A DNA stretch of 64,000 nucleotides, from NCBI GenBank assembly GCA_944376295.1, contig CALWCE010000005.1, positions 1 to 64,000 on the forward strand. Reading direction: 5' to 3'. Below the pieces are notes generated by a model. The model was not told the origin of the DNA. It did not search any database and worked only from the letters and a program-made list of their open reading frames with translations. This DNA is from an uncultured Clostridia bacterium (GTDB lineage Bacteria > Bacillota > Clostridia > Christensenellales > Borkfalkiaceae). Position numbers and translations under genes: made by a program. The first letter of the stretch is position 1, and every line of letters starts with the position of its first letter. This document shows positions 1 to 64,000 of the stretch, in pieces.

Positions 1-393
1 TTCCGCATGGCGGGCGATCTTCAGGCGCTCTACGGCGGGGAAGAGGGCTATCCGCAGGCGGTGCTCGTCGCGAAAAAGTCCGTCCTTGAAGGGGACGAAA
101 CCGACAAAGACGCGGTGGAAGCGATGCTCTCCTACATGGAGGAGAGCGGCGCATATCTCAAAACGGTGACGCCCGACACGGTGCTCTCCGCGCTCGACGG
201 CGTGCGCACGGAAGGGCTCTCCGCTTCCTTCAACGCCAACAATCTGACAAACGAAGTCATTGCGAACTGCTCCGTCCGCTTCTCGCCTTCCGTAGAGTGC
301 AAAGAGAGAGTGAACGCCTTCCTTCAAAAACTCATCGCCGTCAACGAGTCCGCCGCCAAGGCTGTCTCCGACGATTTCTTCTATAACGCATAA
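1..393 (+). CDS. ABC importer substrate-binding protein, C-terminal part (5' end outside window)
   Basis: Open from the first base to a TAA at 391-393, so the gene begins upstream of the window and only about 130 C-terminal residues are visible. It is followed after 4 nt by a SsuC/ThiX-type permease and then its ATPase, so I infer the extracytoplasmic solute-binding protein of a nitrate/sulfonate/taurine or thiamine-precursor type importer. The visible part is a soluble alpha/beta segment with no membrane helix. The first ATG (position 7) is internal and should not be taken as the start. The ligand cannot be read from this fragment. Confidence 0.7.
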   Translation, partial: FRMAGDLQALYGGEEGYPQAVLVAKKSVLEGDETDKDAVEAMLSYMEESGAYLKTVTPDTVLSALDGVRTEGLSASFNANNLTNEVIANCSVRFSPSVECKERVNAFLQKLIAVNESAAKAVSDDFFYNA

Positions 394-397
394 CATT

Positions 398-1141
398 TTG
401 AAACAGCGCATCTTATTTTCCGTCGCGGCGCTCATTGCGGTCTGGCTCGTTTGGATCGTCGCCTTCCGCATCATCGCCAACGACTATATCCTGCCCTCCT
501 TTTCGGAGACCGCCGCCTCTCTCTTCCAAACACTGGGAGAGGGAGCGTTTTGGCGCGCACTTATGAATACGCTCGGAAGAACGCTCCTCGCATTCGCCGT
601 ATCCATCGTTTTGGGCGTGGGGCTTGCCCTCCTTGCACGGCTCTTTCAGAGCGTCCGCGCGTTCTTTGCGCCGCTTATCTCCATCCTTCGGACTCTCCCC
701 ACGATGGCGGTCATCCTCATCCTTCTCATCTGGACGACGCCTTCGGCGGCGCCCGTCGTCGTTGCGGGGCTCGTCCTCTTTCCCGCCGCCTATGCGGCGG
801 CGCTCACCGCGATGGACGAAGTGCATGAAAACTACGGCGCGCTCTCCCGCGCCTACGGCATAAAGAGAACAAGGCAGGCATTCCGAATGTATCTGCCGCT
901 TTCGGCGCCCTCCGTTTTGGGGCAGGCGGGGGCGATCCTCTCGATGGGGCTCAAGATCGCAGTCTCGGGCGAAGTGCTCTCTTCGACGGCAAAGAGCCTC
1001 GGCGGCATGATGCAGGAAGCCAAGCTCTTTCTGGAGATGCCGCGGCTTCTGGCGCTCACGCTTGCTGCCGTCCTTTTGGGCTTTCTGCTCGAAGGGCTGT
1101 GCGCGCTTGTTGCCAAACTTTGTGTGAGGTGGCGCAGATGA
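398..1141 (+). CDS. ABC importer permease, SsuC/TauC-like
   Basis: 247-residue integral membrane protein, the usual length for BPD_transp_1 permeases of the nitrate/sulfonate/taurine family. There is a helix at residues 5-27, an early periplasmic helix, then further helices. The cytoplasmic EAA-type loop is around residues 140-165 (ALSRAYGIKRTRQAF), the contact site for the ATPase. The start is TTG at 398, four bases after the stop of the binding protein. The stop overlaps the ATPase start (ATGA at 1138-1141), indicating translational coupling. Substrate unknown. Confidence 0.88.
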   Translation: MKQRILFSVAALIAVWLVWIVAFRIIANDYILPSFSETAASLFQTLGEGAFWRALMNTLGRTLLAFAVSIVLGVGLALLARLFQSVRAFFAPLISILRTLPTMAVILILLIWTTPSAAPVVVAGLVLFPAAYAAALTAMDEVHENYGALSRAYGIKRTRQAFRMYLPLSAPSVLGQAGAILSMGLKIAVSGEVLSSTAKSLGGMMQEAKLFLEMPRLLALTLAAVLLGFLLEGLCALVAKLCVRWRR

Positions 1142-1842
1142 TCTTATCGCACGTCACAAAACAGTACCGCACCGTTCGGGCGCTCGACGATCTTTCTCTC
1201 GCGGTCGAAGAGGGCAAAATCACCGCGGTGCTCGGCGAGAGCGGCGCGGGCAAGACGACGCTGTTAAGCTGCATCATGGGTCTCATCCCGTTCGAAGGGG
1301 AGATCGACGGCGAAGGCGGCAAACGGCCTAAGCGGAGAGAAGGCTGTTCCTATCTCTTTCAGGATGCGCTGCTCCTTCCCAACCTGACGGCAGAAGAAAA
1401 TATCGATCTCGTCCTTCCCAAGGGGATGGGGGAGAAAACGCGCGGGATGCTCGCCCGCGTGGGGCTCAAGGGGAAGGAAAAAGCCTATCCGCACGAGCTT
1501 TCGGGCGGAGAAAAACAGCGCGTCTCCATTGCACGGGCATTCTTGTATCCGCACAAGCTTCTTTTAATGGACGAACCCTTTTCTTCCCTCGACCTTGCTC
1601 TAAAACGCGCGCTCATGGAGCTCGTCCGCTCGCTCCGTGAGGAGGAAGGGGGAACGGTGCTCTTCGTCACACACGACGTGCAGGAAGCGGCATTTCTTGC
1701 CGAGCGTGCGCTTGTACTGCATCGGGGGAAGCTCATCGGCGATCTTGCGATCGACGCGCCCTACCCGCGCGATCTGCTCTCTCCGCCGCCCGAAGCAAGA
1801 GAGCTTGCCCGCATCCTTTTAGAGACGGGTGAAATAAAATGA
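1138..1842 (+). CDS. ABC importer ATP-binding protein, SsuB/TauB-like
   Basis: 234-residue ATPase of the same importer. Walker A GESGAGKTT lies near residue 32, the Q-loop is in SYLFQDALLLPNL, the signature is LSGGEKQR, Walker B is LLLMDEPFSSLD and the switch histidine is in VTHD. I chose ATG 1138, which overlaps the permease stop by 4 nt; an in-frame start at 1099 would run through the permease. Family members energise uptake of sulfonates, taurine, nitrate or hydroxymethylpyrimidine; the sequence alone does not say which. Confidence 0.9.
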   Translation: MILSHVTKQYRTVRALDDLSLAVEEGKITAVLGESGAGKTTLLSCIMGLIPFEGEIDGEGGKRPKRREGCSYLFQDALLLPNLTAEENIDLVLPKGMGEKTRGMLARVGLKGKEKAYPHELSGGEKQRVSIARAFLYPHKLLLMDEPFSSLDLALKRALMELVRSLREEEGGTVLFVTHDVQEAAFLAERALVLHRGKLIGDLAIDAPYPRDLLSPPPEARELARILLETGEIK

Positions 1843-1857
1843 ATTTCTCTGCACATC

Positions 1858-1886
1858 TTGACAGCGCGCCTTTGGTGCGCTATCAT
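1858..1886 (+). promoter_or_regulatory. Sigma-A promoter of the CoA-disulfide reductase gene
   Basis: TTGACA at 1858-1863, 17-bp spacer, TATCAT at 1881-1886. The spacer holds a short inverted repeat (GCGC...GCGC). It separates the oxidoreductase gene from the importer operon. Confidence 0.75.
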
Positions 1887-1918
1887 GTTATATAAGCGAT
1901 TTTTATCGGGAGGAAATC

Positions 1919-3553
1919 ATGAAAGTTGTCATCATCGGCGGCGTTGCGGGCGGCGCGAGCTGCGCGGCAAGGCTGAGAAGGCTCTCGGAAGATGCCGAGA
2001 TCGTGCTCTTCGAGCGCGGCGAAAATATCTCGTATGCGAACTGCGGGCTTCCGTACTATCTGGGCGGCGTCATCCGCGAAGAGAGCGCTCTCACCGTCGC
2101 CTCACCCGCGCTCCTTCAAAACCGCTTCCGCATCGACGTGCGCGTCAGATCGGAAGTAATTGCCATCGACCGCGAGGCTCACACCGTCACCGTGCGCACC
2201 CCCGAAGGGGAATACCGTGAAAGTTACGATAAACTCGTCCTGACGCCGGGCGCCTCGCCCAAGACGTTCGGGCTTTCGGGCGAGGGCGTCTTCACCCTGC
2301 GCGACGTTCACGATACGCTTGCGATAGACCGCTATCTGAACGAGACGGGCGCCAAAGAAGTGCTCGTTGCGGGCGGCGGCTTCATCGGTGTGGAGATGGC
2401 GGAAAATCTGACGCACCGCGGGCTCAAAGTGACGCTCGCGGAATTCGCGCCGCAGATTATGCCTCCCTTCGACCCTGAACTTGCCCTGCTCCTTTTTAAC
2501 GCGCTTGAAAAGGGCGGCGTCAACGTCAAGACAAATACGGGCGTCAAGGCGATCGAAAAGCAGGGGGACGCCCTCACCGTGACCTTCACGGACGGCTCTA
2601 AGGCGCAGACGGGCGCAGTCGTGCTCGCGCTCGGCGTCGCGCCCGAAACGGCGCTCGCCAAAGCTGCGGGGCTCCAAATTGCCGAAAACGGCGGCATTGC
2701 CGTCGATGAGCGGATGTGCACTTCCGACCCCGATATCTTTGCGGCGGGGGATGCCATAAGCGTCCTCGGCGCAAACGGGAAGGAGGCGCCGGTGCCGCTT
2801 GCAGGCCCTGCCAACCGCCAAGGGAGGAGCGTCGCGCAAAACCTGTTGGGCGGCAGCGAAACGAACGGGAAGAGGGTGCTCGGCGCAAGCGTCGTGCGCG
2901 CCTTCGGAACGGTCGGCGCTTGCGTCGGGCAAAACGAAAAACAGCTCAAGCGCGACGGCATCGCGTACCGCAAGATCTATACCTTCCCGCTCTCGCACGC
3001 GGGCTATTACCCGGGCGGCACGTCGATCGCCATGAAGCTTTTATACGATGAGAAGGGGAGCATCCTCGGCGCGCAGGCGGTGGGGAGCGAGTATGTGGAA
3101 AAGCAGATCGACGTCATTGCGACCGTCATGAAACTCGGCGGCACGGTCCACGATCTTGCAGAGCTTGAACTCTGCTATGCGCCGCCCTTCAATTCCGCCA
3201 AGAGCCCCGTCAATATGCTCGGCTTTATCGCCGAAAACGAGCTCTCCGGGCTTTGCCCCATGATGACGCCCGACGAATTGACTGAGGACACCTTCCTCCT
3301 CGACGTGAGAAACCCGCAGGAGCTTTTAACAGTGGGTGAATTCCCGAACGCCGTCAATATCCCGCTCGACGTGCTGAGAGAGCGGCTCAGCGAACTCCCC
3401 AAAGACCGTCCCGTCGCCGTTGCCTGCATGGTGGGGCTGCGCGGTTATATTGCAACGCGCATCCTGCTCCGGCACGGCTTTGACGCCATCGACCTTTCGG
3501 GCGGCTACCGCGCCTATGCGCTCTTGAAGCGCGCGGGGCTCGTCACAAGATAA
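1919..3553 (+). CDS. CoA-disulfide reductase / NADH-dependent persulfide reductase with C-terminal rhodanese domain
   Basis: 544 residues. The N-terminal FAD fold starts IIGGVAGGASCAARLRR. The redox cysteine is Cys42 in SYANCGLPYY, the hallmark of CoA-disulfide reductases. A second dinucleotide fold (VAGGGFIGVEMAENL) binds NAD(P)H and FADGDAI-type residues lie near 280. Residues from about 455 form a rhodanese domain whose active cysteine is Cys503 in ACMVGLRGY. This CoADR-RHD architecture is known to reduce CoA disulfide, CoA persulfide or polysulfide with NAD(P)H in the cytosol. RBS GGGAGGAA precedes the ATG. It probably handles sulfane sulfur or oxidative stress; the exact substrate is inference. 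Confidence 0.9.
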   Translation: MKVVIIGGVAGGASCAARLRRLSEDAEIVLFERGENISYANCGLPYYLGGVIREESALTVASPALLQNRFRIDVRVRSEVIAIDREAHTVTVRTPEGEYRESYDKLVLTPGASPKTFGLSGEGVFTLRDVHDTLAIDRYLNETGAKEVLVAGGGFIGVEMAENLTHRGLKVTLAEFAPQIMPPFDPELALLLFNALEKGGVNVKTNTGVKAIEKQGDALTVTFTDGSKAQTGAVVLALGVAPETALAKAAGLQIAENGGIAVDERMCTSDPDIFAAGDAISVLGANGKEAPVPLAGPANRQGRSVAQNLLGGSETNGKRVLGASVVRAFGTVGACVGQNEKQLKRDGIAYRKIYTFPLSHAGYYPGGTSIAMKLLYDEKGSILGAQAVGSEYVEKQIDVIATVMKLGGTVHDLAELELCYAPPFNSAKSPVNMLGFIAENELSGLCPMMTPDELTEDTFLLDVRNPQELLTVGEFPNAVNIPLDVLRERLSELPKDRPVAVACMVGLRGYIATRILLRHGFDAIDLSGGYRAYALLKRAGLVTR

Positions 3554-3575
3554 ATGCAGAAGACAAGGAGCACCT

Positions 3576-4700
3576 ATGGAAAAAGTCATTCTCGATCCCA
3601 AAGTCAAAAAGAATTTCGGCTTCGGCTGTATGCGCCTTCCCATGCAGGGGAAGGAAGTCGACCTTACAGAGTTCACCAAGATGGTGGACGCCTTCCTCGC
3701 CGCAGGGTTCAACTATTTTGACACGGCGCACGGATACCTCGAAGGAAAGAGCGAGACGGCGATAAAAGCCTGCCTCACCTCGCGCTATCCCCGTGAAGCA
3801 TACGTCCTCACCGATAAGCTCTCCGGCAACTATTTCAACAAGGAAGAGGACATCCGCCCCTTCTTTGAGAGCCAGCTTCAAGCGTGCGGCGTGGAGTACT
3901 TCGACTTCTATCTCATGCACGCGCAGGATCGCAACAACTTTGAAAAGTACAAGCGCTGCCGCGCCTATGAGACGGCGTTTGCCCTCAAAGCAGAGGGGAA
4001 GGTGCGGCGCGTCGGGCTCTCCTTCCACGACAAAGCGGAAGTTTTGGAGCGCATCCTCTCGACCTATCCCGAAGTGGACGCGGTGCAGATCCAGTTCAAC
4101 TATGTGGACTATGAGGACGCTTCCGTCGAGAGCCGTAAGTGCTACGAAGTGTGCCGCAAGTTCGGCAAGCCCGTCATCGTCATGGAGCCCGTCAAGGGCG
4201 GCAGCCTCGTCAACCTCCCCACGGGCGCCAAGCAAATTTTGGAATCGCTCGGCGGCGGAAGCCCCGCAAGCTACGCCATCCGCTTTGCGGCAGGGTTTGA
4301 AGGCATTGCCATGGTGCTCTCGGGCATGGGCAACATGCAGATGATGGAAGACAACATCAGCTTTATGAAGGACTTTCAGCCCCTCAGCGCCGAAGAGATG
4401 GAAGCGATCGGGAAGGTGCGGGAAATTTTCCGCGCCCAGGATATCATCCCCTGCACGGCGTGCCGCTACTGCACCGACCAATGCCCCAAGCGCATCCCCA
4501 TCCCCGATCTGTTTGCCTGCCTCAATTCCAAGCGCACCTTCAAGACATGGAACGCCGATTATTACTATCACAACGTCCACGCCACGGACGGCGGCACGGC
4601 GAGCGACTGCATCCGCTGCGGCAAATGCGAAGCCATCTGCCCGCAGCACCTGCCCATCCGTTCGCTCCTTCAGGACGTCGTCAGAGAATTCGAGGCTTGA
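3576..4700 (+). CDS. Aldo/keto reductase with C-terminal 2x[4Fe-4S] ferredoxin domain
   Basis: 374 residues. The N-terminal AKR barrel shows the catalytic-tetrad contexts Asp (NYFDTAHGY), Tyr (same segment), Lys (LTDKLS) and His (YLMHAQD). The C-terminal region from about residue 290 carries two cysteine clusters, CTACRYCTDQCPKR and CIRCGKCEAICPQ, each fitting one [4Fe-4S] centre. This fusion is common in anaerobes and is usually annotated only as an iron-sulfur aldo/keto reductase of unknown substrate. RBS AAGGAG precedes ATG 3576, 22 nt after the CoA-disulfide reductase stop, so co-transcription is likely. Confidence 0.9.
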   Translation: MEKVILDPKVKKNFGFGCMRLPMQGKEVDLTEFTKMVDAFLAAGFNYFDTAHGYLEGKSETAIKACLTSRYPREAYVLTDKLSGNYFNKEEDIRPFFESQLQACGVEYFDFYLMHAQDRNNFEKYKRCRAYETAFALKAEGKVRRVGLSFHDKAEVLERILSTYPEVDAVQIQFNYVDYEDASVESRKCYEVCRKFGKPVIVMEPVKGGSLVNLPTGAKQILESLGGGSPASYAIRFAAGFEGIAMVLSGMGNMQMMEDNISFMKDFQPLSAEEMEAIGKVREIFRAQDIIPCTACRYCTDQCPKRIPIPDLFACLNSKRTFKTWNADYYYHNVHATDGGTASDCIRCGKCEAICPQHLPIRSLLQDVVREFEA

Positions 4701-4742
4701 TCGGACGAAAAACACACTACACCCAAAAATAAGGAGTTTTCT

Positions 4743-5321
4743 ATGTTGGAACAAGTGATGAGAGAACGCTGCTGTTCGCTGAAAGTCAAACTCACCGTCA
4801 AAGGGCTCGTCTCGTTCGGGCTCATCGTACTTGCCGTTCTTCTGCCGCAGCTCGTCCATCTGACCCTCGGTCAGGCGGGCGGCGTCAGGTGGCTCCCGAT
4901 GTATCTTCCCGTGCTGCTCGGAGGGTGTCTGCTCGGCGTGAGGTGGGGGATGGGCGTCGGCGTATTGTCGCCCGTTGTGAGTTTTGCGCTCACCTCGATG
5001 TGGGGCGACCCCATGCCTGCGGCGGCGCGCCTTCCCTTCATGATGGCGGAACTCTGCGTCTTCGCGGCAGTTTCAGGCATTTTTTCAAAGCAGATCGCAA
5101 AGAACGGCTGGATGGCGTTCCCCGCCGTGCTCTTGGGCGCCGTCGCGGGGAGAGCGTTCTTCCTGCTCCTTGCCGTCCTCTTCCAAAGCGTCGCGCCCTT
5201 TACAGTCGAAACCGTGCTTTCGCAGATCGAAACGGGGCTTTCGGGGCTCGTCTTGCAGGCTGCAATGGTGCCGCTTCTCGTGATGGGGCTTCGCGCCCTC
5301 ATTCAAAGGGAGAGGGAATGA
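4743..5321 (+). CDS. ECF transporter S-component-like membrane protein
   Basis: 192 residues with about five to six hydrophobic helices, starting near residue 20 (VSFGLIVLAVLLPQLVHL). The pattern of small helices and the WLPMYLPVLLGGCLLG segment resembles S components of energy-coupling-factor vitamin or cofactor importers. No EcfA or EcfT gene is nearby, so it would have to share a module encoded elsewhere. RBS ATAAGGAG precedes ATG 4743. The stop overlaps the next start by 4 nt (ATGA 5318-5321), tying it to the DUF1893 protein. Substrate unknown. Confidence 0.65.
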   Translation: MLEQVMRERCCSLKVKLTVKGLVSFGLIVLAVLLPQLVHLTLGQAGGVRWLPMYLPVLLGGCLLGVRWGMGVGVLSPVVSFALTSMWGDPMPAAARLPFMMAELCVFAAVSGIFSKQIAKNGWMAFPAVLLGAVAGRAFFLLLAVLFQSVAPFTVETVLSQIETGLSGLVLQAAMVPLLVMGLRALIQRERE

Positions 5322-5779
5322 GCGACCTTGAACGGGCAAAAGAAGGGCTCAACGGGCATACGATCTGCCTTGTTCGGGGAGTAGACGTCCTTGTGCGGGA
5401 CGAGCGCGGGATCGCGCCCATGATGGAGCTGCTTGCCGAAGGGAAGGACCTTATCGGCTTTTCCGCCGCCGACCGCGTGGTGGGAAAGGCGGCGGCAATG
5501 CTCTTTGTCAAAGCAAAGATCAAGGAACTGTTCGCCGAGACGATCTCAAGATCGGCAGCAGAATTTCTGCAAAACAGCGGACTTCCTTTTTCCTATCGGA
5601 CGATGACGGAATATATCGTCAACCGCGACGGAACGGGCAGATGTCCGATGGAGAACGCGGTTTTGCTCTGTGCGGACGCAGAGGGTGGTTATCGGATCCT
5701 GAAAGAAAAGCTTGCCGCGCTCAAAGCAGGGCAGAACGGAGACCGCGGGAACGGCAGCCGATATTTCTTTTTATGGTAA
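5318..5779 (+). CDS. DUF1893 domain protein
   Basis: 153-residue soluble protein with the features of DUF1893: an N-terminal HTICLVRG strand, GIAPMMELL, the conserved helix DRVVGKAAAMLFV and a later NRDGTGRCPMEN segment. The family is small, without established function; I recall a deaminase-like fold being reported for a homologue, which I cannot verify here. ATG 5318 overlaps the membrane protein stop (ATGA), so the two are co-translated and could act together, for example on the same imported nucleoside-like or vitamin-like ligand. That link is inference. Confidence 0.75.
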   Translation: MSDLERAKEGLNGHTICLVRGVDVLVRDERGIAPMMELLAEGKDLIGFSAADRVVGKAAAMLFVKAKIKELFAETISRSAAEFLQNSGLPFSYRTMTEYIVNRDGTGRCPMENAVLLCADAEGGYRILKEKLAALKAGQNGDRGNGSRYFFLW

Positions 5780-5786
5780 TGCCGTG

Positions 5787-5966
5787 CGCGATCGGCGGCC
5801 GTGGTTCAATTCGTTCATGCCAAGAAAAAACGGAGCCTAAGCTCCCTTAGGGCTCCCAAAAAGATTTGCCCCGGCAAAGATTTTTGGGAAAAGGAGACGC
5901 AGGCGTAAATGAAAACAGCTTGGCATTTTACCAAGCTGTTTTGTCACGCGCCTTGCGGCGACATGG
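5787..5966 (+). repeat. 180-bp direct repeat, copy 1 (three hairpins)
   Basis: Nearly identical to 7178-7357 (offset 1391), with about four mismatches. It contains three stem-loops: 5832-5856 (GGAGCC...GGCTCC), 5855-5888 (CCCAAAAA...TTTTTGGG with an internal GA/GA bulge) and 5912-5942 (12-bp perfect stem AAAACAGCTTGG, 7-nt loop). The last three bases on the minus strand read CCA, matching the tRNA 3' end at copy 2. Confidence 0.95.
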
Positions 5967-5994
5967 CACTCGTATGTAAAACGCCGCCCAAACG

Positions 5995-6012
5995 CCCGCT
6001 TGCAAAGGCGGG
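5995..6012 (-). terminator. Possible terminator hairpin for the orphan gene
   Basis: CCCGC/GCGGG stem downstream of the minus-strand orphan gene, followed on that strand by a G/T-rich run without a clean T tract. Weak call. Confidence 0.35.
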
Positions 6013-6049
6013 AGAAAGGGTTTTTGCCGACTGTAAAGCGCCGCACACT

Positions 6050-7099
6050 TCATCGGTGCACAATGTATCCGGTTTCATCTATTTGCGCTTCAAAACCGTC
6101 GAAAACAGGTCGTACGCTGTCTGCGACGTCGAAATAGCCCTCGTGCGTGAGGCAGCTTAAAAGTACTTCGCCGTCCTTCAAAAAAGTTATATCGGCAAAG
6201 CCGAAGTATGGATCATATCTTTGATATGCGTCATAATGGTACCTGTCAAACCGCTTGTAAGACAAAAGGTAATCTTTGAGTTTTTGCGTGGGTTTCAGAT
6301 AGACCCTCAGCACATTCATGCCGTAATTTTCGGTTTTTTCTGTCTTGACGGCTTCGTCTAAAATTTGGGCGAACCGCACATCGCACTCGTCCCCGATATG
6401 GATCCCCTCTTCCGCGTGAAAACAAACGGTATCACACTCGGCAAAGAGATAGTCAAGCTGCAGTGCGGAACGTTTTTTTGCCCGTTCGTCCTCGGCGAAA
6501 GCTTTATGATAGTCGTCCGTGTACCCGCGCTCCACATACTCTTCCCAGATCTTGATCTGATCGTAGATGCAGTCCGAAGGCATTTCAAGATCGATCGTGT
6601 CGGACTCCTCCCCGGACAAAGCCTGCGCCAGATCGAAAAAGGGCATACTTTTAGGCGAGGTCCGTTCAAGATGGTATCCCGCCGCCTCGTCCATCAGCCG
6701 ATTGTTCTGCAAGAATGCACCATACTCGCCTATGGCTTTTTGGAACGCCTCGCCGCTCTCTGCCTCTTGATACATTTCCTGTACCTTGGCATACACGTCA
6801 CTTTGCATTTTTTGCCCCTTCTCATCTTCGGTGAGGGAAGCATCGTTCATGATCTTTCGCGTCGCTTCCTCTTCCCATTCCCCGATATGCGCGGTGAAGC
6901 GCTGCCAATTTTGCGTCAGGCGATCGCGCTCCTCTTCAAAAGCCGCGCGCCTTTGTTCATACCCCTCCGACTCCAAAAGCGCCTTGATCTCTTGCAGCCG
7001 AGCCAGCCTTTTTGCCCCCGCCTGACGGAACGTTTCGGCGGTGTAGGGCTTTTCTCTGTCGATTTCGTTTACCGTTGTGATAGGTATCAGCTTTTCCAT
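6050..7099 (-). CDS. Orphan hypothetical protein flanked by direct repeats
   Basis: 349 residues, soluble. I recognise no family. Residues about 20-130 are strongly charged and helical, likely coiled coil (many E/R/K with QEI, EEERDRL, EEEATRK segments). The C-terminal third is mixed alpha/beta with several Tyr-rich stretches (RFDRYHYDAYQRYDPYF). The start ATG (7097-7099 on minus) has an upstream GGGAG. A longer frame to 7168 exists but has no better start signal. It lies alone between two 180-bp direct repeats and downstream of tRNA-Leu(AAG). This suggests it arrived by duplication or insertion. It has no visible partner gene. Confidence 0.75.
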   Translation of the reverse strand: MEKLIPITTVNEIDREKPYTAETFRQAGAKRLARLQEIKALLESEGYEQRRAAFEEERDRLTQNWQRFTAHIGEWEEEATRKIMNDASLTEDEKGQKMQSDVYAKVQEMYQEAESGEAFQKAIGEYGAFLQNNRLMDEAAGYHLERTSPKSMPFFDLAQALSGEESDTIDLEMPSDCIYDQIKIWEEYVERGYTDDYHKAFAEDERAKKRSALQLDYLFAECDTVCFHAEEGIHIGDECDVRFAQILDEAVKTEKTENYGMNVLRVYLKPTQKLKDYLLSYKRFDRYHYDAYQRYDPYFGFADITFLKDGEVLLSCLTHEGYFDVADSVRPVFDGFEAQIDETGYIVHR

Positions 7100-7177
7100 C
7101 GTGCTCCCTTTTGATCGAAAAATCATATCTACCCTAACTATTACAGCAAAAAAAGCCCTTGGCCGCAAGCATTTGCC

Positions 7178-7357
7178 CGCGATCGGCGACTGTGGTTCAA
7201 TTCGTTCATGCCAAGAAAAAACGGAGCCTAAGCTCCCTTAGGGCTCCCAAAAAGATTTGCCTCGGCAAAGATTTTTGGGAAAAGGAGACGCAGGCGTAAA
7301 TGAAAACAGCTTGGCATTTTACCAAGCTGTTTTGTCACGCGCCTTGCGGCGACGTGG
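7178..7357 (+). repeat. 180-bp direct repeat, copy 2, abutting tRNA-Leu 3' end
   Basis: Second copy of the 5787-5966 repeat. Its right edge coincides with the encoded CCA of tRNA-Leu(AAG) on the minus strand (7355-7357), so the repeat is the tRNA's 3' flank. The hairpin at 7303-7333 would terminate the tRNA transcript on the minus strand. Confidence 0.95.
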
Positions 7358-7439
7358 TGCGGTCGACAGGAATTGAACCTGCATGGTGTTACCCACAAGA
7401 TCCTTAGTCTTGCGCGTCTGCCAGTTCCGCCACGACCGC
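7355..7439 (-). tRNA. tRNA-Leu(AAG)
   Basis: 85-nt class II tRNA with encoded CCA. The acceptor stem GCGGTCG pairs with CGACCGC, the discriminator is A, the T arm has loop TTCAATT, and there is a long variable arm. The anticodon stem CAAGA/TCTTG encloses loop CTAAGGA, giving anticodon AAG (codon CUU, and CUC if A34 is modified to inosine). Confidence 0.9.
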
Positions 7440-7491
7440 ATATTCCGTTGTCTGCGTCTGCTCGGGACCCGTCCTCGCTGACAGCTTTTAT

Positions 7492-7520
7492 ATCTTACAA
7501 CATCCAAAACCAAAAGTCAA
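7492..7520 (-). promoter_or_regulatory. Promoter of tRNA-Leu(AAG)
   Basis: On the minus strand TTGACT (7515-7520), 17-bp spacer, TAAGAT (7492-7497), about 50 bp upstream of the tRNA. Confidence 0.6.
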
Positions 7521-7523
7521 GTT

Positions 7524-8036
7524 TTAATCGGGGAAAAATCCATAAATTTTCCGAAAAAAGGAGATTTTTTTCAGATAGCGTGCCGTTTCCGGGAAGGGGA
7601 TACAGGAAAGAGCTGTCCCGTCTTTGGAATAACGGGGATCGCGCAGCCATTGACGCACGGTCCCTTCGCCCGCGTTGTAGGCGGCGACTGCCGCGGTTTC
7701 CTCAAAGCGTTCCAAAAGATATGCAAGATACCGGCAGCCGAGCATGGTGTTGTATGCTCCTTCCGTGAGACGATCGGGGCGGAACGGGATCTCCGCGTTG
7801 CGGCAGATGAAGGCGGCGGTCGACGGAAGGAGCTGCATGATGCCGACCGCGCCCGCCGCGCTTACGGCGTCTTCCCGGAAGTTGCTTTCCGCTTTCATGA
7901 CGGCATAGACAAGGGCGGGGCTTAAATTGCTCATTTCGACGATATCTCGGTAAGGGCGAGGGAATGCCGAAAAGAAGCTCAGCAAGGCGGCGGAGAAAAG
8001 GAGGATGACGGAACACAGAGCAAGGAGATTGCGCAT
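7524..8036 (-). CDS. Membrane-anchored lytic transglycosylase (SLT domain)
   Basis: 170 residues. An N-terminal hydrophobic segment (residues 4-24) anchors or exports the protein. The SLT domain follows, with catalytic Glu in MKAESNFREDA, then GAVGIMQLLPSTA, then AYNAGEGTVRQWL. It cleaves peptidoglycan glycan strands, forming 1,6-anhydro-muramic ends, at the outer face of the membrane. The length suits the minimal Slt/MltE-like class of Firmicutes. It lies 35 nt downstream of coaE on the same strand and probably shares its transcript. Confidence 0.9.
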   Translation of the reverse strand: MRNLLALCSVILLFSAALLSFFSAFPRPYRDIVEMSNLSPALVYAVMKAESNFREDAVSAAGAVGIMQLLPSTAAFICRNAEIPFRPDRLTEGAYNTMLGCRYLAYLLERFEETAAVAAYNAGEGTVRQWLRDPRYSKDGTALSCIPFPETARYLKKISFFRKIYGFFPD

Positions 8037-8071
8037 TCGTTCATAGTATGCCTCGTTTTTGCCGTTCTTGC

Positions 8072-8662
8072 CTAAGCAAGCAGTTTTTTTTCCTTTAAGA
8101 GGGGGAGAAGAGCGAGCGTCTTTGCAGAAAGGGATGCTTCGTCTCCGTCATTGCGGACAAAAAAGCAGCCGCGGGGGAGTTTTCCGTCATAATCGAACTG
8201 TTTTGCGATGCGCTCTTCCGCCTCCTGCAGCGTGATGCCGTCGCGTTCGGCAGCGGAGCGCATGCGTTCTTCTTTGCTGCGCAGTACGACGACGACGCCG
8301 TCAAACAGTTCAGTCATACCGCTCTCGAAGAGGAGCGGCACTTCGGCAAAGCAGTCTCGTCCCGCTCTCTCCATCTGCTCTTTCAGCCGTGCATAGATGC
8401 GGGGGTGCGCGTAGGCGTTGAGCCGTTCGAGCGCCTTCCTGTCAGAAAAGACAAGGGCGGAGAGCGCTTTTTTGTCCGGTTTTCCGTCCGGGAAACAGGA
8501 GGGGAAACGCGTCCGAAGCCCGTCAAGATAGTCTTTCTCCTGCCACAGGGCGCGGTTGATCTCATCGCAGGAGAAAACGGGATATCCCTGTTCTTGGAGG
8601 ATGCGGCATACGGTGCTTTTCCCGCTTCCGATCCCGCCCGTTACGGCAATTTTATTTGGCAT
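8072..8662 (-). CDS. coaE: Dephospho-CoA kinase
   Basis: 196 residues, typical CoaE length. The P-loop GGIGSGKST is at residues 9-17, with the family's CDEINR, the LIFE-like LLFESG segment around residue 110 and an R-rich lid (RSKEERMRSAAERD). It phosphorylates the 3' hydroxyl of dephospho-CoA, the last step of CoA synthesis. Its ATG (8660-8662) lies inside the end of polA, an 11-nt overlap; polA-coaE adjacency is common in Firmicutes. Confidence 0.96.
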   Translation of the reverse strand: MPNKIAVTGGIGSGKSTVCRILQEQGYPVFSCDEINRALWQEKDYLDGLRTRFPSCFPDGKPDKKALSALVFSDRKALERLNAYAHPRIYARLKEQMERAGRDCFAEVPLLFESGMTELFDGVVVVLRSKEERMRSAAERDGITLQEAEERIAKQFDYDGKLPRGCFFVRNDGDEASLSAKTLALLPLLKEKKLLA

Positions 8663-11186
8663 CGTACCAACTCCTTCCCGTATTGACGTCGGCGATGAGC
8701 GGCACCTCGAGCGTTACGGCGTTTTCCATCTCTTCTTTGAGCACGGCGGCAGTCCGTTCCGCTTCCTCTTTGGGCGCGTCGAGGATGAGTTCGTCGTGTA
8801 CCTGCAATACGAGTTTCGCGGAAAGACCTTCTCTTTTGAGACGGCGGTCGACGGCAAGCATGGCAAGCTTGATGATATCCGCCGAGCTTCCCTGAAGGGG
8901 CATGTTCATGGCGGCGCGTTCGCCGAAGGAGCGCGTCGTGTAGCTCGACGATTTGAGCTCGGGCATATAGCGCTTTCTTCCGAGGATGGTCGTCACATAG
9001 CCGTCCTCGCGGGCGCGGCGCACGTTTCCGTCCATATACTCGCGGACTTCGGGGTAGGTCGCAAAATAGCCGTCGATATAGCGTTGCGCTTCGGACGCGG
9101 AGCAGCCGAGATCTTTGGAGAGCCCGTAAGCGGAAATGCCGTAGATGATGCCGAAGTTGACGGCTTTGGCGCGGCGGCGAAGCTCGGGCGTCACTTGTTC
9201 GGGCGGCACTTTGAAGATGAGCGATGCCGTGGCGGCGTGGATATCCCTGCCTTCGTGATAGGCTTTGCGAAGAAGCTTTGCGCCGCTGAAGTGGGCGAGG
9301 AGCCTCAACTCGATCTGCGAATAGTCCGCATCGACGAGCACGTTCCCTTCGCGGGCGATGAAGAGCTTCCTCAGTTCTCTCCCTTCCTCGCGGCGGACGG
9401 GGATATTCTGCAGGTTGGGGTTGGCGCTCGAGAGCCGCCCCGTCGTCGTCATCGTCTGGTTATATGTCGTATGCACGATGCCCTCTTTGATGAGCGGGCG
9501 GATGCCGTCGATGTAGGTGGAGCGGAGCTTCTGGATCTCCCGATAGCGCAGGATGAGCCGTGCGATCTCGTGTTCGCCCGCAAGCTGTTCGAGCACTTCC
9601 GCGTTCGTGGAATAGTCGCCGCGCGCCGTCTTCTTGACGCCTTTCGTACTGTAGCCCAATTTTTCAAAGAGCACTTCGGAAAGCTTCATCGAAGAATTGA
9701 GGTTGAATTCGCAGCCCGCGAGCGCATAGATGCGCTTCGTGAGCGTCTCCATTTCCGAAGCATAGCGCGCGGAGAACTCGGGGAATTTTTCCTCGTCCAC
9801 GCGCACGCCCGTCTCTTCCATTTCATAGAGCACGCGCGAGAGGGGAAGTTCGAGTTCACGGTAAAGGCGCATGCTGTCCTCGTCGGCGGCCCGCAGTGCG
9901 TCCTGAAAGCCGCGCCTGAGTGCATAGGCGCAGTTGGAAGACGGAAGGGCGTATTCGCGGGCAAAATCTTCTGCGGTCGCCGCCTTTCTGCCCGAATTGA
10001 GAAGATAGGACAAAAGCCCGACATCCTCGACGGGGCAGCTCACGGGCGCAGGCGCAAAGCGGTGCAGGAGCGCTTTGTAGTCGTCCACGACGGCTCGTTT
10101 GTCTTCCGCAAACAGGGGGGCGAACAGCGCGGCTGCCTCCTCGGGAAAGTACCCGGGGTCGAGGAGCGTCTTTTTACAGGGGAAGATATATTCCGTGTCA
10201 CCGATGCAGATGTGTGTGCCGCCTTCTTTGTCCTCGGCAAAAGCGAAACTTTCCGCGGCTTGAAATGCCGATCGAAAGGCGTCCCGATCGGGCAGCGTCA
10301 CCGTTTCCGCATCCGATCTTTCGTATTCTTCGAAGAGAGAAGAGTGAACGAGCGTACGGAATTCCAGCTTATCGAGCGCGGCGCGCGCTTCGGCGGAGAA
10401 GGGGACATGAACGGAAAACTCCTCGAGGGGAATGGGAAGGGGGACATTCGTGTCGATTCGGGCGAGCGTGTGCGAAAGTTTTGCGCTCTCCCTTCCCGCA
10501 AGAAGACGGTTTTTCACGCCCGCCGCAAGTTCGTCAAGGTGCTCATAGACGCCTTCCGCCGTGCCGTATTTTTGCAGCAGCGAGAGGGCGGTCTTGGGAC
10601 CGATACCGGGAACGCCTGGGATATTGTCGGAAGCGTCTCCCATGAGCGCCTTCTCTTCGACGATCTGCGCGGGGGTGAGACCCACCTTTTCAAAGAAGTT
10701 TTCGTTGGTGAGACGGTCGGTCTCGGTGACACCGCGCTTGGTGAAGCATACCGTAACATTCTCGTTCACGAGCTGATAGGAGTCCCTGTCGCCCGTATAG
10801 ATGACGGAGGCAACGCCCTCGTAGGCGCGCGAGAGAGTGCCGATGAGATCGTCCGCCTCATAGCCTTCAAGTTCCACATAGCGGATGCGCATGGCGCGGA
10901 GCACCTCTTTGAGCGCGGGGAACTGCATGACGAGCGCTTCGGGCGTCGGGGTGCGCGTACCCTTATATCCCCCGTACATCTTGTGGCGGAAGGTGGGGGC
11001 GTGCAGGTCGAAAGCGACCCCGAGGTAGTCGGGCTTCTCTTCTTCAAGGATCTTGAAGATAAATTTGACAAAGCCGAAGATGGCGTTGGTGGGGAACCCG
11101 TCTTTGGTCGTGAATCCGTTGATCGCATAGAACGCGCGGTTCATGAGGCTGTTGCCGTCGATGAGAACGAGAGTCTTCTTTTCCAT
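8652..11186 (-). CDS. polA: DNA polymerase I
   Basis: 844 residues from ATG 11184-11186. Residues 1-290 form the 5' nuclease (LIDGNSLMNRAFYA, GYEADDLIGTL, GDASDNIPGVPGIGPKTA). The middle region is a degenerate 3'-5' exonuclease domain: the DxE metal site is replaced (FAFAEDKEGG), so proofreading is probably absent. The polymerase domain has motif A DADYSQIELRLLAHFSG, motif B RRAKAVNFGIIYGIS and motif C QVHDELILD. It fills gaps and removes Okazaki primers. The open frame runs on to 12584, but that extension is antisense to the ABC transporter and lacks the family's N-terminus, so I reject it. Confidence 0.97.
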   Translation of the reverse strand: MEKKTLVLIDGNSLMNRAFYAINGFTTKDGFPTNAIFGFVKFIFKILEEEKPDYLGVAFDLHAPTFRHKMYGGYKGTRTPTPEALVMQFPALKEVLRAMRIRYVELEGYEADDLIGTLSRAYEGVASVIYTGDRDSYQLVNENVTVCFTKRGVTETDRLTNENFFEKVGLTPAQIVEEKALMGDASDNIPGVPGIGPKTALSLLQKYGTAEGVYEHLDELAAGVKNRLLAGRESAKLSHTLARIDTNVPLPIPLEEFSVHVPFSAEARAALDKLEFRTLVHSSLFEEYERSDAETVTLPDRDAFRSAFQAAESFAFAEDKEGGTHICIGDTEYIFPCKKTLLDPGYFPEEAAALFAPLFAEDKRAVVDDYKALLHRFAPAPVSCPVEDVGLLSYLLNSGRKAATAEDFAREYALPSSNCAYALRRGFQDALRAADEDSMRLYRELELPLSRVLYEMEETGVRVDEEKFPEFSARYASEMETLTKRIYALAGCEFNLNSSMKLSEVLFEKLGYSTKGVKKTARGDYSTNAEVLEQLAGEHEIARLILRYREIQKLRSTYIDGIRPLIKEGIVHTTYNQTMTTTGRLSSANPNLQNIPVRREEGRELRKLFIAREGNVLVDADYSQIELRLLAHFSGAKLLRKAYHEGRDIHAATASLIFKVPPEQVTPELRRRAKAVNFGIIYGISAYGLSKDLGCSASEAQRYIDGYFATYPEVREYMDGNVRRAREDGYVTTILGRKRYMPELKSSSYTTRSFGERAAMNMPLQGSSADIIKLAMLAVDRRLKREGLSAKLVLQVHDELILDAPKEEAERTAAVLKEEMENAVTLEVPLIADVNTGRSWYDAK

Positions 11187-11239
11187 ATCTCTATTGTAAC
11201 ACGCGCGGAGAAATTTTGCAAGAAAAAGGCGGAAATCGC

Positions 11240-11268
11240 TTGATTTTTGAGCCCTTGTGGGATATAAT
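11240..11268 (+). promoter_or_regulatory. Promoter of tRNA-Leu(CAA)
   Basis: TTGATT (11240-11245), 17-bp spacer, TATAAT (11263-11268), 14 bp before the tRNA. Confidence 0.8.
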
Positions 11269-11281
11269 GAGCGGGTAATAT

Positions 11282-11368
11282 GCCGCTGTGGTGGAATTGG
11301 CAGACGCGTCGGACTCAAAATCCGATGGTAGCGATACCGTATCGGTTCGACCCCGATCAGCGGCACCA
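11282..11368 (+). tRNA. tRNA-Leu(CAA)
   Basis: 87-nt class II tRNA with encoded CCA. Acceptor GCCGCTG pairs with CAGCGGC; the anticodon stem TCGGA/TCCGA encloses CTCAAAA, giving anticodon CAA (codon UUG). Long variable arm and T loop TTCGACC are present. Confidence 0.95.
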
Positions 11369-11373
11369 TGTTT

Positions 11374-11401
11374 CGGGCAGGGATCTCCTGTCCGTTTTTT
11401 T
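11374..11401 (+). terminator. Terminator after tRNA-Leu(CAA)
   Basis: Eight-base-pair stem CGGGCAGG/CCTGTCCG with a 5-nt loop, followed by seven T. Confidence 0.8.
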
Positions 11402-11463
11402 GTATGCGGAACGCTTTTTTGCAGGCAGCCTTCTCGCGATCTATTTTTTCCGTGAGCAGGGGA

Positions 11464-11492
11464 TTGACAATGGACCGAGCGAGTGCTAAAAT
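11464..11492 (+). promoter_or_regulatory. Promoter of the four-gene ABC exporter operon
   Basis: TTGACA (11464-11469), 17-bp spacer, TAAAAT (11487-11492). RBS GGGAG lies upstream of ATG 11535. Confidence 0.8.
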
Positions 11493-11534
11493 GTAATAGT
11501 TTGCATTTTCTTTACGACCGGGAGAAAACGAGGG

Positions 11535-13325
11535 ATGATCTTCGGGAAATACATCAACAAATACTATCTGAAATATGCCTGGATCCTTCTGGTGGGGCTT
11601 GCGGCGCTTATCCTTGTCGATTATTTTCAGCTCGAAGTTCCCGAGCTTTACCGCAAGGTCGTCAACGGCATCAATACGGGGGTCGTCGAGACGGCGGAAG
11701 GCACCGTTCCCTTCGATCTGAACTTCCTGCTCGACCGCATCTGTATGCCTCTCATTATCATCATCCTCGTGATGGTGGTGGGGCGCTTTACCTGGCGCAT
11801 CTGCTTCTTCGGCACGGGCATCCGCGTGGAAACTTCCATCCGCGACAGGATGTTCGACCACTGCAAAGATCTTTCCGCCCAATACTATCAGGTCAATAAA
11901 GTGGGGAATCTCATGTCCCTGTTTACGAACGATCTCGAGACCATCCAGGAATGCTTCGGCTCGGGCATCATGATGATGTGCGACGCGGCGTTTTTGGGCA
12001 TCCTCACCGTCGTCAAAATGTGGCGCATGGACGTGTGGCTCACGCTGCTTGCGCTCATCCCCATGGCGCTGCTGCTCGCGAGCGGCATCATCGTCGGAAA
12101 ATACATGACGAAGAAGTGGGAGACCCGCCAGGCAGCTTTTTCCGACCTTTCCGACTTCTCGCAGGAGAGCTTTTCGGGCATCGCCGTCATCAAGGCGTTC
12201 GTCAAGGAGACGAAAGAGCTGCTTGCCTTTCGCCGCCTCAACAAGCGCAACGAAGAGGTCAACGTCTCCTATACGAAGGCTTCGACGCTCCTCAATATCA
12301 CGGTGACGCTCTTTGTCGAGTCCGTCATCTGCATCATTTTGGGCTACGGCGGCTATCTCGTCTATCAGGGGCAGTTCGACGCGGGGCAGCTCGTCGAATA
12401 TATCGGCTACTTCACGGCGATGGTCTGGCCCGTGATGGCGGTCTCCCAGCTCATCGAAATGACGTCGCGCGGCAAGGCCTCTTTGAACCGCGTCAGCGAA
12501 CTCCTTGACGCGAAGCAGGATGTTGTCGATAAGCCTGACGTGGAGGACGTCAAGGACATCGAGGGGCGCATTGAGTTCCGCCACCTCACCTTCCGCTACC
12601 CGGACGGCGAGTTCGACGTTTTAAAAGACGTCTCCTTCACCATCGAGCCGGGCGAAAACGTGGGGCTCGTGGGCAAGACGGGCTCGGGCAAGACGACCAT
12701 CGTCGATCTTATTCTTCGCACCTACAACGTGCCGGACGGCACCGTCTTTTTGGACGGGCACGACGTCAACACCATTCCCATCCGCGACGTGCGCGCCGCG
12801 GCGGCGTACGTCCCGCAGGATAACTTTTTGTTCAGCGACACCATCGAAAACAACATCGCCTTTGCCTATGAGGGCGAACAGGCGGCGGAAGCGGAGGCGG
12901 CGGAAGAAGCTGCCCGCCTTGCCGCCGTGCACGACAACATCGTCGGTTTCAAAGATAAATACATGACCATGCTCGGCGAGCGCGGCGTCACCGTCTCGGG
13001 CGGGCAGAAGCAGCGCATCTCCATCGCGCGCGCCCTCATGAAACACGCCAAGATCCTCATCCTGGACGATTCCGTCTCCGCCGTCGACACCAAGACGGAG
13101 CAGGAGATCCTGACGAACCTCAAAAAGAACAGGGCGGGGCTCACGACCATCCTCATCGCGCACCGCATCTCCACCGTCGAAGATATGGACAAGATCGTCT
13201 TCATCGACGACGGGCGGGTCGTGGACGTCGGCACGCACGACGAGCTCGTCCTGCGCTGCCCCGACTATAAGAAAATGGTCGATCTTCAGAAACTCGAAGA
13301 TGAGGGGAGGCAGCACAATGCGTGA
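11535..13325 (+). CDS. ABC exporter half-transporter 1 (degenerate Walker B)
   Basis: 596 residues: an ABC_membrane domain with six helices (about residues 15-310), then a nucleotide-binding domain. Walker A GKTGSGKTT is near 379, signature VSGGQ near 487, Walker B ILILDDSVSAVD near 508, switch AHRIST. The catalytic Glu after Walker B is Asp, as in the degenerate subunit of heterodimeric exporters (TM287, YheI/BmrC type). The next gene overlaps by 8 nt and carries the intact Glu, so the two probably form one heterodimer in the membrane. Substrate unknown: drug, lipid or peptide are all possible. Confidence 0.92.
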   Translation: MIFGKYINKYYLKYAWILLVGLAALILVDYFQLEVPELYRKVVNGINTGVVETAEGTVPFDLNFLLDRICMPLIIIILVMVVGRFTWRICFFGTGIRVETSIRDRMFDHCKDLSAQYYQVNKVGNLMSLFTNDLETIQECFGSGIMMMCDAAFLGILTVVKMWRMDVWLTLLALIPMALLLASGIIVGKYMTKKWETRQAAFSDLSDFSQESFSGIAVIKAFVKETKELLAFRRLNKRNEEVNVSYTKASTLLNITVTLFVESVICIILGYGGYLVYQGQFDAGQLVEYIGYFTAMVWPVMAVSQLIEMTSRGKASLNRVSELLDAKQDVVDKPDVEDVKDIEGRIEFRHLTFRYPDGEFDVLKDVSFTIEPGENVGLVGKTGSGKTTIVDLILRTYNVPDGTVFLDGHDVNTIPIRDVRAAAAYVPQDNFLFSDTIENNIAFAYEGEQAAEAEAAEEAARLAAVHDNIVGFKDKYMTMLGERGVTVSGGQKQRISIARALMKHAKILILDDSVSAVDTKTEQEILTNLKKNRAGLTTILIAHRISTVEDMDKIVFIDDGRVVDVGTHDELVLRCPDYKKMVDLQKLEDEGRQHNA

Positions 13326-15201
13326 GTATTATCCTCTCATCGTCGTGGGCGGCGTCATCGGGCTCATCTCCATCGTCTTTTCGCTCGCTTATGCGCTCAT
13401 CAAGAACAAGAAGGAAGCGATCGGCTTCGACCGCAACATGAAGGACGGGGAGATCGTTCGGCGTCTCCTCGCATATGCAAAGCCGCACTGGCGGAGTTTT
13501 GTCTTTGCGGGGCTGTGCATGGCGTTCTCCATTGCCTATGACATCGCTTCGCCTCTTCTCATCGGCTATATCGAAGAGGTCGTGAGCGCCGAGTTCGAAC
13601 TTCCCAAACTCTTTTTGCTCGTCGGCGTGTATGCGGGCATCCTCATCGTCTCGCTCGCGAGCTCCTACGCGCAGGCGATCGTGCTGCAAAAGACGGGCCA
13701 GCGCATCCTCTCGAAGCTGAGAGAGGACCTCTTCTCGCATATCGAAGGGCTTTCGCACGCCCAGCTCAACCTCATCCCCGTGGGGAAACTCGTGACGCGC
13801 GTCACCAACGACACCAACGCCATCTCGATGATGTTCACGAACATCCTCGTCAACCTCATCAAGAACGTGTTCGTCGTTCTCGGCGTGCTCGTCGCCATGT
13901 TCATCCTGCATCTCGAGCTCACCTTGATGGTGCTGTGCTTTGCGCCCTTCATCGTGCTCTTCACGCTCATCTTCCGCAAGTTCTCGCGGCGGGCGTACCG
14001 CAAAGTCAAGGACGGCACGACGGACATCAATACCTTTCTTTCGGAAAATCTGTCGGGCATGAAGATCACGCAGATCTTTAACCGCCAGCAGCGCAAGATG
14101 CAGGAGTTCGACAAGAAGAACAAGACGCTCGCCTCCGCCAAGCATCAGCAGATCTTCGTCTTCGGTATCTTCCGTCCGCTCGTCTATATGCTGTACATCG
14201 CCTCCGTGCTGTGCCTTCTTTATCTGGGCGGCAAGGGGTATCTCAATGGCGCGTCCTTCCTCGGCAATCCCGTGTCAAGCGCGACGGTCGTCACCTTCTA
14301 CATGTATCTTTCCAAGTTCTTCAACCCCATCCAGAGCCTTGCAGAGCAGTTCAACTGGCTGCAGTCGGCGTTTGCTTCGGCGGAGAAGATCTTTACGGTG
14401 TTCGATATGCAGCCCGAAGTCGTCGACGAAGAGGGGGCGATCGAACTTACCGAAGTGAAAGGGGAGATCGAATTTCAGGACGTCTGGTTTGCGTATGTGC
14501 CGGGCGAATGGGTCTTGAAGGGCGTTTCCTTCCACGTCAACGCGCGCGATACGGTGGCGTTCGTGGGCTCGACGGGCTCGGGCAAAACGACCATCCTCTC
14601 GCTCATCTGCCGCAATTACGACATTCAGAAGGGGCGCATCCTCATCGACGGCATCGATATCAGACACATCAAGATCGCGTCGCTCCGCCGTCATTTCGGG
14701 CAGATGCTCCAAGACGTGTTCCTCTTTTCGGGTACCATCCGAAGCAATATCGTGCTCCGCGACGACATCCCCGACGAGGAGATCATGCGCGTATGCGACT
14801 ATGTGAACGCCTCTTCCTTCATCGGCAAGCTCGAAAAGGGGCTGGACGAAGAAGTGCGCGAGCGCGGCAACAACTTCTCGGCAGGACAGCGCCAGCTTCT
14901 CTCCTTTGCGCGCACCATCGTGCATAAGCCTTCCGTCATGATCCTCGACGAGGCGACCGCCAACATCGATACGGAGACGGAAGTGCTCATCCAGGATTCG
15001 CTCGAAAAAATGATGAACATCGGCACCATGCTCATCGTGGCGCACCGTCTTTCCACCATCCGCAACGCGGATAAGATCATCGTGCTTTCCCACGGGGAGA
15101 TCCTCGAAGAAGGCACGCACCGCGAACTCCTCGAAAAGAAGGGGAGATATTACCGCCTCTATACCTTGCAGGCGCACCGCGAGCAGCTCATTAACGCTTG
15201 A
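13318..15201 (+). CDS. ABC exporter half-transporter 2 (canonical Walker B)
   Basis: 627 residues. Residues 1-30 add an extra N-terminal hydrophobic segment (PLIVVGGVIGLISIVFSLAYAL) before the usual six-helix domain. Walker A GSTGSGKTT is near 415, signature FSAGQRQ near 520, Walker B MILDEATANID near 542 with the catalytic Glu, switch AHRLST. I use ATG 13318 (RBS GAGGGGAGG), which overlaps gene 1's stop by 8 nt; an upstream in-frame ATG at 13300 lies inside gene 1. Its FSAGQ signature would complete the degenerate ATP site formed with gene 1's Asp. Partner of gene 1 by inference. Confidence 0.92.
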   Translation: MREYYPLIVVGGVIGLISIVFSLAYALIKNKKEAIGFDRNMKDGEIVRRLLAYAKPHWRSFVFAGLCMAFSIAYDIASPLLIGYIEEVVSAEFELPKLFLLVGVYAGILIVSLASSYAQAIVLQKTGQRILSKLREDLFSHIEGLSHAQLNLIPVGKLVTRVTNDTNAISMMFTNILVNLIKNVFVVLGVLVAMFILHLELTLMVLCFAPFIVLFTLIFRKFSRRAYRKVKDGTTDINTFLSENLSGMKITQIFNRQQRKMQEFDKKNKTLASAKHQQIFVFGIFRPLVYMLYIASVLCLLYLGGKGYLNGASFLGNPVSSATVVTFYMYLSKFFNPIQSLAEQFNWLQSAFASAEKIFTVFDMQPEVVDEEGAIELTEVKGEIEFQDVWFAYVPGEWVLKGVSFHVNARDTVAFVGSTGSGKTTILSLICRNYDIQKGRILIDGIDIRHIKIASLRRHFGQMLQDVFLFSGTIRSNIVLRDDIPDEEIMRVCDYVNASSFIGKLEKGLDEEVRERGNNFSAGQRQLLSFARTIVHKPSVMILDEATANIDTETEVLIQDSLEKMMNIGTMLIVAHRLSTIRNADKIIVLSHGEILEEGTHRELLEKKGRYYRLYTLQAHREQLINA

Positions 15202-15231
15202 ATATCCGGCTGCCCGCGTTCGGGAGTCCTT

Positions 15232-17049
15232 ATGAAACAAAGCAAAAACGCGCCCCGCTTTACGAAGACGGGGATGCTCGTCTATTTTCTGAAGGGGAGC
15301 TTGGGGCTGTTCGCCGTGAGTATCCTCTGCAATCTCTTTATGACCTTTCTCCTCGTGCTCATCCCGCAGCTCATCGGCTTTACGGTGGACTGCGTCATCG
15401 GCACGGAGGAAGTCTCGTCTTCCTACGAGATCTTCGTCCGCATCTTCGGCGGGATCGAACGGCTCAAGGAAAATATCTGGCTCATTGCCCTCGTCGTCGT
15501 GGCGCTCTCGCTCGTCACGGCGCTTTTCCGTTACGGCAACAACTTTTTCAATCTGCACGCCAATCAGATCATGCTGAAGCGCATGCGCGATACGCTCTTT
15601 TCGCACCTGCAGCGGCTGCCTCTTTCCTGGCACCATACGAACAACACGGGCGATATCATCCAGCGCTGCACCTCCGACGTCGACGCCATCTCCAACTTCG
15701 TTTCCGGGCAGCTCGTGACGCTCTTCCGCATCGTCATCATGATCGTTCTTTCGATGACGCTCATGTTCTTGACGGATGTGCGGCTCGCGCTCATTGCCGC
15801 CGCCTTTCTTCCCGCCATCGTGGGATATTCGGCGATATTTTATGCACGGCTTCTTCCCGAATACCGCAAGTGCGACGAAGAGGAAGGCGTGCTCTCCACC
15901 ATCGCGCAGGAGAACTTTACGGGCGTGCGCGTCGTGCGCGCGTTCGGCAGAGAAAAGGAGGAACGGGATAAGTTCGAAACGCAGAACACGCACTATACGG
16001 GGCAGTGGGTGCGCGTCATGCGGCAGAGCGCGCTCTTTTGGACGACGAGCGACCTTCTCACTGCCCTGCAGCTTCTTTTCATCCTCGTCTTCGGCACCGT
16101 TTTCTGCGTGAACGGTTCGCTGAGCGCAGGTCAGCTCATCATCTTCATTTCATACAGCACGCTGCTCGTGGGGCCGATGGGCATGCTGGGGCGCGTCATC
16201 TCCAACATGAGCCGCGCGGGCATCGCGCTCGGGCGCATCGCAGAGATCATGAATGCGAAGGAGGAGGTCTACGGAAGCCGGGAACCCCTGCACGGGGATA
16301 TCGTCTTCGACCGGGTGACGTTCGGCTATGAAGAAGGCAAGCCCGTTTTGTCCGACGTCTCTTTCACCGTGAAGGAGGGCACGACGCTGGGCATCCTCGG
16401 CGGCACGGGGAGCGGCAAGTCGACGATCGCCTATCTTTTGGACGGGCTCTATCCGCTGACTTCGGGCAAGATCACGATCGGCGGAAAGGATATCTTTGAA
16501 CTTTCCCCCGCGACGGTGAGGGGCGCGGTCGGTTTTGTATTGCAGGAGGGCTTCCTCTTTTCGCGGACGATCGGGGAAAATATCTCGATCGCCGCTCCCG
16601 AAGCGGGGGAAGACGCCGTCCGCCGTGCGGCGCACCTTGCCTGCGTGGACGAGCATATCGAAGCCTTTCCCGAAGGATATGCAACGGAAGTGGGGGAGCG
16701 CGGCGTCACCCTCTCGGGCGGGCAGAAACAGCGCGTCTCCATTGCCCGCACCCTCATGCGCAAGACGCCCGTGCTCGTCTTCGACGATTCTCTCTCCGCC
16801 GTGGACAGCGAAACGGACGCCAAGATCCGCGCCCGCCTCGGGGAAAATCTTTCGGGCGTCACCAAACTCATCATCTCGCACCGCGTGACGACGGTCATGG
16901 GCGCGGAAATGCTCATCGTGCTCGAAGACGGGCGCATCGCAGAGCAGGGTACGCACGAAGAACTCATGCAAAAAGGGGGCATCTACCGAACCATCTACGA
17001 GATGCAGATGGCGCTTCCCAAAGACCTCAAGGAGGAACTGTATGGCTGA
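15232..17049 (+). CDS. ABC exporter half-transporter 3 (degenerate Walker B)
   Basis: 605 residues, six-helix domain followed by an NBD. Walker A GGTGSGKST is near 388, signature LSGGQKQR near 495, Walker B VLVFDDSLSAVD near 516, switch SHRVTT. The catalytic Glu is again Asp. It starts 30 nt after gene 2 and overlaps gene 4 by 8 nt, repeating the degenerate-then-canonical order of genes 1 and 2. This suggests the operon encodes two separate heterodimeric exporters, perhaps born by duplication of a pair. Confidence 0.92.
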   Translation: MKQSKNAPRFTKTGMLVYFLKGSLGLFAVSILCNLFMTFLLVLIPQLIGFTVDCVIGTEEVSSSYEIFVRIFGGIERLKENIWLIALVVVALSLVTALFRYGNNFFNLHANQIMLKRMRDTLFSHLQRLPLSWHHTNNTGDIIQRCTSDVDAISNFVSGQLVTLFRIVIMIVLSMTLMFLTDVRLALIAAAFLPAIVGYSAIFYARLLPEYRKCDEEEGVLSTIAQENFTGVRVVRAFGREKEERDKFETQNTHYTGQWVRVMRQSALFWTTSDLLTALQLLFILVFGTVFCVNGSLSAGQLIIFISYSTLLVGPMGMLGRVISNMSRAGIALGRIAEIMNAKEEVYGSREPLHGDIVFDRVTFGYEEGKPVLSDVSFTVKEGTTLGILGGTGSGKSTIAYLLDGLYPLTSGKITIGGKDIFELSPATVRGAVGFVLQEGFLFSRTIGENISIAAPEAGEDAVRRAAHLACVDEHIEAFPEGYATEVGERGVTLSGGQKQRVSIARTLMRKTPVLVFDDSLSAVDSETDAKIRARLGENLSGVTKLIISHRVTTVMGAEMLIVLEDGRIAEQGTHEELMQKGGIYRTIYEMQMALPKDLKEELYG

Positions 17050-18886
17050 GAATACCAAGCCGGCGCAGACTGCGCCCGCCGCAGAAAAGCTCCGTTTCTT
17101 CGGGCTGGGGAAGATGAAGCCTTTCTTAAGACCGCATATCGCAAAATTTGTCATTATGATCGCCTTTTCGCTCATCGTCGGCGGTCTGCAGGTCATTCTG
17201 CCCCTCTTCCAGCGGTACGCCATCGATCATTTCATCGCCGAAAAGACGACGGAAGGGCTCGCGCTCTTTATCTGCGCCTATGTGGGCGTGCTTGCGTTGA
17301 GCGGCGTGCTCGACTTTATCGCGTGCTACAACTGCAGCAAGCTCGAGATGTATCTTCTGCGCGACATCCGCCGCGCCTGTTTCGACCGGCTGCAGCGGCT
17401 CTCCGTTTCCTATTACAGCCAAAACAGCGTGGGGCGGCTGCACGCCCGCGTGATGAGCGACCCTGCCAATATCGCAGGCAATATCGCATGGGATACCTAT
17501 TCGGGCGTGTGGAACGTCATCTATGTGCTGGGTGCGGTCGTCGTCATGCTCGCGCTGCAGCCCGTTTTGGCGCTCTGCGTCATCGCCGTCATCCCGCTCG
17601 TGGCGCTCGTTTCCGTTTATTTTCAGAAAAAGCTCACCAAGCTCAACCGTGAGGCGCGCGAGCTCAACTCCGCCATCACGGGCGCCTTCAACGAAGGCGT
17701 GACGGGCGTGGAGACCTCGAAGACGCTCTTCATCGAAAACGATCTCGATACCCGCTTCTTCGCTTCGACCAAGAAGATGCAGAAACGCTCTTCCAAGATC
17801 GGGCATTTCCGCGCGCTGTTTGTGACGGTCATCGCCTTTGCCTCCTCCGCGGCGCTCGCGCTCGTTCTTTGGTACGGCGGCGCGCTGACGGCGGACGGGC
17901 TTCTCCTCGTCGGCACGCTCTCCGTCTTCATGACGTACGCGCAGGGCATCATGGAACCCGTGCAGTGGTCGGTGGACTGTTTTTCCGACCTCATCACGGT
18001 GAAAGTCAACATCGAACGTGTGACGGCGCTGCTCGCCGCCGAGGGCGACGTCAGGGATACCCCCGAAGTCATCGAAAAATACGGCGACAGCTTTTCCCCC
18101 AAGCGCGAAAATTGGGAGCGGCTTTACGGGCATATCTGCTTCGACGACGTCACCTTCCGCTATCCCGACGGGGGAGAGAACGTCCTCGAACACTTCTCTT
18201 TGGACGTGCCGCAGGGGACCAATGTCGCCATCGTGGGGGAGACGGGCGCGGGGAAGAGCACGCTCGTCAACCTCGTATGCAGATTTTACGAACCGACGGA
18301 GGGGCGCATCCTCATCGACGGACGGGATGCCCGCGAGCGCTCCGTGCATTGGCTGCACAGCAATATCGGCTATGTGTTACAGACGCCGCACCTCTTTTCG
18401 GGCACCGTGCGCGAAAATCTCTTGTACGGCAAAGAGGACGCGACGGAAGAAGAGATCGCCGCTGCCCTTCGCGCGGTCAAGGCGGACGGGGTCGTATCCC
18501 GCCTCGAACACGGCATCGATACGCGCATCGGCGAGGGCGGCAATGCGCTCTCGACGGGCGAGAAACAGCTCCTCTCCTTCGCGCGCGCTATCCTGGCAGA
18601 CCCTGCCATCTTCATTCTGGACGAGGCGACGAGCTCCATCGATACGCTCACCGAAAAGCTCATCCAGGAGGCCATTCAAAAGCTGATGGAAGGCAGGACG
18701 AGCTTTGTCATCGCGCACCGCCTTTCCACCATCACGCAGGCGGACATCATCCTCGTTGTGGACGGCGGGAAGATCGTCGAGCGCGGCACGCACGAAGAGC
18801 TCCTGCGCCGCAGGGGAGCGTACTTCGCCCTCTACATGAAGCAGTTCCAAGAGGAGAACATCCAAAAGAGCGATCAGCTCAACTAA
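17042..18886 (+). CDS. ABC exporter half-transporter 4 (canonical Walker B)
   Basis: 614 residues with a charged N-terminal stretch of about 30 residues, six helices, then the NBD. Walker A GETGAGKST is near 398, Walker B FILDEATSSID near 526 with catalytic Glu, switch AHRLST. The signature is LSTGEKQ rather than LSGGQ; in heterodimers the non-canonical signature faces the degenerate Walker B of the partner, which fits pairing with gene 3. Last gene of the operon; tldD follows from its own promoter. Confidence 0.92.
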   Translation: MAENTKPAQTAPAAEKLRFFGLGKMKPFLRPHIAKFVIMIAFSLIVGGLQVILPLFQRYAIDHFIAEKTTEGLALFICAYVGVLALSGVLDFIACYNCSKLEMYLLRDIRRACFDRLQRLSVSYYSQNSVGRLHARVMSDPANIAGNIAWDTYSGVWNVIYVLGAVVVMLALQPVLALCVIAVIPLVALVSVYFQKKLTKLNREARELNSAITGAFNEGVTGVETSKTLFIENDLDTRFFASTKKMQKRSSKIGHFRALFVTVIAFASSAALALVLWYGGALTADGLLLVGTLSVFMTYAQGIMEPVQWSVDCFSDLITVKVNIERVTALLAAEGDVRDTPEVIEKYGDSFSPKRENWERLYGHICFDDVTFRYPDGGENVLEHFSLDVPQGTNVAIVGETGAGKSTLVNLVCRFYEPTEGRILIDGRDARERSVHWLHSNIGYVLQTPHLFSGTVRENLLYGKEDATEEEIAAALRAVKADGVVSRLEHGIDTRIGEGGNALSTGEKQLLSFARAILADPAIFILDEATSSIDTLTEKLIQEAIQKLMEGRTSFVIAHRLSTITQADIILVVDGGKIVERGTHEELLRRRGAYFALYMKQFQEENIQKSDQLN

Positions 18887-18918
18887 GCGGAGAAAAAAGT
18901 CTTTCAAGCATTGATTGA

Positions 18919-18947
18919 TTGACTTTTTTTGCGTCTTGTGATACAAT
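18919..18947 (+). promoter_or_regulatory. Promoter of tldD-tldE
   Basis: TTGACT (18919-18924), 17-bp spacer, TACAAT (18942-18947). The run AAAAAAGTC...GACTTTTTT at 18894-18930 can also form a weak terminator for the ABC operon. Confidence 0.75.
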
Positions 18948-18993
18948 TTGTTTTAGTCAGGCGCGGGAGATGCCCGTGCCGCAAAGGAGGACT

Positions 18994-20331
18994 ATGTTAA
19001 ACTTCCGGAAAGATCTGTATGCGGATGTGCGCATCGAGGACCGCTTCACGACGAGCATCCGCTACCGCGACGGCGCGCTCGAAGAGTGCAAGGAGACGAC
19101 CAAGAAAAAGGCGTTTTTGCGCGTCTTCGACGGCAACATCTGGTACTATGCTTCCACTTACAAAGTGGACGATCTGCAGGGCGAGCTCGATCGCCTTTAC
19201 GAGAGCGCGACGCCCAATAAGGACATCGAGGCGCATTCCGTCGTCAAGCGCTTCCAGGCGAACACGGACGAAAAGATGCTCTTTGCGGGAAAGAGCGTGA
19301 AAAAAGTGCCGCTTACCGAAAAGCAGAAGCTGCTCGAAGCGCGCTTCCCCGTCTTTGCAGTCTCGGACTATGTGCGCATGAGCATCGCGCTCTATCTCGA
19401 CCGTTACAGCGCTTTTGAATTTTATTCTTCCAAGGGCGCTTCCCTCAAATGGGACTATCAGACCTGCGGCTGCGTCTTTTCCTTCGCCCTTGCAAACGAG
19501 AGGGATAACTTCTCCGAAATGTTTCAGCGCTCGGCATTCAGCTTCGAGGAACTCTCCGTTCCCGAAGAGGAGCTTAAGAGTGCCGTTCTGGAGGCGGAAA
19601 ACTTCCTCCTGCACGCAAAGCCGGTGGAGGCGGGCGTCTATCCCGTCATCCTTGCGCCCGTCGTGGCGGGCGTGTTTGCGCACGAGTCCTTCGGCCACAA
19701 GTCGGAGGCGGACTTCATGCTCGGCGACGAGACGATGAAGAAGGAGTGGGCGCTCGGCACCAAAGTGGGCGCGGACATCCTCTCCATCTACGACAGCGGC
19801 ATCGACTTCGGGTCGGGCTATACCCCTTATGACGACGAAGGCACCAAAGCGACCAAGACCTATCTCATCAAAAACGGCGTGCTTTCGGGGCGGCTGCACT
19901 CCGTTTCGACGGCGGCGGACCTTGACGAATCGCCCACGGGCAACGCCCGCGCCATCGGCTGCGACTATGAGCCCATCGTCCGCATGACGAACACCGTCAT
20001 CGACGCAGGCGACAAGACGAAGGAGGAGCTTTTCGCGGGCATCAAACACGGCTATTATATCAAGACGCTCAAACACGGCTCGGGCATGAGCACCTTCACG
20101 ATCGCGCCCTCGCTTGCGTATGAGATCGTGGACGGAAAGGTGGGCGACCCCGTCAAGATCGCCGTCATCACAGGCAACGTCTTCGAGACCTTGGACCTCA
20201 TCGACGGGCTTTCCGATCATACGGAGATGTTCTCCTTCGTGACGGGCGGCTGCGGCAAGATGGAACAGTACCCGCTCCCCGTCGGCTTCGGGGGCCCGTA
20301 TGTGAGCATTGCGAAGATGAACGTACAGTAA
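18994..20331 (+). CDS. tldD: TldD metalloprotease subunit
   Basis: 445 residues. The zinc site HESFGHKSEAD (HExxxH) lies near residue 230, followed by the family's YDDEGTKATKT and NARAIG-type segments. TldD with TldE forms a heterodimeric metalloprotease that degrades unfolded or modified peptides and, in some bacteria, matures microcins and CcdA. The start is ATG 18994 with RBS AAAGGAGG; a longer frame begins upstream without an RBS. tldE follows after 13 nt. Confidence 0.92.
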   Translation: MLNFRKDLYADVRIEDRFTTSIRYRDGALEECKETTKKKAFLRVFDGNIWYYASTYKVDDLQGELDRLYESATPNKDIEAHSVVKRFQANTDEKMLFAGKSVKKVPLTEKQKLLEARFPVFAVSDYVRMSIALYLDRYSAFEFYSSKGASLKWDYQTCGCVFSFALANERDNFSEMFQRSAFSFEELSVPEEELKSAVLEAENFLLHAKPVEAGVYPVILAPVVAGVFAHESFGHKSEADFMLGDETMKKEWALGTKVGADILSIYDSGIDFGSGYTPYDDEGTKATKTYLIKNGVLSGRLHSVSTAADLDESPTGNARAIGCDYEPIVRMTNTVIDAGDKTKEELFAGIKHGYYIKTLKHGSGMSTFTIAPSLAYEIVDGKVGDPVKIAVITGNVFETLDLIDGLSDHTEMFSFVTGGCGKMEQYPLPVGFGGPYVSIAKMNVQ

Positions 20332-20344
20332 GGAGGGAGCAGAC

Positions 20345-21571
20345 ATGGAACGCGAACGTATCATCACGAGATCGACAACTTACAGCTGCAATCTTGCAGC
20401 GAGCCGCGCGGAATCGCTGCGCATCAACGAAGACATGGAGAAAGTCGTCCGCGTCTATGAGGACGGCAAGATCGGCGTTGCGGCGTGCGTGGGCGACGAG
20501 GCGGACGAGACTTTGACGGAGCGTGCAAAGAATGCGCTCTGTCAGGGCATTCCCTATCCCTGCTCTTTGGCGGAGCACAGCGTGCGCCATGAGGACGGGC
20601 GGACATCCATTTTGGAACATAAGGACTTTTTAAAGACGGTCTCCCGCCTTGCAGAGCGGCTCAACAAGACCTATCCCGACTTCATCTTCTCCAACAAGGT
20701 GATGCTCGGGGAAGAAGAGACTTTCTATACGAACAGCAGGGGAACGGATCTTTCCTATCGCGGGAATTATTTCGTCCTCTCCCTCGTCATCAAGGAAAAG
20801 TCTTCCGCAAACATCATGGATCTTTACTATGGCGCTATGCAGTCGTATTACGATGAGGACGCCATCGTCGAAGACATCGGCAAGCTTTTAAACGTCTACA
20901 ACAAGAAGCTCCCGCTGCCCGAAGAGGAGCTGCCCGTCATTCTCTCCGTGCAGGAAGCTGCGCCCTATGCGCTCCGCGAGATGACGGCGGAAGGGTACAT
21001 GAGCGGCACAAGTCTTCTGAAGGGCAGGCTGGGCGAGAAGGTGTTCAACGAGAAGTTCTCCCTTCTCACCGACCGTGCGCCCCGCAACCGCGGCTGCCAT
21101 CCCTTCTTCGATGCCGAAGGCACGGAGAAGGAAGGGGATAAGTTCTATTTCGTCAAAGAGGGCGTCTTTGAAGGGCTTGCGACGTGCAAGCGCACGGCAC
21201 AGCAGTTCTCGCTGCCCCTTTCGGGAACGGCTGCATCGAGCTTCGACTCCGTCCCTGCGGCGGGGTTCGGCGGGGTGACCGTTGCAAATACGCACGCAAA
21301 ACTTTCCGACATCGCCAAGGGCAATGCCGTCTATGTTGCCGTCACGTCGGGCGGGGACATGACCCCCGACGGCACGCTGGGGCTCCCCGTCATGCTCGCC
21401 TATCTCTATGAGGACGGCAAGCTCGTGGGAACGCTCCCCGAACTCAGCCTTTCGGGAAGCCTCTTCGACGTCTTCGGCAAAGATTTTCTGGGGGCGGCGG
21501 AAAACGATCTCTTCTCCTTTGCGGGTAAAGAGAAGGTGCTTGTCACAAAATTCAAACTCAACCGCGGCTGA
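20345..21571 (+). CDS. tldE: TldE/PmbA protease partner subunit
   Basis: 408 residues. It belongs to the same modulator-of-gyrase fold as TldD but lacks an HExxxH motif, as expected for the non-catalytic partner. It contains the family's NSRGTDLSYRGNYF segment, GTAASSFDSVPAAGFGGV, and SGGDMTPDGTLGLPVML near the C-terminus. RBS AAGGAGGG precedes ATG 20345. Co-transcribed with tldD. The neighbouring ABC exporters raise the possibility of peptide processing and export, but no precursor peptide gene is visible. Confidence 0.9.
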   Translation: MERERIITRSTTYSCNLAASRAESLRINEDMEKVVRVYEDGKIGVAACVGDEADETLTERAKNALCQGIPYPCSLAEHSVRHEDGRTSILEHKDFLKTVSRLAERLNKTYPDFIFSNKVMLGEEETFYTNSRGTDLSYRGNYFVLSLVIKEKSSANIMDLYYGAMQSYYDEDAIVEDIGKLLNVYNKKLPLPEEELPVILSVQEAAPYALREMTAEGYMSGTSLLKGRLGEKVFNEKFSLLTDRAPRNRGCHPFFDAEGTEKEGDKFYFVKEGVFEGLATCKRTAQQFSLPLSGTAASSFDSVPAAGFGGVTVANTHAKLSDIAKGNAVYVAVTSGGDMTPDGTLGLPVMLAYLYEDGKLVGTLPELSLSGSLFDVFGKDFLGAAENDLFSFAGKEKVLVTKFKLNRG

Positions 21572-21587
21572 GATGCTTCAACCAATT

Positions 21588-21618
21588 CTCCGGGACGTTG
21601 CTTCCCGGAGATTTTTTT
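21588..21618 (+). terminator. Terminator of tldD-tldE
   Basis: CTCCGGGA/TTCCCGGAG stem with a short loop followed by seven T. Confidence 0.9.
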
Positions 21619-21649
21619 GGGAAAATTTGTATTTTTTCATTTCACAAAG

Positions 21650-21678
21650 TTGACAAAATGTCATAAATCGGGTATGAT
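21650..21678 (+). promoter_or_regulatory. Strong promoter with overlapping palindrome for the giant repeat protein
   Basis: TTGACA (21650-21655), 17-bp spacer, TATGAT (21673-21678). GTCATAAA (21660-21667) and TTTATGAC (21692-21699) are perfect inverted arms bracketing the -10, with an extra TGTCAT between them, which looks like an operator. Confidence 0.75.
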
Positions 21679-21718
21679 ACTGTCATATCATTTTATGACA
21701 AGCGCCTGCGGGCGCGAG

Positions 21719-24700
21719 ATGAGGAATATGAAAGACAAAGCAAGTGCGGCGGCAGAAGAGTCCGCAGAATATATCCCCGCCGGGGCAAAGAAAAAGTTTT
21801 GGCTGAAGGCAGCGGCGATCGGCGCGGTCGTCCTTTCGCTCGCGGTGAGCGCAAGTCTCGTTGTGCCGCAGTTTTTTGAAGAGGCGTCGCCAAACGTCGT
21901 GGACGAGGGGTTCGTCACCGTTTCTTCCCCCGTTCCCGAAGACGGGTCTACGCCCGATATGCATACGGCGCTCGAAAACATCGCCTACATGAATGCCGCT
22001 TTCAAGGCGCAAAAGTCGTGGTATTCCGAGATGCACGGAACGACGGACGCCTCCCTCATGAAGCAGTCGGTGAGCACCTATAAGCAGTTTTCCGACAATG
22101 TGCTCATCGTCGCGGACATCACCCAAAGCTCCATGGTCAAGGCGGCGCGGCAGTTCTGCTATACGGGGGACGAAGTTTTATGGCGTCTGGGTTCCACATA
22201 CGACGCTTCTACCTACGAGGAGATGCTCTCCGCCGAGTGGGAGAGCGGCGAACCGTATGCCCATATGTATTTGAAGGACTTCATTGCGGAGAACGGTCTT
22301 CCCGCGACGGAGTTTTCCGTCTATATCATTAACGAGGAGACGCTGCTTTCCGCCGATGAGGTCGTCACAAATCAGGACGGCACCTATTCGCAGACGTATT
22401 ATCTCGATCCCGCGGGGGATAAGGCGCCCGCGCATTATGCCAATCAAATGGTCTTTTCGGGCGGCCTCACCGCGCTCCCCGAATTTACGTCCATTCAGAT
22501 CACCTATACGTTCGACGATCAATGGCAGGTGCTCGAAAGCGTTGTAGAAGAGTCGTATAAGGCGACGATGGGGCTTTCCGTCAATTGTTCTTCCGAATTT
22601 ACGACGCACTATGAATATGGCACGGAGCGCGCAAAGAGCCCTGCCTATGAGGAGTATTTCAAACAATATGCGGGCGGCGAGGTGAGCGGCCCCGGGGAGA
22701 GCGTGCCGACGGCGGTCGGGTGCCTTGGCGAAGCGTTCGGCAGCGTGCTTTCGGGCCCCGTCGTCTTCGATCTTTCCGTTTCCGTCAACGGAACGCCCTT
22801 AGAGGGCGCCGTCTATCTCGACATCGGCGAAATGACGCCCGACAGCATCGCGCTCCGCGCCGACTTCGGCATCCTGCAGCTGTGGTTGGAGGAGGGGGAG
22901 GCGTACCTGCAGTACGGCGGCATCCGCGGAAAGCTTTCCGTCGAAGAGCTCATGGGGGCGGTCCCGCTTTCGGGAGGGGACGGCATCGACGTCGATGCCC
23001 TTTTGGCGCAGTTGGGAGAGGGTGAATTCTCCTATGACGAGACGGGCGCGTCGCTCGATGCCGAACTTTCGCTCGGGTCTCTCACGCTTCCCGTGCAGTT
23101 CTCCTTCCTGCTCGATGAAAACGGGCATGCATCGCTCGGAGACGTTTCAACACAATTTGAATTGGACGGGATATCGCTTTCCCTTTCGCTTGCATACGGG
23201 GAGAAAGCCCCCGCAGCTCTTACCGAAGCGGATAAGCAGACATATCCCGATCTTATGCCCCATTTTAAAACGCTTTCGTCGCTCTTTTCGGCGGAGGCGC
23301 TGCATGCGGAAATCGGATATGAAGGAGTGCTTGCGGGCGCACCCGTCGCAGTGTCGGGCGCATTGGACGTGTCGCTTGCAGACGGCGTCGTCGCGGGGGA
23401 GCTCACGCTTACTCTTTGCGGGACGGAAAGACCGCTTTCGTTCGCCTATACGGACGGGTACGTCTTCCTGAACTTAGACGGCATCAAGCTGAAGGCGAAC
23501 GCCGAAGAGACGCTTTCCTTCCTCGGGGAATATTTCGATCTTCCCGCATCGGATGGGGAAGCGTTCGCCTTTGAACTCGATCCGGTGCTGGAAAGCGTGT
23601 TGTCGGGCGAACTTTCTTCTCTCGTTTCCCTTTCCGAGAGGGGGGGTGTGCTCGAACTTGTCTTGAAAGGGAACGAGCTTTTGAAGCTGCTCGGGGTAGA
23701 CCTCGGGGAGTTCGGGCTCGGAGAAGTCGTTGTGACCTCCCGGGACGGCGTTCTGACGGCAGAAGCGCTCGGCGCAAAGATCGCGCTCACGCAGGGAGAA
23801 AGACCGTCCGTTGATACGCAAGGATATATCGATATCCTGCCCTATGCGGAAAGCATCGCAGATATCTTCTCGACGGGGTACCTGCGCGCAGAGATCGATC
23901 TGGAAACGGAGGCGCTCGATATTTCCGGCACCATACGCTTGGGGTTGGATCGGTTTCTCGTGCGTGCGCAGCTGCTGCTCACGACGGGAAGCGCGGGAAA
24001 GATCGTCACGCTGGAATACTCCGGGGAGGATATCTTCCTGACGATAGACGAAGTCCGTCTCCGTGCCGATGCGGATGACATCCTCCGTTTGCTCGGGGAA
24101 ACGTTGGGGCTCGACGCGGCACAGAGCGCAGAAGATGCCGATGCGATGGAGCTGATCGCAAACCTCCTTTCTCTCGATCTTGGGCGCGTTTTCCCCGAGA
24201 TATCTACAGAGGGCGGAGTGCTTACGGCAGTGCTCAACGGGAACCGCCTTCTGGACGCGCTCGGTTTCGATTTCCTAACGGGCTATATCGATCTGACGAT
24301 CGGCAACGGCTCTCTCTCCCTCGCATGCGAGGCGCTTCATATGGAGTTGTCGCTGCAAAAGAGCGAGCCCTTCGATATCGACCGCGTCAACTACATCGAC
24401 GTCGGTCCGCTGCTCGACAAGATCTTTGCCGCGCTGGAAGAAGGCGCTGTGTATTTCCGCGGGGATATCCTCATCGAGACGGGAGAGCTCCGTCTGCCTG
24501 TATCCGTCCTGAACGGAAGGCTCTCGTGGAAAAACGGTTTTTCCGCAGTGGTGGAAGGAGAGCTTGCGCTTGGAGCCTCGCGGCACCGTTTCTATCTGTC
24601 TGCCGACACCGAACGCATCGATATTGCCTATGGGGCGCTGGGCGTCACGCTCGCATATGACGAGCTTCCTCGGCTCGCAGAAGAGCTCGAAAGAGTCCTC

Positions 24701-27607
24701 TCGCGCGTCGGAGAAGCGGCGGAAGAGATCGGGATCGTTCTTCCCGAGACGCTGCTTCAGGGGATGGACGGCATCGCCCTGCCCGATCTTTCTTCTTTCG
24801 ATCTCGGAGAACTGCTGAGTTCGGTCACGATGAAAGGGCTGACGGGCGGGATCTTTGAACTGGTCGGAGAACATTTTTCCGTTGCATTGGCGGAGGAACG
24901 CTATGAGATAGCGACTGCGGATATCCGCTATTCTGATGAGGAGATTTATCTGGGTGCGCATCTCGGGTTTGACGAAGACCGCGGCACGATCTCCATGCCG
25001 TCTGTTGCCTATCTCGGTGCAGACGACTTGTCCGGACTCATCGAATATCTGGAAGCGGCGCTCAATACCGTTGAGGAGCAGACGGCTGTCCTTACATTTG
25101 AAGCGGGCGCGGTGAGCGGCAGCGCGGAACTGTATCGCGGAGAGGCGTTCCCCGTCCGCATCGACACGGAAGACAAGACGGTCACGATCGATACCGACTG
25201 CTATCTGCATCTGAGCCTTGCGGTGTCGGCGCCCGATGTTCCGCTCTATCTGGAAGCATGGATCCTTGACGGAGACGGGGACGGGATGCTCGATTTTTAT
25301 GTCACGGCTTCGCGGATGCGGGAAGGCGAGGCGGGATATGAGCCCCTCGTCGTGACGGCTTCCGCCCGGGAGCTGATGCCGCTTTTGGCTTCCGCAATGC
25401 CGCTCCTGGGGATCGACGGGGAGATCGTCAATGATTATTTTGTCGAGCATTGGCTTTTGCCCGAAACGGCGGCACAGCTGCATGCGATCGGCGACAGCCT
25501 GCTGCAGACCTTAGATATTTTCGGCGTCTTTGATTCGCTCGTCAGCGGCGGCGGGGCGGGATCTTTGTCCGACGAGCTGATCGCTGCCGTAGTCAAGGGG
25601 GAAGATGTCTTTTCCGTGACGTTGGGCGGCGGCGCTTTGGGAATGGAGAGCGATCTGAAACTGACGCTCGCGAAGACGGCGGATGAAGACGGCAGCCCTC
25701 TGCTGAAGGCGGTCGGGTTGGAGATCGGCGGCACGGATATCGCATTGGAGCTGACATATTCGGATGTCGTTCCTTTCGTTCCCGTGCTCTCCGAAGGAAA
25801 GAAGTACGAGCTCGACGGCATGGCGGAACTCTTCACGGCGCTTGCAAAGACTGCGACCCATAAGGCAACGGAAGAGGAGATCGTGAGCGGAGCAGCAGAG
25901 AGCGCGGACGACATCCTGCTCAACCGCACCTACTTTATCGACGGAAGCATTGATGTGGATGCCGCGCTCGATTTCGATTTATTCGAAATCCCCGTCAAAG
26001 ACTACAAGATCGACTTGCAGGCGCTCTCTGTCTCCATCCACGAGGACGGGGAGATCTCCCTCAACGTGCGCCTTCAATATGACGATCTGAGTTTGATCGT
26101 CGATCTCATTCACGGATCGACGCTCGATCTCACCTTCAAGGGCGATATGATCTATATGCGCCGCGTATCGGGCGGGGAAACATTGTACCGCGCGATGCCG
26201 CTTTCGGTGTTCGGCGACACCATCATGGAACAGCTCGTCTTCATGTTCAACATGAGCGATACCGTGGCGGATATGCTCTCCGATATTTCGCCCGAGCAGA
26301 GCGGGAGCACGGAAACGGGCGATCTCGGCACGCAGGCGGGAAATATCCTGAGCGGCTATGAATATCGGGATGGCACATGGGTGCTCACCTTCAACGGGGG
26401 GGCTCTGACGGGCAATGTGCTCGGCGATATTGAAGTGACGCTCGGAACAGACAAAAACGGCTGCATTTCAAGTCTTTCCGTCAGTGCAGGTATGGAAAAA
26501 TCGCTCCTCAAGGTCGATCTTTCCGCCGATCTTGTTTTGGAAAACGCGGGGGAGAACTTCGCAAATGTCGGAGCATATACCGACCTTTCGGAGGAAGTTT
26601 CCGAGGGCATGAGTGCCGCCATCGGGGAAAACAACGAGAACGGCTGGACTTCTCATCTCGAAGCCGCGAAGAGCACGGTATCCTTTGTCGTGGACGGCGA
26701 GACGGTCAAAACGCAGGACGTGTTCGTGAGTGGTTCCGAAGTCTTATCCGAACTTTCCTATCCCGATTTAGAGGAAAGGGAGGGCTATACGGCAAGCTGG
26801 GAGCAGAGCGGCCTCACCTTTACCGCAAAGTATGTGCCGAACAAGTATCATGTGACGTTTGAGACAGAGAACGAGGTTTCGGAAGGCGTCGAGCTCGGAT
26901 ACGAGCTTGCCTACGGCAGCAAGATCGAATACTATGTGAACGGCGCGCTGAGAGGGGAGGCGACGGTCGGCGCTGCGGATATGACGCCGGAACTGCCCGG
27001 GCTCACAGGGCGTTCCGTCTGGTACAAAGCAGAGGCGGGCGGGGATATCCTCAGGCTGTATGCATATGAAAACTACGACACCGTGACCTTCGACGACGGC
27101 TTCGGAGGAACGAGCGCCGAAAACTTTGTTTCCGAACTTTCGCTTCCGACGCCGACGAAAGAGGGCTATACCTTCCTCGGCTGGTGGAAGGAGACGGACA
27201 ATGGTTGGGAGAAAGCGGATTCGCTTGCATATTCGGGCGGCGCGGACGTTACCCTCCATGCCTTGTGGGCGGAGGATCTGACGGTCGGCGTGGCTTGTTC
27301 CCGAGGAAGCTTTTCCTGGTTCCAATATCCTTATACCGCAGAGGGGAACGTCGACGGCGGGCATCTTGCAGGAAGCCTGAAAGAAAAGGAATTCTTTGGC
27401 AAAGCCGAGCTTTCCGTCGCTGTCAGCTATAGGGTCGAAAGCGGACTTGTCGGGAAGACCTTTTCGGGTGAGTGCGATGAGAATGGCAATTTCAAAGTGA
27501 CGGGGAAAACTTCGTACTATCTCAACTGGATAGTAACAGCCACGGCGACGCTCAATATCGGCGGACATACTTTTACCATGACAGGAGTCGAAAAGGGATC
27601 GTTTTGA
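21719..27607 (+). CDS. Giant membrane-anchored repeat protein (hypothetical surface protein)
   Basis: 1962 residues from ATG 21719 (21728 is an alternative; neither has a strong RBS). Residues 1-30 are cytoplasmic and end in KKK, then one helix (about 31-50); the rest should be outside. Residues 330-1500 hold imperfect modules of about 190-205 residues. Their starts are marked by a YxDhhP-like helix (509, 703, 892) and by YLGADDL (1098). Each module contains strands of the type DGYVFLNLDGIKLKANAEE. The C-terminal part from about 1690 has two Listeria-Bacteroides-type (InlB B-like) repeats, e.g. GYTFLGWW near 1815. No LPXTG motif. Very acidic, few Cys. I do not recognise the modules; a LolA/LppX-like beta fold is a guess. 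Monocistronic. Confidence 0.85.
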   Translation: MRNMKDKASAAAEESAEYIPAGAKKKFWLKAAAIGAVVLSLAVSASLVVPQFFEEASPNVVDEGFVTVSSPVPEDGSTPDMHTALENIAYMNAAFKAQKSWYSEMHGTTDASLMKQSVSTYKQFSDNVLIVADITQSSMVKAARQFCYTGDEVLWRLGSTYDASTYEEMLSAEWESGEPYAHMYLKDFIAENGLPATEFSVYIINEETLLSADEVVTNQDGTYSQTYYLDPAGDKAPAHYANQMVFSGGLTALPEFTSIQITYTFDDQWQVLESVVEESYKATMGLSVNCSSEFTTHYEYGTERAKSPAYEEYFKQYAGGEVSGPGESVPTAVGCLGEAFGSVLSGPVVFDLSVSVNGTPLEGAVYLDIGEMTPDSIALRADFGILQLWLEEGEAYLQYGGIRGKLSVEELMGAVPLSGGDGIDVDALLAQLGEGEFSYDETGASLDAELSLGSLTLPVQFSFLLDENGHASLGDVSTQFELDGISLSLSLAYGEKAPAALTEADKQTYPDLMPHFKTLSSLFSAEALHAEIGYEGVLAGAPVAVSGALDVSLADGVVAGELTLTLCGTERPLSFAYTDGYVFLNLDGIKLKANAEETLSFLGEYFDLPASDGEAFAFELDPVLESVLSGELSSLVSLSERGGVLELVLKGNELLKLLGVDLGEFGLGEVVVTSRDGVLTAEALGAKIALTQGERPSVDTQGYIDILPYAESIADIFSTGYLRAEIDLETEALDISGTIRLGLDRFLVRAQLLLTTGSAGKIVTLEYSGEDIFLTIDEVRLRADADDILRLLGETLGLDAAQSAEDADAMELIANLLSLDLGRVFPEISTEGGVLTAVLNGNRLLDALGFDFLTGYIDLTIGNGSLSLACEALHMELSLQKSEPFDIDRVNYIDVGPLLDKIFAALEEGAVYFRGDILIETGELRLPVSVLNGRLSWKNGFSAVVEGELALGASRHRFYLSADTERIDIAYGALGVTLAYDELPRLAEELERVLSRVGEAAEEIGIVLPETLLQGMDGIALPDLSSFDLGELLSSVTMKGLTGGIFELVGEHFSVALAEERYEIATADIRYSDEEIYLGAHLGFDEDRGTISMPSVAYLGADDLSGLIEYLEAALNTVEEQTAVLTFEAGAVSGSAELYRGEAFPVRIDTEDKTVTIDTDCYLHLSLAVSAPDVPLYLEAWILDGDGDGMLDFYVTASRMREGEAGYEPLVVTASARELMPLLASAMPLLGIDGEIVNDYFVEHWLLPETAAQLHAIGDSLLQTLDIFGVFDSLVSGGGAGSLSDELIAAVVKGEDVFSVTLGGGALGMESDLKLTLAKTADEDGSPLLKAVGLEIGGTDIALELTYSDVVPFVPVLSEGKKYELDGMAELFTALAKTATHKATEEEIVSGAAESADDILLNRTYFIDGSIDVDAALDFDLFEIPVKDYKIDLQALSVSIHEDGEISLNVRLQYDDLSLIVDLIHGSTLDLTFKGDMIYMRRVSGGETLYRAMPLSVFGDTIMEQLVFMFNMSDTVADMLSDISPEQSGSTETGDLGTQAGNILSGYEYRDGTWVLTFNGGALTGNVLGDIEVTLGTDKNGCISSLSVSAGMEKSLLKVDLSADLVLENAGENFANVGAYTDLSEEVSEGMSAAIGENNENGWTSHLEAAKSTVSFVVDGETVKTQDVFVSGSEVLSELSYPDLEEREGYTASWEQSGLTFTAKYVPNKYHVTFETENEVSEGVELGYELAYGSKIEYYVNGALRGEATVGAADMTPELPGLTGRSVWYKAEAGGDILRLYAYENYDTVTFDDGFGGTSAENFVSELSLPTPTKEGYTFLGWWKETDNGWEKADSLAYSGGADVTLHALWAEDLTVGVACSRGSFSWFQYPYTAEGNVDGGHLAGSLKEKEFFGKAELSVAVSYRVESGLVGKTFSGECDENGNFKVTGKTSYYLNWIVTATATLNIGGHTFTMTGVEKGSF

Positions 27608-27699
27608 CGGCATTCGAAATAACACCCCGAAAATACGGAGTTGAAAATTCGACCAGAATCGAAATAATAGCATGCCGTTATGCGGCGCAAAACAAAAAT

Positions 27700-27741
27700 A
27701 GAGGACGGGGCAAAAATGTTGCCTTGTCCTCTTGCTTTTTT
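27700..27741 (+). terminator. Terminator of the giant repeat protein gene
   Basis: AGAGGAC-GGGGCA stem pairing with TGCC-TTGTCCTCT, followed by a T-rich run at 27735-27741. Confidence 0.85.
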
Positions 27742-27759
27742 CGCAGAATGTGATATAAT
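27732..27759 (+). promoter_or_regulatory. Extended -10 promoter of the malate operon
   Basis: TTGCTT (27732-27737), 16-bp spacer, TGA then TATAAT (27754-27759), an extended -10. It would start a leader of about 185 nt. Confidence 0.75.
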
Positions 27760-27765
27760 AGCTGT

Positions 27766-27914
27766 TAGAATGGGCGAGAATGGGACTCTTACCGAGAGGA
27801 ACGCCCGTTGGGCTTTTTGAAGTTCGGCAAACCGTGCGTATCGCACGATATATACTGTAAGGGAACAGTACGAACGCGCTTTTGATCGGGTTCCTATTAT
27901 TCCCTTACAGTATA
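27766..27914 (+). promoter_or_regulatory. Structured 5' leader, candidate cis-regulatory RNA
   Basis: The leader before the malate dehydrogenase gene folds into several stems. GGGCG (27772-27776) pairs with CGCCC about 33 nt later around a CTCT-TACCG-AGAG hairpin. The same CCC strand can instead pair in GCCC-GTT-GGGC followed by TTTTT, a compact terminator. CGTGCG-TAT-CGCACG follows. Then comes a perfect 15-bp inverted repeat, 27851-27865 with 27900-27914, around a 34-nt loop. The mutually exclusive pairing is what an attenuator or riboswitch would show. I do not match it to a known class. Confidence 0.55.
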
Positions 27915-27951
27915 GATGAAGAAATCACGTTTTAAGAGGTAACAGTAAACC

Positions 27952-28887
27952 ATGAGCAGACATTCCAAGATCAGTATCATCGGCGCCGGCACCGTGGGCG
28001 CGACCGCAGCGTTCTCCATTGCAACGCAGCGGCTCGTTTCCGAACTTGCCATCATCGACATCAACACGGCGAAAGCCGAGGGTGAGGCGATGGACATCAG
28101 CCACGGCCTCATCACGATGGGGACGATGAACATCCACAGCGGCACCTATGAGGACGTGAAGGACAGCGATATCATCGTCGTTGCCGCGGGGCTCGGCAGG
28201 AAGCCCGGTGAAACGCGCCTCGACCTTGCCGCAAAGAATATCGGCATCGCGCGCGACATCGCCCAGAACATCATGAAGTACTATAACGGCGGCGTCATCA
28301 TCGTCGTTTCCAATCCCGTGGACGTCCTCACCTACGTCATCCAGAAGGAGACGGGGCTTCCCGCAGGCAAGGTCATGGGCACGGGTACCATGCTCGACAG
28401 CGCACGCTTCCGCTATCTTCTGAGCACGTCGCTCTCCGCGGATATCCGCAACATCCACGGCTTTATGGCAGGCGAGCACGGCGAGAGCCAGTTCGCCGTA
28501 TGGAGCTCGGTACACGTTTCTTCCATGCCGCTCGACAACTACTGCTTCAAGCGCGGCATTTCCCTCAATAAGAGTGAGCTCGTCACCAATATCATCGGTT
28601 CGGGCGCGCAGGTCATCAAGCGCAAGGGCATGACCAACTTCGCGATCGCCGCCATCGTCGCAGAACTCTGCGGCACCATCATGCGCGATCGTGGCAGCAT
28701 CCTCACTGTCACGTCTTGTCTTGACAACTACTACGGCATCAGCGACGTCTGCATCAGCGTGCCCTGCATCATCGGGAAAGAGGGCATCCTCGATCATCTT
28801 CCCTATGATTTCAACGAAGAGGAGATGGCAAAACTCAAAAAGTCCGCAGAGAGCATTCGCTCCTTCATGGACAGCCTCAACGTATAA
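27952..28887 (+). CDS. Lactate/malate dehydrogenase family protein, probably malate-specific
   Basis: 311 residues. The NAD fold begins IIGAGTVGATAA; the active-site loop is GLGRKPGETRLDL, with substrate-binding Arg89 and catalytic His in GEHGES. LDHs usually have Gln at the position occupied here by Arg83, while malate dehydrogenases have Arg. Together with the malic enzyme 24 nt downstream, this points to NAD-dependent interconversion of malate and oxaloacetate. Lactate activity cannot be excluded because the rest of the loop is LDH-like. RBS AAGAGGT precedes ATG 27952. Cytosolic. Confidence 0.88.
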   Translation: MSRHSKISIIGAGTVGATAAFSIATQRLVSELAIIDINTAKAEGEAMDISHGLITMGTMNIHSGTYEDVKDSDIIVVAAGLGRKPGETRLDLAAKNIGIARDIAQNIMKYYNGGVIIVVSNPVDVLTYVIQKETGLPAGKVMGTGTMLDSARFRYLLSTSLSADIRNIHGFMAGEHGESQFAVWSSVHVSSMPLDNYCFKRGISLNKSELVTNIIGSGAQVIKRKGMTNFAIAAIVAELCGTIMRDRGSILTVTSCLDNYYGISDVCISVPCIIGKEGILDHLPYDFNEEEMAKLKKSAESIRSFMDSLNV

Positions 28888-28910
28888 ACAACTTATAGGA
28901 GTTTGTATTT

Positions 28911-30083
28911 ATGGATAAGAAGCAATTTGCACTGGACAAGCACCGCGAATGGGCGGGCAAGATCGAAGTGGTCACCCGCGCGCCCATCACCAACCGCGAA
29001 GAACTCGCCGTCGCCTATACGCCCGGCGTCGCCGAGCCCTGCCTCGAGATCAGCAAGGATGTCGATCTTTCCTACGTCTACACCCGCCGCTCCAATCTCG
29101 TGGCGGTCATCACGGACGGCACGGCAGTCCTCGGCCTCGGCGATATCGGTCCCGAAGCGGGTATGCCCGTCATGGAGGGCAAGTGTGCCCTCTTCAAGAC
29201 TTTCGGCGACGTAGATGCCTTCCCGCTCTGCATCCGTTCGAAGGACGTCGACGAGATCGTCAAGACCGTCTCTCTCCTTGCAGGGAGCTTCGGTGGCATC
29301 AACCTCGAAGACATCTCCGCGCCCCGCTGCTTTGAGATCGAGAAGAGGCTCAAGGAAGTGTGCGATATCCCCGTCTTCCACGACGACCAGCACGGCACGG
29401 CGATCGTCACCATGGCAGCCATGCTCAATGCGCTCAAACTTGCGGGCAAGAAGATCGAAGATATCTCCGTCGTCGTCAACGGCTCGGGTGCCGCAGGCAT
29501 CGCCATCACCAAGCTCCTCATGAGCAAGGGCCTTAAAAAGGTCATCCTCTGCGACAGGAAGGGCGCCATCTACGAGGGCCGCGACGGTCTCAACCCCATC
29601 AAGGAAGAGATGGCAAAGATCTCCAACCTCGAAAAGAAGGCGGGTTCGCTTGCAGACGTCGTCAGGGGCGCAGACGTGTTCATCGGCGTCTCCGCACCCG
29701 GCAGCCTCACGCAGGAGATGGTCCGCACGATGGCAAAGGATCCCATCATCTTCGCGATGGCAAACCCCGTGCCCGAGATCATGCCCGACGAGGCGGCAGC
29801 CGCAGGCGCGAAGATCATCGGTACCGGCCGCAGCGACTTCCCCAACCAGATCAACAACGTGCTCGCATTCCCCGGCATCTTCCGCGGTGCGCTCGATGTG
29901 CGTGCAAGCGACATCAACGATGAGATGAAGATCGCGGCGGCTGAGGCGATCGCTTCCGTCATCCCCGAGAGCGAGCTCCGCTCCGACTATATCATCCCCG
30001 ATTCCTTCGACCCCCGTGTCAAGGATGCGGTCGCAAACGCCGTCAAGGAAGCTGCCATCAGAACGGGCGTTGCGAGGAAATAA
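28911..30083 (+). CDS. NAD(P)-dependent malic enzyme
   Basis: 390 residues, the short bacterial form without a phosphotransacetylase tail. The N-terminal malic domain has AVAYTPGVAEPC and Lys in MEGKCALFK, and the metal site EDISAPRCFEIE with HDDQHGTAIV. The NAD domain has NGSGAAGIAITKLL. It decarboxylates malate oxidatively to pyruvate and CO2. RBS ATAGGAG precedes ATG 28911; it is co-transcribed with the dehydrogenase, making a C4-to-pyruvate redox module. Cofactor preference is not evident. Confidence 0.94.
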   Translation: MDKKQFALDKHREWAGKIEVVTRAPITNREELAVAYTPGVAEPCLEISKDVDLSYVYTRRSNLVAVITDGTAVLGLGDIGPEAGMPVMEGKCALFKTFGDVDAFPLCIRSKDVDEIVKTVSLLAGSFGGINLEDISAPRCFEIEKRLKEVCDIPVFHDDQHGTAIVTMAAMLNALKLAGKKIEDISVVVNGSGAAGIAITKLLMSKGLKKVILCDRKGAIYEGRDGLNPIKEEMAKISNLEKKAGSLADVVRGADVFIGVSAPGSLTQEMVRTMAKDPIIFAMANPVPEIMPDEAAAAGAKIIGTGRSDFPNQINNVLAFPGIFRGALDVRASDINDEMKIAAAEAIASVIPESELRSDYIIPDSFDPRVKDAVANAVKEAAIRTGVARK

Positions 30084-30140
30084 CTTTTTTCGGATCGGCA
30101 CGGATAAGTCGGTCCGTGTCAACTGAAAGGATACGACAAA

Positions 30141-30171
30141 GAGCCGAGGGCAATGCCCTCGGCTCAGTTTT
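30141..30171 (+). terminator. Terminator of the malate operon
   Basis: GAGCCGAGGGC/GCCCTCGGCTC perfect stem with a 3-4 nt loop, then AGTTTTAT. Confidence 0.9.
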
Positions 30172-30226
30172 ATCGCAAAAAACGTTACGGACTGCGGATA
30201 CATCCGCAGCCCGTACAACGCATGTC

Positions 30227-30302
<76 letters not shown>

Positions 30303-30349
30303 ATTGTTCGCTTGACTTGCAGCGCAGTCTCCCGCGTCACAGCTTTCAT

Positions 30350-30378
30350 ATCATACCAAAAAGCCGCGTTCAAGTCAA
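30350..30378 (-). promoter_or_regulatory. Promoter of tRNA-Thr
   Basis: On the minus strand TTGACT (30373-30378), 17-bp spacer, TATGAT (30350-30355). Confidence 0.75.
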
Positions 30379-30425
30379 GCGATATTCGCACATTTTCGCA
30401 AAAATCCGTGCCTTTTTTTAAGAGA

Positions 30426-31178
30426 TCACAGAACGCCCGCGAGCAGGTCGTTCATGTCATATTTTCCCGCAGGCTGCGATGTGAGCCATTCGGCTGCCCG
30501 CAGCGCACCCTCGGCAAACACCATGCGGCTGCGCGCCGAATGGGAGAGGGTGACGATCTCATCCTGCCCTGCGAACATGACTTCGTGTTCGCCGACGATG
30601 GTGCCGCCGCGCACGGCATGGATGCCGATCTCACGCTTTTCGCGCGCCCCGACGAGCCCGTGCCGCCCGTAAATATTTTCCTTGTTTCCGCCGAAGCCTT
30701 CGTTGACGCTCTTTGCAAGCATGAGCGCCGTCCCCGAAGGGGCGTCCTTTTTCATGTTGTGATGGCGTTCGACGATCTCGGCATCGAAGGCATCTCCGAG
30801 CACTTCCGCCGCCTTTCTGACGAGCATCTGCAAAAGGTTGACGCCGACGGAGAGATTGCCCGTCTGGAACACGGGGATGACGTGTGCAGCCTCCATGATG
30901 AGCGCTTCGTCTTCGTCGGAGAACGCCGTACCCGCAATGACGATGCCGATCTTCCGCGCTTTGCAGAAATCGAGCCGTTCCTGAACAGAGGAAGCGGGGG
31001 AGAAGTCGATGACAGCGTCCGCCTCTTCCTTCACTTCCGTAAAGCTTTGATAGACGGGGAAGGGCATGGGGGCGGGGGAGACGTCGACGCCCGCCGTCAC
31101 CGTGACGCCGCGCTCCGAACAAAACTGCGCGACGTTCCTTCCCATCCTGCCGCACGCGCCGCAGAGGATGACCTTCAT
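30426..31178 (-). CDS. dapB: 4-hydroxy-tetrahydrodipicolinate reductase
   Basis: 250 residues. The N-terminal NAD(P) fold is VILCGACGRMGRNV; FQTGNLSVGVNL and the catalytic HHNMKKDAPSGTA (paired His and Lys) are the family signature; the C-terminal tetramer part ends NDLLAGVL. It reduces hydroxy-tetrahydrodipicolinate in the diaminopimelate/lysine pathway. The start is ATG 31176-31178 with RBS GGAGGTG, overlapping the dapA stop by 4 nt. A longer frame to 31334 lies within dapA and is rejected. Last gene of asd-dapA-dapB. Confidence 0.96.
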   Translation of the reverse strand: MKVILCGACGRMGRNVAQFCSERGVTVTAGVDVSPAPMPFPVYQSFTEVKEEADAVIDFSPASSVQERLDFCKARKIGIVIAGTAFSDEDEALIMEAAHVIPVFQTGNLSVGVNLLQMLVRKAAEVLGDAFDAEIVERHHNMKKDAPSGTALMLAKSVNEGFGGNKENIYGRHGLVGAREKREIGIHAVRGGTIVGEHEVMFAGQDEIVTLSHSARSRMVFAEGALRAAEWLTSQPAGKYDMNDLLAGVL

Positions 31179-32065
31179 GCCTTCACCTCCAGCCCGAACT
31201 CTTTCATGGCGTTCAGAAGCACGGCGCGGTGGGGCTCCTCGATCTCCGAAAGGGGAGCGCGGGGCGTGCCCGCACGGAAGCCGAGCGCATTCATGCCCGC
31301 TTTTGCGGGAATGGGGTTGACCTCGATAAAGCAAGCTTTGGAGAGAGGGATGAGCTTATCGTTGCATTCGTTGGCGCGTTTCAGATCGCCTGCAAGGACG
31401 GCGTCGCACAGTTCCTTGACGCCTGCGGGAGCGATGTTGGAGACGACGGAGATGACCGCAGTTCCTCCCGCTGCCAGGATGGGCATATTGAGGGCGTCTT
31501 CGCCCGAATAGAGGTCGCACTTGCCGCGGATGAGACGCGCCGTTTCCAGCACCTGCGCCATATTCCCGCTCGCTTCCTTGATGCCCGCGATATTGGGGAT
31601 CCCGGCGATCTTCGCCATCGTCTCGGGCAGGATATTGACGCCCGTACGCCCCGGGACATTGTAGCAGATGACGGGGAGCTTCGTCGCCTCCGCAATGGCC
31701 TTATAGTAAGCGACAAGACCGTTCTGCGTGCATTTGTTATAGTAGGGCGTAACGGCGAGGATGCCGTCTGCCCCCAGCTTTTCGGCGCGGATGGTACCTT
31801 CGACCGCCTTCTGCGTGTTGTTGCTGCCCGTGCCGATAACGATCTTGACACGCCCCGCCGCCTTCCTGACGGCATAGCGGATGAGCGCTTCCTTCTCGTC
31901 TTCGGTCATGGTAGCGGGCTCGCCCGTCGTGCCGAGCACGATGAGAGCGTGCGTCCCGCCCGCGATCTGGTATTCCATCATCTCGCCGAACGCTTCGAGA
32001 TCGACGCCGTTCCCGTGGAACGGGGTGATCATCGCCGTTGCAGAACCTCTCAAAAATCCGGTCAT
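31175..32065 (-). CDS. dapA: 4-hydroxy-tetrahydrodipicolinate synthase
   Basis: 296 residues, TIM barrel. Visible signatures are LGTTGEPATM, the AVTPYYNKCTQNGLVAYY segment with catalytic Tyr, YNVPGRTGVNI, and the Schiff-base Lys in AGIKEASGN. It condenses pyruvate with aspartate semialdehyde. It sits between asd and dapB with a 35-nt gap to asd and a 4-nt overlap to dapB, under control of the lysine riboswitch. Confidence 0.97.
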   Translation of the reverse strand: MTGFLRGSATAMITPFHGNGVDLEAFGEMMEYQIAGGTHALIVLGTTGEPATMTEDEKEALIRYAVRKAAGRVKIVIGTGSNNTQKAVEGTIRAEKLGADGILAVTPYYNKCTQNGLVAYYKAIAEATKLPVICYNVPGRTGVNILPETMAKIAGIPNIAGIKEASGNMAQVLETARLIRGKCDLYSGEDALNMPILAAGGTAVISVVSNIAPAGVKELCDAVLAGDLKRANECNDKLIPLSKACFIEVNPIPAKAGMNALGFRAGTPRAPLSEIEEPHRAVLLNAMKEFGLEVKA

Positions 32066-32100
32066 GGTATCCTCCCTATTTTTCGCCGTTTAAGGCGGAC

Positions 32101-33186
32101 TCAGTCAAAATATCCCTTTGCCGCAAGGAGCTCGGCAAGCAGCACCGCGCCGCCCGCCGCTCCGCGCAGCGTGTTGTGGGAAAGCCCGACAAAGCGATAG
32201 TCAAAGAGCGCATCCTCTCTCAGCCTGCCCGCGCTCACCGCCATGCCGTTTTCCAGCATCCTGTCGAGTTTGGGCTGCGGCCGGTTGTCTTCCTCGAAAT
32301 AGTGGAGGAACTGCTTGGGGGCAGAGGGGAGAGCAAGTTTCTGCGGTTCTCCTGCAAAGGCTGCCCATGCCTGAAGGATCTCTTCTTTGGAGGGTTTATT
32401 CGCAAATTTCACGAACACAGCCGCCGTGTGACCGTCCGAAACGGGCACGCGCAGGCACTGCGCCGTGATGACGGGTCCCGATGCGGGAACGATCGCGTCG
32501 CCTTCGATATCCCCCCAGATCTTGAGGGGCTCTTTTTCGCTCTTTTCCTCTTCGCCGCCGATGTAGGGGATGACGTTATCGACGATCTCGGGCATCGTTT
32601 CGAACGTCTTGCCTGCCCCCGAGATCGCCTGATAGGTGCAGACGGCGCAGCTCTCGATGCCGAACTTCTTCAAAGGATGAAGGAGGGGAACGTAGGACTG
32701 CAGGGAGCAATTGCTCTTGACGGCGATAAAGCCGCGCTTGGTCCCGAGGCGTTTTCTCTGTGCAGCGACGATCTCAAGATGCCCGGGGTTGACTTCGGGG
32801 ATGATCATGGGAACGTCGGGTGTGAAACGGTGCGCCGAATTGTTGGAGACAACGGGGATCTCGAGCTTTGCGTACGTTTCCTCGAGAGCGCGGATCTCTT
32901 CTTTCTTCATGTCGACGGCGCAGAATACGAAATCGACCTTCCCGACAAGGCTCTTTGCGTCTGCCGTCGCGTCGAGCACGACCATCTCCTTCGCATAGGC
33001 GGGGATGGGGCGCGCCATCGCCCATTTATGGCCGACGGCTTCTTCATAGGTCTTGCCTGCGGAGCGTGCGCTTGCGAGCAAGGCGACGGGGGTGAACCAG
33101 GGGTGCTCTTCGAGCAGCGTCACGAAGCGCTGACCGACCATTCCCGTTGCGCCGACAACGGCGACGTTATAGTGTAAATTCTGCAT
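32101..33186 (-). CDS. asd: Aspartate-semialdehyde dehydrogenase
   Basis: 361 residues from ATG 33184-33186 (RBS AAAGGAG). NADP fold VAVVGATGMVGQRFV; catalytic Cys in KSNCSLQSY; later QAISGAGK and the DGHTAAVFVKF histidine/substrate region. It belongs to the fungal/archaeal-like ASADH branch, judged by SNCSLQ rather than the E. coli-like GGNCTVS; that branch call is from memory. It reduces aspartyl phosphate to the semialdehyde. First gene behind the lysine riboswitch; the longer frame to 33336 runs into the riboswitch and is rejected. Confidence 0.95.
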   Translation of the reverse strand: MQNLHYNVAVVGATGMVGQRFVTLLEEHPWFTPVALLASARSAGKTYEEAVGHKWAMARPIPAYAKEMVVLDATADAKSLVGKVDFVFCAVDMKKEEIRALEETYAKLEIPVVSNNSAHRFTPDVPMIIPEVNPGHLEIVAAQRKRLGTKRGFIAVKSNCSLQSYVPLLHPLKKFGIESCAVCTYQAISGAGKTFETMPEIVDNVIPYIGGEEEKSEKEPLKIWGDIEGDAIVPASGPVITAQCLRVPVSDGHTAAVFVKFANKPSKEEILQAWAAFAGEPQKLALPSAPKQFLHYFEEDNRPQPKLDRMLENGMAVSAGRLREDALFDYRFVGLSHNTLRGAAGGAVLLAELLAAKGYFD

Positions 33187-33213
33187 GGATGAACTCCTTT
33201 TCTCAAATGCTTG

Positions 33214-33242
33214 AAAACAAAAAAGCGGTGAGTATCCACCGC
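33214..33242 (-). terminator. Expression-platform terminator of the lysine riboswitch
   Basis: On the minus strand GCGGTG-GATACT-CACCGC followed by TTTTTTGTTTT. A CACCGC about 55 nt upstream, just after the aptamer, could pair with GCGGTG as antiterminator. Confidence 0.85.
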
Positions 33243-33284
33243 CTGCTCTTTTTCTCGTCTTTCCGAAGTTCCGAAAAGCCCGCC

Positions 33285-33460
33285 GAAAGCGCATCACCGC
33301 GGTGACAGTAATAAGGGTATTCTCCCTTATTCCCAACGCACGGCAAGAGGATGGCGTGCGTTTCGGCGGCGATACCCTTTCCTGTTCCTTCGCGGGGAAG
33401 CCTCTTGTTTCCCTCGGGAAGAGTACTCTTGTTCGTCCGCTCCTCTGTTCAGCATCCTTA
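33285..33460 (-). promoter_or_regulatory. Lysine riboswitch (L box)
   Basis: The minus strand carries the conserved blocks in order: AGAGGAGCG...AACAAGAGTA, then GGGTATCGCCGCCGAAA, a P4-like stem ACGCACG/CGTGCGT, a P5-like stem AATAAGGG/CCCTTATT, and ACTGTCA. These match the lysC leader of Bacillus subtilis as I remember it. It stands before asd-dapA-dapB and is followed by a terminator, so high lysine should stop transcription. The closing P1 helix is the part I could not pair cleanly. Confidence 0.88.
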
Positions 33461-33489
33461 TTTTAACATATGCCATATGAAAAGTCAAA
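33460..33489 (-). promoter_or_regulatory. Promoter of the lysine operon
   Basis: On the minus strand TTGACT (33484-33489), 18-bp spacer, TAAAAT (33460-33465), directly upstream of the riboswitch. Confidence 0.75.
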
Positions 33490-33508
33490 GATTTTCCTTC
33501 GGAACAGT

Positions 33509-33537
33509 TGAAATATTTTCCGTTTCGTGTTAAAATA
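33509..33537 (+). promoter_or_regulatory. Promoter of the membrane-protein/Hsp33 block
   Basis: TTGAAA (33509-33514), 17-bp spacer, TAAAAT (33532-33537). It is divergent from the lysine operon promoter. The 33187-33593 interval therefore holds two promoters, the riboswitch and its terminator. Confidence 0.7.
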
Positions 33538-33593
33538 CTCTCAATGGGGATATGCCCCGTATGTTGAATTTGCAAATTTCGCAGGAGAAAGAT

Positions 33594-34898
33594 ATGGCAG
33601 ATAGAGAACACAAGGGTCTGGTTGCCCGCTGGCTGGAAGGAAAGGAGCGCAGCGAAGATTATGCACGCAGTACATTGCCTACCAACCGCTGGCAGCTCTT
33701 TTGGGACATCATGAAGGGGAGGTTCGGCAGGCTGATGCTCGTCAATCTGTTGACGCTCATCACTTTCATCCCTCTCATTCTCGTGATCTTTTGGCGGTAT
33801 ATGGTGCTTATGGCTCAGGATGTGATGGGGCCGTACGGTTCCGGACTCGGCGTAGGCTACCCCGTTATCCCGGATATTGTCGGGACTCCCATGATGGCGG
33901 AATGGATCGCCGTTCAGAACGATTTGTTCTTTTTTGCCCTCTTTATCGTCGGCGGGCTCATCGCTGCCGTCGGCATCTCGGGCGGGATGTATATCATCCG
34001 CAACCTCATCTGGACGGAAGGCATCTTTGTCGCGAACGATTTCGTGCGCGGCATCCGCCGCAACTTCTGGAACGTCGCGGAAGCAGTCTTTCTCTTTACG
34101 CTGACGCTCTTTGTCGCTCAGACGATGGACAATCTTGCAGATTGGCTCATCGCCATGGATACCGCTCCCGGCTGGATGCTTGTCTCCAAGATCATCGGAT
34201 ATGTTTTGGTCGTGTTGATGGGGCTCATTTCGCTTTGGATGATCTCGCTCGGCGTCAACTATAAGCAGGGTCCGTGGGCGCTCTTCCGGAATGCGGTCGT
34301 CATGGCTGTGGGTACCTTCCCTCAGACAGTTTTCTTCGCCGTTCTGGCTTTTATCCCCATTGCCCTGATGCTGACGGGGGTCGGTTTTCTGATCGCGATC
34401 GGCATGATCGTGATGCTGCTCTTCGGTCTTTCCTACATGATGCTCGTCTGGATGGATTATTCGCAGTGGGCGTTCGACAAGTTTGTCAACCCCAATATCG
34501 GCGTCAAGACGGGGAGAGGGTTATACAGCCGCGATCCGAAAGAGGACAAGGCGGGCTCTGCCTCGGAGGGAGAAAGTTCGGCTGCCGTGCGGGAGTATCG
34601 CCGCATGATCCTTGCGCAGGGGAAGAGCAAGCTCGTCAGCCGTCCGATCAAACCGCTTGACGACGGCCTCGAAGTCTATCAGCTTCCCGAGTCATTCTCG
34701 CGCGACGACCTGCGCCGTCTCAGAGAGAGCAAAGAAGCGATCGATGAGGATGCCAAAGCTTATGTGGAAGAACATAAGGACGATGAACAATACGTTGAGT
34801 ACAACAGACAGTTCGAAGAACTGGAGCGGGCGCTCGGGGATGAGGATAAGAAAAAGAAGAAGCTCAAGAAAGCGCCCAAGATGCTGAATAAGCGTTGA
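33594..34898 (+). CDS. Polytopic membrane protein with charged cytoplasmic tail, unknown function
   Basis: 434 residues from ATG 33594 (RBS AGGAG; an upstream in-frame ATG at 33552 has none). About six membrane helices lie between residues 45 and 295, the first being LVNLLTLITFIPLILVIF. The last 130 residues are soluble, highly charged and end in a Lys-rich stretch. The helix arrangement recalls DUF624/YesL-like proteins, but I would not assign it. It heads a run of translationally coupled genes (methyltransferase, Hsp33, TPR protein). Function unknown. Confidence 0.75.
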   Translation: MADREHKGLVARWLEGKERSEDYARSTLPTNRWQLFWDIMKGRFGRLMLVNLLTLITFIPLILVIFWRYMVLMAQDVMGPYGSGLGVGYPVIPDIVGTPMMAEWIAVQNDLFFFALFIVGGLIAAVGISGGMYIIRNLIWTEGIFVANDFVRGIRRNFWNVAEAVFLFTLTLFVAQTMDNLADWLIAMDTAPGWMLVSKIIGYVLVVLMGLISLWMISLGVNYKQGPWALFRNAVVMAVGTFPQTVFFAVLAFIPIALMLTGVGFLIAIGMIVMLLFGLSYMMLVWMDYSQWAFDKFVNPNIGVKTGRGLYSRDPKEDKAGSASEGESSAAVREYRRMILAQGKSKLVSRPIKPLDDGLEVYQLPESFSRDDLRRLRESKEAIDEDAKAYVEEHKDDEQYVEYNRQFEELERALGDEDKKKKKLKKAPKMLNKR

Positions 34899-35638
34899 TG
34901 CAGGCCATGAAGGAAGCTTACGGTCCGCTCGCCGAGTGGTTCGAATACTTGAATGATGACTGCGACTATGCTGCATGGTCGCAGTATTTTATTGACGGGC
35001 TCTCTTCGCTCGGGGCAGGGAGCCGCGGGCTCGAGCTGGGCTGCGGGAGCGGTGCGTTTTGCCGCGCTCTTGTACGTGCCGGGTATTGCATGGAGGGAGC
35101 CGATCTCTCGTCCGCCATGCTCATGAAGGCGGATCGGCTCGCACGGGAAGAGGGGCTGCGTATCCCGTTTTTCCGTGCGGATGCCGCTGCGCTCAGGGCA
35201 CCCGGTAAGTATGATTTTGTGCTTTCCCCCAACGATTGTTTCAATTATATCCCGCCTCAAAAACTTCCTTCGGCTTTTAAGCATATCGCGAATGCGCTTG
35301 TAAAGGGCGGGATCTTTTGGCTGGATGTGAGTTCTTCGTACAAATTGCGCCATAAAGTTGCAGATAATATCTGTGCGGATGACCGCGATGACGTGACTTA
35401 TCTTTCATTCAACACCCTTGCGGGCGAGAAGGTCGAGATGGACGTCACCTTGTTCGTAAAACGGAAGGACGGTACCTTCGACCGTTTTGACGAGCATCAT
35501 ACGCAATATATCCATGAAGAGGAGGATGTGTCGGCTGCGCTTTCGGGCGCCGGCTTTTCGCCGATCCGCGTCGAGGGGCATCTCGGGGAGGAGAAAGAGG
35601 AGAGCGACCGACTGAATTTTATATGCCGGAAAAAATAA
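34898..35638 (+). CDS. Class I SAM-dependent methyltransferase
   Basis: 246 residues. SAM motif I is GLELGCGSGAFCRALVRAG, with an acidic motif II (GADLSSAML) and FVLSPNDCFNYI at the motif IV position. The length and a C-terminal beta extension fit small-molecule methyltransferases of the Methyltransf_25 type. ATG 34898 overlaps the previous stop (TGATG); ATG 34907 and TTG 34895 are alternatives. The substrate cannot be told. It overlaps Hsp33 by 16 nt, so it is in one operon with its neighbours. Confidence 0.87.
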   Translation: MQAMKEAYGPLAEWFEYLNDDCDYAAWSQYFIDGLSSLGAGSRGLELGCGSGAFCRALVRAGYCMEGADLSSAMLMKADRLAREEGLRIPFFRADAAALRAPGKYDFVLSPNDCFNYIPPQKLPSAFKHIANALVKGGIFWLDVSSSYKLRHKVADNICADDRDDVTYLSFNTLAGEKVEMDVTLFVKRKDGTFDRFDEHHTQYIHEEEDVSAALSGAGFSPIRVEGHLGEEKEESDRLNFICRKK

Positions 35639-36498
35639 GCACCATCCGTCGCGGGATCGCATGGGGAGATATCTCTCTCGCCGTGCTCGATACGACCGCT
35701 CTCGTCAATGAAGCGATCCGCCGCCACCGGCTTTCGCCTGTCGCCGCAGCGGCGGTCGGGCGTACCTTTACGGCGGCGGCATACCTTTGCAGCTGGCTCA
35801 AATCGGAAGAAAGCACTCTCTCCGTTACCGTTTCGGGCGGCGGTCCGGGCGGCAAGATCTCCGTCTCGGGTGACGGCGCTCTCAGGATGCGCGGTTTTAT
35901 CGAACATCCCGATGTCGTCCTTCCGCTGCGGTCAGACGGCAAACTCGATGTCGGCGGCTGCGTGGGGAGAGACGGTACGCTGACCGTCGTGCGTGACGAC
36001 GGGGACCGATTTCCCTTTGTCGGAACGAGCCCGCTCGTTTCCGGGGAGATCGCGGAGGACTTTTCCTCTTATTTTTTTTACAGCGAACAGCGCCCGACCG
36101 CCATTGCGCTCGGCGTTCGCATCGGGAGCGACGGGAGCTGTCTCGGTGCGGGCGGCGTTTTTCTGCAGCCGTTCCCGGGGGCGAAAGAGGAGCATATCCT
36201 TCGTGCCGAAGAGGAGATACAAAAATATGGGGCGATCTCCTGCCTCATTGAGGAGAAGGGGGCGGACGTTGTTTTTGCGGGCTTCCAAGCCGAAACGGAG
36301 AGTGTGAGATCCATCGTTTTTCGCTGTTCCTGTACGCGGGAGAGGGCGGCTCGTGCCGTTTATTCGCTCGGGAAAGCGGAGGCGGAGAAACTCGTCCGGG
36401 AACAAGGAGCGATCGTAGTCCATTGCCACGAATGTAATACCGACCATCGGTTTACGCAGGAAGATGTCCGCCGGTTATTTGGCGGGGAGGAGCCATGA
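35623..36498 (+). CDS. hslO: Redox-regulated chaperone Hsp33
   Basis: 291 residues, full Hsp33 length. The N-terminal substrate-binding domain contains GRTFTAAAYLCSWLK and GGGPGGKISV. The C-terminal redox switch has the zinc-binding pairs CSC (in FRCSCTRE) and CHEC (in VHCHECNTDH). Oxidation of these cysteines releases zinc and activates holdase activity in the cytosol. The start lies inside the methyltransferase gene and the stop overlaps the TPR gene by 4 nt. Confidence 0.95.
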   Translation: MPEKISTIRRGIAWGDISLAVLDTTALVNEAIRRHRLSPVAAAAVGRTFTAAAYLCSWLKSEESTLSVTVSGGGPGGKISVSGDGALRMRGFIEHPDVVLPLRSDGKLDVGGCVGRDGTLTVVRDDGDRFPFVGTSPLVSGEIAEDFSSYFFYSEQRPTAIALGVRIGSDGSCLGAGGVFLQPFPGAKEEHILRAEEEIQKYGAISCLIEEKGADVVFAGFQAETESVRSIVFRCSCTRERAARAVYSLGKAEAEKLVREQGAIVVHCHECNTDHRFTQEDVRRLFGGEEP

Positions 36499-38162
36499 GA
36501 AATACAAAAGATAGAGATGACGGCATTCGCCGTTTGGATCTGAGCGACGAATTTTTGCTTGATTCCGCCGAAAAACGGTATTCGACGGGCGACTATATGG
36601 GAGCGCTCACCATGCTCAACAAACGCGCCGGGTTGTATAGCCCTAGCGCAGATGCTTCCGCTCTTTATGCGGACGTCTATGAGGCTCTTTCTCTTTGGGG
36701 GCCCTGTGCAGACGCGTGGTTCCGCTTCCTCGACACTTGCAACGAGGCTGATTTCGCGGAGGGATATGAGGGGCTTTCGGTCGCTTTTGCCAATATGGGT
36801 GACGCGCTGCGGGCAGAGCTGTTCTATCGCCGCGCATACGAAGCTTCGGGCGAGACGCCGCCGCCTTCCGAGTATGACGATGCGGAATTCGTTCCCGAGC
36901 AGCGCCCTCAGCTGCGGCTCATTCATTCGGATGACGGTACGATATCCGATCCCGAGCTTCTTCGCCGCGGTGTCGGTTACGTCAGGACGGGGGAACTGGA
37001 CAAAGCAAAGGAAGTGCTTTCCGAGATCGAGCCTGAAAGCGAAGATTTTCCTTCCGCGTGCGGACTGATCGCGATGTGCAAACTGCTTACGGGTGATACT
37101 GCAGGCGCGGCGGAAGAGTGTGAACGCATGCTCCGCTATCATCCCGATAACATCCACGCATTGACGACGTATTGTGCCGTTCTCGGTGCACAGGAACGTA
37201 AGGAGGAGGCCAGAGAAGTAGGCAGAAAACTTGCGGCAATGGATTCCGATTCGGTGGAGGATCTCTATCGCATCGCAACGGCGTTGTGCGAGACCGGTCT
37301 TGACGACGAGGCTTACGGGAAGCTCACAAAGCTGAAAAGTTTGCAGCCTTATGACGACAACATCCTTTGGTTTCATGCCGTGGCATCCCTGCGGTCCGGT
37401 CGGCGGGAGGAAGCGATCACCTCTTTGGAGCTTCTCGTCACCCTTTATCCGCGCAGATCGGTGGCGAAATTATATCTCGAATGGCTGCGCGGCGATCGGG
37501 AAGTTTCGCTCTCATACTTTTATCGTCTTCCCGAAGATCATTATAAAGAGCTGGTCGCGTTCCTGCTTATGGCGGACGGCGTTCAGCCGGAGATGGCGGA
37601 GCGGTTGGGCGGCGACGAGCAGATGCAGCTCTATATCCGTCTTGCATTCGACCATCTCGAAGGACGCGATCAAAAGCTTCAGCAGCTTGCCGCGAGAGTG
37701 GCTGTCAAGTGCCGCTGTGACGATGTCGTCCGTGAGCTTTTGCTTGATTTTGAGGGAGACGAACTGATCAAGCTCTCCATGATGCGCGATCTTGTCGGGC
37801 GCAATGAGGACAATTCCTTCGGCGTGGTGATCTGCAATTTCTATCGTGAATTTTATACGCACAAGATGGAATTCGAAGGCAGGCGTCCCGAGCAATTTAT
37901 GGAGGCGTTTGCGGAAGTCTATTCCCGTTATGCCATCACGGCGGAAGACAATGAAAGGAAACTGCTGTACGCCGCGGAAGATGTCAACTACACGCTCGTA
38001 GACGCGGACGCCGAAGAATTGTTTGCGGAAAAAGACGCCCTCGCCGCCGTTATATATCGCGAAGCGCATCTTGCGGACGGCGAACACGGGATCGAGACCA
38101 TCGCGGGGATCTTTAATGCCAACGTGCATACCGTAAAAGAAATATTAAACTTTCTGATCTGA
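36495..38162 (+). CDS. TPR-repeat protein, unknown function
   Basis: 555 residues, all-helical, no signal peptide or membrane helix. TPR-like repeats are visible at about 20-130 (TGDYMGALTMLNKRAGLY, GDALRAELFYRRAYEA) and 155-320 (GELDKAKEVLSEIEP, DTAGAAEECERMLRYHPDN, GRREEAITSLELLVTLYP). The last 200 residues are helical with no repeat I can name. Probably a cytosolic scaffold. ATGA overlap with hslO; 9 nt to the next gene. Confidence 0.85.
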   Translation: MRNTKDRDDGIRRLDLSDEFLLDSAEKRYSTGDYMGALTMLNKRAGLYSPSADASALYADVYEALSLWGPCADAWFRFLDTCNEADFAEGYEGLSVAFANMGDALRAELFYRRAYEASGETPPPSEYDDAEFVPEQRPQLRLIHSDDGTISDPELLRRGVGYVRTGELDKAKEVLSEIEPESEDFPSACGLIAMCKLLTGDTAGAAEECERMLRYHPDNIHALTTYCAVLGAQERKEEAREVGRKLAAMDSDSVEDLYRIATALCETGLDDEAYGKLTKLKSLQPYDDNILWFHAVASLRSGRREEAITSLELLVTLYPRRSVAKLYLEWLRGDREVSLSYFYRLPEDHYKELVAFLLMADGVQPEMAERLGGDEQMQLYIRLAFDHLEGRDQKLQQLAARVAVKCRCDDVVRELLLDFEGDELIKLSMMRDLVGRNEDNSFGVVICNFYREFYTHKMEFEGRRPEQFMEAFAEVYSRYAITAEDNERKLLYAAEDVNYTLVDADAEELFAEKDALAAVIYREAHLADGEHGIETIAGIFNANVHTVKEILNFLI

Positions 38163-38171
38163 GAGGGAGAT

Positions 38172-39011
38172 ATGAAAAAACTCATCGATTTTGACGAACT
38201 TTTCGATCGTAAACTCGCCCAATATATGGAAGAGCACGCAGGAGAATACACCGAAAAACAGTGGGAAGATCTTATCCCGCGCCTTTACCGCAACTTTGGG
38301 GATACCCTCATCAAGAGCGTCGGGACGACCCCCAAAGGGTATTACGCGGAAATGACGGATGAAGAGCTCGTGGATACGCTGAAGGCACATCATCAAGAGG
38401 GCGTCTCTGTTTCCGACTTTTTGTGCCGCGAGCTGGAATTCCGCGGCTGTCCCGACGCGCTGCTCGCCCTCATGCAAGAGGCGGAGGGGGAGCTTCTGAC
38501 CCTCACCATCAACCTTGCGGGCAGCAGCAGAAAGGCGCTCCCCGTCTATCTCGACATTCTGTTGAAGACGGATGACGAAGAACTCAAAGATACCGTCACG
38601 GAATACTTAAAGGGCAATGCGGACGCAGTCAAAGAGCGCGTGATCGCCCTTTACCGTGAGGGGGTCGAACGGGAATACATGCTCGAGATCCTTTCTCGCT
38701 GCAAACAGAAAGACGATGAGGTGTTTGAGATCCTTTTGAACGAATTCCGCACCGCACCCGACGACATTCCCATGCACGCCAGCTTTCTTGCAAGCTACGG
38801 TGACGAGCGCGCCCTTCCCGTTCTCCTCGATCACATCGACCGCGACGATATCAATTACCTCGAGTATCAGGAACTCAAATATGCCATCGAGGCGCTTGGC
38901 GGCGAGTATAACAAGGTGCGCGACTTTTCCGCCGACCCTTACTTTCAGGAGATCGCCGCGCAGTCGCAGATCATGCCCGACTTCACTTCGGACAAAAAGA
39001 CAGACGCTTGA
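38172..39011 (+). CDS. Helical-repeat (HEAT-like) hypothetical protein
   Basis: 279 residues, acidic, soluble. The N-terminus (YTEKQWEDLIPRLYRNFGDT) and the central segments alternating short helices (PVYLDILLKTDDEELKDTVTEYL, RALPVLLDHIDRDDINYLEYQELKYAIEALGG) resemble HEAT/PBS-lyase-type repeats. No catalytic motif. RBS GAGGGAG precedes ATG 38172. It ends the operon that starts at 33594, with a hairpin after it. Function unknown. Confidence 0.8.
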   Translation: MKKLIDFDELFDRKLAQYMEEHAGEYTEKQWEDLIPRLYRNFGDTLIKSVGTTPKGYYAEMTDEELVDTLKAHHQEGVSVSDFLCRELEFRGCPDALLALMQEAEGELLTLTINLAGSSRKALPVYLDILLKTDDEELKDTVTEYLKGNADAVKERVIALYREGVEREYMLEILSRCKQKDDEVFEILLNEFRTAPDDIPMHASFLASYGDERALPVLLDHIDRDDINYLEYQELKYAIEALGGEYNKVRDFSADPYFQEIAAQSQIMPDFTSDKKTDA

Positions 39012-39018
39012 AAGAACG

Positions 39019-39043
39019 CGGACGGGCAGTGCGAGCCCGTCCG
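39019..39043 (+). terminator. Terminator hairpin
   Basis: CGGACGGGC/GCCCGTCCG perfect stem, 7-nt loop, followed by a weak T-rich stretch TTCGCTTTCG. Confidence 0.6.
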
Positions 39044-39074
39044 TTCGCTTTCGTGGACATTTAGGGAGGGACCT

Positions 39075-39827
39075 ATGGACAGAATTCAAAATTGCCAAGA
39101 AAAATTTGCCAAACTCTTCGGCGGCAAGCCGACGCAAAACGAGGGAAACGACCCCGAATTGATGCGCATCTTGCAGCGGTTCATCTTTGGTGAGGTGAGC
39201 TACACGGGCTCGCTCGGCGATAAAATGCGCGAACTTGTCACGATCACCGTTCTGACCGTCAATCAGACGCTGCCGCAATTAAAAGCGCACGTCGGCGCGT
39301 GCCTCAATATCGGCATTTTGCCCGTCGCCATCCGCGAAACGGTGTACGAGTGCGCGCCCTTCATCGGCTTCCCGAAAACGCTCAACGCCATTGCCGCGAT
39401 GGACGAGGTGTTTGCCGCAAACGGGATTGCCCTTCCCCTCGAAAGCGGCGAGACGGTGACGGAACAGGACCGCTTTGCAAAGGGGCTCGCCCTGCAAAAA
39501 CCCGTGTACGGGGATGAGATCAAGGACCGCTATACATGGCTTCCTGCGGAATTTGCCGAGGCGGTGCCGCGCTTTCTGACCGAGCTGTGCTTTTCCGACT
39601 TCATGACGAGAAAAGGGTTAGACGGAAAGACGCGCGAACTGCTGACCGTCGTAATGCTGGCGGCGCTCGGCGGTGCGGAAGTGCAGGTGCGCTCCCACGT
39701 CGAGGGCGCATTGAAGACGGGCAGCACGAAGGAAGAAGTCGTCTGCGCACTCGTCCACGCCATGCCGTATATGGGCGTTCCGCGCCTCTTTAACGCGCTC
39801 AACTGCTCCAAAGAGCTGTTATCTTAA
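39075..39827 (+). CDS. Carboxymuconolactone decarboxylase-family protein, two CMD repeats
   Basis: 250 residues with two tandem CMD domains (about 25-115 and 150-245). Each carries the KxRELVTITVL/KTRELLTVVML helix and a following histidine segment (LKAHVGACLN; VRSHVEGALK). The CxxC pair of peroxidase-type AhpD proteins is absent, so it should not act as a thiol peroxidase and is closer to the decarboxylase/PcaC-like branch. RBS AGGGAGGG precedes ATG 39075. Physiological substrate unknown; single-gene unit between two terminators. Confidence 0.88.
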   Translation: MDRIQNCQEKFAKLFGGKPTQNEGNDPELMRILQRFIFGEVSYTGSLGDKMRELVTITVLTVNQTLPQLKAHVGACLNIGILPVAIRETVYECAPFIGFPKTLNAIAAMDEVFAANGIALPLESGETVTEQDRFAKGLALQKPVYGDEIKDRYTWLPAEFAEAVPRFLTELCFSDFMTRKGLDGKTRELLTVVMLAALGGAEVQVRSHVEGALKTGSTKEEVVCALVHAMPYMGVPRLFNALNCSKELLS

Positions 39828-39840
39828 CAGCTCCCATCGG

Positions 39841-39878
39841 GCGCGCCGCTCCGTTCGGTTCGGGCAGCGCGCTTTTTT
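39841..39878 (+). terminator. Terminator after the CMD protein gene
   Basis: GCGCGC...GCGCGC stem followed by six T; a second hairpin GAGCTGTTA/TAACAGCTC straddles the gene's stop codon just upstream. Confidence 0.85.
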
Positions 39879-39888
39879 GCTGCTTTCG

Positions 39889-39918
39889 TTCATATTCTCG
39901 TCTCCTCTGCCATAGGAT
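39889..39918 (+). promoter_or_regulatory. Candidate sigma-E sporulation promoter of spoIVA
   Basis: TTCATATT (39889-39896), 14-bp spacer, CATAGGAT (39911-39918). It fits the sigma-E pattern (ATATT, 14 bp, CATA...T) and there is no sigma-A hexamer pair nearby. spoIVA is a known sigma-E gene in Bacillus. Confidence 0.65.
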
Positions 39919-39943
39919 AAACAAGAAAACAGCGGAGGGTCGT

Positions 39944-41410
39944 ATGGAAGATTTCGGCGTTTATGAGGATATTGCCGCGCGCACGGGCGGGGAAATCTAC
40001 ATCGGGGTCGTCGGTCCCGTGCGGACGGGCAAATCGACGTTCATCAAACGGTTCATGGAGGAACTCGTCCTGCCCGAGGCGGACGGAGCCAAAAAGCAGC
40101 GCATGCGCGACGAACTGCCGCAGTCGGCATCCGGGAAGACGGTGATGACAACGGAGCCGAAATTTGTGCCTGAAGAAGCCTTTCCCGTCACCTTCGGGAA
40201 AGCCGTTGCGAACGTGCGGCTCGTGGATTGCGTCGGCTTTCCCGTGCGCGGCGCAGCGGGTTTCGAAGAGGACGGAGAGCCGCGCCTTGTCAAGACGCCG
40301 TGGAGCGACGCCCCCGTGCCCTTCGAACGGGCGGCGGAAGAGGGGACGCGCAAGGTGATGCGCGACCATTCGACGATCGGCATCGTCATGACGACGGACG
40401 GCTCCGTCACGGGGATCGGACGGGAAGACTATGAAGACGCCGAGGCGCGCTGCATCGCCGAAATGAAAGAGGCGCAAAAGCCGTTTGTCATCCTTCTCAA
40501 CTGTAAACTGCCGCAAAACGCCGAAGGACTGCGTTCTTCTTTAGAAGAACGATATTCTTCGCCCGTCATCGCCGTCAATTGCGAGGAGATGGGGAGGGAA
40601 GAACTCACCCTCGTCTTGGAGCGCGTGCTATATGAATTCCCCGTGCTCACCATCGATATCGAACTTCCCGAATGGATGCGCATCTTCGATGCCGATTCGC
40701 CTGTTGTAGCAGATGCGCTCGCTTCTATTCGTGCCGTTGCGCCCAAGATCGAGAAAATGAGCGACTGCGCACTTTTAGACACGCTCTTTCACGAGAGCGA
40801 GCGGCTGCGGCCGCCCGTTTCCGTTCAATTAGAACCCGCAGAGGGACGGGCGACGGTGCGAACCGAAGCAAAAGAGGGCGCCTTCTACCGCGTGCTTGGC
40901 GAAATGTGCGGCGCGGACATCGGAGATGATTTTGCTCTCATGAGCTATGTCGCTTCCCTCGGCGATGCGAAGAAACTTTACGATCGCGTCGGCAAGGCAT
41001 TCGAGGAGGCGAAAGAGTACGGTTATGGGATCGTGCCGCCCGAAGACGATGAGATGGATCTCTCGGAACCCAAGGTCGTCAAAAAAGGAGGGAGAGTGGG
41101 CGTCGACCTGCATGCGCATGCCCCGAGCTATCACATCATCCGCGTCGATCTTACGGGAGAGGTGCGGCCCGCGATCGGAAACGAAGAGCAGAGTGAGAGC
41201 TTTGCAAAGACGCTGGCGGAAAACATGGCAACAGAACCCGAAGCCGCCTGGAATACCAATATGTTTGGCAAAACGCTCAAAGAGCTCCTCGGCGACGAAC
41301 TCTACGTCAAAAACCGCTCCATGGCGGAAAACGTGCAAAAGAAGATGCGACGCACGGTGACGCGCATCGTCAATGAAGGGAAAGGCGGAGTCATCTGCAT
41401 TCTCATCTGA
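39944..41410 (+). CDS. spoIVA: Stage IV sporulation protein A
   Basis: 488 residues, full family length. The N-terminal P-loop is VGPVRTGKSTFIKRF, followed by switch-like TTEPKFVPEEA and VRLVDCVGFPV segments. The C-terminal region ends GKGGVICILI, typical of the membrane-targeting tail. SpoIVA is an ATPase that polymerises on the forespore outer membrane and forms the coat basement layer. RBS GGAGGG precedes ATG 39944. This gene is the strongest evidence that the organism makes endospores. Confidence 0.97.
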   Translation: MEDFGVYEDIAARTGGEIYIGVVGPVRTGKSTFIKRFMEELVLPEADGAKKQRMRDELPQSASGKTVMTTEPKFVPEEAFPVTFGKAVANVRLVDCVGFPVRGAAGFEEDGEPRLVKTPWSDAPVPFERAAEEGTRKVMRDHSTIGIVMTTDGSVTGIGREDYEDAEARCIAEMKEAQKPFVILLNCKLPQNAEGLRSSLEERYSSPVIAVNCEEMGREELTLVLERVLYEFPVLTIDIELPEWMRIFDADSPVVADALASIRAVAPKIEKMSDCALLDTLFHESERLRPPVSVQLEPAEGRATVRTEAKEGAFYRVLGEMCGADIGDDFALMSYVASLGDAKKLYDRVGKAFEEAKEYGYGIVPPEDDEMDLSEPKVVKKGGRVGVDLHAHAPSYHIIRVDLTGEVRPAIGNEEQSESFAKTLAENMATEPEAAWNTNMFGKTLKELLGDELYVKNRSMAENVQKKMRRTVTRIVNEGKGGVICILI

Positions 41411-41414
41411 AAGA

Positions 41415-41443
41415 GGAGAGCGCAAAAGCGCTCTTTCTTTTTT
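41415..41443 (+). terminator. Terminator of spoIVA
   Basis: GAGAGCGC-AAAA-GCGCTCTT stem followed by TCTTTTTT. Confidence 0.9.
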
Positions 41444-41463
41444 ACGCAAATAAAGAGCTCGGC

Positions 41464-41493
41464 TTGACAAAGAGGGGGTGATTGCCTTACAAT
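41464..41493 (+). promoter_or_regulatory. Promoter of the BaiN-like flavoprotein gene
   Basis: TTGACA (41464-41469), 18-bp spacer, TACAAT (41488-41493). Confidence 0.7.
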
Positions 41494-41522
41494 AGAGAAA
41501 AACAGCAAGAGGAGAAAAAAGC

Positions 41523-42767
41523 ATGGGAAGAGTCGTTGTCATCGGCGGAGGAGCCGCGGGGCTTATGGCAGCCTATGCGGCGGGAAGCCGGGGCGCGCAG
41601 GTGACGCTTTTAGAGCGCAACGAAAAACTCGGAAAGAAGATCTATATCACGGGAAAGGGCAGGTGCAACCTCACCAATGACTGCCCGCCAGACGAATTTC
41701 TGGAAAACGTGGTGCGCGGCGGGAAATTCCTGACGGGCGCCCTTTGGGCATTCTCGCCCGAAGATATGATATCGATGTGCGAACGTTTCTCCCTTCCCGT
41801 TAAAGTGGAGCGCGGAAACCGCGTCTTTCCCGTTTCCGACCACGCGAGCGATGTTACAAAAATGCTGGAAAGAGCCTGCCTTTCTGTGGGAGTTGCCATC
41901 AAATTGCAGGAATATGTGAAGGAAATCGGCGTTTTGCATAGTACTATGCGTGACATAATAACGCAAAACGGCGTATATCCGTGCGAATCCGTCGTGATCG
42001 CGACGGGAGGACTCTCCTATCCTTCGACGGGCTCCACGGGCGACGGGCTGCGTTTTGCGAAAAGCCTGGGGCACAAGATCGCTCCGTGCGTGCCGTCGCT
42101 CGTCGGGCTCAACTGCAAAGGAGATTTTTCTTCTCTTCAGGGCGTCTCTTTGAAAAATGTGTGCTTGTATGCAACGCGTGGTGGGAAAGTCATCTTCTCC
42201 GAACAAGGGGAGATGCTGTTCACGCACTACGGCATCAGCGGACCGCTCGTCCTTTCTCTTTCCGCCCGCATCAACCGCCTTCCTTTTGCGGAACTCACCA
42301 CCTTTATCGACTTCAAACCCGCTCTCGATCGGGAAACGCTCGATGCTCGCCTCGTGCGCGATCTCAAGGAACGCAAAAACGAACAGATGAAAAACGTGGT
42401 GCGGGGGCTCCTTCCTTCCGCACTTTGTCTGCCTGTTCTCAAAGAGGCAGGGATCGATCCCTTTAAACAAGCCAACGCCGTGACGCGGGAAGAGCGCGCT
42501 CGCCTCCTTGACACGCTCAAATATTTCCCTATCGTTCTCACTTCGTTAAGGGGGTTTGAGGAGGCTGTCGTCACTTCGGGCGGCGTGGAGCTCAAGGACG
42601 TTTCTTCCAAGAAGATGGAGAGCAAGCTTGCCCCCGGCGTCTTCTTTGCGGGGGAAGTCCTTGACGTCGACGCCTTTACGGGCGGGTTCAATCTGCAGAT
42701 CGCTTTCTCGACGGGGATGGCTGCGGGCATTGCTGCCGCCCGCCACGCGGGAAAGATAAGCGAATGA
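41523..42767 (+). CDS. BaiN/HI0933-family FAD-dependent oxidoreductase
   Basis: 414 residues. FAD fold VVIGGGAAGLMAAYAAGSRG; GRCNLTND near residue 45; the ATGGLSYPSTGSTGDG signature near residue 165; C-terminal GEVLDVDAFTGGFNLQIAFSTGMAAG. The family (YhiN/BaiN) is widespread and mostly of unknown physiological substrate. A 21-base word that recurs elsewhere in the window falls inside this gene (41937-41957), encoding HSTMRDI in a loop before the ATGG motif. RBS GAGGAG precedes ATG 41523. Confidence 0.9.
   Translation: MGRVVVIGGGAAGLMAAYAAGSRGAQVTLLERNEKLGKKIYITGKGRCNLTNDCPPDEFLENVVRGGKFLTGALWAFSPEDMISMCERFSLPVKVERGNRVFPVSDHASDVTKMLERACLSVGVAIKLQEYVKEIGVLHSTMRDIITQNGVYPCESVVIATGGLSYPSTGSTGDGLRFAKSLGHKIAPCVPSLVGLNCKGDFSSLQGVSLKNVCLYATRGGKVIFSEQGEMLFTHYGISGPLVLSLSARINRLPFAELTTFIDFKPALDRETLDARLVRDLKERKNEQMKNVVRGLLPSALCLPVLKEAGIDPFKQANAVTREERARLLDTLKYFPIVLTSLRGFEEAVVTSGGVELKDVSSKKMESKLAPGVFFAGEVLDVDAFTGGFNLQIAFSTGMAAGIAAARHAGKISE
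41937..41957 (+). repeat. Recurrent hairpin word, copy A (inside a CDS)
   Basis: Contains GTACTATGCGTGACATA (41941-41957). The full 21 bases from 41937 are identical to 52624-52644. Weak hairpin TATG-CGTGA-CATA. Confidence 0.8.
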
Positions 42768-42768
42768 T

Positions 42769-42797
42769 TTGACTTTTTTGCGCGCTTTGGCTATAAT
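42769..42797 (+). promoter_or_regulatory. Promoter of the aroH/cmk-plsC-ispH operon
   Basis: TTGACT (42769-42774), 17-bp spacer, TATAAT (42792-42797). Confidence 0.85.
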
Positions 42798-42831
42798 AAA
42801 AACATACGAAAGAAACCAAGAGGTGCATATT

Positions 42832-43839
42832 ATGACGGTGATCCGCGGAGCAACGACCATCACGGCAGACGAGCCGGAAGAGATCAGAAAGGCGGTCAAA
42901 GAACTTCTCGATCAGACGGTGAGCCGTAACGGCCTGCATCAGGACGAGATCCTGAGCATCGTCTTTTCGAGTACGTCCGATATCCATTCTTATTATCCCG
43001 CAAAGGCTGCAAGGGAGGCAGGCTATTCATCGAGCCCGCTCTTTTCTTCGCAGGAGCCCGACATCGAAGGGGGGCTTCCTCTGTGCATCCGCGTGATGCT
43101 CTTCGTCGAAAAGAACATCGAGCCGCATCATGTGTATCTCCGCGGCGCGCGCGTGCTGAGAAAGGACATCGCGACCAAGATCAACATCGCCATCGACGGG
43201 CCTGCGGGCAGCGGAAAATCGACGATGGCAAAGGCGCTTGCAAAGAGCATGAACATCCTCTATCTCGATACGGGCGCCATGTACCGCGCCTGCGCCCTCA
43301 AAGCGCTGAAGGAGCATACCGATCTTTTGGATGAAGCTGCCGTCATCGACTGTATGCGCGGACTCTCGCTCGAGATCGAATATGAAAACGGCGCGCAGAA
43401 GACCATCCTCGACGGCGAGGACGTCTCCGAACTCATCCGCAAACCCGAGGTTTCCATGGCGGCTTCCACGGTGTCGCAGTACCCCGCGGTGCGCCTGAAA
43501 ATGGTGGAGAAGCAGCGGGAGATCGCAGACAAAATGTCCTGCGTGCTCGACGGCAGAGACATCGGCACCTATGTGCTGCCCGAAGCCGACTTCAAGTTCT
43601 TCCTCACCGCCGATCCCAAAGTGCGGGCGCAGCGCCGCTATGACGAGCTCACCGCCAAAGGCTATTCGGTCGATAAGCAGGCGCTCGAAGAGGAGATCGT
43701 AAAACGCGACGAACAAGATTCCTCCCGCGCCTTCGCCCCCCTGAAACAGGCGGAAGACGCCGTACTCATCGACACCTCGAATCTGACGCCCGACGAAGTG
43801 CTCGCCGAAATGAAACGCACGATCCAGGAGAAGATCTGA
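42832..43839 (+). CDS. Fusion protein: AroH-type chorismate mutase + cytidylate kinase
   Basis: 335 residues in one uninterrupted frame. Residues 1-115 match Bacillus-type AroH: VIRGATTITADEPEEI with Arg5, YPAKAAR (Lys58, Arg61), Glu75, CIRVM with Arg87, and Tyr102 in HVYL. These are the equivalents of the AroH catalytic residues; the position of AroH Cys75 is Ser. Residues 117-335 are a complete CMP kinase: P-loop GPAGSGKST at 123-131, LDTGAMYRA, DGRDIGTYVLPEADFKFFLTA, and the RR...R lid. It would join prephenate formation to CMP/dCMP phosphorylation. ATG 42832 has an AAGAGGTG RBS. Operon with plsC and ispH-S1. Confidence 0.92.
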   Translation: MTVIRGATTITADEPEEIRKAVKELLDQTVSRNGLHQDEILSIVFSSTSDIHSYYPAKAAREAGYSSSPLFSSQEPDIEGGLPLCIRVMLFVEKNIEPHHVYLRGARVLRKDIATKINIAIDGPAGSGKSTMAKALAKSMNILYLDTGAMYRACALKALKEHTDLLDEAAVIDCMRGLSLEIEYENGAQKTILDGEDVSELIRKPEVSMAASTVSQYPAVRLKMVEKQREIADKMSCVLDGRDIGTYVLPEADFKFFLTADPKVRAQRRYDELTAKGYSVDKQALEEEIVKRDEQDSSRAFAPLKQAEDAVLIDTSNLTPDEVLAEMKRTIQEKI

Positions 43840-44576
43840 TGAAAGAAGCATCCGAGACCACGGAGAAGGCCGCCAAAACCGGCAAACAGACCGAAAAAAA
43901 GCAGGATCGCGTCAAACTCTTTCCCGCAAACAAGAAGGGATATCACAAGATGCCCCTCATGGACTTTTTACGCGCGATCTTTTATCCCATCCATGCGCTT
44001 TTGTATCCTTTCAAGCTGCACGGGTATAAAAAAGTAGGGCCGGGACCATATATCTATGTCGGTAATCACTACTGCCTGTGGGACGTTTTCTTCCCCGCGC
44101 ATACGACGAAGGACGGCATCCATTATCTTGCCAAGGATTCCATCCTGCACGCGCCCGTCATCGGCGGCTGGGCGAAGGGAGTGGGGGTCATCGGCGCCAT
44201 GCGCGACGGCACCGACGTGCATACCGTCATGGACGCCATGCGCGTGCTCAAAAACGGAGAGAAGATCTCCATGTTTCCCGAGGGGACGCGCAACAAGACG
44301 GGCAGCGACGAATTTCTTCCCTTCCACGGCGGTTCGGCGCTGCTCGCCATCAAGACGAAGACGCCCGTCATCCCGTTCGTCATCTGTACGCCCCCCAAGT
44401 TCCTCAGAAGGACGCATGTCGTCTTCGGCGAACCCATGGAACTTTGCGAATATTACGACAGAAAGCTCACGCCTGCCGAATATGAAGAGGCGGAAGAAAA
44501 GCTCAAAGCAAGGCTCTATGAGCTTCGTGCGAACTTCCGCGCCGAACAGGCTGCAAAGAAAAAGAGGAAGAAGTGA
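43839..44576 (+). CDS. plsC: 1-acyl-sn-glycerol-3-phosphate acyltransferase
   Basis: 245 residues. An N-terminal Lys-rich tail of about 35 residues and a membrane-associated helix (LRAIFYPIHALLYPF) precede the PlsC domain. Motif I is NHYCLWD (HX4D), motif III FPEGTRNKTG, and VIPFVICT follows. It acylates lysophosphatidic acid to phosphatidic acid at the inner membrane face. Its ATG overlaps the last base of the upstream stop (TGATG), and the stop overlaps the next gene (GTGA). The cmk-plsC-ispH order is common in Clostridia. Confidence 0.92.
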   Translation: MKEASETTEKAAKTGKQTEKKQDRVKLFPANKKGYHKMPLMDFLRAIFYPIHALLYPFKLHGYKKVGPGPYIYVGNHYCLWDVFFPAHTTKDGIHYLAKDSILHAPVIGGWAKGVGVIGAMRDGTDVHTVMDAMRVLKNGEKISMFPEGTRNKTGSDEFLPFHGGSALLAIKTKTPVIPFVICTPPKFLRRTHVVFGEPMELCEYYDRKLTPAEYEEAEEKLKARLYELRANFRAEQAAKKKRKK

Positions 44577-46705
44577 ACGGGATGCAGGTGCTTCTCGGAA
44601 AATATTGCGGCTTTTGTGCGGGGGTCAGAAAGGCGGTCGACAAAGCGCTTTGCGTTCCTTCGGAGAACACGTTTATCCTCGGCGAGCTCATCCATAATCC
44701 CGACGTCGTGGAGCGCATCCGCCTGCGCGGCATTCCGACGGTCGAGCGAGTGGAGGACGTACCCGACGGGGCGACCCTCCTCATCCGTTCGCACGGCGTG
44801 GGGAGAAGCGTCTACGAAGCGTGTGAACGACGCGGCATCCGTGTGATCGACTGCACCTGTCCTTTTGTCCGCCGTTCGCAGGGGATCGTCCGTGAAGAGA
44901 GCGCAAAAGGAAGGACGGTCGTTATCGTCGGGCATCCCGATCATCCCGAAACGGTAGGGCTGAAGGGGTGGATCTCAGACGGCGGGGAGGCGTATGTTTT
45001 TTCCTCTCCCGAGGACGATTTCAGCATTTTACGGGAGAAAGATCTCTCCGTGGTGGCACAAACGACCTTCTCGGAACAAAGTTTTTCGGAAACGTGCGAA
45101 AATCTTCGCAAAGTGTGTCAAAAAACAGTTGAGATTTTTAAGACGATTTGTTATACTACTGTATGGCGGCAGCGTGAAGCAGAAGAGATCGCCCGCCGTT
45201 CGGATGCTGTTCTCGTCATCGGCGGAAAGAACAGCAGCAATACCGGGAAATTATATGAGATCGCTTCCAAGAATTGCAGGCATGTAATATGGCTGCAAAA
45301 CGCGGAGGCGTTCAAGTATGAGGAAATTAAATTTTTTAATAGGGTAGGCGTCATTGCGGGGGCAAGCACTCCCGATTGGCAAACTCAGGAGGTTCTTTTT
45401 AAGATGGAAGAAAGCAACGCGGAAGTTCAGGCAACGACAATGCAGGATGTCGTTGAGGAGATGGGCAAAGAGGAGCGGTATAAGAGAGGGCAGATGATCA
45501 CTGCCAAGATCGTATCCGCTACGGACGAAGGGGTCTATGTGTCCGCTTCGGGCAAACTGGAGATTTTGCTCCCGAAAGAAGAGCTTGACTGCGAAACATA
45601 TAGCCGCGAGGAATATGCGGCAAAGGTCGGGGAAGAGATCGAAGTCATCGTGATGGAGGTCACTCCTCGTGTGAAGCTGTCCCAGAAGATGGTGAAAAAG
45701 CTCCGCGAAGAGGAGGAGATGCTTAAGGAGATCGAGGAAGGCAAGGAATTCTCGGTCACCTGCACCGGCTTCAACAAGGGCGGGCTCACTGCAGAGCTCG
45801 GGACTTATCCCGTCTTCGTTCCTGCAAAGGAGATCCGCACCGGTTATGTGCGCGATCTTGAAAAGTATGTCGGCAAGAAGCTTCGTCTGAAGCTGCTTGA
45901 GATCAGAAAGGAGCGCAGAAAGGAGATCATCGCTTCTCAGCGCGTCATCCTTGAGGCGGAGAAGGAAGCCCGCGAGGCTGCCAAGGCTGCCAAGGAAGAG
46001 GCATTCTTCGATTCCATCCACGTCGGCGACGTCGTCGAAGGCAAGGTGGAACGTGTGACCAACTTCGGTGCTTTCGTTTCCGTCAACGGTTTTGACTGCC
46101 TTGCTCACATCTCCGACCTCGCATGGTCGGGCGTCAAGAACGTGACCGACGTCCTCGAGATCGGCAAGCGTTATGAGTTCAAGGTGCTCAACGTCGACCG
46201 CGAGAAGAAGAAGGTCTCCATCGGTTACAAGCAGCTGCAGCCTCAGCCTTGGGATCTTGCGGCAGAGAAATATCACGAAGGGGATATCGTTCACGGTAAG
46301 GTCGTCCGCATCGTCTCCTATGGTGCATTCGTTGAGTTGGAGAGGGGCATCGATGGTCTTGTTCATGTGTCGCAGATCTCTCATGAGTGGCTCGACAATC
46401 CCACTTCCGTCCTTCAGATCGGCGAGGAGATCGACGCAAAGATCCTTGCGTTCAATCCTGCCGACAAGCGTATCACGCTCTCCATCAAAGCGCTTCAGCC
46501 CAAGCCCGAGCAGGAGTATCGCGAACCCCGCAACGACCGCGGCGACAGAGAGAATGGCCGCGGCAAGGGCAAGAAGGGCGGCAGGAAGAACTTCAACGCT
46601 CCCGAAGGCGAAGAGGACGAGTACAGAGAATGGAAGGAAGGCGGCTACGGCGGTGCTTCCATTGCAGAACTCCTTCACCTCGACGGCGAAGAGGAAGAGA
46701 AGTAA
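44573..46705 (+). CDS. ispH: IspH (HMBPP reductase) fused to S1-type RNA-binding domains
   Basis: 710 residues. Residues 1-280 are IspH: the [4Fe-4S] cysteines lie in CGFCAGV (Cys15), DCTCPFV and KTICYTT, and catalytic His/Glu in GHPDHPE. It makes IPP and DMAPP, the last step of the MEP pathway. Residues 300-670 hold four S1 domains (RGQMITAKIV; GKEFSVTCTG; VGDVVEGKVERVTNFGAFV; EGDIVHGKVVRIVSYGAFV), the last two canonical, followed by a Gly/Arg/Lys-rich tail. The fusion is known in Clostridia and stands in for ribosomal S1. I take GTG 44573 (GTGA overlap); ATG 44582 is an alternative. Confidence 0.95.
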   Translation: MNGMQVLLGKYCGFCAGVRKAVDKALCVPSENTFILGELIHNPDVVERIRLRGIPTVERVEDVPDGATLLIRSHGVGRSVYEACERRGIRVIDCTCPFVRRSQGIVREESAKGRTVVIVGHPDHPETVGLKGWISDGGEAYVFSSPEDDFSILREKDLSVVAQTTFSEQSFSETCENLRKVCQKTVEIFKTICYTTVWRQREAEEIARRSDAVLVIGGKNSSNTGKLYEIASKNCRHVIWLQNAEAFKYEEIKFFNRVGVIAGASTPDWQTQEVLFKMEESNAEVQATTMQDVVEEMGKEERYKRGQMITAKIVSATDEGVYVSASGKLEILLPKEELDCETYSREEYAAKVGEEIEVIVMEVTPRVKLSQKMVKKLREEEEMLKEIEEGKEFSVTCTGFNKGGLTAELGTYPVFVPAKEIRTGYVRDLEKYVGKKLRLKLLEIRKERRKEIIASQRVILEAEKEAREAAKAAKEEAFFDSIHVGDVVEGKVERVTNFGAFVSVNGFDCLAHISDLAWSGVKNVTDVLEIGKRYEFKVLNVDREKKKVSIGYKQLQPQPWDLAAEKYHEGDIVHGKVVRIVSYGAFVELERGIDGLVHVSQISHEWLDNPTSVLQIGEEIDAKILAFNPADKRITLSIKALQPKPEQEYREPRNDRGDRENGRGKGKKGGRKNFNAPEGEEDEYREWKEGGYGGASIAELLHLDGEEEEK

Positions 46706-46719
46706 TTTTATCGAGTACA

Positions 46720-46748
46720 GGCGCTGCGGTCTATGCCGCAGCGCTTTT
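46720..46748 (+). terminator. Terminator of the aroH/cmk-plsC-ispH operon
   Basis: GCGCTGCGG/CCGCAGCGC perfect 9-bp stem, 6-nt loop, then TTTTC. Confidence 0.88.
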
Positions 46749-46844
46749 CTCTGTTTGTGACAGCGCGGATATGCCGACGGGGGCGTCCTGTTGTGAAAGA
46801 CAGAAGAATTTCCCGCACGGCATTGTTTCGTGCTTGTCAATCGG

Positions 46845-46873
46845 TTGATTTTTGATCGCTTTTCCGATATAAT
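46845..46873 (+). promoter_or_regulatory. Promoter abutting the M50 peptidase start codon
   Basis: TTGATT (46845-46850), 17-bp spacer, TATAAT (46868-46873). The ATG begins only 7 bases after the -10, so the transcript would be leaderless or nearly so. Confidence 0.8.
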
Positions 46874-46879
46874 ATCACT

Positions 46880-47605
46880 ATGAGCTATGTAATTCAGCTT
46901 GCGGCAAGCTTTCTTGCCGTTGTCATTGTGCTCACGCTCCATGAGTTTGCACACGCTTTCGTTGCAGTCAGGTGCGGCGACCCTACGCCGAAATGGAACG
47001 GACGGCTCACTTTGAACCCGCTGCGGCATTTCGACCTCATAGGGCTCATATGCTTCGCGCTCGTCGGATTCGGTTGGGCGAAACCTGTTCCCGTCAACCC
47101 CGATAACTTTAAAAAATATCGTACCGGGATGGCGCTCACGGCATCTGCGGGCGTCTTGATGAACTTCCTGACGGCACTTCTCATCTATCCGCTTTATTTT
47201 AGGGTCACCTATTCTCTGTCCGGAGTGCTGCCGGGCTATCTCTATTTGTTCCTGTATTCGTTTTTAGGTCTGATCGGCGCGTACAGCCTTTCCTTTTGCG
47301 TGTTTAATCTTCTGCCCTTTTATCCTCTTGACGGCTTCCGTGTCGTCGATGCACTGGACAGAAGACGCGGCAAGTTGTATCGTTTTTTACGGCAGTACGG
47401 TCATTATATTTTGCTTTTCCTCATTGCGGAAAGCTTTTTATGTGACATTTTCGTTCGGATCGGTGTCACTCAGATGGAATATCTCAACATCCTGAATTGG
47501 GTGATGTATTTTGCCACCAACATCATCGGTTGGCCCATTTCCGCACTCTGGAGCGCCATCTTTGGCTGGCCAATTTATTCATTTTGGGGTTCCTTTCCAT
47601 GGTAA
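46880..47605 (+). CDS. Site-2 protease family (M50) membrane metalloprotease
   Basis: 241 residues with about five helices. The zinc motif HEFAH is at residues 21-25 in the first helix; the second metal ligand lies in LLPFYPLDGFRV near residue 150. GDPTPKWNGRLTLNPLRHFD after the first helix is the family's conserved loop. It belongs to the small rhomboid-like YwhC/Rip2 group without PDZ domain, of unknown substrate. There is no RBS: the ATG sits at the expected transcription start. Its stop overlaps scpA by 7 nt, a gene order seen in many Firmicutes. Confidence 0.9.
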   Translation: MSYVIQLAASFLAVVIVLTLHEFAHAFVAVRCGDPTPKWNGRLTLNPLRHFDLIGLICFALVGFGWAKPVPVNPDNFKKYRTGMALTASAGVLMNFLTALLIYPLYFRVTYSLSGVLPGYLYLFLYSFLGLIGAYSLSFCVFNLLPFYPLDGFRVVDALDRRRGKLYRFLRQYGHYILLFLIAESFLCDIFVRIGVTQMEYLNILNWVMYFATNIIGWPISALWSAIFGWPIYSFWGSFPW

Positions 47606-48393
47606 ACCGCGAAAATTTTGAATCGATCGTCGATTATACGACAGTTCTGAGCAACTTCGAAGGACCGCTCGATCTTCTCTTGTTTCTCATCAATAAGGAA
47701 GAGATCGAGATCAAAGACGTGTTCGTCTCCCAGGTCACGGAGCAATTTCTTGCCTATATGCGTGGGCTTCCTTATCTCGATGTCGATAAGGTGAGCGACT
47801 ATCTCAACATCGCCGCGACTATCCTCAAGATCAAAGCGCAGAGCCTTGTGCCCAACCTCGAGGAAGACCCCGAGATCGATATGGAGATCGAAGAGGACAA
47901 GGCAGAGCTTATTCGTGCGCTCGAGGAATTCCGCCTCATCAAGGAAGAAACCAAAAAGCTCAAAGAAATGGAGACCATCGGGTACTTTTTTAAGGAGCCG
48001 GATAAGCATGTCGGCGAGACGCGCACCGTCTTTTCTCTCGACAATCTGACGCTGGACGGGCTCGTGAACGCTTTTTCCAAGCTTCTCATCAAACAGGAGT
48101 ATGCCAGGGCGCAGGACGAAGTCCGCGAGATCCCGCGTGACGAATATACCGTGGAAGAGAAGATCCAATTCGTCATGGAATCGCTCGAATCGGGCGAGAA
48201 CGTTCGTTTCGAACAGCTCTTCACAAAGGATCATACAAAATCGGAGATCGTTACGACTTTTCAGGCAATTTTGGAACTGTTGAAATATCAGTATCTGCGC
48301 GTGAAGCAGAGTGAAACGTTCGGGGAGATCGTCATTTCGCTCAATCCCGACCGAAAGGAGGAACCGATTGGAACAATTGACCAATACGATTGA
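47599..48393 (+). CDS. scpA: Segregation and condensation protein A
   Basis: 264 residues. N-terminal signature FEGPLDLLLFLINKEEIEI, then YLNIAATILKIKAQSLVPN, and a C-terminal winged-helix kleisin end (RFEQLF...IVTTFQAILELLKYQ). ScpA bridges SMC heads in the SMC-ScpAB condensin. ATG 47599 (MVNRENFESI) lies within the end of the protease gene; the frame open from 47497 has no family match. scpB begins inside its 3' end. Confidence 0.95.
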   Translation: MVNRENFESIVDYTTVLSNFEGPLDLLLFLINKEEIEIKDVFVSQVTEQFLAYMRGLPYLDVDKVSDYLNIAATILKIKAQSLVPNLEEDPEIDMEIEEDKAELIRALEEFRLIKEETKKLKEMETIGYFFKEPDKHVGETRTVFSLDNLTLDGLVNAFSKLLIKQEYARAQDEVREIPRDEYTVEEKIQFVMESLESGENVRFEQLFTKDHTKSEIVTTFQAILELLKYQYLRVKQSETFGEIVISLNPDRKEEPIGTIDQYD

Positions 48394-49072
48394 GGCGATC
48401 CTGTTCGCTTCGGGCAAGGCTGTCGCGCTTTCGGATATCGGCGATAAACTCAATGTGACGAAAGGGGAGATCAAGCACGCCCTCGAGGAACTCAAAGAAA
48501 AATACGGCGAAGATGGGGGGATCCAGCTCCTGCTCTTCAACGGGAAAGCACAGCTCGGATCCAATCCTATCTATAAGGAGAACGTTGAGGCGGTCCTGAA
48601 TCCGATCAGGGAAAAAGAGCTTACGCGCACGATCTTGGAATGCGCTGCCATTGTTGCTTACAAACAGCCCATTACCAAGACAGAGATCGAACTTCTGCGC
48701 GGGCTCAACAGCGATTATGCCGTTCGTGTTCTTTTAGAGCTCAATCTCATCACCCCTTGCGGAAGGAAGGACGCAGTCGGAAGACCCATCCTCTATGCCA
48801 CGACCGACGAGTTTTTGAAGCGTTTCAAGCTGCATTCCCTCGAAGACCTGCCCGATTACGACGCGCTGATGGAGGCGATCGGCCGCGGGGAGGAACATGA
48901 CAGCTATCTGTATGCGCGGGATGAGTATCATGAGGGATCGGAGGGTGCTGCCGGCGAACAAGCAGAGAAGCAAGAGGAAGACGTTCCGAAGGAGGATACA
49001 ACATCCGACGGATATGAGATCCCCGACTTTTTACGGGGATTGGATGAAACGGATATCGTGAAGATCTCATAA
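48368..49072 (+). CDS. scpB: Segregation and condensation protein B
   Basis: 234 residues. The start is TTG 48368, fixed by an AAAGGAGG at 48354-48361 and by the family N-terminus (TNTIEAILFASG). It overlaps scpA by 26 nt. The two winged-helix domains include AIVAYKQPITKTEIELLRG and GRKDAVGRPILYATT. The last 55 residues are an acidic tail. ScpB dimers bind ScpA in condensin. Confidence 0.94.
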   Translation: MEQLTNTIEAILFASGKAVALSDIGDKLNVTKGEIKHALEELKEKYGEDGGIQLLLFNGKAQLGSNPIYKENVEAVLNPIREKELTRTILECAAIVAYKQPITKTEIELLRGLNSDYAVRVLLELNLITPCGRKDAVGRPILYATTDEFLKRFKLHSLEDLPDYDALMEAIGRGEEHDSYLYARDEYHEGSEGAAGEQAEKQEEDVPKEDTTSDGYEIPDFLRGLDETDIVKIS

Positions 49073-49075
49073 GAG

Positions 49076-49103
49076 AAAAGCGCTCCCGGGAGGGGCGCTT
49101 TTT
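49076..49103 (+). terminator. Terminator after scpB
   Basis: AAAAGCGC-TCC stem pairing with GGGGCGCTTTTT. Confidence 0.8.
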
Positions 49104-49149
49104 ATCTGCGATCGGAGATAGTTTTATCAGATTTGCACATATTATCCGT

Positions 49150-49704
49150 ATGGACGGGTTCTGCGTCATCTTTTTGACGATCTGCGGATCGGCTGTCATT
49201 CTCCTTTTCCCGATCTCGCTGACGGGGTATATCCATATCGATCCTGCGCACGGAAAGCTGTACTACTCGGCCGCGCTTTACGGAAAGATCGTTCTATCTT
49301 CTGGATATATCGAATTGCGGCGGGAGGGGCTTGCCGTTCATTCCGGGAAATATAAGGCGATCGTTTTATCTTATTCCGGTCTGTTGAAAACCAAGCCCGA
49401 CCTGAACAAACTGTGGCGTTTTCGATTGCGATCTGTCGATCAGATCTGCGAGGCGGGAGCCGGAAGCGGCTCTTCCCTTGTCGCCGCAATGGTCTTTCGG
49501 ACGGCGGGAGCGGTCGCGGGAACGATCGCCTTGAACTATGGGTGCGGGATAAGGAGCGATGTCCTTCTCTCATCCGGTAGGAGATTTCAGTATTCCGCCT
49601 GCCTGAAGGTGCAGTTCGATCTCTTAGCGGTGCTTGTCCTATGTATGAAGATGGTATTGGAGGAGTTGATGGGATGGAAGGAAAAAATCAAATCGAAAGT
49701 ATGA
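49150..49704 (+). CDS. DUF2953 family membrane protein
   Basis: 184 residues. An N-terminal helix (residues 3-24) is followed by a strand-rich region (GYIHIDPAHGKLYYSAALYGKIV) and a C-terminal hydrophobic stretch, the layout of DUF2953 proteins that precede ytfJ in spore formers. No strong RBS is seen upstream of ATG 49150. It overlaps ytfJ by 31 nt. Probably a sporulation-linked protein, by context only. Confidence 0.75.
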   Translation: MDGFCVIFLTICGSAVILLFPISLTGYIHIDPAHGKLYYSAALYGKIVLSSGYIELRREGLAVHSGKYKAIVLSYSGLLKTKPDLNKLWRFRLRSVDQICEAGAGSGSSLVAAMVFRTAGAVAGTIALNYGCGIRSDVLLSSGRRFQYSACLKVQFDLLAVLVLCMKMVLEELMGWKEKIKSKV

Positions 49705-50051
49705 TGGAAGGAGTTGCGGAACGTCTGACAAAACTTGTGGATACAGACACGATCGTCGGGAAACCGATATTTTCCGTGAGCGGGGCTCAGCTTATCCCGA
49801 TCGCGAAGGTGACGATGGGCTATTTGTCGGGCGGAGGCGAATATGGGGAAGTCAAGGTCATAAAGGAGGGTGGATCGGCGCCCTTCGGTGGTGCGGCAGG
49901 CACCGTTGTCAGCATGAATCCGATCGGATTTTTGATCGATGACGGAAAGGGCTGCCGTATCGTTCAGCTCGGCGACAGCCCTTTGGATCGCGTGATCGAG
50001 AAGGCGGGGGAGTTGATCTCGCAGATTTCGGAGAAACATGCAAGAAGCTAA
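49674..50051 (+). CDS. ytfJ: GerW-family sporulation protein YtfJ
   Basis: 125 residues. The conserved core is GKPIFSVSGAQLIPIAKVTMGYLSGGGEYG followed by GGAAGTVVSMNPIGFLI, characteristic of YtfJ/GerW, a forespore protein needed for normal germination in Bacillus. RBS GGAGGAG precedes ATG 49674. The start lies within the DUF2953 gene and the stop within the carboxypeptidase gene, so the three are coupled. Confidence 0.93.
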   Translation: MEGKNQIESMMEGVAERLTKLVDTDTIVGKPIFSVSGAQLIPIAKVTMGYLSGGGEYGEVKVIKEGGSAPFGGAAGTVVSMNPIGFLIDDGKGCRIVQLGDSPLDRVIEKAGELISQISEKHARS

Positions 50052-50847
50052 GAGGCGTGCGCTCCTGACGCTTCTGATCGCCGCTCTGATCGTGATAAAA
50101 TGCTCTTTTGCTGTTTCGACCGACGTCGGCGCGGCAACACAGAGCCGAGCTGAATGTGTGGTGGAGGTAGGTTCCTTCCGCTTTCTGCATGAACTGAATG
50201 CCGATCTGTCTCTTCCAATGGCAAGTACGACGAAGATACTCACGGCGCTGATCGTTCTGGAGGACTGCAGTCCGGATGAGATCGTTATCGTTCCTGCGGA
50301 GGCAGAACGTGCGGAGGGTTCAAGCGTTTATCTCAGACGGGGAGAGGAGCGGACGGTGGAGGAACTGCTCTACGGGATGATGCTGCGCTCAGGCAATGAT
50401 TGTGCCGTGGCACTCGCGATCCATCATAGTGGCAGTATCAGAAAATTCGCTGCCGTCATGAATACCCGTGCTGCAGCGATGGGGGCAGAGAGTTCACATT
50501 TTTGCAATCCGCACGGACTTCCCGAAGAGGGGCATTATACAACGTCGCGCGATCTTGCTCTGATCGCGGCACATGCAATGGGAAATCCTGCCTTCCGCGC
50601 TATCGTTTCCTGTAAATTCTATCCGTTTTCGGGCTGGAAAAATAAGAATAAGCTGTTGTTTAACGGGTTTGAAGGGGCGTGCGGGATCAAGACGGGTTTC
50701 ACCCGCCAGGCGGGTAGGTGCCTGGTCGCGGCGGCAGAACGAGGCGGGAGATTGCTTGTTTCTGTTGTGCTCAATTGTCCTCAAATGTATGAGCGGACGC
50801 AGGAATTGCTGGATCAGTGCTTTTCACGATATGATTTTCTGACATAA
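50038..50847 (+). CDS. D-alanyl-D-alanine carboxypeptidase (S11, DacF/DacB-like)
   Basis: 269 residues. Signal sequence at residues 8-27. Catalytic motifs are STTK (Ser63, Lys66), SGN in MLRSGNDCA and KTG in GIKTGFT. It is shorter than PBP5 and lacks the C-terminal amphipathic anchor domain, as in spore-associated DacF-type enzymes. It trims the terminal D-Ala of peptidoglycan stem peptides outside the membrane. Its position after ytfJ suggests a role in spore cortex or germ-cell wall. Confidence 0.92.
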   Translation: MQEAKRRALLTLLIAALIVIKCSFAVSTDVGAATQSRAECVVEVGSFRFLHELNADLSLPMASTTKILTALIVLEDCSPDEIVIVPAEAERAEGSSVYLRRGEERTVEELLYGMMLRSGNDCAVALAIHHSGSIRKFAAVMNTRAAAMGAESSHFCNPHGLPEEGHYTTSRDLALIAAHAMGNPAFRAIVSCKFYPFSGWKNKNKLLFNGFEGACGIKTGFTRQAGRCLVAAAERGGRLLVSVVLNCPQMYERTQELLDQCFSRYDFLT

Positions 50848-50859
50848 TGGCAAAACCAC

Positions 50860-50888
50860 TTGCTTTTTCGGAGAGATTTGGTTATGAT
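50860..50888 (+). promoter_or_regulatory. Promoter of rluB
   Basis: TTGCTT (50860-50865), 17-bp spacer, TATGAT (50883-50888). Confidence 0.7.
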
Positions 50889-50920
50889 AGAGGCAACAAA
50901 ATTGGGAGCAAAGAGACGTA

Positions 50921-51625
50921 ATGAGGATCAACAAATTTTTGGCAGAACAGGGCGTTGCATCCCGCCGCGGAAGCGATCAGCTCATTTTTGAGGGACGCGT
51001 CAAGATCAATGGCAGGCTCGCGGTTGCCGGGGATAATGTCGAACCGTCCGATACTGTAGAACTTGACGGCAAGATCCTGTCTCATAAGGTCAAATATGAA
51101 TACTATCTTTTGAACAAGCCCAAGGGATATGTTTGCACGGTATCCGATGAGAAAGACAGGAAAACGGTCATGCAGCTTCTTCCGGAAGGAGCCGGCAGGG
51201 TCTATCCTGTGGGCAGGTTGGATTATGAAACGGAAGGGCTGCTGATCCTGACGAACGACGGAGACCTTGCTTATCGGCTTACGGCGCCTCAGAATGAGAT
51301 CCCCAAGACGTATCTCGTGAAGATCGAGGGGACGATCGCGCTCTCCGAACTTAATCGTCTTCGCTCGGGCGTTGAGATCGAGAAGGGAGTCGTGACAAAA
51401 AAATGTAAGATCAATATCGTTGAGACGGATAAGAATTTTACAAAGCTTCATGTCGTTCTGACCGAGGGGAAAAACCGTGAGATCAGAAAAATGTTTGAAG
51501 TCATCGGGAAGCATATTACGTTTTTGAAGCGGATCAAGATAGGGGATCTGACGCTGAGCGGACTTGACCGCGGGAAAGTAAGGAAACTGACCCCCGAAGA
51601 GATCTATTACTTACAAAATTTATAA
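50921..51625 (+). CDS. rluB: 23S rRNA pseudouridine synthase, RluB/RsuA family
   Basis: 234 residues. An N-terminal S4 domain (MRINKFLAEQGVASRRGSDQ) precedes the catalytic domain with the essential Asp in GRLDYETEGLL; LLNKPKGYVCT and EGKNREIRKMF are further signatures. It converts a uridine in helix 89 (RluB) or 16S (RsuA); Firmicute members with this context are normally called RluB. RBS AAAGAG lies upstream of ATG 50921. Confidence 0.93.
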   Translation: MRINKFLAEQGVASRRGSDQLIFEGRVKINGRLAVAGDNVEPSDTVELDGKILSHKVKYEYYLLNKPKGYVCTVSDEKDRKTVMQLLPEGAGRVYPVGRLDYETEGLLILTNDGDLAYRLTAPQNEIPKTYLVKIEGTIALSELNRLRSGVEIEKGVVTKKCKINIVETDKNFTKLHVVLTEGKNREIRKMFEVIGKHITFLKRIKIGDLTLSGLDRGKVRKLTPEEIYYLQNL

Positions 51626-51630
51626 TTTTT

Positions 51631-51656
51631 AAGGCGCTCCGAGTTCGGAGCGCCTT
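51631..51656. terminator. Shared hairpin between convergent rluB and lexA
   Basis: AAGGCGCTCC-GAGTTC-GGAGCGCCTT perfect 10-bp stem between convergent genes; T-rich only on the left flank. Confidence 0.7.
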
Positions 51657-51668
51657 AAACGATAAGCG

Positions 51669-52268
51669 TCAGGAAAAGCTTCGCAAAAGTCCGATCACTT
51701 TGCCGAGGATCGTGACGTTGTCCAAGACAAAATCTTGCATCGTGCTGTTCTCGGGATGCAGTATGAATTTTCCGTCATGCATATAAAAACGTTTGACGGT
51801 GGCGCCCTCTTCCACGCCGTCATCGAACAGCGCCACGACGATATCTCCGTTTTCGGCAGATTCTTGTTTGCGGACTACGACTTTGTCTCCGTCAAAGATC
51901 CCGGCGTCTATCATGCTTTCTCCGCGGACACGGAGCAGGAACAACCCGTCTCCGTGAAATTCCGCTGCGGGAAGGGTATAAAAACTTTCGTAGTTTTCTA
52001 CTGCGAGAATGGGCTGCCCTGCTGTAACGGTGCCGATGAGGGGGATCTTGACGATATCGGATCCTACAAGAGAAACAGCTCTCTTTTTCTTGTCCGCTTT
52101 GTTCAAAAGACCTGCTTCCCGAAGACGGTTGATATAGCTATAAGCCGTTGCGGTCGATTTGATCCCGAGCGCGCTGCAAATATCGCGCACGGTAGGGGGA
52201 AACCCGTTTTCTTCATTATAACGGTTTACATAAGAGAGGACTTCGTTAAGCTTGTTCTGAGCGATCAT
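51669..52268 (-). CDS. lexA: LexA repressor
   Basis: 199 residues. The N-terminal winged helix is GFPPTVRDICSALGIKSTATAYSYINRL. The self-cleavage bond is Ala83-Gly84 in TVTAGQPI, with Ser118 (RGESMIDAG) and Lys159 (ATVKRFY) as the catalytic dyad. It represses SOS genes and is cleaved with RecA filaments. A promoter and a LexA-box-like site lie upstream at 52296-52334, consistent with autoregulation. Confidence 0.96.
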   Translation of the reverse strand: MIAQNKLNEVLSYVNRYNEENGFPPTVRDICSALGIKSTATAYSYINRLREAGLLNKADKKKRAVSLVGSDIVKIPLIGTVTAGQPILAVENYESFYTLPAAEFHGDGLFLLRVRGESMIDAGIFDGDKVVVRKQESAENGDIVVALFDDGVEEGATVKRFYMHDGKFILHPENSTMQDFVLDNVTILGKVIGLLRSFS

Positions 52269-52295
52269 GAAACCACCTCATAATATCATGGTATC

Positions 52296-52324
52296 AGTAT
52301 AACATATTCTGAAGCAAATTGCAA
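52296..52324 (-). promoter_or_regulatory. lexA promoter
   Basis: On the minus strand TTGCAA (52319-52324), 17-bp spacer, TATACT (52296-52301). Confidence 0.75.
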
Positions 52325-52334
52325 ACAAATGTTC
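52321..52334 (-). promoter_or_regulatory. Candidate LexA (SOS) box
   Basis: Minus strand GAACATTTGTTTGC, one mismatch from GAAC-N4-GTTC, overlapping the lexA -35. It could also affect the divergent miniprotein promoter 30 bp away. Confidence 0.65.
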
Positions 52335-52363
52335 TATGAAAATTAAAAAAACGGAGAAAAAAG

Positions 52364-52392
52364 TTGTATTTTTTATCCGTATGAGGTATAAT
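52364..52392 (+). promoter_or_regulatory. Promoter of the Cys-rich miniprotein
   Basis: TTGTAT (52364-52369), 17-bp spacer, TATAAT (52387-52392). Confidence 0.75.
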
Positions 52393-52423
52393 CATCTCAA
52401 ACGAGTCCAAAAAGAGGAAGACT

Positions 52424-52609
52424 ATGGAAAAAACAAAATGCGTTTTGGATGAGAATAAAGAGTGTGACGGATGTATGGAATGCGAGATCTGCGACCTTGA
52501 CCCGAATAAGATCTGCGACAATTGCGGAAAATGTCTCGAGATCAAAGATTATGCCGCCATCAAGATCGATAGGGTATATACCGACCCGGATGACTATCAT
52601 GAAAATTGA
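52424..52609 (+). CDS. Small Cys-rich protein, possible iron-sulfur or zinc miniprotein
   Basis: 61 residues, acidic, with eight cysteines in the first 37 positions arranged CxxCxxCxxC (CDGCMECEIC) and CxxCxxC (CDNCGKC) after a lone Cys6. The spacing resembles ferredoxin-type [4Fe-4S] ligands or a double zinc knuckle. It has its own sigma-A promoter and an AGAGGAAG RBS, so I consider it a real gene despite its size. It is divergent from lexA. I recognise no named family; similar short proteins occur in Clostridia as hypotheticals. Confidence 0.8.
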   Translation: MEKTKCVLDENKECDGCMECEICDLDPNKICDNCGKCLEIKDYAAIKIDRVYTDPDDYHEN

Positions 52610-52623
52610 TTTTTAGACTTTAT

Positions 52624-52644
52624 CATAGTACTATGCGTGACATA
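52624..52644 (+). repeat. Recurrent hairpin word, copy B
   Basis: Contains GTACTATGCGTGACATA (52628-52644), with 21 bases identical to 41937-41957. It lies between the convergent ends of the miniprotein gene and hflX and can fold as CTATG-CGTGA-CATAG, so it may serve as a terminator. Confidence 0.85.
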
Positions 52645-52656
52645 GCATCTTAAAAT

Positions 52657-53874
52657 TCAGGATATCATGTATTTCTTTGCCATCTGAGCGTAAATGGACG
52701 GGACGATCGCACGAACTTCCATCCCTTCCTCGGTGTAAGTGCAGGAACGCTCCATGATGAGAGGACGAAGCGTGCTGAACTCGGAAAATTTTTTGTAAGG
52801 AACGGATAACGTACAACGTATAAAACGATCTTGCATGACTTCCATGATCTTGGCGCGCAGGGAGTCCAACCCGATGCCGTATTTTGCGGATATGGCAATT
52901 CCGTCGTGGGGAAGATCGGCGAGTTCCGTTCGCTTGTCGCACTGGTTGTAGACGATGAGATAGGGCGCAGAGAAGCCCATTCCCCGCAGAGTCTGCAATG
53001 TAGTTTGTTTTTCCAGTTCATAGTTTCCTGCTCCGTTGCATACGATGAGCGCAAGATCGCACCAAAGTGCGCTTTCCAGGGTCGATTTAAAGGCTTTGAT
53101 GAGATGATGGGGAAGATCCTGTAAAAAACCGACCGTATCTACGAGAAGGAACGGGACGTCTTCGATCTCAAAAGCACGGGAAGTCGGATCGAGCGTTGCA
53201 AAGAGTGCATTCCTGATCAGAACGTCTGCGCCCGTAAGCGCGTTCATGAGGGTCGATTTCCCGGTATTTGTATAACCGACGAGCGCGATCGAAAGTACAT
53301 TATTCTTTTTTCTGCGTTCCGCAAGCATTGTCCGTCGCTGTTCCAACTCAGCAAGTTTTTTCTCAAGGGAATCGATCCTGGAGCGGATATGACGGCGGTC
53401 GGTTTCAAGCTGTGTTTCTCCGGGACCTCTTGTCCCGATCCCGCCTCCGAGCCTTGAAAGCTCTGCGCCTTTTCCGCGGAGGCGAGGATATAAATATTTG
53501 AGCTGAGCCAGTTCGACCTGAAGTTTCCCGTCGCTGCTTTTTGCGCGCAGAGCAAAGATATCCAGAATGAGAGTTGTTCGGTCAATGACTTTTCTGCCGT
53601 CGAGCGCGGCAGAAAGATTGAGTGTTTGGGAAGGGGAGAGCTCACCGTTGAACAGGATGGTAACGTCGAGACCTGTCAGTATCTCGCGGATTTCTGCAAT
53701 TTTTCCTTCGCCGATATACGTCGACGGATTGATCTCGCGGATCTTCTGGTACACGGTACCCGCATATACCGCATTTGCGCTTTCGATCAGAGCGACGGCT
53801 TCTTCTTGCAAGATCCGATAGTTATCCGATCCGATCGGCTGTATGATAAAGACGCGTTCAATGATGTCTTTCAT
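52657..53874 (-). CDS. hflX: Ribosome-associated GTPase HflX
   Basis: 405 residues. The N-terminal HflX domain (GTVYQKIREINPSTYIGEGKI, FNGELSPSQTLNL) leads to the coiled linker with GGGIGTRGPGETQLETDRR. The G domain follows: G1 GYTNTGKST, G3 DTVGFLQDLP, G4 YNQCDK. HflX splits stalled or heat-damaged 70S ribosomes. Its start overlaps the end of the recombinase gene by 4 nt, so both share the 54933-54961 promoter. Confidence 0.96.
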   Translation of the reverse strand: MKDIIERVFIIQPIGSDNYRILQEEAVALIESANAVYAGTVYQKIREINPSTYIGEGKIAEIREILTGLDVTILFNGELSPSQTLNLSAALDGRKVIDRTTLILDIFALRAKSSDGKLQVELAQLKYLYPRLRGKGAELSRLGGGIGTRGPGETQLETDRRHIRSRIDSLEKKLAELEQRRTMLAERRKKNNVLSIALVGYTNTGKSTLMNALTGADVLIRNALFATLDPTSRAFEIEDVPFLLVDTVGFLQDLPHHLIKAFKSTLESALWCDLALIVCNGAGNYELEKQTTLQTLRGMGFSAPYLIVYNQCDKRTELADLPHDGIAISAKYGIGLDSLRAKIMEVMQDRFIRCTLSVPYKKFSEFSTLRPLIMERSCTYTEEGMEVRAIVPSIYAQMAKKYMIS

Positions 53875-54926
53875 GTTTCATCCTTTTTCGGATCCCGAAG
53901 ACGGACCGCATTTGCTACAGATCTTCTATGATCTTCCGTGATGGCAGCATAATGTTTCCTTGTCGTGTTGACGTCCTTATGCCCAAGCACATCCGCTACG
54001 ATATATATATCTCCCGTTTCGCGGTAAAGACTCGTGCCATAAGTCGAACGCAGTTTATGCGGCGTGATCTTTTTGAGGGGGGAGACGATCTTTGCGTATT
54101 TTTTGACTAAATTTTCAACAGCTCTCACTGTGATGCGACGGTACTGCATGGAAAGAAAGAGGGCGTGTTCATCGGCAGGAACGCGCGGATCTTCTTCTTT
54201 TTGGGCAATATAGGCAGCGATCGCATCTCCGACCTCCTCCGAAAAGTAGAGGACTGCTTGATTTCCGCCCTTTCTTGTGATAAGAAAAGAGTTCGTCGTA
54301 AAATCGATGCTTTCATTGTTGAGTCCGACAAGTTCAGAGATACGGATGCCTGTCCCCAAGAATAAAGTCAGGATCGCGATATCCCGGATCTTTGTCTTGG
54401 AATGATATCCTTCGGCATGATCTGATAGACCGTTTCCATCCTCCGCGACGTCGAGAAGGGAATTCACTTCATCTTGTTCAAGACGGATGATCTCCTTTTC
54501 GTGAAGCTTGGGAGTCGGGACTTTCGCCGTGTTGTTGACCTCAATGAGGCCTTTATTGAAAAAGTATTTGAAGAGGGAACGGACCGACGAGAGTTTTCTT
54601 GCCTTTGCGCGCTCATCGCACGAAAGGCGCTTGCCGCGGAACGTATAGTTTGAAAGATAGCTCAGATAGATCTCGATATCGGTATCTGTGACGCGTTCGA
54701 GATCCTCTAAGGTGAGATCGGTGACTTGCTTTCCGCGAAAGCGCTTTTTGACGAGGAAATCGAAGAAGATGCGCAGATCGTAACAATAGTTGAGGCGGGT
54801 CAAAACGCTGCTCCTTGTTTCGATCCCTCTCAGAAAATCTTCGCAAAAAAGAGGAAGCTCTTGAAGGAGGACGTCGATGCGATCGAGATTTTTTAAATTG
54901 CGTTCCTGATAATAATCTTGTTTCAT
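53871..54926 (-). CDS. Tyrosine recombinase (XerC/D-like)
   Basis: 351 residues. The N-terminal SAM-like core-binding domain is at about 25-140; the catalytic domain has Arg in GTGIRISELVGL, Lys in TRKGGNQ, HKLRSTYG, and LGHKDVNTTRKHYA with nucleophile Tyr. All catalytic residues are present. It is longer than XerC/D (about 300) and has an extra N-terminal segment. It is coupled to hflX in a housekeeping neighbourhood with no phage genes, so a chromosomal role is more likely than a prophage integrase. Its target site is unknown. Confidence 0.9.
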   Translation of the reverse strand: MKQDYYQERNLKNLDRIDVLLQELPLFCEDFLRGIETRSSVLTRLNYCYDLRIFFDFLVKKRFRGKQVTDLTLEDLERVTDTDIEIYLSYLSNYTFRGKRLSCDERAKARKLSSVRSLFKYFFNKGLIEVNNTAKVPTPKLHEKEIIRLEQDEVNSLLDVAEDGNGLSDHAEGYHSKTKIRDIAILTLFLGTGIRISELVGLNNESIDFTTNSFLITRKGGNQAVLYFSEEVGDAIAAYIAQKEEDPRVPADEHALFLSMQYRRITVRAVENLVKKYAKIVSPLKKITPHKLRSTYGTSLYRETGDIYIVADVLGHKDVNTTRKHYAAITEDHRRSVANAVRLRDPKKDET

Positions 54927-54932
54927 ACTTTT

Positions 54933-54961
54933 ATTATATCACGGTGTGTTAAGAAGGTCAA
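54933..54961 (-). promoter_or_regulatory. Promoter of the recombinase-hflX unit
   Basis: Minus strand TTGACC (54956-54961), 17-bp spacer, TATAAT (54933-54938). Confidence 0.82.
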
Positions 54962-55281
54962 TCGGAAGATGAAGATTTTACGCACAGTTGATAGAAGACA
55001 TGCTTTTCGAGCCAAAATCATGGAGGGGAGGACAGATATAACTATTCGCAAAATGCCGATTTTAAGAATAGTTATGCCAAAAAAAGCAAGATGAGTGGCA
55101 AAAATGCAATTTGAGAGCGAATTGTCAGATGATTTAGCAAAATTGACATATGGTGTGAACGCACAGCCGTTCCGTGAAGCGGAGTGAAATCAGAGCGTCG
55201 TTTTGCCGGAAACTCGGCGTTGTTTTGTTCAAAGAAGAAATTCTTGCCATTTTGCCGGTTCCAAGATCAAAAACATAGATA

Positions 55282-55316
55282 AAACGCGGTACTATGTCAC
55301 GCATAGTACCGCGTTT
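55282..55316 (-). terminator. Terminator of the glycogen cluster, containing recurrent word copy C
   Basis: Perfect 15-bp stem (AAACGCGGTACTATG with its complement) and 5-nt loop CGTGA on the minus strand, followed by a T-rich tail. It contains GTACTATGCGTGACATA on the minus strand (55293-55309), the same word as copies A and B. Confidence 0.88.
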
Positions 55317-55320
55317 GTGT

Positions 55321-57147
55321 TCATTTGATGCGGGATAAGATCCCGTATTCGTGTTTTTTCACGATGAGTGTATCTTTGAACGTTTTTCCGCTCAGCTGTT
55401 CTTGATACTTGCCCTTGAACGAGAGCTCATACCGGCACGAACCGCGGTTGACATAACTATAGATACTGCCCGCTTCAGACTTTCTTTCATACACCAAGAA
55501 TGTTTGATTGGAATATACTTCACGATAAATCCCGTCTCGGAAGATACCGCGGAAGCGTTCGCGGATGGCGCCCAACTCTTCGTAAAATGCTTTCAGATGA
55601 CTGTCGCCGTTTTCCCAATCAAAGCAGCCGCGGCAGAACGGATCGCTGTAGCCTTCCATGCCGATCTCGTCGCCGTAATAGATGCACGGAACGCCCGGAA
55701 GCGTGAACTGGATGACGGCGCCCATCTTCAGAAGATCCTTTGCGGCAGCTTTTTCGGCTTCCGTCAGATGCGTCATAGACATCTCTTCTTTGCTCTGACA
55801 GCTTTTTCCGCCAAGAACGGTCAGGATGCGCGCCGTATCGTGCGTACCGAGATGGTTCATCAGGCTGTCCAGCGTCTGCTTGGGATAGTGATCGATGAGC
55901 ATCGCGATGACTTCGCGCAGTCTGCTCGTATTCCCGGAAAGCAGGAAATTTATGACGGCATCCTTCAGCGGGTAATTCATCACGCTGTCCAGTTCTTCAC
56001 CCTGGAAGTACTCGCGGCGTTCACCGTAGGCGATCTTGTTGGAAGCGTCTTCCCAGACCTCGCCGATGATGACAGCATCGGGATTTTGCGTCTTGGCAGC
56101 TTTTCTCAGCATCTTAAGGAAGAATCCGGGGAGCTCATCGGCAACGTCGAGGCGGTATCCGCCGATGCCGTGACGGAGCCAATGTTTGATGACGCCGTTC
56201 TCTGAGAACATAAAGTTCTGATAGCTATGAGAGCTTTCTTTGATCGCGGGAAGCGTGTCGATCCCCCACCAACTGTCGTATCGGTCGCGGGAACCGTGGA
56301 AGGTATACCAATCGTAATAAGGCGATTCTGTTGATTGATACGCCCCGAGCCCGGGATAGTTGGAATAGCGGTTGAAATATCGGCTGTCGTCGCCTGTGTG
56401 ATTGAACACACCGTCCAGGATGATGCGCATTCCCCTCTTTTCCGCATCGGAAATGAGGGCATCGAGATCTTCTTTCGTACCCAGGTTAGGGTCGATCTCA
56501 AGGTAATCGCCCGTATCGTAACGGTGATTGGAAAAGGCGCGGAAAATGGGATTGAAATAAATGACGGTCACGCCGAGGGACTTCAGATAGTCCAATTTTT
56601 CGCGAACTCCCTTCAGATTTCCGCCAAAGAAATCGTTGTTGAGCACCTTCCCTTCGCCATTCGGACGAAAATACGGCTGCTCGCCCCATTTCCGCATGAC
56701 GCCGTGCGAAAGCGCCGCATCCCCCGCCTTATAAAAACGGTCGGGGAAGACCTGATACATCACGCCGCCCTTGAACCATTCGGGCGTTTTGTAGCTCTCG
56801 TCATAGACGGTGAGCTGCCAGTTGTTCGGATTGCTGTTGAACGTCGTGCTCTTATGATAGGCGCCGCAGCCGAGGAAACTCCCGCCGATCGCAAAAAAGT
56901 AGAAGTAGAGACCGACCTCGTTGAATTGCAGCGAGATCGTCCACCCGAAATCTGTTCGGGTCATCTGGTAATAGTGATAATTCTTTTCATCCCGCCGCAA
57001 GACCAAATTACAAACCTCAGCGGAGAAATAATCTTCTCCGCCAGGATGTTTTTCTTTATAGACATTTAATCTTACGACAGCTTTTCTTGGAATCGCGCCG
57101 ACAATGCTCTTACACGCCCGATCCAACGGATTATAATATAGATCCAT
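55321..57147 (-). CDS. GH13 alpha-glycosidase, neopullulanase/cyclomaltodextrinase-like
   Basis: 608 residues from ATG 57145-57147. The N-terminal beta domain (about 1-120) is of the CBM34 type. The catalytic barrel has IYFNPIFRAFSNHRYDTGDY, GVFNHTG, the nucleophile Asp in GYRLDVADEL, the acid/base Glu in IIGEVWED, and LGTHDTAR. No signal peptide, so cytoplasmic. It hydrolyses maltodextrins or cyclodextrins released from glycogen. A TTG start at 57199-57201 directly after the glgP stop is possible but lacks an RBS. Last gene of the glycogen cluster. Confidence 0.92.
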   Translation of the reverse strand: MDLYYNPLDRACKSIVGAIPRKAVVRLNVYKEKHPGGEDYFSAEVCNLVLRRDEKNYHYYQMTRTDFGWTISLQFNEVGLYFYFFAIGGSFLGCGAYHKSTTFNSNPNNWQLTVYDESYKTPEWFKGGVMYQVFPDRFYKAGDAALSHGVMRKWGEQPYFRPNGEGKVLNNDFFGGNLKGVREKLDYLKSLGVTVIYFNPIFRAFSNHRYDTGDYLEIDPNLGTKEDLDALISDAEKRGMRIILDGVFNHTGDDSRYFNRYSNYPGLGAYQSTESPYYDWYTFHGSRDRYDSWWGIDTLPAIKESSHSYQNFMFSENGVIKHWLRHGIGGYRLDVADELPGFFLKMLRKAAKTQNPDAVIIGEVWEDASNKIAYGERREYFQGEELDSVMNYPLKDAVINFLLSGNTSRLREVIAMLIDHYPKQTLDSLMNHLGTHDTARILTVLGGKSCQSKEEMSMTHLTEAEKAAAKDLLKMGAVIQFTLPGVPCIYYGDEIGMEGYSDPFCRGCFDWENGDSHLKAFYEELGAIRERFRGIFRDGIYREVYSNQTFLVYERKSEAGSIYSYVNRGSCRYELSFKGKYQEQLSGKTFKDTLIVKKHEYGILSRIK

Positions 57148-57201
57148 ATTCTCTGTTTCGTTACATTCCGTCGCGGCAGCAGCCGCGGTGTGCGAAAGCA
57201 A

Positions 57202-59631
57202 TTATTTGTCGATCGACTTCAAATTCCAAATATTTCTTGCGTATTCGCGTACGCTGCGGTCGGCGGAGAAATATCCCGCCGCAGCGATATTGTTGAGAGA
57301 CTTCCTGTTCCAGCTCATCGGGTCTTTGCGGTAAAGTTCGGACATCGCATTCTGCGTCTGCAGATAAGACTCAAAATCTGCAAGGCACATATAGGGATCT
57401 GCAACGGGAGAGCGATGCAGGAGATAGTTTGCGATCTCCGAGAAAGACGTCCCGTTGAATCCAACGATGAGAGATTCGACCACTTTGCGCATGTTATAGT
57501 TCTGGTTGTAGTATGCGCTCGAGGAATACCCCTTGTTCCAGACTTCCTGCACTTCATCCGCATTGAGCCCGAAGATAAAGATGTTGTCGTCGCCGACGCG
57601 TTCACGCATCTCTACATTGGCGCCGTCGAGCGTCCCGACAGTCAGCGCACCGTTGATCATGAACTTCATGTTCCCCGTGCCGCTCGCCTCTTTGCCCGCA
57701 AGGGAGATCTGTTCGGAGATCTCGGAGGCAGGCATGAGCGTTTCGGACATGGTCACATTGTAGTTTTCAAGGAAGACGACGTTGAGCTTTTCCCTGATCT
57801 TGGGCTGCTTTCTGATCTCTTCCGCAAGGAAGCAGATGAGCTTGATGGTCTCTTTTGCCATATCGTAGCCCGCTGCCGCCTTTGCCGCAAAGATATACGT
57901 CTTGGGTACGAGATCGAGTTCCGGGTTTTCCCTGAGGGCGTTGTAATCGGAAATGATGTGCAGCACGTTGAGGAGCTGGCGCTTGTATTCATGCAGACGC
58001 TTTGCCTGCACGTCGAAGAGCGTTTCGGGATCGATCTCGATGCCCTGCACCTTCTTGACGCGCTCGGCAAGCTGCTGCTTCTTGATGCGTTTGATCTCCC
58101 CGAGGCGTTTGAGCACGCTCTCATCCTTTTCGAACTGCTTGAACTCGGCAAGCTTTTCCGCATTCTTCGCATAGCCCTCGCCGATCGTATCGTTGAGCAG
58201 CGCACAAAGCTCGGGATTTGCCTGGTTGAGCCAACGGCGGTGTGCGATGCCGTTCGTCACGTTCTTGAATTTCTCGGGCGTGTAGTCGTAGAAATCGCGG
58301 AAGATGCTCTCTTTGATGATATCGCTGTGCAGCTCCGATACGCCGTTGACGCAGTGCGTCCCCATGACGCAGAGATTCGCCATGCGCACCGTGTTGTGCG
58401 AGAGCACGGACATCCTGGAGATCTTATCCCAATCTCCCGGGTACTTCTGCCAGAGGTCTTCGCAGAAGCGGCGGTTGATCTCCTTTAAGATGTTGTAGAT
58501 ACGCGGGAGTCTGCGCGCGATGAGGTCTTCCGACCACGTCTCGAGCGCTTCGGCAAGGACGGTGTGGTTGGTGTAAGCGCACGTTGCCGTCGTGATGTTC
58601 CACGCCGTCGTCCATTCGAAGAAATTCTCGTCGACAAGGACGCGCATGAGCTCGGGAATGGCGAGCGCGGGATGGGTATCGTTGATGTGGATCGCCGCCA
58701 TATGAGGCAGAAGCGCCAAAGAGCCGTATCTGCGCTTATGGTCGGCAATGATGCACTGGATGGATGCGGAGACAAGGAAATATTGCTGTTTTAAGCGCAG
58801 CGTCTTGCCCTCGTAGTGATTGTCGGAGGGATAGAGCACCTTGGAAATGAGTTCCGCTTCGTTGTCTTCGCGCATGACTTCGTCGTAGTTGCCCTGCGAA
58901 AAGAGCTTCATGTTGAAGTCCTGTTTTGCACGGGAACGCCACAGGCGAAGCACGCTCACCGCCTTGGAATCGGCGCCCGAAACCATCATGTCGTAAGCGA
59001 TCGCCTCGACTTCCTTGGCATTACGGTAGATGGTCTCCATGCCGTGGTCCGTCCAGCGCTCCTCGATCTCACCGTCGAATTTGACGATGAACTGCTTGTC
59101 GCTGCGCTGGGTGAGCCAGCATTCGCCGCCGGGGAGCCACACATCGGGAAGCTCGATCTGCCAGCCGTCCACGATCTTCTGCTTGAAGAGACCGTACTGA
59201 TAGAGGATGGAAAAACCCATGGCGGGATAGTTCTGCGTCGCAAGTCCGTCCAAAAAACAGGCGGCGAGGCGGCCGAGTCCCCCATTCCCGAGCCCGGCAT
59301 CGGGCTCTTCTTCATAGAGATCCTCCAACGTGAGCTTATACTGCTCTTTGAGTGCCCCTTCGACGGCATCGCGGATGCCGAGATTGTAGACGCTGTTCTT
59401 GAGGGAGCGGCCCATCAGAAACTCCATACAGAGATAATAGACCCGCTTTGCACGCGCCGCTTTCATCTTGAGATGGAACTGCTGGCGCTTTTCGAGCATG
59501 ATGTCTCTCACGCTCATGACGACTGCCTTGTAGACCTGCTCCCGCGTTGCCTCGGCGGCGCTCACGCCGAAATACCGGGTGAGCTTGCCGCCGATCAACT
59601 GCTGTGCTTCCTGTTGCGTTAAATTACCCAT
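57202..59631 (-). CDS. glgP: Glycogen/starch/alpha-glucan phosphorylase
   Basis: 809 residues, full length for the family. The PLP-binding lysine is in EASGTGNMKFMINGALTVGTLDGAN; the N-terminal half contains GNGGLGRLAACFLD and GYGIRY-like YQYGLFKQ. It releases glucose 1-phosphate from the non-reducing ends of glycogen. It is 38 nt downstream of glgA on the same strand, so synthesis and breakdown enzymes share a transcript. Confidence 0.97.
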   Translation of the reverse strand: MGNLTQQEAQQLIGGKLTRYFGVSAAEATREQVYKAVVMSVRDIMLEKRQQFHLKMKAARAKRVYYLCMEFLMGRSLKNSVYNLGIRDAVEGALKEQYKLTLEDLYEEEPDAGLGNGGLGRLAACFLDGLATQNYPAMGFSILYQYGLFKQKIVDGWQIELPDVWLPGGECWLTQRSDKQFIVKFDGEIEERWTDHGMETIYRNAKEVEAIAYDMMVSGADSKAVSVLRLWRSRAKQDFNMKLFSQGNYDEVMREDNEAELISKVLYPSDNHYEGKTLRLKQQYFLVSASIQCIIADHKRRYGSLALLPHMAAIHINDTHPALAIPELMRVLVDENFFEWTTAWNITTATCAYTNHTVLAEALETWSEDLIARRLPRIYNILKEINRRFCEDLWQKYPGDWDKISRMSVLSHNTVRMANLCVMGTHCVNGVSELHSDIIKESIFRDFYDYTPEKFKNVTNGIAHRRWLNQANPELCALLNDTIGEGYAKNAEKLAEFKQFEKDESVLKRLGEIKRIKKQQLAERVKKVQGIEIDPETLFDVQAKRLHEYKRQLLNVLHIISDYNALRENPELDLVPKTYIFAAKAAAGYDMAKETIKLICFLAEEIRKQPKIREKLNVVFLENYNVTMSETLMPASEISEQISLAGKEASGTGNMKFMINGALTVGTLDGANVEMRERVGDDNIFIFGLNADEVQEVWNKGYSSSAYYNQNYNMRKVVESLIVGFNGTSFSEIANYLLHRSPVADPYMCLADFESYLQTQNAMSELYRKDPMSWNRKSLNNIAAAGYFSADRSVREYARNIWNLKSIDK

Positions 59632-59669
59632 TGTGCCTAAATGTTATCTCCAAAAATTTGATCGAACGA

Positions 59670-61346
59670 TCAGTGCATCAACATTCCGAGGTAAAGACCC
59701 TCATAGTACTTTGCAGACTTCGCCCAGGTGAAGTCCGTCGTCATCGCCTTGTGCATCAGACGTTTCCACTCATCCTTGTTGTGGTAGACGCCGATCGCTT
59801 CGTTGATGACATAGAGCATATCGTATGCGTTGTAGTCGTGGAAGGTGAACCCGTTTCCGCCCGCGCCGTAAGGTGAGATGCTGTCGCGCAGGCCGCCCGT
59901 CTCGCGGACGATGGCGACGGTGCCGTAGCGGGATGCGATCATCTGCGAAAGACCGCAGGGTTCGCTCTTCGAGGGCATCAGGAAGATATCCGCGCCCGAG
60001 TAGATCTTCCTCGAAAGATCGGAGTTGAAGGAGATGATGGACACCACCTTGCCCTGATACCTTCTCGCAAGATCGGAGAAATAATTTTCGTACATGGAAT
60101 CGCCCGTGCCGAGCAGGACGAATTGGATGTCCTGACGGAGCGCCTGTTCGATGACTTCCTTGACAAGATCGAGCCCCTTATGCGAGACAAGACGCGTGAT
60201 CATCGCAATGATGGGCGTTTCGGGCTTGACGGGAAGATTGAGCATGCGCTGAAGCTCTTCCTTGCAAACAGCCTTGCCTGCAGTATCCTCCGCGTTGTAA
60301 TTGGCAAACAGCGCGCGGTCTGTCTCGGGGTTGTAATAGTCGGGATCGATGCCGTTGAGGATGCCGCAGAGCTTGAATTCGTTGCGGCGGACGATGGGAT
60401 CGAGACCGTGCGAATAGTAAGGATCCTTGATCTCGCCCGCATACGTCGGGCTGACCGTCGTGAACTGCTCGCAGCACTCGATCGCACCCTTCATCAGGTT
60501 GATGCAGCGGTCGTACTCCACAAGATACTGATAGCGGTAGGAAATGCCGAACAGATCTTCGAGGATATCGAGCGAATACTGCCCCTGATACTCGATGTTG
60601 TGGATGGTGAACACCGCACGGATGAACTGGTATTCGGGGCGGAAGCAGTAGATGGTCTTGAGATAGATCGCCGCAAGCGCCGCCTGCCAGTCGTGGCAGT
60701 GCAGGATATCGGGATAGAAGTTGAGGAAGCCGAGGATCTCCATGACGCTGCGGCAGAAGAAGGCGAAACGTTCGCCGTCGTCATAATAGCCGTAGCAGCC
60801 CGGACGCTTGAAGTAATACTCGTTGTCCACGAAGTAGAACGTCACATTGTCTTTGACATATTCGAAGATACCGCAGTATTGGTTTCTCCAGGAGAGCGGC
60901 ACAAAGATATTGCCGATGAAACGGAAATCTTTGCGGTACTCCTTCTTGATATCCTGATAGAGCGGGATGATGACGCGGACGTCATACCTGTCTTCTTTGG
61001 CAAGCGCCTTCGAGAGGGAGCCGATGACTTCTGCAAGACCGCCCGTTGCAATGAAGGGAGCTGCCTCGGAGGCAACGAAGAGGATCTTCTTTTTCTCTTC
61101 GACTTTGATCTCGGGAGCAGGCTCTTCCTGAGGCGCTTCCGTTTCGGGAGCGACGACTTCGATGGGAGCCGCGGGAACCTCCTCTTTCACCTCGGGAGCG
61201 GGAGCTTCGGGAGCCGCGGACGCCGCCGCGGCCTCTTCGAGCACCTTCTCTTCCTTCACGAGTTCTTCTGCAGGCGCCTTCTTTTCGGGCTTTGCCGCAG
61301 GTTTTTTGTTCTTAGCTGCAGTGGATGCGCTTTTCGTATTAGCCAT
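59670..61346 (-). CDS. glgA: Glycogen synthase with N-terminal low-complexity tail
   Basis: 558 residues, about 80 longer than typical GlgA. The excess is residues 1-84, a disordered tail of Ala, Pro, Glu, Lys and Val, basic at first then strongly acidic. The GT5 domain begins KKILFVASEAAPF. The usual KxGGL motif reads ATGGLAEV, so the Lys that contacts ADP-glucose in E. coli GlgA is Ala100. The C-terminal GT1-like half has SEPCGLSQMIASRYG. It elongates alpha-1,4-glucan from ADP-glucose. RBS AAAGGGGG precedes the ATG. Confidence 0.95.
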   Translation of the reverse strand: MANTKSASTAAKNKKPAAKPEKKAPAEELVKEEKVLEEAAAASAAPEAPAPEVKEEVPAAPIEVVAPETEAPQEEPAPEIKVEEKKKILFVASEAAPFIATGGLAEVIGSLSKALAKEDRYDVRVIIPLYQDIKKEYRKDFRFIGNIFVPLSWRNQYCGIFEYVKDNVTFYFVDNEYYFKRPGCYGYYDDGERFAFFCRSVMEILGFLNFYPDILHCHDWQAALAAIYLKTIYCFRPEYQFIRAVFTIHNIEYQGQYSLDILEDLFGISYRYQYLVEYDRCINLMKGAIECCEQFTTVSPTYAGEIKDPYYSHGLDPIVRRNEFKLCGILNGIDPDYYNPETDRALFANYNAEDTAGKAVCKEELQRMLNLPVKPETPIIAMITRLVSHKGLDLVKEVIEQALRQDIQFVLLGTGDSMYENYFSDLARRYQGKVVSIISFNSDLSRKIYSGADIFLMPSKSEPCGLSQMIASRYGTVAIVRETGGLRDSISPYGAGGNGFTFHDYNAYDMLYVINEAIGVYHNKDEWKRLMHKAMTTDFTWAKSAKYYEGLYLGMLMH

Positions 61347-61390
61347 AGTTCAACTGGACCCCCTTTGTCTTATTTTGTGTCATGCGGCAT

Positions 61391-62500
61391 TCAGATCATT
61401 CTGCCCTTGGATACAAAGTAAGGAAGTTCTTCGCATCCGGAGAGATGACGCCTGTCGCGGATGACGACGTTCTTATCCGTGATCACGCAGTCGAGCTGCA
61501 CCGCAGATTCGATGACGGTATCCTGCATGATGATGGAATTTTTGACGACGCTCCCCTTCCCGACTTTGACGCCGCGGAACAGGATGCTGTTTTCCACCGT
61601 TCCTTCGATCGTGCAGCCGTCGGAGATGAGCGAATTCTTCACCACGGCGCCGTCGATGTATTTGGAAGGCGCGGAGTCGCGCACCTTCGTATAGATGTCG
61701 CGGTTAGCGAACAATTCGCTGCGAACGTCCTTATTGAGAAGCTCCATACTGTGACGGAAGTAATTCTGGAGCGAATCGATGCCCGCATAGTAGCCGTCGA
61801 ACTTATATCCGAAGATGCGGAGCGTATCCGTGCTCTTGGCGAGGATGTCCTTCCCGAAGCTGGTGAGGCCGCGCGTAACGGCATTCCCGATCAGATCGAT
61901 GAGGAACTCGCGGTTGAGCACCATCACGTTGACGTACATGTTCGCCTTGCCGGTGAGCTTGGGACTGATCTGGACGCTCCGGATGCGGCCCGTCTCGTCG
62001 GGGTCGAGCGTGATGTAGTAAGAGCTTTCGATGTCGTCCGTTTCGGTGTAGACCATCGTGATGTCCGCCTGGTTGGCAACGTGGCTGCGCACGATATCGG
62101 CGATATCGAGGCGGGCGACGCCGTCGCAGTCGGAGATGACGACATAGTCCTCTTTGCGGTGGTTCAAAAATCCCGTGATGCCCTTGAGTGCTTCAAGGCG
62201 CGAAGTGTAGGGCGCATCCGTCTCGTCGGAGTAAGGAGGAAGCAGGATGATGCCGCCGTCCTTTCTTGCAAGATCCCAGTCTTTGCCGCTGCCGAGATGA
62301 TCGAGGAGCGACTGATAGTTGTTTTTCGTGACGGTGCCCACCGTCGTGATGCCCGAATTGACCATATTGGACAATGCGAAGTCAATGAGGCGGTATCTTC
62401 CGCCGAACGGGATGGAAGCCATCGTTCTGTGGCGGGAGAGCTCGGGGATGTTCTCGTCATGCACATTGGAGAAAATTACTCCTACCGTCGAATAAGCCAT
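61391..62500 (-). CDS. glgD: Glucose-1-phosphate adenylyltransferase regulatory subunit
   Basis: 369 residues. It has the nucleotidyltransferase plus left-handed beta-helix layout, but the N-terminus (STVGVIFSNVHDENIPEL) lacks the GGxGxRL pyrophosphorylase loop of GlgC, the hallmark of GlgD. In Firmicutes GlgD pairs with GlgC and raises its activity. It is 5 nt downstream of glgC and clearly co-transcribed. Confidence 0.95.
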   Translation of the reverse strand: MAYSTVGVIFSNVHDENIPELSRHRTMASIPFGGRYRLIDFALSNMVNSGITTVGTVTKNNYQSLLDHLGSGKDWDLARKDGGIILLPPYSDETDAPYTSRLEALKGITGFLNHRKEDYVVISDCDGVARLDIADIVRSHVANQADITMVYTETDDIESSYYITLDPDETGRIRSVQISPKLTGKANMYVNVMVLNREFLIDLIGNAVTRGLTSFGKDILAKSTDTLRIFGYKFDGYYAGIDSLQNYFRHSMELLNKDVRSELFANRDIYTKVRDSAPSKYIDGAVVKNSLISDGCTIEGTVENSILFRGVKVGKGSVVKNSIIMQDTVIESAVQLDCVITDKNVVIRDRRHLSGCEELPYFVSKGRMI

Positions 62501-62505
62501 TCTAT

Positions 62506-63702
62506 TTATTCCCCCTTATAATCCTGATCCAAAATTTTGCCGCCTTCGACCTTGGCATCCTTGCCGATGGTGATCTGCCTGCCGAGCACGGCGATGCCCT
62601 TGCCTGCGTCCTGAGGATCGCCGATCACGGCGCCCTCTTCGACGGTCACGTTCTCGTCGATGATGGAATAGAGCACTTTGGCGCCCTTCTTGATGACGGT
62701 GCCCGCCATGATGACGCTGTCTCTGACTTCCGCCCCCTCTTCGACGACGACGTTGCTTGCGAGCACGGAATGCTCCACGACGCCTTCGATCTCGCAGCCG
62801 AGCGCGATCATGGAGTTGCCGACCTGCGCCTTATCGCCGATGTATTCGGGAGGTGCGAGCGGGTTGCGCGAATGGATCTTCCAATCGGGATCGGCGACGT
62901 CGAAGACGGGCTCTTCACCGAGCAGTTCCATGTTCGCTTCCCACAGCGAGGAAATGGTGCCGACGTCCTTCCAATACCCTTCGAAGCGGTACGAGAACAT
63001 CTTCTCGCCAGCGTTCAGCATGGCGGGGAGCACGTCTTTACCGAAGTCCTTGCTCGAATCGGGGTTCTGTTCGTCCGCTTCGAGATAATCAAACAGCTTC
63101 TGTGCCGTGAAGATGTAGATACCCATGGAGGCAAGATTGCTCTTGGGCTGCTTGGGTTTTTCTTCGAACTGATAGATGGAACCGTCGGGATTGGTGTTGA
63201 GGATGCCGAAGCGGGAAGCTTCCTTCATGGGGACTTCGATCGCCGCGATCGTGCAGTCCGCACCCGTCTCGATATGCGCTTTGAGCATCTTGGCGTAGTC
63301 CATCTTATAGATGTGGTCGCCCGAGAGGATGAGCACATAGTCGGGGTTATACTTCTTCATGAAGTGCATGTTCTGATAGATGGCGTTCGCGGTGCCTTCA
63401 TACCAGGACGACTTGACCTTCGCCTGATAGGGCGAGAGGATGTGCACGCCGCCGTATGCGCGGTCGAGATCCCACGGCTGGCCGTTGCCGATATACTCGT
63501 TGAGCTCGAGCGGTTCATACTGCGTGAGCACGCCCACCGTATCGATGCCCGAATTGATGCAGTTGCTCAGCGGGAAGTCGATGATGCGGTACTTCGCGCC
63601 GAAGGCGACTGCGGGTTTTGCAATCTTGTTCGTGAGCGCGTACAGTCTGCTTCCCTGACCGCCTGCGAGCAACATTGCGACACATTCTTTCTTTCTTTGC
63701 AT
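62506..63702 (-). CDS. glgC: Glucose-1-phosphate adenylyltransferase catalytic subunit
   Basis: 398 residues. The catalytic loop is [45 protein letters not shown] and the substrate Lys in [10 protein letters not shown] follow. The C-terminal beta-helix shows hexapeptide repeats. It makes ADP-glucose from ATP and glucose 1-phosphate, the committed step of glycogen synthesis. Upstream lies glgB, which runs off the window. Confidence 0.97.
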
Positions 63703-63727
63703 ATGTCTTATGCCCCCTTTAGATTTC

Positions 63728-64000
63728 TTATTTCTGATCCGGCTTTTTCGCCGTTCTCACCGTTGCCTTTTTTGCGGAGCCCTTGGGCGCTTCCGCAACC
63801 TTTTCCGCCGCCTTCTTGGAAGGAGCGGTCTTTGCCTCGGCCTTCTTTGCGGGCGCCTTTACGGAAGCCGTGGCGGGCTTTTTCTTGGGCGCTGCCGCAG
63901 GAAGCTTTTCTGCCTTCGGAGGATCGGGCTCCTTGACGAAGTAAAGGCAGGTCAGCTTCGGCACGTCGATGACGACGGAGTACATCTTCCCGTGGCTGGG
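63728..64000 (-). CDS. glgB: Glycogen branching enzyme, C-terminal end with Lys/Ala/Pro tail (5' end outside window)
   Basis: Open to the window edge; 90 C-terminal residues visible. The first 20 ([20 protein letters not shown]) look like the last strands of the GlgB C-terminal all-beta domain, and the gene order glgB-glgC-glgD-glgA supports the call. The remaining 65 residues are a disordered basic tail of Lys, Ala and Pro with about 20 lysines, absent from ordinary GlgB. The identification rests on a short stretch plus context. An internal ATG at 63985 is not the start. Confidence 0.65.

Follow-up and report, generated by a model that had tools for sequence, protein, structure and literature searches.

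A stretch of 64,000 nucleotides of DNA from a clostridial gut bacterium, referred to here in its entirety as the window, carries a gene in which an AroH-type chorismate mutase is joined to a complete CMP kinase. The fusion itself is confirmed and appears not to have been described before: no account of an AroH-CMK protein was found in the literature searched, including papers that name both enzymes and omitting most subscription journals and protein databases, nor does the main text of a survey of gene fusions (PMC4921024) contain the terms cytidylate, CMP kinase or AroH. Taken as a whole, the observations are probably best explained by a bifunctional AroH-CMK protein that originates from recurrent fusion within an operon, and which tethers its two enzymes rather than coupling them. 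Both halves are ordinary, and it is their pairing, which joins two unrelated pathways, that is of interest.

The fusion gene (42832..43839, + strand) extends from an ATG at 42832 to a TGA at 43837-43839 and encodes 335 amino acids in a single open frame that includes two full domains and no internal stop codon, as the preliminary description had stated. The mutase domain (Pfam CM_1, residues 2-113; 42835..43170, + strand) scores 122.9 bits over a cut-off of 27, and is also recognized by the NCBIfam AroH model TIGR01796 (113.3, cut-off 82), while the CMP kinase domain (Cytidylate_kin, residues 119-332; 43186..43827, + strand), whose P-loop GPAGSGKS occupies residues 123-130, reaches 256 bits in Pfam (cut-off 26) and 244.7 with the NCBIfam cmk model TIGR00017 (cut-off 135.55). 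The two are linked by a junction comprising residues 114-118 (ATKIN; 43171..43185, + strand), the stretch from LRKD to IDG spanning 15 residues. An internal start that would generate a free CMP kinase from this gene is not supported, there being no in-frame ATG, GTG or TTG at the junction; among relatives, an ATG is found there in 3 of 50 fused rows of the window family (f1) and in L129, and a GTG or TTG in other rows. The closest named record, from Candidatus Gallimonas gallistercoris (class Clostridia), is 97% identical in the fusion protein.

The gene lies in the order spoIVA, yhiN-like flavoprotein, aroH-cmk fusion, plsC-like acyltransferase and IspH-S1. The flavoprotein gene upstream (41523..42767, + strand) scores 438.4 bits with TIGR00275 (cut-off 183.8). 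The plsC-like gene (43839..44576, + strand; PF01553, 70.5 bits, cut-off 23), whose ATG overlaps the stop codon of the fusion (ATGA), falls under the cut-off of NCBIfam TIGR00530 (71.2 for 102.95), and is followed by an IspH-S1 fusion (44573..46705, + strand; NF000907, 630.9 bits, cut-off 624), the start of which overlaps the plsC stop; the operon setting with plsC and ispH-S1 given in the preliminary description is supported. A Shine-Dalgarno-like AGAGGTG, noted by reading of the sequence, precedes the fusion ATG by 6 bases (42819..42825, + strand), and a promoter-like TTGACT-17-TATAAT, with 11 of 12 consensus matches, lies between yhiN and the fusion gene (42769..42797, + strand); the latter is a consensus match only, the 6-kb region containing 7 such sites as compared with 2.8 (sd 1.8) in shuffled sequence. 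Since this site occupies the gap before the fusion, and the starts of the next two genes overlap the preceding stops, the fusion may open the transcript. Further upstream, spoIVA (39944-41410; 571.9 bits, cut-off 459.9) is a sporulation gene, which suggests that the lineage may sporulate.

The mutase half retains the residues that were proposed to form its active site. R5, K58, R61, E75, R87, Y102 and R110 align with R7, K60, R63, E78, R90, Y108 and R116 of Bacillus subtilis AroH; the catalytic residues of the latter are Arg7, Glu78, Arg90 and Tyr108, all of which have counterparts in the window protein (R5, E75, R87, Y102), and its Cys75 corresponds to Ser72. The predicted fold agrees with that of the solved AroH enzymes. 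Throughout the 73 fused rows analyzed, R5, R61, R87 and R110 are kept in all 73, Y102 in 72 and E75 in 67. The kinase half displays 14 of 14 conserved positions checked, 13 of which are kept in 73/73 fused rows and the remaining one in 72/73, and its structural alignment reveals 40% identity to 2cmk and 44% to 1q3t. In the six of seven pairs for which it could be computed, dN/dS was 0.03-0.13 for AroH and 0.08-0.15 for CMK; purifying selection acts on both halves.

The distribution of the fusion was followed in genome samples of increasing breadth. A search of 61 genomes of the window genus and others identified CM_1 in 35; the 37 same-genus genomes, including the window's own, comprise 32 with a full match, four with none and one with a weak match, and all 28 same-genus loci returned, again with its own included, carry the AroH-CMK fusion. 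Within the order sample, CM_1 was present in 87 of 396 genomes, 36 of which were fused; 29 of the 34 listed members of f1 have CM_1, and upon reading of all 29, 28 proved to be intact fusions and the 29th (G339) to be frameshifted in the kinase. Fusions of this sample beyond f1 were found in G053 (family f18) and in six f32 genomes. The class sample contained CM_1 in 87 of 391 genomes and the CMK fusion in 19 of the 87, of which 14, all read, fall beyond the order. In the order and class samples, unread genomes with short frames were scored as unfused by frame length alone; G002 was scored as fused from one frame shared by the genus search and the PF02224 search rather than from a read locus. 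In the phylum sample (218 matching genomes), at least two AroH-CMK genomes, of one genus, were found among the matches listed, where five of the eight frames of at least 280 aa were read (two AroH-CMK, one AroH-DAHP synthase and two AroH-HisC), G1050, G854 and G984 being left out of the reading. A further search for relatives returned 41 loci, in which both halves were matched in 33, the kinase alone in seven and the mutase alone in one. Each of the resulting 73 fused rows represents a different genome; together they cover 12 families, and f1 contributes 50; the fused L058, and L152, a duplicate of L081, were omitted from the counts of junctions, residues and trees. The fusion is hence near-universal in the sampled AroH-bearing members of f1 and scattered in other Clostridia.

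These data bear directly on the concern that an assembly or sequencing error could have joined two genes. Such an error might be suspected given that aroH and cmk are neighbors, that the named relatives come from metagenomes or uncultured organisms, and that one relative, G339, has a broken frame. However, the same fused frame recurs in every same-genus locus returned and in 12 families in all, and both of its halves are under purifying selection, so that an artefact has next to no probability and is ruled out by the many separate assemblies. In G339 itself (L152, 3998-5015) the kinase half is spread over two frames and is the sole PF02224 copy of the genome.

Many other Clostridia keep aroH and cmk as separate genes that lie side by side. 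In a set of 80 AroH loci taken by place, cmk occurs in 73, plsC in 74, ispH in 74 and yhiN in 69, the yhiN-like flavoprotein being mostly upstream. The 43 unfused rows listed, minus a frameshifted one and two in which cmk is more than 1 kb away, leave 40 adjacent pairs, of which nine overlap and eight share a frame with a single stop codon between them, where the starts of split pairs are guesses from the last start codon 5' of the P-loop motif. The step from split to fused can be followed within one genus of f18, where the fused G053 reads GAT TTG GTG CGT TAT and the split G082 reads GAT TTG GTG TAA GTT ATG CGT TAT; the G053 junction lacks nine bases of G082, which correspond exactly to stop, one codon and start (TAA GTT ATG). 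G053 is represented by one assembly of 220 contigs, so the f18 case needs confirmation. Small changes of this type, deleting the stop and start between aroH and cmk, would suffice to fuse the frames, and the fusion probably arose because the two genes are long-standing, closely packed neighbors in a clostridial operon.

Trees of the two halves suggest that this has occurred repeatedly. They were calculated from 91 rows, 49 of them fused, with same-genus rows thinned to 12 and the frameshifted L081 omitted, and on all of them the counts of state changes include gains and losses without distinction. The fusion state changes 12 times on the joint tree, seven of which are forced by well supported branches, and 13 times on the tree of CMK alone, with six forced; with L132 and five rows flagged as long or odd removed, 11 changes are required, of which six are forced, and on this reduced set a single fused clade was rejected by the AU test (p-AU 9.8e-13), although that group was picked by label and the test wants it named beforehand. 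The order-level tree of CMK requires five changes of the fused label, all five forced by starred branches. It thus seems, from the sequences, that aroH and cmk were joined more than once.

The recurrence of the fusion also evokes the question of a regulatory link, by which nucleotide binding by the kinase would tune the mutase at the AroH tail, or prephenate would tune the kinase. The C-terminal tail of AroH is normally mobile and lies close to the active site, and it is at this point that the kinase is attached: the gap between the aligned domains is 0-5 residues in 70 of 73 fused rows, and the span from LRxD to IDG is 14-15 residues long in each of the 50 f1 rows, and 13-17 residues long in 71 of the 73, a tight spacing that in f1 could hint at a functional arrangement. 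A second enzyme of the aromatic pathway, AroA, is likewise fused to Cmk (NCBIfam PRK11860). However, the other two junctions extend to 25 and 44 residues, AroH has DAHP synthase and HisC as further fusion partners, cmk stands alone in four of the five f1 members in which AroQ is the mutase, and the structure predicted for the monomer (pTM 0.65) has no confidence in the arrangement of the domains; a regulatory link is consequently regarded as unlikely. A bolder form of the same idea, namely that AroH-CMK is a repeatedly evolved enzyme whose kinase replaces the mobile tail and makes mutase flux follow the nucleotide state, is very unlikely; if true, it would imply that aromatic amino acid synthesis tracks pyrimidine supply in gut Clostridia. 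With no metabolite in common between the two reactions, channelling of substrates would not be expected.

The supply of both activities was examined in 54 genomes, 41 of them fused and 30 of them members of f1. No AroQ-type mutase was detected in any of the 41 fused genomes searched, and each holds one full PF02224 kinase gene, which is the fusion itself (frameshift-split in G339); in the fused G280, G330 and G724 a second, weak PF02224 match clears the cut-off together with its neighbors. Since two additional full-length proteins of the Cytidylate_kin2 type (PF13189) are encoded by G000, the fusion counts as the only recognized full-length PF02224 CMP kinase, and not surely as the only CMP kinase. 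Chorismate synthase is present in 41/41 fused genomes, prephenate dehydratase in 32 and dehydrogenase in 28 (above cut-off), and at least one of the latter two in 36. In the window's own genome PheA adjoins a probable DAHP synthase, aroE, aroB and aroC lie together and PDH_N is present, where DAHP synthase, aroB and aroE were named by reading of the sequence.

Could the mutase half be mainly structural, for example by trimerizing the kinase, with its catalysis dispensable? In five fused genomes (G009, G192, G233, G254 and G604), no prephenate dehydratase or dehydrogenase scores above cut-off; these genomes do possess chorismate synthase, and their fusions keep R5, R61, E75, R87, Y102 and R110. 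In addition, the catalytic Glu is replaced by Ala or Gln in fused rows of f42 (four rows) and f149 (two rows), so that the mutase may be altered in these six; Ala is also found at this position in one split f42 member. The loci L123, L124, L125, L127 and L165 (f42, genus g227) and L130 and L131 (f149), with Ala or Gln for the catalytic Glu, display PLLDM or PLLDV and an Asp at the position of Cys75. Against a structural role stand the near-invariance of the catalytic residues, the purifying selection on this half, the retention of a prephenate user in most fused genomes, and the manner in which AroH and AroQ stand in for one another in f1: of the 30 members searched, 25 have AroH and lack AroQ, and the remaining five have AroQ and lack AroH. 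Loss of catalytic purpose from the mutase half is hence very improbable.

AroQ shares a frame with PheA in four of these five f1 members, and four have a standalone cmk at the place that the fusion takes in the operon. A careful CMK tree puts this gene of G393 among its fused congeners (98/95) within the f1 clade (99/98), which is most simply read as loss of the mutase half, and no clear remnant of the mutase was seen by eye at the start of this gene; the other three standalone copies form a group of their own (93/89) inside f1, and may represent losses or genes that were never fused. This natural exchange of AroH for AroQ indicates that the mutase half seems to be retained as a mutase and that the kinase can do without it. 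The fifth of these f1 members, G078, a 98% complete genome with AroQ and PheA in one frame, has no PF02224 or PF13189 match. The split G639 contains both AroH and AroQ, so the two mutase types do not strictly exclude each other. In genus g19 of family f19, plsC comes next after aroH at 14/14 loci read (e.g., L135, L139), and no cmk was found between the two; no full-length Cytidylate_kin was detected in 21 g19 genomes, five of which have weak partial matches, and full Cytidylate_kin2 is present only in G331 and G410.

The tethering of two operon enzymes, one of the two roles offered in the preliminary description, thus fits best, since the same gene order occurs unfused, the fusion state changes repeatedly, AroH has other fusion partners and cmk stands alone where AroQ is present. 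We favor a recurrent operon fusion that is mildly useful or neutral, and which probably serves to keep two enzymes conveniently together instead of creating a regulatory connection, cross-regulation presumably being absent. The product would be one bifunctional cytoplasmic protein, whose AroH half would convert chorismate to prephenate, toward phenylalanine and tyrosine, and whose C-terminal half would phosphorylate CMP and dCMP. The AroH half would be expected to form a homotrimer with active sites between the subunits, as in Bacillus, which would place three CMP kinases on the C-termini of the mutase, and the likely benefit would be fixed 1:1 production, or else mere neutrality. The lineages provide a natural series (genes split, overlapping, one stop apart, fused, and with the mutase apparently lost again) that allows one to ask why neighboring genes fuse without a shared intermediate. 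The arrangement also matters for annotation, as a tool that assigns a single name to each protein could overlook the sole recognized chorismate mutase of these genomes, which would then appear unable to make phenylalanine and tyrosine.

Each half has monofunctional relatives. B. subtilis AroH (CM_1, TIGR01796; PDB 1com, 2cht, 1dbf) ends in a short free C-terminal tail, whereas in the window protein the tail runs into the CMP kinase, and Cys75 is replaced by Ser; bacterial CMP kinase (TIGR00017; PDB 2cmk, 1q3t) is matched by an equally complete kinase half, but one with an N-terminal mutase. Regarding fusions of cmk, the preliminary description listed IspH/S1 and PanC as partners; this list was incomplete, as NCBIfam adds AroA-Cmk (PRK11860) and Cmk-Der (PRK09518). 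AroA-Cmk also places an enzyme of the aromatic pathway N-terminal to Cmk, the partner there being EPSP synthase; the window protein scores 182 with this model (cut-off 943), and the literature search yielded no paper on AroA-Cmk. This fusion parallels the synteny of aroF (EPSP synthase), cmk and rpsA described by Bonner et al. 2005 (PMC1173090), according to which the adjoining of aromatic genes to cmk-rpsA is an old pattern. PanC-Cmk (PRK13477) and Cmk-Der, mentioned in PMC11450739 and PMC9695335, also join Cmk to another enzyme, with different partners, and the window protein remains below both cut-offs (229.5 for 524, and 181.7 for 953, respectively).

Chorismate mutase has its own history of fusion. 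AroQ-PheA, AroQ-TyrA and the exported CM-CDT, as treated in PMC10520331, differ from AroH-CMK in their AroQ fold and aromatic-pathway partners, and an AroQ-DAHP synthase fusion appears in PMC5526877. For exported CM-CDT no catalytic benefit of fusing was found, according to PMC10520331, and by analogy it may be taken as the nearest precedent for the purpose of the present fusion. AroH itself is fused to other enzymes in at least three genomes of the phylum, to DAHP synthase (L132, 3980-5206) and to an aminotransferase, HisC (L133, 3701-5530; L134, 2056-3603, the latter named hisC by NCBIfam). In these proteins the C-terminus of AroH is likewise joined to an enzyme, but the partner is an aromatic-pathway enzyme or an aminotransferase, and not a nucleotide kinase.
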